Assembly: GCA_029559475.1 (NCBI GenBank)
Contig: JAKQBN010000082.1
Coordinates: forward strand, 1 to 14,724
Direction: 5' to 3'
DNA: 14,724 nucleotides
Origin: a bacterium
Lineage (GTDB): Bacteria > UBA4055
In this document: positions 1-14,724 of the stretch, piece after piece
How positions within the stretch are numbered: the first letter of the stretch is position 1
Layout: each line of letters begins with the position of its first letter
The notes under the pieces: model-generated
What the model was told of the DNA's origin: nothing
The model's database searches: none
The model's input: only the letters and a program-made list of their open reading frames with translations
Program-made: the position numbers and the translations under genes

Positions 1-712
1 GTGAAGAACGGAAAGATAGAAGTGCAGGGAAGGGAGATCGCATTGATGAGTGTTGAAAGCGAAGATTATATTTCATTAACGGATATTGCGAAGTATCGTA
101 ACTCGAACGAACCGTTTGCGGTAATAAATAACTGGGTCAGGAACCGCAGTACTATAGAATTTATAGGATTATGGGAAAGGTTAAATAACAGGGATTTTAA
201 ACCTCTCGAATTCGAGAGGTTTAAAATGGAATCAGGTACGAATTATTTTGTATTGTCTCCTCAAAAGTGGATCGAATCAACTAACGCAAAAGGAATTATT
301 TCAAAATCCGGAAGGTATGGCGGAACTTTTGCCCATGAGGACGATATCAAAGATCAACTACAGAATTCATACAGATGCTGTAAAAGAAAATTTAATTCCG
401 CCGGAATTATCAAAAGAACAAATAAACTTTGTTTACGCAAGTGAGGCTGATCTGCTAAATGTTGCATTATTTGGAATGACAGCTCATGAATGGAGAAAAA
501 GAAATCCGGATAGTGAAGGAAATATTCGTGATCATGCAGAGTTGATCCAGCTTGTAGTTCTGTCGAATCTTGAAAGTATAAACTCAGTATTTATCAGGCA
601 GGGACTGAAGCAGTCAGAAAGACTTTCACAATTGAATCAAATAGCTATTTCTCAGATGAAATCATTGACAGTTAACAGACAATTGGAGCTTTTGAGTTCT
701 TGTAGAAAATAA
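1..712 (+). pseudogene. KilA-N family DNA-binding protein, broken by internal deletion and frame change
   Basis: The gene is read in two frames. The first (GTG at 1 to about 336) gives an N-terminal KilA-N domain: motifs near residues 22-32 (EDYISLTDIAK), 44-60 (NNWVRNRSTIEF) and 97-112 (KGIISKSGRYGGTFAH). The second frame (about 338-712) gives the C-terminal part, with NYRIHTDAVKENLIPPEL, NFVYASEADLLNVALFG and GNIRDHAELIQLVVLSNLES. In intact family members, as I remember them, about 50 residues (a KDIAFEF..W.SPEFKLYLIKEFQRL stretch) separate the halves. Here GGTFAH runs almost directly into TISKINYR with a frame change, so a deletion of about 150 bp at roughly 336-343 explains both. KilA-N proteins are phage- and Bro-type DNA-binding proteins. 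A 34-bp perfect palindrome lies at 194-227. No ribosome binding site is visible because the window starts at the GTG, so the true start could lie upstream. A programmed frameshift is unlikely because the middle is missing. Confidence 0.85.
194..227. repeat. 34-bp perfect palindrome inside the KilA-N gene
   Basis: The left arm attttaaacctctcgaa (194-210) is exactly reverse-complementary to the right arm ttcgagaggtttaaaat (211-227), with no spacer. It encodes residues 65-76 (DFKPLEFERFKM), a normal-looking part of the KilA-N family sequence, so it is not an obvious insertion. Function is unknown. A dimeric binding site for the gene's own product is one inference. Confidence 0.9.
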
Positions 713-719
713 GGAGAAT

Positions 720-752
720 ATGGAATTATTAAGTAAATTGGAGAAATATTAA
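720..752 (+). pseudogene. Relic of the 3' end of an ORF6N-type gene
   Basis: Bases 721-746 match 6109-6134, the 3' end of the ORF6N gene in this window, at 25 of 26 positions (only t734 against c6122 differs). In the matching frame the relic reads ELLSKLEKY and then a stop; the intact gene reads ELLSKLEKLK and then a stop. Weaker similarity continues past the stop (aaatgtgataatt against aaatgcgatagaatt). The simplest reading is that a second ORF6N gene once stood here and was almost wholly deleted, leaving its tail beside the broken KilA-N gene. An ATG with aaggag just ahead of it would allow a 10-residue peptide, which is probably meaningless. Confidence 0.65.
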
Positions 753-763
753 AAATGTGATAA

Positions 764-845
764 TTTATAGCTAAAAGGGCTGGATCCGTCCGTGGCGTCG
801 GTCAAAACTCTTATACTTCGTAAAATTGTTTTTACAGGAAAAATT
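764..845 (+). repeat. Leader element, copy 1 (diverged and shortened)
   Basis: It begins with tttatagctaaaagggctg (764-782), identical to 4175-4193, and continues with a related segment (ccgtc...cggtcaaaactcttatactt). It then jumps to a taaaattgtttttacagg block that matches 4289 onward in copy 2. Relative to copy 2, about 60 bp are missing after ttatact. It lies directly ahead of the unrecognised gene at 868, as copy 2 lies ahead of the gene at 4396. The outer inverted repeat seen in copy 2 is lost here. Confidence 0.65.
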
Positions 846-854
846 CAAATTAGT

Positions 855-859
855 AGGAG
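855..859 (+). promoter_or_regulatory. Ribosome binding site deciding the start at 868
   Basis: The sequence aggag ends 8 bases before the ATG at 868. No comparable site precedes the in-frame ATG at 826. Confidence 0.6.
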
Positions 860-867
860 TACGGATC

Positions 868-1287
868 ATGAAGAATGATAATAAAGAAAGGATACCGAGA
901 ATTAAGATAGTTACAATAGGGAATGAATTTGATTCTGTTGTAAAAATGTACTTAGACGAATCGGTTAAGAGGGATTCGGCAAATTTAGCTCAAGTCATAA
1001 TGGACGGCAGAATTGCCGATGTAGAGTATGAAGAGAGTGACAGGCTGACGGATATGCAGATCGTGTGCTGCGGCCAGGTAAGTGACAAGAAGAGGTTAAT
1101 GATCGATGAAATGCTGAGCAGAGCTTCAAAGAACGGTTCTCCTTCAATAGTACAGGGTATTTTGTCTGAGCTCGGAATGGGTATCGGATCTGCAGAGATA
1201 TTTATGAATGATGACTGTAAAATGCTGTTCAATACTGTCACCTCGTACGGGGATAATATTGAGTTCTCGCTTCTTGCATTGTATTAG
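868..1287 (+). CDS. Hypothetical protein, 139 residues
   Basis: I do not recognise this family. The ATG at 868 is preferred over the in-frame ATG at 826 because aggag (855-859) lies about 8 bases ahead of it; the residues before it look like leader DNA, and the repeated leader element overlaps them. The protein is soluble, with no signal peptide or membrane segment. A strand-like stretch RIKIVTIGNEFDSVVKMYLDE near the N-terminus and another, LTDMQIVCCGQVSDKKRLMIDEML, in the middle suggest an alpha/beta fold. The spacing of these two stretches loosely recalls the first half of an FtsZ/tubulin nucleotide-binding domain, but the glycine-rich loops that bind GTP are absent, so that is only a weak analogy. 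It appears complete, with a stop at 1285-1287. No obvious terminator follows in the 127-bp gap before the next gene. Confidence 0.6.
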   Translation: MKNDNKERIPRIKIVTIGNEFDSVVKMYLDESVKRDSANLAQVIMDGRIADVEYEESDRLTDMQIVCCGQVSDKKRLMIDEMLSRASKNGSPSIVQGILSELGMGIGSAEIFMNDDCKMLFNTVTSYGDNIEFSLLALY

Positions 1288-1414
1288 CCGGCATGTAAAT
1301 TATTTCAAATATTGAAAATATCAGTGAATGTTCTGAAAAAGTGATGCAAAATTATGGAAATTAATGTCAAAAATGCGTATATTGAAATAATTAAATTAAA
1401 CCTGAGCGGGTATT

Positions 1415-3031
1415 ATGAACATTCCGATAAATATTGAAACGCTTCTGGCGGGTAAAGTGGTTGAATCGGAGAGGATCGAGTATAAGAAGGGCTGGAATCC
1501 TGCTGAGATTATGCGTACTGTGGCTGCTTTCGCGAATGATTTTGAGAATCTGGGTAGCGGATATATTGTAGTGGGCGTTGAAGAAATCAACGGTATGGCT
1601 AAACGGCCGGTTTTCGGTTTTGACAGCGCGAAGTTCGATAAGGTGCAGAAAGAGATGATAGGTTTTTGTAATCTTATGCGCCCGAAGTATTTCCCGAAGA
1701 TGTCTTTAGAGGATGTTGACGGGAAGCAGGTTCTTCTTGTGTGGGTGACGGCAGGCAGCAACAGGCCTTATGAAGTGCCTAAGGATGTGACTGCAAATAA
1801 GAAAGATTATGAGTATTTTATTAGAAAGTATTCGAGCACGATCAGAGTGAATGACGAGCAAAAGCACGAGCTTTTCAGTCTTACGGCCAATATTCCTTTT
1901 GATGACCGTGTTAATCATAAAGCTCGGATTGACGATATTTCTCCTTATCTTTTGAGGAATCATTTAAGGCAGATAAACAGCAGGCTTTATCCGCAGAGCG
2001 AAACTTTACCGCACAAGGATTTATGTGTTCAGATGAATCTTGCAGAAGGCGCGGATGAACATCTATTGCCTAAGAATGTCGGGCTGTTATTGTTTAACGA
2101 TACACCGGAGAAGTATTTTCCTTATACTCATATCAGTATCGTGGAATTTCCGAACGGAGCTGGCGGAGAGGAATTTTATGAAAAAGTTTTTTCAGGACCA
2201 GTCCAGCAGCAGCTTGTGAATGCGCTGGCATATATAAAAGCACAGACGGTAAAATCAAAGACTGTCAAAATTAAAGGGCAGGCTGAGTCAAAAACATTTT
2301 TCAATTATCCTTTCGAGGCTGTAGAAGAAGCTTTGGCCAATGCTGTTTATCACAAGAATTATGAAATAAGGGAACCTATTGAGGTCAGGATAATGCCTGA
2401 TTCGATAGAAATAATCAGCTTCGGAGGTCCGGATCCTTCTGTAAGAATGTCAGACTTGAACAAAGGTTTGATAAGGGTAAGAAGGTACAGGAACAGGCGC
2501 ATTGGCGAATTTTTAAAAGAACTCGGACTGACTGAAGGTAAAGGCACAGGAATTCCCACGATCAAGAGAGCACTCGAAGTCAACGGATCCCCGCCTGCAA
2601 AATACGACACCGACGGCGATGAACGAAGGTACTTTGTTACCGAAATTCCCGTACATCCGGAATTTTTGAAAGAGGATAGTAACCAAGACAGTAACCAAGA
2701 TGAAGAAAAAAGTAACTATGTTATAGCTAAATTATCTTCGTTACTAAATCAAGAAATTAACTATGATATAGCTAAAAATATAAAATCGACTGAAAAAATT
2801 TTAACTAAGATAGTAATGGTATTAGAATTTTGTTTTGCGCCTAGAACAAGAGACGAAATATTTGATGAGATTGAAATGTCAAACCAGACCAGAAATTACA
2901 ATGACATAGTTAAACCGGCGGTAGATGCCGGACTTGTGTCTATGACTATTCCTAAAAAACCAAAGAGTAAATATCAAAAATATTTAACTACCGAAAAAGG
3001 AAAAAGGCTGATTGAAAGTAAGAATGATTAG
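1415..3031 (+). CDS. AlbA_2/Schlafen-type DNA-binding protein with RecG-like ATPase (HATPase_c_4) domain
   Basis: This 538-residue protein has the usual order of the 'putative transcriptional regulator / RecG-like' family. An AlbA_2 (Schlafen) domain spans about 16-140, with ESERIEYKKGWNP (18-29) and FANDFENLGSGYIVVGVEE (39-57). A GHKL ATPase-like domain spans about 295-410, with EALANAVYHKNYE (305-317), the strand EIISFGGPDP, and a glycine loop GLTEGKGTGIPTIKRAL. A winged-helix-like C-terminal domain lies at about 460-538. The linker at 420-455 is repetitive: SNQDSNQD, then NYVIAK and NYDIAK 15 residues apart. Family members are thought to bind DNA or RNA and often sit in mobile or defence regions; no specific target can be read here. 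The ribosome binding site is weak (gagcggg). The DarG-like gene follows after 39 bp, probably in the same transcript. Confidence 0.85.
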   Translation: MNIPINIETLLAGKVVESERIEYKKGWNPAEIMRTVAAFANDFENLGSGYIVVGVEEINGMAKRPVFGFDSAKFDKVQKEMIGFCNLMRPKYFPKMSLEDVDGKQVLLVWVTAGSNRPYEVPKDVTANKKDYEYFIRKYSSTIRVNDEQKHELFSLTANIPFDDRVNHKARIDDISPYLLRNHLRQINSRLYPQSETLPHKDLCVQMNLAEGADEHLLPKNVGLLLFNDTPEKYFPYTHISIVEFPNGAGGEEFYEKVFSGPVQQQLVNALAYIKAQTVKSKTVKIKGQAESKTFFNYPFEAVEEALANAVYHKNYEIREPIEVRIMPDSIEIISFGGPDPSVRMSDLNKGLIRVRRYRNRRIGEFLKELGLTEGKGTGIPTIKRALEVNGSPPAKYDTDGDERRYFVTEIPVHPEFLKEDSNQDSNQDEEKSNYVIAKLSSLLNQEINYDIAKNIKSTEKILTKIVMVLEFCFAPRTRDEIFDEIEMSNQTRNYNDIVKPAVDAGLVSMTIPKKPKSKYQKYLTTEKGKRLIESKND

Positions 3032-3070
3032 CGGTTTGAAAATTGCTATGTATTTATTAGGAGACTTATA

Positions 3071-4105
3071 ATGATTAAACACATAACAGGTAATATATTC
3101 GAAAGCGAGGCTGAAGCTTTAGTTAATACGGTCAATACAGATGGAGTTATGGGTAAAGGTATTGCTTTACAGTTCAAAAAACTGTTCCCGGAAAATTTTA
3201 AAGCTTATGCTGAGGCCTGCAAAAATAGTGCTGTCGTTATAGGGCGGATGTTTGTCACAAACGAATCTAATCTTTCTACCGGTGATAAGATTATAATAAA
3301 TTTCCCCACCAAAAAAAGCTGGAAAAAGACTTCCGAATACAGCTTTATTGAGGAAGGTTTAGAAGATTTGGTAAATATAATTAAAAAAAGAAATATCAAA
3401 AGTATAGCCCTACCGCCTCTCGGATCTGGGAACGGAGGCTTGGAATGGGAGCGAGTAAAAAAGATAATTGACCTGAAGTTAAATCAACTTGATATAGACA
3501 TATTTGTTTTTGAGCCTACCGCGCAAATAAAAGAAGAGATGAAAAAAGAAAGGGTAAAGTTAACTGACGCCAGAGCCCTTTTATTATATGTGCTATACGA
3601 TCTTGTAAAGAACGGCGAATATGTTTCTGAGTTTTCAAGCGAGAAAGTCTGTTATTTCCTTCAAAGATTCGGAGCAGAAAAGTATTTTAAGCTTGAATTC
3701 AAACCTAAATTCTATGGACCGTATTCAGGTAAGGTCAGATTTGTTCTCAATGCTCTGAACGGCAGTTATATTATGGGATACAGCGATATGAATAAAAAAC
3801 CTTTTGATCCTCTTACGCTCATTTCAGACGGTTATGATACTGTGAAAAATCAAATTCAAAGTAATAACGAGCTACATGATATAGCCGATAAAACGATCAG
3901 GTTCCTTGAAGGATTTTATTCTGATTTTGCGTTGGAATTATTATCATCCATAGATTATTTAGCTGTAAAAGATAAAACTACGGACATTAAGACTATACAA
4001 AAAGGAATTGAGAGCTGGAGCAGTAGAAAAAGCACCAAATTCTCAAACCAGAAATATCTTGAAATATCTTTGAAACATATTAGAGATTGCGGGTTCGTTT
4101 ACTGA
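3071..4105 (+). CDS. darG: DarG-like macrodomain antitoxin (DNA ADP-ribosyl glycohydrolase)
   Basis: This protein has 344 residues, full length for DarG. The N-terminal macrodomain (about 1-150) shows GNIF (7-10), ALVNTVNTDGVMGKGIALQFK (16-36), NFPTKKSWK (77-85) and the loop LPPLGSGNGGLEWERV (114-129). The lysine in NFPTK (K81) matches the catalytic lysine position of characterised DarG. The C-terminal domain (about 160-344), with LLLYVLYDL, KVCYFLQRFG, FYGPYSGKVRFVLNALNG and GYSDM, is the DarG-specific half that neutralises the toxin. In the known pair, DarT adds ADP-ribose to thymidine in single-stranded DNA, and DarG removes it and binds DarT. darT normally lies immediately upstream; here that place is taken by the AlbA_2 gene, and no DarT-like protein is encoded in the window. 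The ribosome binding site taggag precedes the ATG by 7 bases. It could be an orphan antitoxin or may serve another ADP-ribosylating partner. Confidence 0.85.
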   Translation: MIKHITGNIFESEAEALVNTVNTDGVMGKGIALQFKKLFPENFKAYAEACKNSAVVIGRMFVTNESNLSTGDKIIINFPTKKSWKKTSEYSFIEEGLEDLVNIIKKRNIKSIALPPLGSGNGGLEWERVKKIIDLKLNQLDIDIFVFEPTAQIKEEMKKERVKLTDARALLLYVLYDLVKNGEYVSEFSSEKVCYFLQRFGAEKYFKLEFKPKFYGPYSGKVRFVLNALNGSYIMGYSDMNKKPFDPLTLISDGYDTVKNQIQSNNELHDIADKTIRFLEGFYSDFALELLSSIDYLAVKDKTTDIKTIQKGIESWSSRKSTKFSNQKYLEISLKHIRDCGFVY

Positions 4106-4145
4106 AAGTAAGAAAATAAATCAATAAACACCTCGATATTTTCAA

Positions 4146-4170
4146 AAGCGGTCGCAATTTGCGACCGCTT
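4146..4170 (+). terminator. Perfect hairpin after the darG-like gene
   Basis: The arms aagcggtcgcaa (4146-4157) and ttgcgaccgctt (4159-4170) pair perfectly around a single t. The 3' tail gcatttta is a weak U tract, and the opposite strand has tttt after the hairpin, so it may act in both directions. It lies 40 bp past the stop of the DarG-like gene. The centre CAATTTG is shared with the palindrome at 5514-5544. Confidence 0.6.
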
Positions 4171-4173
4171 GCA

Positions 4174-4314
4174 TTTTATAGCTAAAAGGGCTGAAACCGT
4201 CTTTTTGGGCGGTCAGAACCGTTATACTCTTTTAGCGCAGCTATAAAATAAGCACAAAAAATCGCTTGTTTTTGGATGTTTTCGCAGGTAAATTGATTTT
4301 ACCGGAAATAAATT
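4174..4314 (+). repeat. Leader element, copy 2, with long hairpin
   Basis: The outer arms ttttatagct (4174-4183) and agctataaaa (4239-4248) pair over 10 bp. They are followed by aaaag (4184-4188) with ctttt (4229-4233), leaving a 5-base bulge. Inside, ccgtc (4197-4201) can pair with ggcgg (4208-4212), and ctga (4191-4194) with tcag (4213-4216). The 19 bp tttatagctaaaagggctg are identical to copy 1, and the distal block taaattgattttaccgg (4289-4305) also has a counterpart there. The element fills most of the gap between the DarG-like gene and the next gene. It could be a structured leader RNA or a small miniature mobile element. Confidence 0.6.
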
Positions 4315-4395
4315 ACCGGAAGAAAGAGATATTCAGGCAACTGCAAAATGCTTTTGGGAATTGAGAAGGTCAGGGATATTATAGAGGATGAAAAT

Positions 4396-5208
4396 ATGTA
4401 TAGAGATGAGATAATCGCAAAAGAAAAGACTGCCATGAGTTTTGAAGAATATTATGATCTTGCTCGTTATGCAGACAGCTTGGGGGATAAAGAGTTAACC
4501 GCGGAATTGTATAAAAAATCCGAAAGCAAAGCTGTAAATATGTGGGACTTTTTAAATCTCGGTTCAGCGATCGCCGCCATTCTTAAAGACATCGAATGGG
4601 CAAGATCAGTATTCCGCAAAGCTGAAAACACCGGTTCGAATACATACGAATTAAGTTTTCTCGCACAAACCATATTTCAATATACCGAAGACAGAGACTG
4701 GGTGAAGAGGATCTGTTTAAGGATCGAACCGCTGGCTGAGGATTTTACTGATCTTCACCGCATTGCACTTGTTGTTCTCTCGATTTTACAGGATAAAGAA
4801 TGGGGAAAGTCATTTTGTGACAGAGCTGAAACAAAAGCGGATGTGTGTCATGATCATATATCGCTTGGAGCTCTTGAAGCCGAATATCTGGAAGATCAAA
4901 AACAGGCAAGGAGATATTTTGTCTCGGCAAAGAAAATGGCGGAAACTTTTGACGATTATCGCAATCTTGCAGAGTCTGTCATTAAATTTTCAATAAGCAG
5001 AAAATGGGGTATGGAACTTTTAAAAATGGTAGAGAGCAGATCTGAGACATGCCGTGATTTTTACAGGCTGGGCGATGTTGTTTGGGAGCAGTTAAATGAC
5101 AGGGAATGGGCTGAAGTGCTTTATAAGAAAGCTGAAGATAAGGCTGTTACAAGAAGAGATCATGAAGCTGTTGAAAGTTGTTTATATGAAATGCAGCGGA
5201 ATTTGTAA
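4396..5208 (+). CDS. Solenoid protein with seven exact 34-residue repeats
   Basis: The ATG at 4396 is preferred over the in-frame ATG at 4348 because gagg (4384-4387) precedes it at a suitable distance; this gives 270 residues. From residue 15 the protein consists of seven back-to-back repeats of exactly 34 residues (15-48, 49-82, 83-116, 117-150, 151-184, 185-218, 219-252) and a partial eighth. The consensus is roughly xxDfxxLaxxxxxxlxDrxWaxxlyxkAExkaxx, with the DxxWA turn and A-E near the end most conserved. A 34-residue helical period is that of TPR and related repeats, but the TPR signature residues are not in their usual places. It has no signal peptide or membrane segment, so it is probably a cytoplasmic protein-binding scaffold. 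Partner and function are unknown. A hairpin with a T-rich tail follows at 5244-5273. Confidence 0.7.
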   Translation: MYRDEIIAKEKTAMSFEEYYDLARYADSLGDKELTAELYKKSESKAVNMWDFLNLGSAIAAILKDIEWARSVFRKAENTGSNTYELSFLAQTIFQYTEDRDWVKRICLRIEPLAEDFTDLHRIALVVLSILQDKEWGKSFCDRAETKADVCHDHISLGALEAEYLEDQKQARRYFVSAKKMAETFDDYRNLAESVIKFSISRKWGMELLKMVESRSETCRDFYRLGDVVWEQLNDREWAEVLYKKAEDKAVTRRDHEAVESCLYEMQRNL

Positions 5209-5243
5209 AAAATAATTCTGAAAATATTTTCATTTTAAGAGAT

Positions 5244-5273
5244 GAGTGTCATTAGATGACATTCTTCTTTTTG
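5244..5273 (+). terminator. Probable terminator of the 34-residue-repeat gene
   Basis: The stem gagtgtcat (5244-5252) pairs with atgacattc (5256-5264), 9 bp with one G-U pair and a 3-base loop tag, followed by ttctttttg. It begins about 35 bp past the stop at 5208. An in-frame ATG at 5256 lies inside this hairpin, which is evidence against that start for the next gene. Confidence 0.55.
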
Positions 5274-5309
5274 TATATTACTTTAACAGTTATGGCGGAG
5301 AAGTGTAAA

Positions 5310-6143
5310 ATGGTTAAGAATGAAGTTGAAAAGTTTGACGAAAGTATTATCAGAGACAGGATTTATTTGATCCGCGGCTATCAGGTGATGCTGGATTCTG
5401 ATCTGGCTGAATTGTATGGGGTGGAGGTTAAATATATCAACAGAGCAGTAAAAAGGAATACGGATAGATTTCCGGCAAAATTTTGTTTTATGTTAAATAG
5501 TCGTGAGATATCTAACTTGAAGTGCCAATTTGGCACTTCAAGTTGGGGCGGTAAAAGGAAACAACCTACAGTTTTCACTGAGCTCAGTATTAAAATTATG
5601 TGTGCTTTTATTGAGATGCGTAAATTCATCCAAACGAACGGGCATATATTCCAAAGAGTAGATAATCTGGAAATAAAGCTGATCGAGACTGATAAAAAGG
5701 TTGAAAAAATTCTCGATGCAATGGATAGCGGTGATTTGAAGCCTAAGCAGGGGATCTTCTTTGACGGTCAAGTATTTGATGCATATACATTTGTATCAGA
5801 TCTGTTCAGGAGCGCAAAGAAGTGTATAGTTATCATAGATAATTATATTGATGATTCAGTGCTTGTTCACCTTACTGCTGTTGCCAAAGGTGTAAAGGTT
5901 AAGATACTTACTAAATCTATTTCAGATAAGCTTGCTTTGGATATTCATAAGTTCAGTGAGCAGTATTTTCATGTCGAGGCTAAGGTGTTCACTCTCGCGC
6001 ATGACAGATTCATTATTATTGACGATAAAGATGTGTATCACTTTGGAGCGTCTCTGAAAGATCTCGGAAAAAAGTGGTTTGCGTTCTCGAAGATCGAGAA
6101 GTCAGATTTGGAATTATTAAGCAAATTGGAGAAACTAAAATGA
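5310..6143 (+). CDS. ORF6N DNA-binding protein with PLD-like C-terminal domain, internal deletion
   Basis: The ATG at 5310 is chosen because ggcggag (5294-5300) lies 9 bases ahead and because family members start near VEKFDESIIRDRIYLIRG; in-frame ATGs at 5256 and 5292 also exist. The product has 277 residues. The ORF6N domain (about 10-100) shows IYLIRGYQVMLDSDLAELYGV and NRAVKRNTDRFPAKFCFML, then SNLKCQFGTSSWGGKRK. In relatives FTE is followed by about 18 conserved residues (QGVAMLS.VLRS-like) before the SIKIM...F.EMRKF helix. Here FTE (88-91) joins directly to LSIKIM, so an in-frame deletion seems to have removed part of the domain. A short coiled coil (115-140) leads to a C-terminal domain (about 148-265) with KCIVIIDNYID, HDRFIIIDD (231-239) and HFGASLKDLGKKWFAFS, which resembles a phospholipase-D-like fold. 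The product may therefore bind DNA poorly. Confidence 0.75.
   Translation: MVKNEVEKFDESIIRDRIYLIRGYQVMLDSDLAELYGVEVKYINRAVKRNTDRFPAKFCFMLNSREISNLKCQFGTSSWGGKRKQPTVFTELSIKIMCAFIEMRKFIQTNGHIFQRVDNLEIKLIETDKKVEKILDAMDSGDLKPKQGIFFDGQVFDAYTFVSDLFRSAKKCIVIIDNYIDDSVLVHLTAVAKGVKVKILTKSISDKLALDIHKFSEQYFHVEAKVFTLAHDRFIIIDDKDVYHFGASLKDLGKKWFAFSKIEKSDLELLSKLEKLK
5514..5544. repeat. 31-bp perfect palindrome inside the ORF6N gene
   Basis: The arms aacttgaagtgccaa (5514-5528) and ttggcacttcaagtt (5530-5544) pair perfectly around a single t. It encodes residues 69-79 (NLKCQFGTSSW), a normal family motif. Its codon position is almost the same as that of the palindrome in the KilA-N gene (codons 65-76). Confidence 0.9.
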
Positions 6144-6170
6144 GTAAAATAGAAATGCGATAGAATTAAC

Positions 6171-6199
6171 TTGAAATAAAATATAATAAGTTGTAAATT
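6171..6199 (+). promoter_or_regulatory. Probable promoter of the 78-residue protein gene
   Basis: TTGAAA (6171-6176), a 17-base spacer and TAAATT (6194-6199). The box is embedded in attaacttgaaat, which recurs ahead of the next gene at 6496-6510 with the same spacing and the same -10 hexamer. Confidence 0.5.
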
Positions 6200-6234
6200 C
6201 ATGGATTAATGCTCAATTTAAGGAGGCGCGCGGA

Positions 6235-6471
6235 ATGAAAAAAGTTGAAGATAAAAAAGCGGATGTGAAAGACGGTAAAGCCCCGGCCGGTAACCAATGG
6301 TTATTGCTTTCGAAATGGGCAAAGGAAAATAATAAACTCGAACCGTGGGAAAGGAAATTCGTCTTTATAGTCGGCAGAACCGTGAACAAGAACGGCGAAA
6401 TGTCTGAAAAGCAGAAACCGATAGCAGATAAGATCATGGCTAAGGCAAAAGAAGAAGGTTTTGAAGCATAA
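6235..6471 (+). CDS. Small hypothetical protein, 78 residues
   Basis: A strong ribosome binding site, taaggagg (6219-6226), lies 8 bases before the ATG. The first 18 residues are lysine- and aspartate-rich and probably disordered. The rest, NQWLLLSKWAKENNKLEPWERKF (20-42) and then NGEMSEKQKPIADKIMAKAKEEGF, is a compact helical motif. The pattern W-E-x-x-F ... G-x-x-S-x-K-Q-x-x-x-x-x-I is one I associate with short C-terminal modules in helicase- and nucleic-acid-related proteins, but I cannot name the family. It has its own promoter, and the neighbouring genes do not suggest a role. The strong translation signal argues that it is real and well expressed. Confidence 0.7.
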   Translation: MKKVEDKKADVKDGKAPAGNQWLLLSKWAKENNKLEPWERKFVFIVGRTVNKNGEMSEKQKPIADKIMAKAKEEGFEA

Positions 6472-6502
6472 AAAAGCACTTTTATTTCTTATCATTATTA
6501 AC

Positions 6503-6531
6503 TTGAAATTATGCGTAATATTTTATAAATT
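6503..6531 (+). promoter_or_regulatory. Probable promoter of the TPR lipoprotein gene
   Basis: TTGAAA (6503-6508), a 17-base spacer and TAAATT (6526-6531), the same architecture as the promoter at 6171-6199. The start codon at 6558 follows 26 bases downstream. Confidence 0.5.
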
Positions 6532-6557
6532 GCCCACGTTAAATTATTGAGGGAATT

Positions 6558-7409
6558 ATGAAACGTATTATATTTTTTATCATCATCATAGCCGTCGTGC
6601 TGAGTTTGGCATCCTGCTCGAAAAGTAAAGAGGCCGAAGAGAGTTTTATGAAAGGCGAGGCAGCGTACGACAGCATGAAATACGATGAAGCCATAGCTGC
6701 CTATGATAAAGCTGTCGCACTTGATACGGCTTATGCAAAGGCATACAACAGCAGGGGAGTAGCGTACTTTACAAAAAAGGACATGGCGAAAGCGATAGCT
6801 GATTATACGAGAGCTACAAAGCTGGATTCGAATTATGCGTGGCCCTACAGCAACAGGGCGAGCGCTTATATGGAAAAAATGGAGTTCTCAAAAGCAGCAG
6901 CGGACATAGAAAAAGCGATAAAGCTCGATCCGGCCATACCGGAACCTTACCTGAACAGAGGGAATCTGAAATACATGGATCAGGATTATAAAGCTTCCAT
7001 AGCTGATTTTAATAAAGCGATAGAACTTAAAACGTCATTTAACGAAGCGCTTTACGGCAGGGCGAGATGCCATGTGAAACTGAAAGAGTTCGACAAAGCT
7101 ATAGCTGATCTGACTCAGATCGCTGCTGTTGAGCCTGATAATTTTGGAGTTGTTTACGAAAGGGCGCTGGCCTATTATGAAAAAGAGGATTTTGAGAACG
7201 CCGCCGCTGATTTTACAAAAGCGATAGGGATTAATAAAGAGGTCTCGACCGCTTACAGCAACAGGGCGAGAGCTTATTATAATCTGAAAAAGTTCAAAGA
7301 GAGCGCAGAAGATTTTAATGAATTCTTAAGGCTCTCGGGAAATAAATTCGGAAATGCTGATCAGGTAAGGAAGTTCATTAAGGAAATGGGATATAAACCG
7401 CTTTATTAA
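6558..7409 (+). CDS. TPR-repeat lipoprotein
   Basis: This protein has 283 residues. A lipoprotein signal (residues 1-20) has two basic residues, a hydrophobic core and the lipobox L-A-S-C, so Cys20 should be lipidated and the protein anchored in a membrane facing the periplasm. Seven consecutive 34-residue TPRs follow (27-60, 61-94, 95-128, 129-162, 163-196, 197-230, 231-264), then a 19-residue tail. The repeats carry the usual Y-A...G pattern and the LD/P-x-x end, so it is probably a protein-protein interaction scaffold in the cell envelope; partners are unknown. Repeats 3 and 7 share a 17-bp identical DNA stretch (6846-6862 and 7254-7270; 22 of 23 over the longer span), showing repeat duplication or conversion. 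The ATG at 6558 has tgaggg 5 bases ahead. Confidence 0.85.
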   Translation: MKRIIFFIIIIAVVLSLASCSKSKEAEESFMKGEAAYDSMKYDEAIAAYDKAVALDTAYAKAYNSRGVAYFTKKDMAKAIADYTRATKLDSNYAWPYSNRASAYMEKMEFSKAAADIEKAIKLDPAIPEPYLNRGNLKYMDQDYKASIADFNKAIELKTSFNEALYGRARCHVKLKEFDKAIADLTQIAAVEPDNFGVVYERALAYYEKEDFENAAADFTKAIGINKEVSTAYSNRARAYYNLKKFKESAEDFNEFLRLSGNKFGNADQVRKFIKEMGYKPLY

Positions 7410-7412
7410 CTA

Positions 7413-7441
7413 TTGACAAAGAAAAATTTTACCGTTATATT
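7413..7441 (+). promoter_or_regulatory. Promoter of trxB
   Basis: TTGACA (7413-7418, perfect -35), a 17-base spacer and TATATT (7436-7441). It begins 4 bases past the stop of the lipoprotein gene, so trxB has its own strong transcription start. Confidence 0.8.
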
Positions 7442-7462
7442 ACTTAGTGGATTTACTAAGTA
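7441..7462. promoter_or_regulatory. Inverted-repeat operator candidate at the trxB start site
   Basis: tacttagt (7441-7448) and actaagta (7455-7462) are perfect 8-bp inverted repeats separated by ggattt. The left arm touches the last base of the -10 box, so a dimeric regulator bound here would cover the transcription start. This suggests repression of trxB, perhaps by a redox-responsive factor; the regulator cannot be identified. Confidence 0.5.
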
Positions 7463-7490
7463 GTGTAATTGATAACAACGGAGGTTTTAA

Positions 7491-8411
7491 ATGTACGATC
7501 TGATAATAATAGGCGGTGGACCTGCGGGGCTGACTGCCGGAATGTATGCGGCCAGATCAAAACTGAATGTTGTGATGCTGGAGAAAATGATGCCGGGCGG
7601 AAACGTATCTATCACAGCGGAAGTGGAAAATTATCCCGGAACTATGACTTTAAGCGGACCCGATCTGGTAATTAACATGGAAAATCAGGCGAGAAGCTTC
7701 GGTCTGGAAATAAAGAGCGAAGAGGTGATCTCGATAGATGTCGGCGCGGGAATTGACGGCCACACGGTCAAGTCGGATTCAGGCGAATATAAAACGAAAG
7801 CCGTACTAATAGCCTCAGGATCATCGCCGAGAAGGATAGGCTGCCCGGGTGAAGATGAGCACATCGGCAGAGGAGTTTCATACTGCGCGACCTGCGACGG
7901 AGCTTTTTTCAGAGATAAACACGTAGCCGTCATAGGCGGGGGAGACTCAGCTGTGGAGGAAGGGCTTTATCTTACAAAATTCGCGAGCAGAGTTACGATT
8001 ATTCACAGGCGCGACAAATTGAGGGCGACGAAGATAATCCAGGAAAAAGCGATGAAGAATCCCAAGATCGATTTTATATGGGATTCGGTCGTGGAATCCA
8101 TAGAAGGAACGCCGGTCGTGAACAATATAAAACTCAAGAACGTAAAAACAGGCGCCATATCTGATTTCGCGGTGAACGGCGTATTCGTATTCGTAGGCTA
8201 TATGCCGGGAACAACTTTTGTTCCATCAATGGTCGAAAAGGATGAGGGCGGATACATAATAACCGATAAAGAAATGCGCACAAGCGTTCCCGGAATATTC
8301 GCCGCCGGTGACATAACGAATAAAAAGCAGAGACAGATCGTAACGGCCTGCGGTGACGCGGCGACAGCGGTGAAGTCGGTAGAACATTATCTCGAATGGT
8401 ATTTCGAATAG
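7491..8411 (+). CDS. trxB: Thioredoxin reductase (NADPH)
   Basis: A 306-residue flavoprotein of normal length for the low-molecular-weight enzyme, which passes electrons from NADPH through FAD and a disulfide to thioredoxin. The FAD-binding motif GGGPAG is at residues 8-13. The redox pair CATC is Cys132/Cys135. The NADPH-binding motif GGGDSAVEEGLYLT follows, with HRRDKLRATK supplying the basic residues that select NADPH. GIFAAGDI near residue 268 is the second FAD contact. cggagg precedes the ATG by 6 bases. No thioredoxin gene is adjacent. The operator-like repeat in the promoter suggests separate control from the genes upstream. Confidence 0.95.
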   Translation: MYDLIIIGGGPAGLTAGMYAARSKLNVVMLEKMMPGGNVSITAEVENYPGTMTLSGPDLVINMENQARSFGLEIKSEEVISIDVGAGIDGHTVKSDSGEYKTKAVLIASGSSPRRIGCPGEDEHIGRGVSYCATCDGAFFRDKHVAVIGGGDSAVEEGLYLTKFASRVTIIHRRDKLRATKIIQEKAMKNPKIDFIWDSVVESIEGTPVVNNIKLKNVKTGAISDFAVNGVFVFVGYMPGTTFVPSMVEKDEGGYIITDKEMRTSVPGIFAAGDITNKKQRQIVTACGDAATAVKSVEHYLEWYFE

Positions 8412-8416
8412 AATTT

Positions 8417-8444
8417 AAAGGGCGGCGGACACCGCCCTTTTTTT
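8417..8444. terminator. Bidirectional terminator between trxB and the convergent operon
   Basis: The stem aaagggcgg (8417-8425) pairs with ccgcccttt (8432-8440) around a 6-base loop, followed by a T run to 8444; on the minus strand the tail is cttta. It starts 5 bases after the trxB stop and overlaps the stop codon of the minus-strand gene ending at 8443, so it can serve both operons. Confidence 0.85.
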
Positions 8445-11058
8445 ATTTGACCAGAACGTCTATCAGATAGAAGAACGAGCTGAACCTGTTGATGTTTAGC
8501 TCGAAGAAATAAGTCCAGAGTAAGAAACATACAAGAAGGATCAGAAAATTTATCCAGAGGATCTTGCTCAATGATGTTTTAAACGATACCGCCATTATCT
8601 GGAAAAGCCTTAAAATGAACCATGCGGTCATTATCAGGAAAAGAATTATGACGAACTTAACAGTGAAAGATGTGAATATCCTCAGAAAGACGGCCGAGAT
8701 AGGAAGAAGCGGAAGATAAACGATCGCGTTCCACATAACCATCGAGATCGCTATCGGATATGAATACCTCATATTGAAAAATACAGATACGAATTTTATG
8801 AAAGACGCTATTATCAGAAGCGCTAAAAGTATTAATATAGTGCCTGAAACGACGAAGAACAGAGGCTCCCATGACGAATAGGTAAGATATTTCTTAAGAA
8901 AATCGTTCCTGATAAAATATGTAAGGAAAAAATCGAAATTCTCATCCTGCCTGAATTCGTAGAATATCGTAGACAGCACGGCGGATATGCCGTACGCCGA
9001 GAGGGTCCCTATAAAAAAAGAATGCATAATCTGGGTTACCCTTCTGTCTCTGATGTCCACGAAGAAAGCATCGGAGTTCTTCACGCTTCTCAGGCTGTTG
9101 ACAAAAAGATAATGCTCCCTCTTGATCATATAGAGATAAACAAGCGTGAGAAGCAGACCAAGGATAAAGTAGAGGTTCACTTCAGGCGGAGAATATTCAC
9201 CCTGAGCCAGAGCAGGCGCTTTTCTCGATTTGAAAAGCGCATCAAGCACTCTGAAAGACAGCCTTTCCGAGCCTTCGTAATCTATTAGCCCGTTCCTGAT
9301 GATGTGAAGATCGTCGCCGGGCTGGTTGGTAAGTAATGATACGTCGCTTCTTCTGTCCCTGTATGAGTCGATCAATATCCCGGCTATATTTTCATCTTCT
9401 GTCACAATGCCGTATGATTCCAGCAGCCTTTTAGCCTGAGCCGGTTCGCTGTATGGATCCGCCCATCCGTTCTGGTTCTTCGGATAAACCCTCGTGAGAG
9501 AATTGCTGATGACAATAGGCTTTGTGGATGCTTTTTTTGAAATGTTCTTTACAGAGTATCTGTAATCAGGCTCCGAAAGATAATTCGTAAGCGATATGAT
9601 GTTAAAATCCGTCAGCTTGAAATATTCTTCATACTGCGTAAATTCCGAAGTTATGAAAGTGAAGAGCTCGTCGTCCAGTTCCCTGCACCTGTCGGAAAGG
9701 TCTTTTATAAAGTCCACTGTCTGAAGGTCGTAAACGTTATAACCGGAGCCGAAACCTATACCGAAAAGACTGGCATGATTTCGGTCTCTGAGAACCATGT
9801 CGGATAATATTTCTAAAGACTGGCTGATGAAGTTCTTATCTCTTACAGACGCGGCCGGAGCGGAATTGACCGGAAGTTCCTCTAGAACGAAAATGCCGTA
9901 TTTGTCGCAGAGGTCCAGAAGGTAGGGGTGAGGGGCGAATGCGTTGCAGTACAGAACGTTCGCTCCCAGATTTTTTATCTTCTCGATATCGCTTTTCATT
10001 TTGGAATAAGTTACCGCGTTACCCATTCCCTTTATATCTTCGTACCTGGATACTCCTTTTAAATAGAAGCGTTCGCCGTTCAGATAGAATTTATTGCCCG
10101 TGATCTTTAGATCTTTAAAGCCGAAAGTAATATCGTATCTGTTGAATTCGCTTTCCGCCTCTCCGCTGAGTTCTCCGAGATATATGGAACAAAGATACAG
10201 GGCAGGGGAATTTGGCGACCACAGCTTCGGATCACTTATCTCAAAATTGAATTTTATATTTTCAGATCCGTATCGTTTGAGAGTGATGTTCTTTTTTTCT
10301 GTATTCAGTACAACATTACCGGTACTCTGATCCGTAATTTGAAAATAGGAGTAGATCGTATATTCGTATTTAGCGGTATCTTTTTCATTAACTTTAATGA
10401 ATCTGTTGTCTGTAATGCTTGCCGTGATCTCCGCGTTAACCCTGCTTCTGTCGGTGTTGAAATAATACTTTATATCCGCGCCCGAAATAAAAGTCTGCGA
10501 ATTAATTACAAGATAGACATCCCTGAATATCCCGCCGTAATTTCTCCATCCGTCCACCTGCATTTCCGAAGGGATCGTATTTTTCGTCAGCTTATTATTG
10601 ACTTCAATTATCAGAGTGTTGGTCTCAGCGAAATTAAGTATGTTCTTATCGAGATTGACTTCGAAAGAATTTAAAGATGAATGGTTCTCTACGAATACGT
10701 CGTTCACTTTTACGTTGCATTTGTAGTTGATGCCGTAAAAAACGAGTTTGTAGCTTCTTTCTGTGGATTTCTTTCCGCCTATAAAAAAATTAGTTCTGAA
10801 ATATACATTTCGTACCGGGTCGTAATTATCGTAGGCTGAAGGTATGTTGATGTCTTTCCATTCATCATCTCCTTCCATCCTGAACTGCCAGTTCGAGTTA
10901 AGAGGGACTTTCTTCGTGAATTTATTTTCGGGATACAGACCGGTGCCGGAATATTTGGAAAGATCTTCAGGATTAGAGTAGAATACTATGGCATTAGCTG
11001 CGGTCAGCGCAAATAATATAACTGAAACTATAAAGAATCTAAAGGGGTGATGTCTCAT
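8443..11058 (-). CDS. Catalytically degenerate GH2-like (beta-galactosidase family) membrane protein
   Basis: This protein has 871 residues. An N-terminal hydrophobic segment (7-24) acts as a signal or anchor. GH2-type modules follow: a jelly-roll sugar-binding domain (about 50-190, with VDGWRNYGGIFRDVYL), an Ig-like domain (about 190-320) and a TIM-barrel-like domain (about 320-610, with FYLNGERFYLKGVSRYED, LGANVLYCNAFAPHPYLLDLCDKYGIFVLEELP and RDRNHASL). In active enzymes the next motif is W-S-L-G-N-E; here it is F-G-I-G-F-G (432-437), so the acid/base Glu is Gly437. The nucleophile motif KPI..TE reads KPIVISN, with Asn519. It probably binds but does not cleave sugars. About six transmembrane helices occupy 629-645, 679-700, 733-762, 768-796, 801-823 and 832-852. 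It is the last gene of the operon, overlapping the DUF4301 gene by 4 bp. Confidence 0.8.
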   Translation of the reverse strand: MRHHPFRFFIVSVILFALTAANAIVFYSNPEDLSKYSGTGLYPENKFTKKVPLNSNWQFRMEGDDEWKDINIPSAYDNYDPVRNVYFRTNFFIGGKKSTERSYKLVFYGINYKCNVKVNDVFVENHSSLNSFEVNLDKNILNFAETNTLIIEVNNKLTKNTIPSEMQVDGWRNYGGIFRDVYLVINSQTFISGADIKYYFNTDRSRVNAEITASITDNRFIKVNEKDTAKYEYTIYSYFQITDQSTGNVVLNTEKKNITLKRYGSENIKFNFEISDPKLWSPNSPALYLCSIYLGELSGEAESEFNRYDITFGFKDLKITGNKFYLNGERFYLKGVSRYEDIKGMGNAVTYSKMKSDIEKIKNLGANVLYCNAFAPHPYLLDLCDKYGIFVLEELPVNSAPAASVRDKNFISQSLEILSDMVLRDRNHASLFGIGFGSGYNVYDLQTVDFIKDLSDRCRELDDELFTFITSEFTQYEEYFKLTDFNIISLTNYLSEPDYRYSVKNISKKASTKPIVISNSLTRVYPKNQNGWADPYSEPAQAKRLLESYGIVTEDENIAGILIDSYRDRRSDVSLLTNQPGDDLHIIRNGLIDYEGSERLSFRVLDALFKSRKAPALAQGEYSPPEVNLYFILGLLLTLVYLYMIKREHYLFVNSLRSVKNSDAFFVDIRDRRVTQIMHSFFIGTLSAYGISAVLSTIFYEFRQDENFDFFLTYFIRNDFLKKYLTYSSWEPLFFVVSGTILILLALLIIASFIKFVSVFFNMRYSYPIAISMVMWNAIVYLPLLPISAVFLRIFTSFTVKFVIILFLIMTAWFILRLFQIMAVSFKTSLSKILWINFLILLVCFLLWTYFFELNINRFSSFFYLIDVLVK

Positions 11059-12578
11059 TCTATCTCCGCCTGAATTATCTCTTTGCAGAATCTTTCGGGC
11101 TTCAAAAGATCGTTAACGGTCTTGGCGGGACAGAACGTCTCTAAAGGCATCTCCACGAGAACGGTTATCCAGTCTGACATCGCTCCGTTCCACAGCCCGG
11201 GCAGCTCCAATGCCTTTATATTCCTGCCGTTATACGTCTTTTTCGAGATGAAATATGAATCTTTATCGACGTAATTTCTCAGATCGAAGTTGTAGAGCGC
11301 GTGATCTTTAAGCGAGCAGACGATATTTACGGGATTAAAATGGGTCGAGCTTAAGAAAACCTCTTTCTGAGCCGGATCGTCCATATTTACCTGTGACGAT
11401 TCGATTATCTGAAGCGATTCGCCTTTAGAATTTTTTGCAAAGAAAGGGCCGCCTCCGGGTTCTCCGGTATTTTTGATCATACCGCATACTCTGATCGGCC
11501 TGTTAAAAAATTTGTACAGATAATCTCTCTTTTCAACTTCCGATTTTCCTTCGAGTATGAGGTCAAAATCGGTATAAAGCTGCTTTCTGGCCATGAACTT
11601 TATCTCCTCGATCAGATCCTGACCGCAGTTCTGAGAATTATTAAGAAATTCTCTGACCTTTTCCTCTATTTCGATAAGATAACCGCAGAGAGCCTTGTTC
11701 TGATCGTCCGAAACGATCCTGTGATCTTCGTGCACTATATTGTCTATGTTCTTTATGAAAACTATATCTCCGCCTATATCGTTCAGGTTCTCTATGAGAG
11801 CACCGTGGCCTCCCGGCCTGAAAATAATCTCGTTATTACTGCCTTTTACGGGGGTGTTGTCCTCATATACAGCTATGGTATCAGTAGAAGGTTTCTGGAC
11901 GGAGAAATCGATATTGAACACTTTCCCGGGAAGAAATTCCCTTACGTCGGAAATTATTTCTCTCGCTTTGGAGATATATTTTTCAGTGAAAGTAAAATGT
12001 ATCCTGACCGTGTTGTCCTTGTCGCAGGTCAGCGATATTCCTTCATAAACATGCTCCTCAAGAGCGGTCCTTGAATAGCCGTTATACTGAGTGAATTTTA
12101 TAAGGGCTTTCGGTTTATCCGTGTAATTGAGCCCTTTTTCATACAAAAGCCTCTCGATGATCGTTTTCCAGTGTCTGCTGTCGATGGCGGTATCTATGTC
12201 CATATTGTGGAATAAAAAGAGATTCTCCAGGTCTTTATAAAAGGGGAATTCCCTGATATTCTCCATCGTCCGTCTGGCGTTCTCGTTCGTTTCGCCGTTG
12301 AATTCTTTGATCAGATCGCTGAACATTCTTGTTGCAGCCCCTGAAGCGGGCACGAATTTGGTTATTCTTCCGTTCAGTCTCGCAGCCTTAAAAATCTCTA
12401 TATAATAAGGGATCTTTTCTTCGGGGATTATGTTGATCCCGTCTCCGACAGTAGCCGCTCTCGTGATCTCGGCGTAAGGAGCGCCTTTTTCAAAAATACC
12501 GAGCTGCTCATAAGCTTTTTCTTCGCTTATTCCTCTTTTTTTAAGATCCTCGGTCTCTGAAAATCCGAACCTGTACAT
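11055..12578 (-). CDS. DUF4301 family protein, possible sugar-nucleotidyltransferase relative
   Basis: This 507-residue protein matches my knowledge of the DUF4301 family along its length. Motifs are FVPASGAATRMF (75-86), KPKALIKFTQY (155-165), RPGGHGALIENLND (254-267) and KNIDNIVHEDHR (276-287). These resemble, in order, the nucleotide loop, the sugar/phosphate-binding PKA motif, the GGHG loop and the I-D-N metal-binding segment of UDP-sugar pyrophosphorylases. An activated-sugar or nucleotidyl-transfer role is therefore a reasonable inference, but no member is known to me to be characterised. The ATG has an excellent ribosome binding site (taaggagg, 12583-12590 on this strand) that overlaps the stop of the upstream phosphodiesterase gene, giving tight coupling. 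It overlaps the next gene (GH2-like) by ATGA. Confidence 0.8.
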   Translation of the reverse strand: MYRFGFSETEDLKKRGISEEKAYEQLGIFEKGAPYAEITRAATVGDGINIIPEEKIPYYIEIFKAARLNGRITKFVPASGAATRMFSDLIKEFNGETNENARRTMENIREFPFYKDLENLFLFHNMDIDTAIDSRHWKTIIERLLYEKGLNYTDKPKALIKFTQYNGYSRTALEEHVYEGISLTCDKDNTVRIHFTFTEKYISKAREIISDVREFLPGKVFNIDFSVQKPSTDTIAVYEDNTPVKGSNNEIIFRPGGHGALIENLNDIGGDIVFIKNIDNIVHEDHRIVSDDQNKALCGYLIEIEEKVREFLNNSQNCGQDLIEEIKFMARKQLYTDFDLILEGKSEVEKRDYLYKFFNRPIRVCGMIKNTGEPGGGPFFAKNSKGESLQIIESSQVNMDDPAQKEVFLSSTHFNPVNIVCSLKDHALYNFDLRNYVDKDSYFISKKTYNGRNIKALELPGLWNGAMSDWITVLVEMPLETFCPAKTVNDLLKPERFCKEIIQAEIE

Positions 12579-12582
12579 TTTT

Positions 12583-12590
12583 CCTCCTTA
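12583..12590 (-). promoter_or_regulatory. Strong ribosome binding site of the DUF4301 gene, overlapping the upstream stop
   Basis: On the minus strand the sequence taaggagg ends 4 bases before the ATG at 12578. Its first three bases are the stop codon of the phosphodiesterase gene. Confidence 0.75.
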
Positions 12591-13061
12591 AAGCGTCTTA
12601 TAAAAATTTACGACCGGTTTCTGACCCGCGTTCAAATCCATTACGGCGAAGCTGTTGTAATCCACATATCTGTTTGATGTAAGGCTTCCCGGATTTATGA
12701 GAAGCTTTCCCTCGGTCTCTTCGAGCGAAGGATGATGCGTGTGGCCGAACAGGATTATATCCGAATCGGGATATTTATGATGAATAAGATCCAGCCTCAC
12801 AAAATGGCCGTGGATGACCGTTATCTTAAATCCCTCCAGCTCTATATTAACTTCGTTCTCTAAAGAAACATTAAGCCTGTGATCGTTGTTTCCCCTGACA
12901 GCAATAAGCTTGCCTGACGTATTAAGAAAATTATAAAAATCAGGTCCGGAAAAATCCCCGCAGTGGATTATTTTATCGGCTTTGGACAGATGTTCTATAA
13001 CGTTCCTGTCAAGAGAGAAATTCTTGGTAAAATGAGTATCTGACATGATCAGGATCTTCAT
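12588..13061 (-). CDS. YfcE/MJ0936-type metallophosphoesterase
   Basis: A 157-residue single-domain calcineurin-like phosphoesterase. Metal-binding motifs appear in order: SDTH (D8, H10), HCGD (D36), RGNND (N59), IHGH (H84, H86) and FGHTHH (H107, H109). The small cytoplasmic YfcE/MJ0936 group hydrolyses phosphodiesters with manganese or nickel; the natural substrate is generally not known and cannot be read here. The ATG lies within an ATGA overlap with the end of ribF, so translation is probably coupled. Position next to ribF might mean a role in nucleotide or cofactor metabolism, but that is only a context inference. Confidence 0.9.
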   Translation of the reverse strand: MKILIMSDTHFTKNFSLDRNVIEHLSKADKIIHCGDFSGPDFYNFLNTSGKLIAVRGNNDHRLNVSLENEVNIELEGFKITVIHGHFVRLDLIHHKYPDSDIILFGHTHHPSLEETEGKLLINPGSLTSNRYVDYNSFAVMDLNAGQKPVVNFYKTL

Positions 13062-13999
13062 AAAGCGGCTCTTGAGTATTTTAAATGTAATTTAGCAATT
13101 TCCGCGTCATTTTCAACAGATTTTTTCAGTTCTTCGAAAGAAGAGAATTTTTTCTCGTCCCTTATCTTATCTAAGAAATATACGGTGATCTCTTTTCCGT
13201 AAATGTCGCAGGCAAAATCGAAAATATGCGTTTCCATCTTAAGTTCGGGCTTATGCCCTTCTAAAGTCGGGCTGAATCCGACATTTGTAACAGAACCGAA
13301 TTCACGGTCCTCAAAAAGAACCCGGGTGATATAAACTCCTTTCTTCGGTACCGCTTTTTTTGAATTTTCAAGATTTATGTTCGCGGTCCTGAAGCCCAGA
13401 TCTCTGCCTATGCCTTTCCCTTTCTCAACTTTTCCGGTAAGAGAATAACGGTATCCGAGCATTTTATTGGCGTCTGCGATATTACCTTCCTCAATACAGT
13501 GTCTTATCCTCGTGCTTGATACGTGATTTTCAGAATAGAATACCGGCGGAACTGTTATAAGATGCACTGAATTCTCATCGCATATTTCAGATAAAAGAGC
13601 GCTGTTCCCTTTTCTGCCTTTTCCGAAACCGTGATTCTCGCCTGCAACGATGGATCTGACATTAAGGTTGGCGAAGATGTAGTTTTTGTAGAATTCTTTG
13701 TATCCCGTACCTGAGAAAGAACTTGTAAAATTGATAAAATGAATAAAATCGATACCGCTTTTTTCAAGAAGCGATATTTTTTCTTCTCTGCTGTTTAAAA
13801 GCTTCAGGTCGTAATCAGTATCCACCACCTGTCTCGGATGCGGATAAAAAGACATCACAAGGGAAGATGTACCGTTCTTCCGGCATTCATTCAAAAGAGC
13901 TTTTATAAGCTCGCCGTGCCCCAGATGGAATCCGTCAAATGATCCGAGTGTGAATGAAACAGGTATTTTATGCAGATCTTTTAATTCCGCTACTTTCAT
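13058..13999 (-). CDS. ribF: Bifunctional riboflavin kinase / FAD synthetase
   Basis: A 313-residue protein of normal length that converts riboflavin to FMN and then FAD. The N-terminal FMN adenylyltransferase domain has GSFDGFHLGH (19-28), FYPHP (51-55), GENHGFGKGRKGN (120-132) and SSTRIR (161-166). The C-terminal kinase domain (about 185-305) has GKGIGRDLGFRTANI (194-208), GVYIT, NVGFSPT, METHIFDF with the expected catalytic Glu256, and the usual end FLDKIRDEKKF. The family motif PTAN reads RTAN here (Arg204), a substitution in the ATP/metal-binding loop; I am not sure how rare it is. The start codon has only a weak ribosome binding site (ggaa). The TPR gene upstream ends 22 bp away. Confidence 0.95.
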   Translation of the reverse strand: MKVAELKDLHKIPVSFTLGSFDGFHLGHGELIKALLNECRKNGTSSLVMSFYPHPRQVVDTDYDLKLLNSREEKISLLEKSGIDFIHFINFTSSFSGTGYKEFYKNYIFANLNVRSIVAGENHGFGKGRKGNSALLSEICDENSVHLITVPPVFYSENHVSSTRIRHCIEEGNIADANKMLGYRYSLTGKVEKGKGIGRDLGFRTANINLENSKKAVPKKGVYITRVLFEDREFGSVTNVGFSPTLEGHKPELKMETHIFDFACDIYGKEITVYFLDKIRDEKKFSSFEELKKSVENDAEIAKLHLKYSRAAL

Positions 14000-14021
14000 T
14001 TTTTTCCGGTCATTTTATTTT

Positions 14022-14724
14022 TTATCTTCCCGCTTCGTTAAGCCAGTATTCGGCTTCCTGTTTAGTAGACAGGTCCCTGACCGCTTCCTGAAGATATTTT
14101 TTCGCTTCTGATTTCCTGTTAAGGCTCAACAGCGCTTTACCTTTTTCAAGATTGCCCGGCCCGAAAGGTCTTGCTTTTGAAATTTGAAGCGCGAGATCCG
14201 CGTATTTTAAAGCGTTCTGATGATTCCCTGACATGTTATAAGCCTGACCCAGCCTTGCGCACAGATAATCTTTATTCTTGTAGTCGGAAGAATGTTTGTA
14301 GGCTTTTTCAAGGTATTTTATCGCGTTCTCGATATACACTTTTTTGTCGCCGCCTTTGGGAGCTTTCAGTTCAAGAAAATTCGCTCCGAGAGCTTCTAAT
14401 GTTTTCGGATCCTCGTAATCGAGTTCGGCCGATTTCTTCAAAAATTTTATAGAACTTTCAAAATCGGAAAGTTTTTCGGAATAGATCATGCCTATCTGAT
14501 AATATGCCAGTTCCGGTTTATAAAGCCCCGCCATTGTCTGGAAATAGGATATGGCGGTCTTTGGATATTTTTCTCTTACTGAAAGAGCTCTTTTGTAGTA
14601 CATCTTGCCGCGTTTTTCTTTGTCTTTGATCCTGTCGATATAACGTCCTGTGGTCTTATCGTCTTCTAATGTGATAAGTATGGTCACGATCTGGAAATAG
14701 GCCTCGTCGAAATCAGGTTTTATA
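14022..14724 (-). CDS. TPR-repeat protein, 5' end beyond the window
   Basis: The reading frame stays open from the stop at 14022 to the window edge at 14724. A GTG codon at 14687-14685 could start it, but the 12 codons before it read on smoothly (IKPDFDEAYFQI) like more repeat sequence, so the gene most likely continues outside the window. The visible part, about 233 residues, is a helical TPR/Sel1-like array: AISYFQTMAGLYKPELAYYQIGMIY, DFESSIKFLKKSAELDYEDPKTLEALG, NAIKYLEKAYKHSSDYKNKDYLCARLGQAY, NHQNALKYADLALQI and RKSEAKKYLQEAVRDLS. It ends in EAEYWLNEAGR. It is the first visible gene of the minus-strand operon, and its role is unknown. Confidence 0.85.
   Translation of the reverse strand, partial: IKPDFDEAYFQIVTILITLEDDKTTGRYIDRIKDKEKRGKMYYKRALSVREKYPKTAISYFQTMAGLYKPELAYYQIGMIYSEKLSDFESSIKFLKKSAELDYEDPKTLEALGANFLELKAPKGGDKKVYIENAIKYLEKAYKHSSDYKNKDYLCARLGQAYNMSGNHQNALKYADLALQISKARPFGPGNLEKGKALLSLNRKSEAKKYLQEAVRDLSTKQEAEYWLNEAGR

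Follow-up and report, generated by a model that had tools for sequence, protein, structure and literature searches.

A probable orphan DarG antitoxin, left by a broken DarTG2 pair, directly downstream of an AlbA_2-type gene in a Delongbacteria-like MAG

Two types of DarT-based toxin-antitoxin pairs act on different bases: DarT1 modifies guanosine, which is reversed by NADAR, and DarG reverses the thymidine adduct formed by DarT2 (PMC11543638). Antitoxins lacking their toxin (orphans) are common and have been interpreted both as remnants and as anti-addiction functions (PMC7192599, PMC7354431). The locus described here is located in a window representing one whole contig (C82; 14,724 bases) of a draft genome (2.28 Mb, 83 contigs, 92 % complete), the nearest matching records of which are MAGs of Candidatus Delongbacteria and UBP11. 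It resembles DarTG2 (DarT2 and DarG, e.g., of Thermus aquaticus) in encoding a DarG of full length, in which the macrodomain, the catalytic-lysine position and the DarT-binding C-terminal half are all present, and its relatives with 98 % (L005, contig G003 C184) and 83 % (L006, contig G007 C61) DarG identity are ordinary DarTG2 operons; however, the window copy is devoid of a toxin gene. Orphan antitoxins of degraded pairs surveyed in Klebsiella (PMC7192599) are alike in that the antitoxin is kept, the toxin side is changed and the other side is common with the intact pair, but they comprise 50–150 aa, in contrast to the larger, enzyme-type DarG. The phage antitoxin mimic ICP1 Gp145 (PMC11481870) is likewise a stand-alone DarT neutraliser (a property assigned to the present DarG by homology), yet it is a 77-aa phage protein, whereas the window, a bacterial contig, encodes a complete DarG.

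The darG gene (3071–4105, + strand) encodes a 344-aa antitoxin consisting of a macrodomain (about residues 1–150) and a DarT-binding C-terminal half, and no DarT gene adjoins it. Its assignment as full-length DarG in the first-pass annotation is borne out by (i) a score of 382.5 bits against the NCBIfam equivalog NF048014 (antitoxin_DarG; profile positions 1–336 of 338), exceeding the curated cut-off of 250 bits, (ii) a match of residues 1–338 to the PADLOC DarG model (E 2e-116), and (iii) PDB matches to DarG macrodomains (5m31, E 1e-45) and, for residues 185–328, to 7yk3_B, the C-terminal half of DarG solved with DarT (E 3e-14). In the alignment with the Thermus DarG chain, the catalytic-lysine position K80, the role of which in the macrodomain was described previously (PMC11543638), corresponds to K81 (NFPTKK motif), and is invariant in 18 aligned DarGs. 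Judging from its sequence, DarG is apparently intact. Since the macrodomain with the catalytic-lysine position as well as the C-terminal DarT-binding half are kept, homology predicts that the protein has remained able to remove ADP-ribose from DNA thymidine and to inhibit a DarT2 enzyme.

Two close relatives, L005 and L006, form the basis for comparing the gene neighbourhood. In both of them darT2 adjoins darG, with an intact 217-aa DarT (PF14487, E 4e-41; structures 7omv and 7yk3) encoded 12 bp upstream, which is not the case in the window. DNA homology of the window with both relatives restarts at 3054 (L005 1449), i.e., inside the last codons of the intact darT. Therefore, the window has kept the very end of darT together with the darG ribosome-binding site (3054–3070, + strand; TATTAGGAGACTTATA before ATG), and the rest was lost. 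Between this remnant and the upstream AlbA_2 gene lies a junction (3032–3053) of sequence common to neither L005 nor L006. The gene order in L005 is darT, darG, exonuclease gene, 252-aa gene and AlbA_2 gene, versus shortened 252-aa gene, AlbA_2 gene, darG and the 3′-terminal 65 bp of the exonuclease gene in the window. The same AlbA_2 gene is thus already present in the same gene neighbourhood of L005, but across the intact darTG pair, on its other side and beyond two genes.

Both of these intervening genes carry deletions in the window. The copy of the 252-aa gene (unknown family; 859–1287, + strand) lacks about 360 bp as compared to L005, where this gene sits between those for the exonuclease and the AlbA_2 protein (blastn blocks: window 855–1145 to L005 3276–3566, window 1168 onward to L005 3928 onward). 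Its product (L005 3289–4047) matched nothing in Pfam or NCBIfam at the thresholds applied, and the reading frame is still open in the shortened window copy. About 65 bp remain of the 3′ end of the exonuclease gene (4324–4388, + strand), the body of which is missing; they are 94 % identical to L005 3215–3279, where an intact gene for a 182-aa exonuclease of the RNase_T family ends.

The gene directly upstream of darG (1415–3031, + strand) encodes a 538-aa AlbA_2/HATPase_c_4/winged-helix protein (Pfam matches SLFN_AlbA_2, HATPase_c_4 and Fic-like_C), and is homologous to L005 4178–5752 apart from the C-terminal portion beyond about 2665 (92 % in blastn for window 1168–2665). As already recognized from the open reading frames, it is separated from darG by only 39 bp on the same strand. 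This close spacing and shared orientation favoured the proposal that the AlbA_2/ATPase protein acts together with an ADP-ribose hydrolase in a distinct two-gene system. The upstream genes of DarG homologues do not agree with it. DarT and AlbA_2 profiles were applied to 80 darG loci, taken from genomes representing one species each; as these are the top-scoring 80 among 136 confirmed matches, rates are rough. An intact DarT is encoded upstream of darG in 71 (median gap 14 bp), a darT fragment directly upstream in five (3′ part in L012, L055 and L076; split in L060 and L067) and no DarT upstream in four (L010, L024, L072 and L082). The AlbA_2 profile matched upstream of darG in none of these best 80 loci; its two matches (L005 and, weakly, L036) are downstream and not adjacent. 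The same holds for near-full-length viral darG loci, none of 45 having AlbA_2 upstream, and relatives of the AlbA_2 protein in L087–L092 show no adjoining DarG. A recurrent AlbA_2–DarG pair, which the first-pass annotation had envisaged with absence from other genomes as the refuting outcome, is therefore dismissed for the loci covered. Moreover, silent differences to L005 affect 29 of 343 codons in the DarG block versus 78 of 416 in the AlbA_2 block (Fisher p = 4e-5), and this difference in synonymous divergence indicates that the two blocks were joined by recombination. Together with the position of the AlbA_2 gene of L005 on the far side of an intact darTG, these results render the two-gene system highly improbable: the AlbA_2 gene is a chance neighbour of darG, not a functional partner. 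A tidy-looking two-gene operon can thus be a product of recombination. In the literature library searched, work on bacterial AlbA_2 proteins had no bearing on the present locus.

In three unrelated loci (L012, L055 and L076), darT is reduced to its 3′ part in front of darG, a pattern resembling that of the window. Viral contigs with near-full-length DarG have a DarT match nearby in 44 of 45 cases, and the one DarG without such a match starts 58 bp from the locus end; a large class of full-length phage DarGs serving as orphan anti-DarT proteins is accordingly not supported. Most of those shorter, macrodomain-only viral matches that were checked have no nearby DarT.

In agreement with the initial reading of the window as free of DarT-like sequence, comparison with a panel of DarT proteins revealed no credible DarT there (best E 0.03, short stretches). 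Searching the rest of the assembly with the 217-aa DarT encoded in L005 gave zero matches even at E 10, i.e., no DarT2-like gene. The search of the genome for any DarT, proposed alongside the first-pass annotation, did retrieve one gene (Pfam model PF14487; contig C37, E 7e-22), but this gene overlaps one for a NADAR-DarT1 antitoxin (E 3e-82) and follows a gene for an UvrD-like helicase; it is therefore regarded as part of a DarT1–NADAR pair with its own antitoxin, representing a separate system. Apart from this pair, a concealed DarT, be it in the window or elsewhere in the assembly, is ruled out. Since a DarT does exist in the genome, DarG might be thought to serve it in trans; the overlapping antitoxin gene as well as the different target bases (guanosine for DarT1/NADAR, the thymidine adduct of DarT2 for DarG; PMC11543638) make this a most improbable role. 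The DarT1–NADAR (DarTG1) system, although occurring in the same genome, differs from the present locus in antitoxin family and target base, and is unlinked to it. The genes for the UvrD-like helicase, DarT1 and the NADAR-DarT1 antitoxin form a tight row on one strand (L001 705–3550, contig C37 of G000), and the helicase may belong to the DarT1–NADAR unit.

With its toxin gone, its antitoxin intact and a homologous intact pair in relatives, the locus is best explained by darG being the antitoxin half of a DarTG2 pair, a recombination event probably having removed darT and brought an unrelated AlbA_2 gene into the position immediately before darG; we assign a probability of about 85 % to this reading. 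The first-pass suggestion of an orphan antitoxin is hence retained, given an intact DarG, the loss of its DarT and an assembly without DarT2-like gene. Alternatively, two metagenome strain variants may have been joined during assembly at 3031–3054, the real genome harbouring an intact darTG. The origin from a MAG, the location of the junction in 22 bp without homologues and the several deletions relative to relatives on the same contig are compatible with such an artefact, and darT may simply be missing from a draft MAG of 92 % completeness in 83 contigs. However, darG and the AlbA_2 gene are each single-copy in the assembly and darT2-like sequence was left on no contig, so that an artefact is considered unlikely.

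According to the recombination scenario, DarG, no DarT2 having been found in the cell, would be without a resident target. Given the spacing of just 39 bp and an intrinsic-terminator-like hairpin (4146–4170, + strand; 11-bp stem, T-rich tail) that follows darG, the latter may be transcribed by read-through from the AlbA_2 gene. Sequence identities point to exchange between genera: DNA identity to G003 amounts to 92–94 % for the AlbA_2 gene and darG, but to 65 % for core genes located on the contig. In addition, neither darG nor the AlbA_2 gene is present in two genomes belonging to the same genus. The C-terminal part of the AlbA_2 gene from 2665 represents a different allele, for which (2665–3054) only short matching stretches were found among 13 genomes of the phylum. 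From these comparisons, the AlbA_2–darG region is taken to be horizontally exchanged and mosaic, and deletions relative to relatives affect the exonuclease, 252-aa and KilA-N genes in the same region. Our verdict is thus an orphan DarG, encoded in a part of a Delongbacteria-like MAG that is shared horizontally and prone to deletions. On present evidence, the locus constitutes an ordinary remnant of a toxin-antitoxin pair, displaying toxin loss from a DarTG2 pair with survival of the antitoxin.

Whether the orphan is kept by selection was assessed from codon changes. The dN/dS of DarG versus L005 is 0.046, and the window branch, after diverging from L005, accumulated 10 silent codon changes and 4 that alter the amino acid, compared to about 75 % amino-acid changes expected under neutrality (p = 3e-4). 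These changes suggest constraint on DarG, part of which, as part of the branch itself, may predate the loss of darT. Entry of foreign DarT2 toxins into the population may select for the orphan, which would then be actively maintained as an immunity factor (anti-addiction or anti-DarTG). Such a reading concerns function and is compatible with the recombination origin proposed for the anatomy of the locus. It would agree with the intact reading frame and invariant residues, the purifying pattern on the window branch, the retention of full-length DarG despite missing or truncated darT in seven loci (L010, L012, L024, L055, L072, L076 and L082), the circulation of DarTG2 with highly similar DarG in related genera, and the anti-addiction role that has been suggested for orphan antitoxins (PMC7354431, PMC7192599). 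On the other hand, the constraint may be older than the darT loss, the adjoining genes are decaying, and simple remnants, too, are common among orphan antitoxins (PMC7192599). Active maintenance is accordingly regarded as a tentative proposal, somewhat less than an even bet. Due to the possibly older constraint and the deletions in the exonuclease, 252-aa and KilA-N genes, a remnant with a still functional protein is rated highest, retained immunity being a live alternative. In either case, DarG could at most provide passive immunity to DarT2 arriving on plasmids, phages or islands. One may further speculate, with considerable doubt, that full-length orphan DarGs constitute a recurrent, selected class, by which DarT2-less cells keep standing immunity against the DarT2 of mobile elements or neighbours. 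If selection does keep orphan DarGs, they would act as naturally occurring genes for resistance to DarTG-based phage defence or addiction.

Downstream of the terminator-like hairpin, an intergenic palindromic element (4171–4323, + strand) precedes the exonuclease remnant; in L005 (2568–2720) and L006 (6804–6941) it stands before the exonuclease gene, and it also occurs at L201 1392–1523. A partial second copy is present in the window at 764–817. The element comprises about 140 bp, and its outer stem is altered on both sides (TATAGCT/AGCTATA in the window versus TGTAGCT/AGCTACA in L005). Rfam gave no match anywhere in the window, including this element. The broken KilA-N gene and the ORF6N gene reported for the surroundings were both recovered. 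The former (1–712, at the left edge of the window) has about 118 bp deleted as compared to the intact 329-aa gene of L006 (8514–9503), and the latter (5256–6143) encodes a protein with a PLD-like C-terminal half and a strong match to the PADLOC candidate defence model PDC-S05 (E 2e-99).
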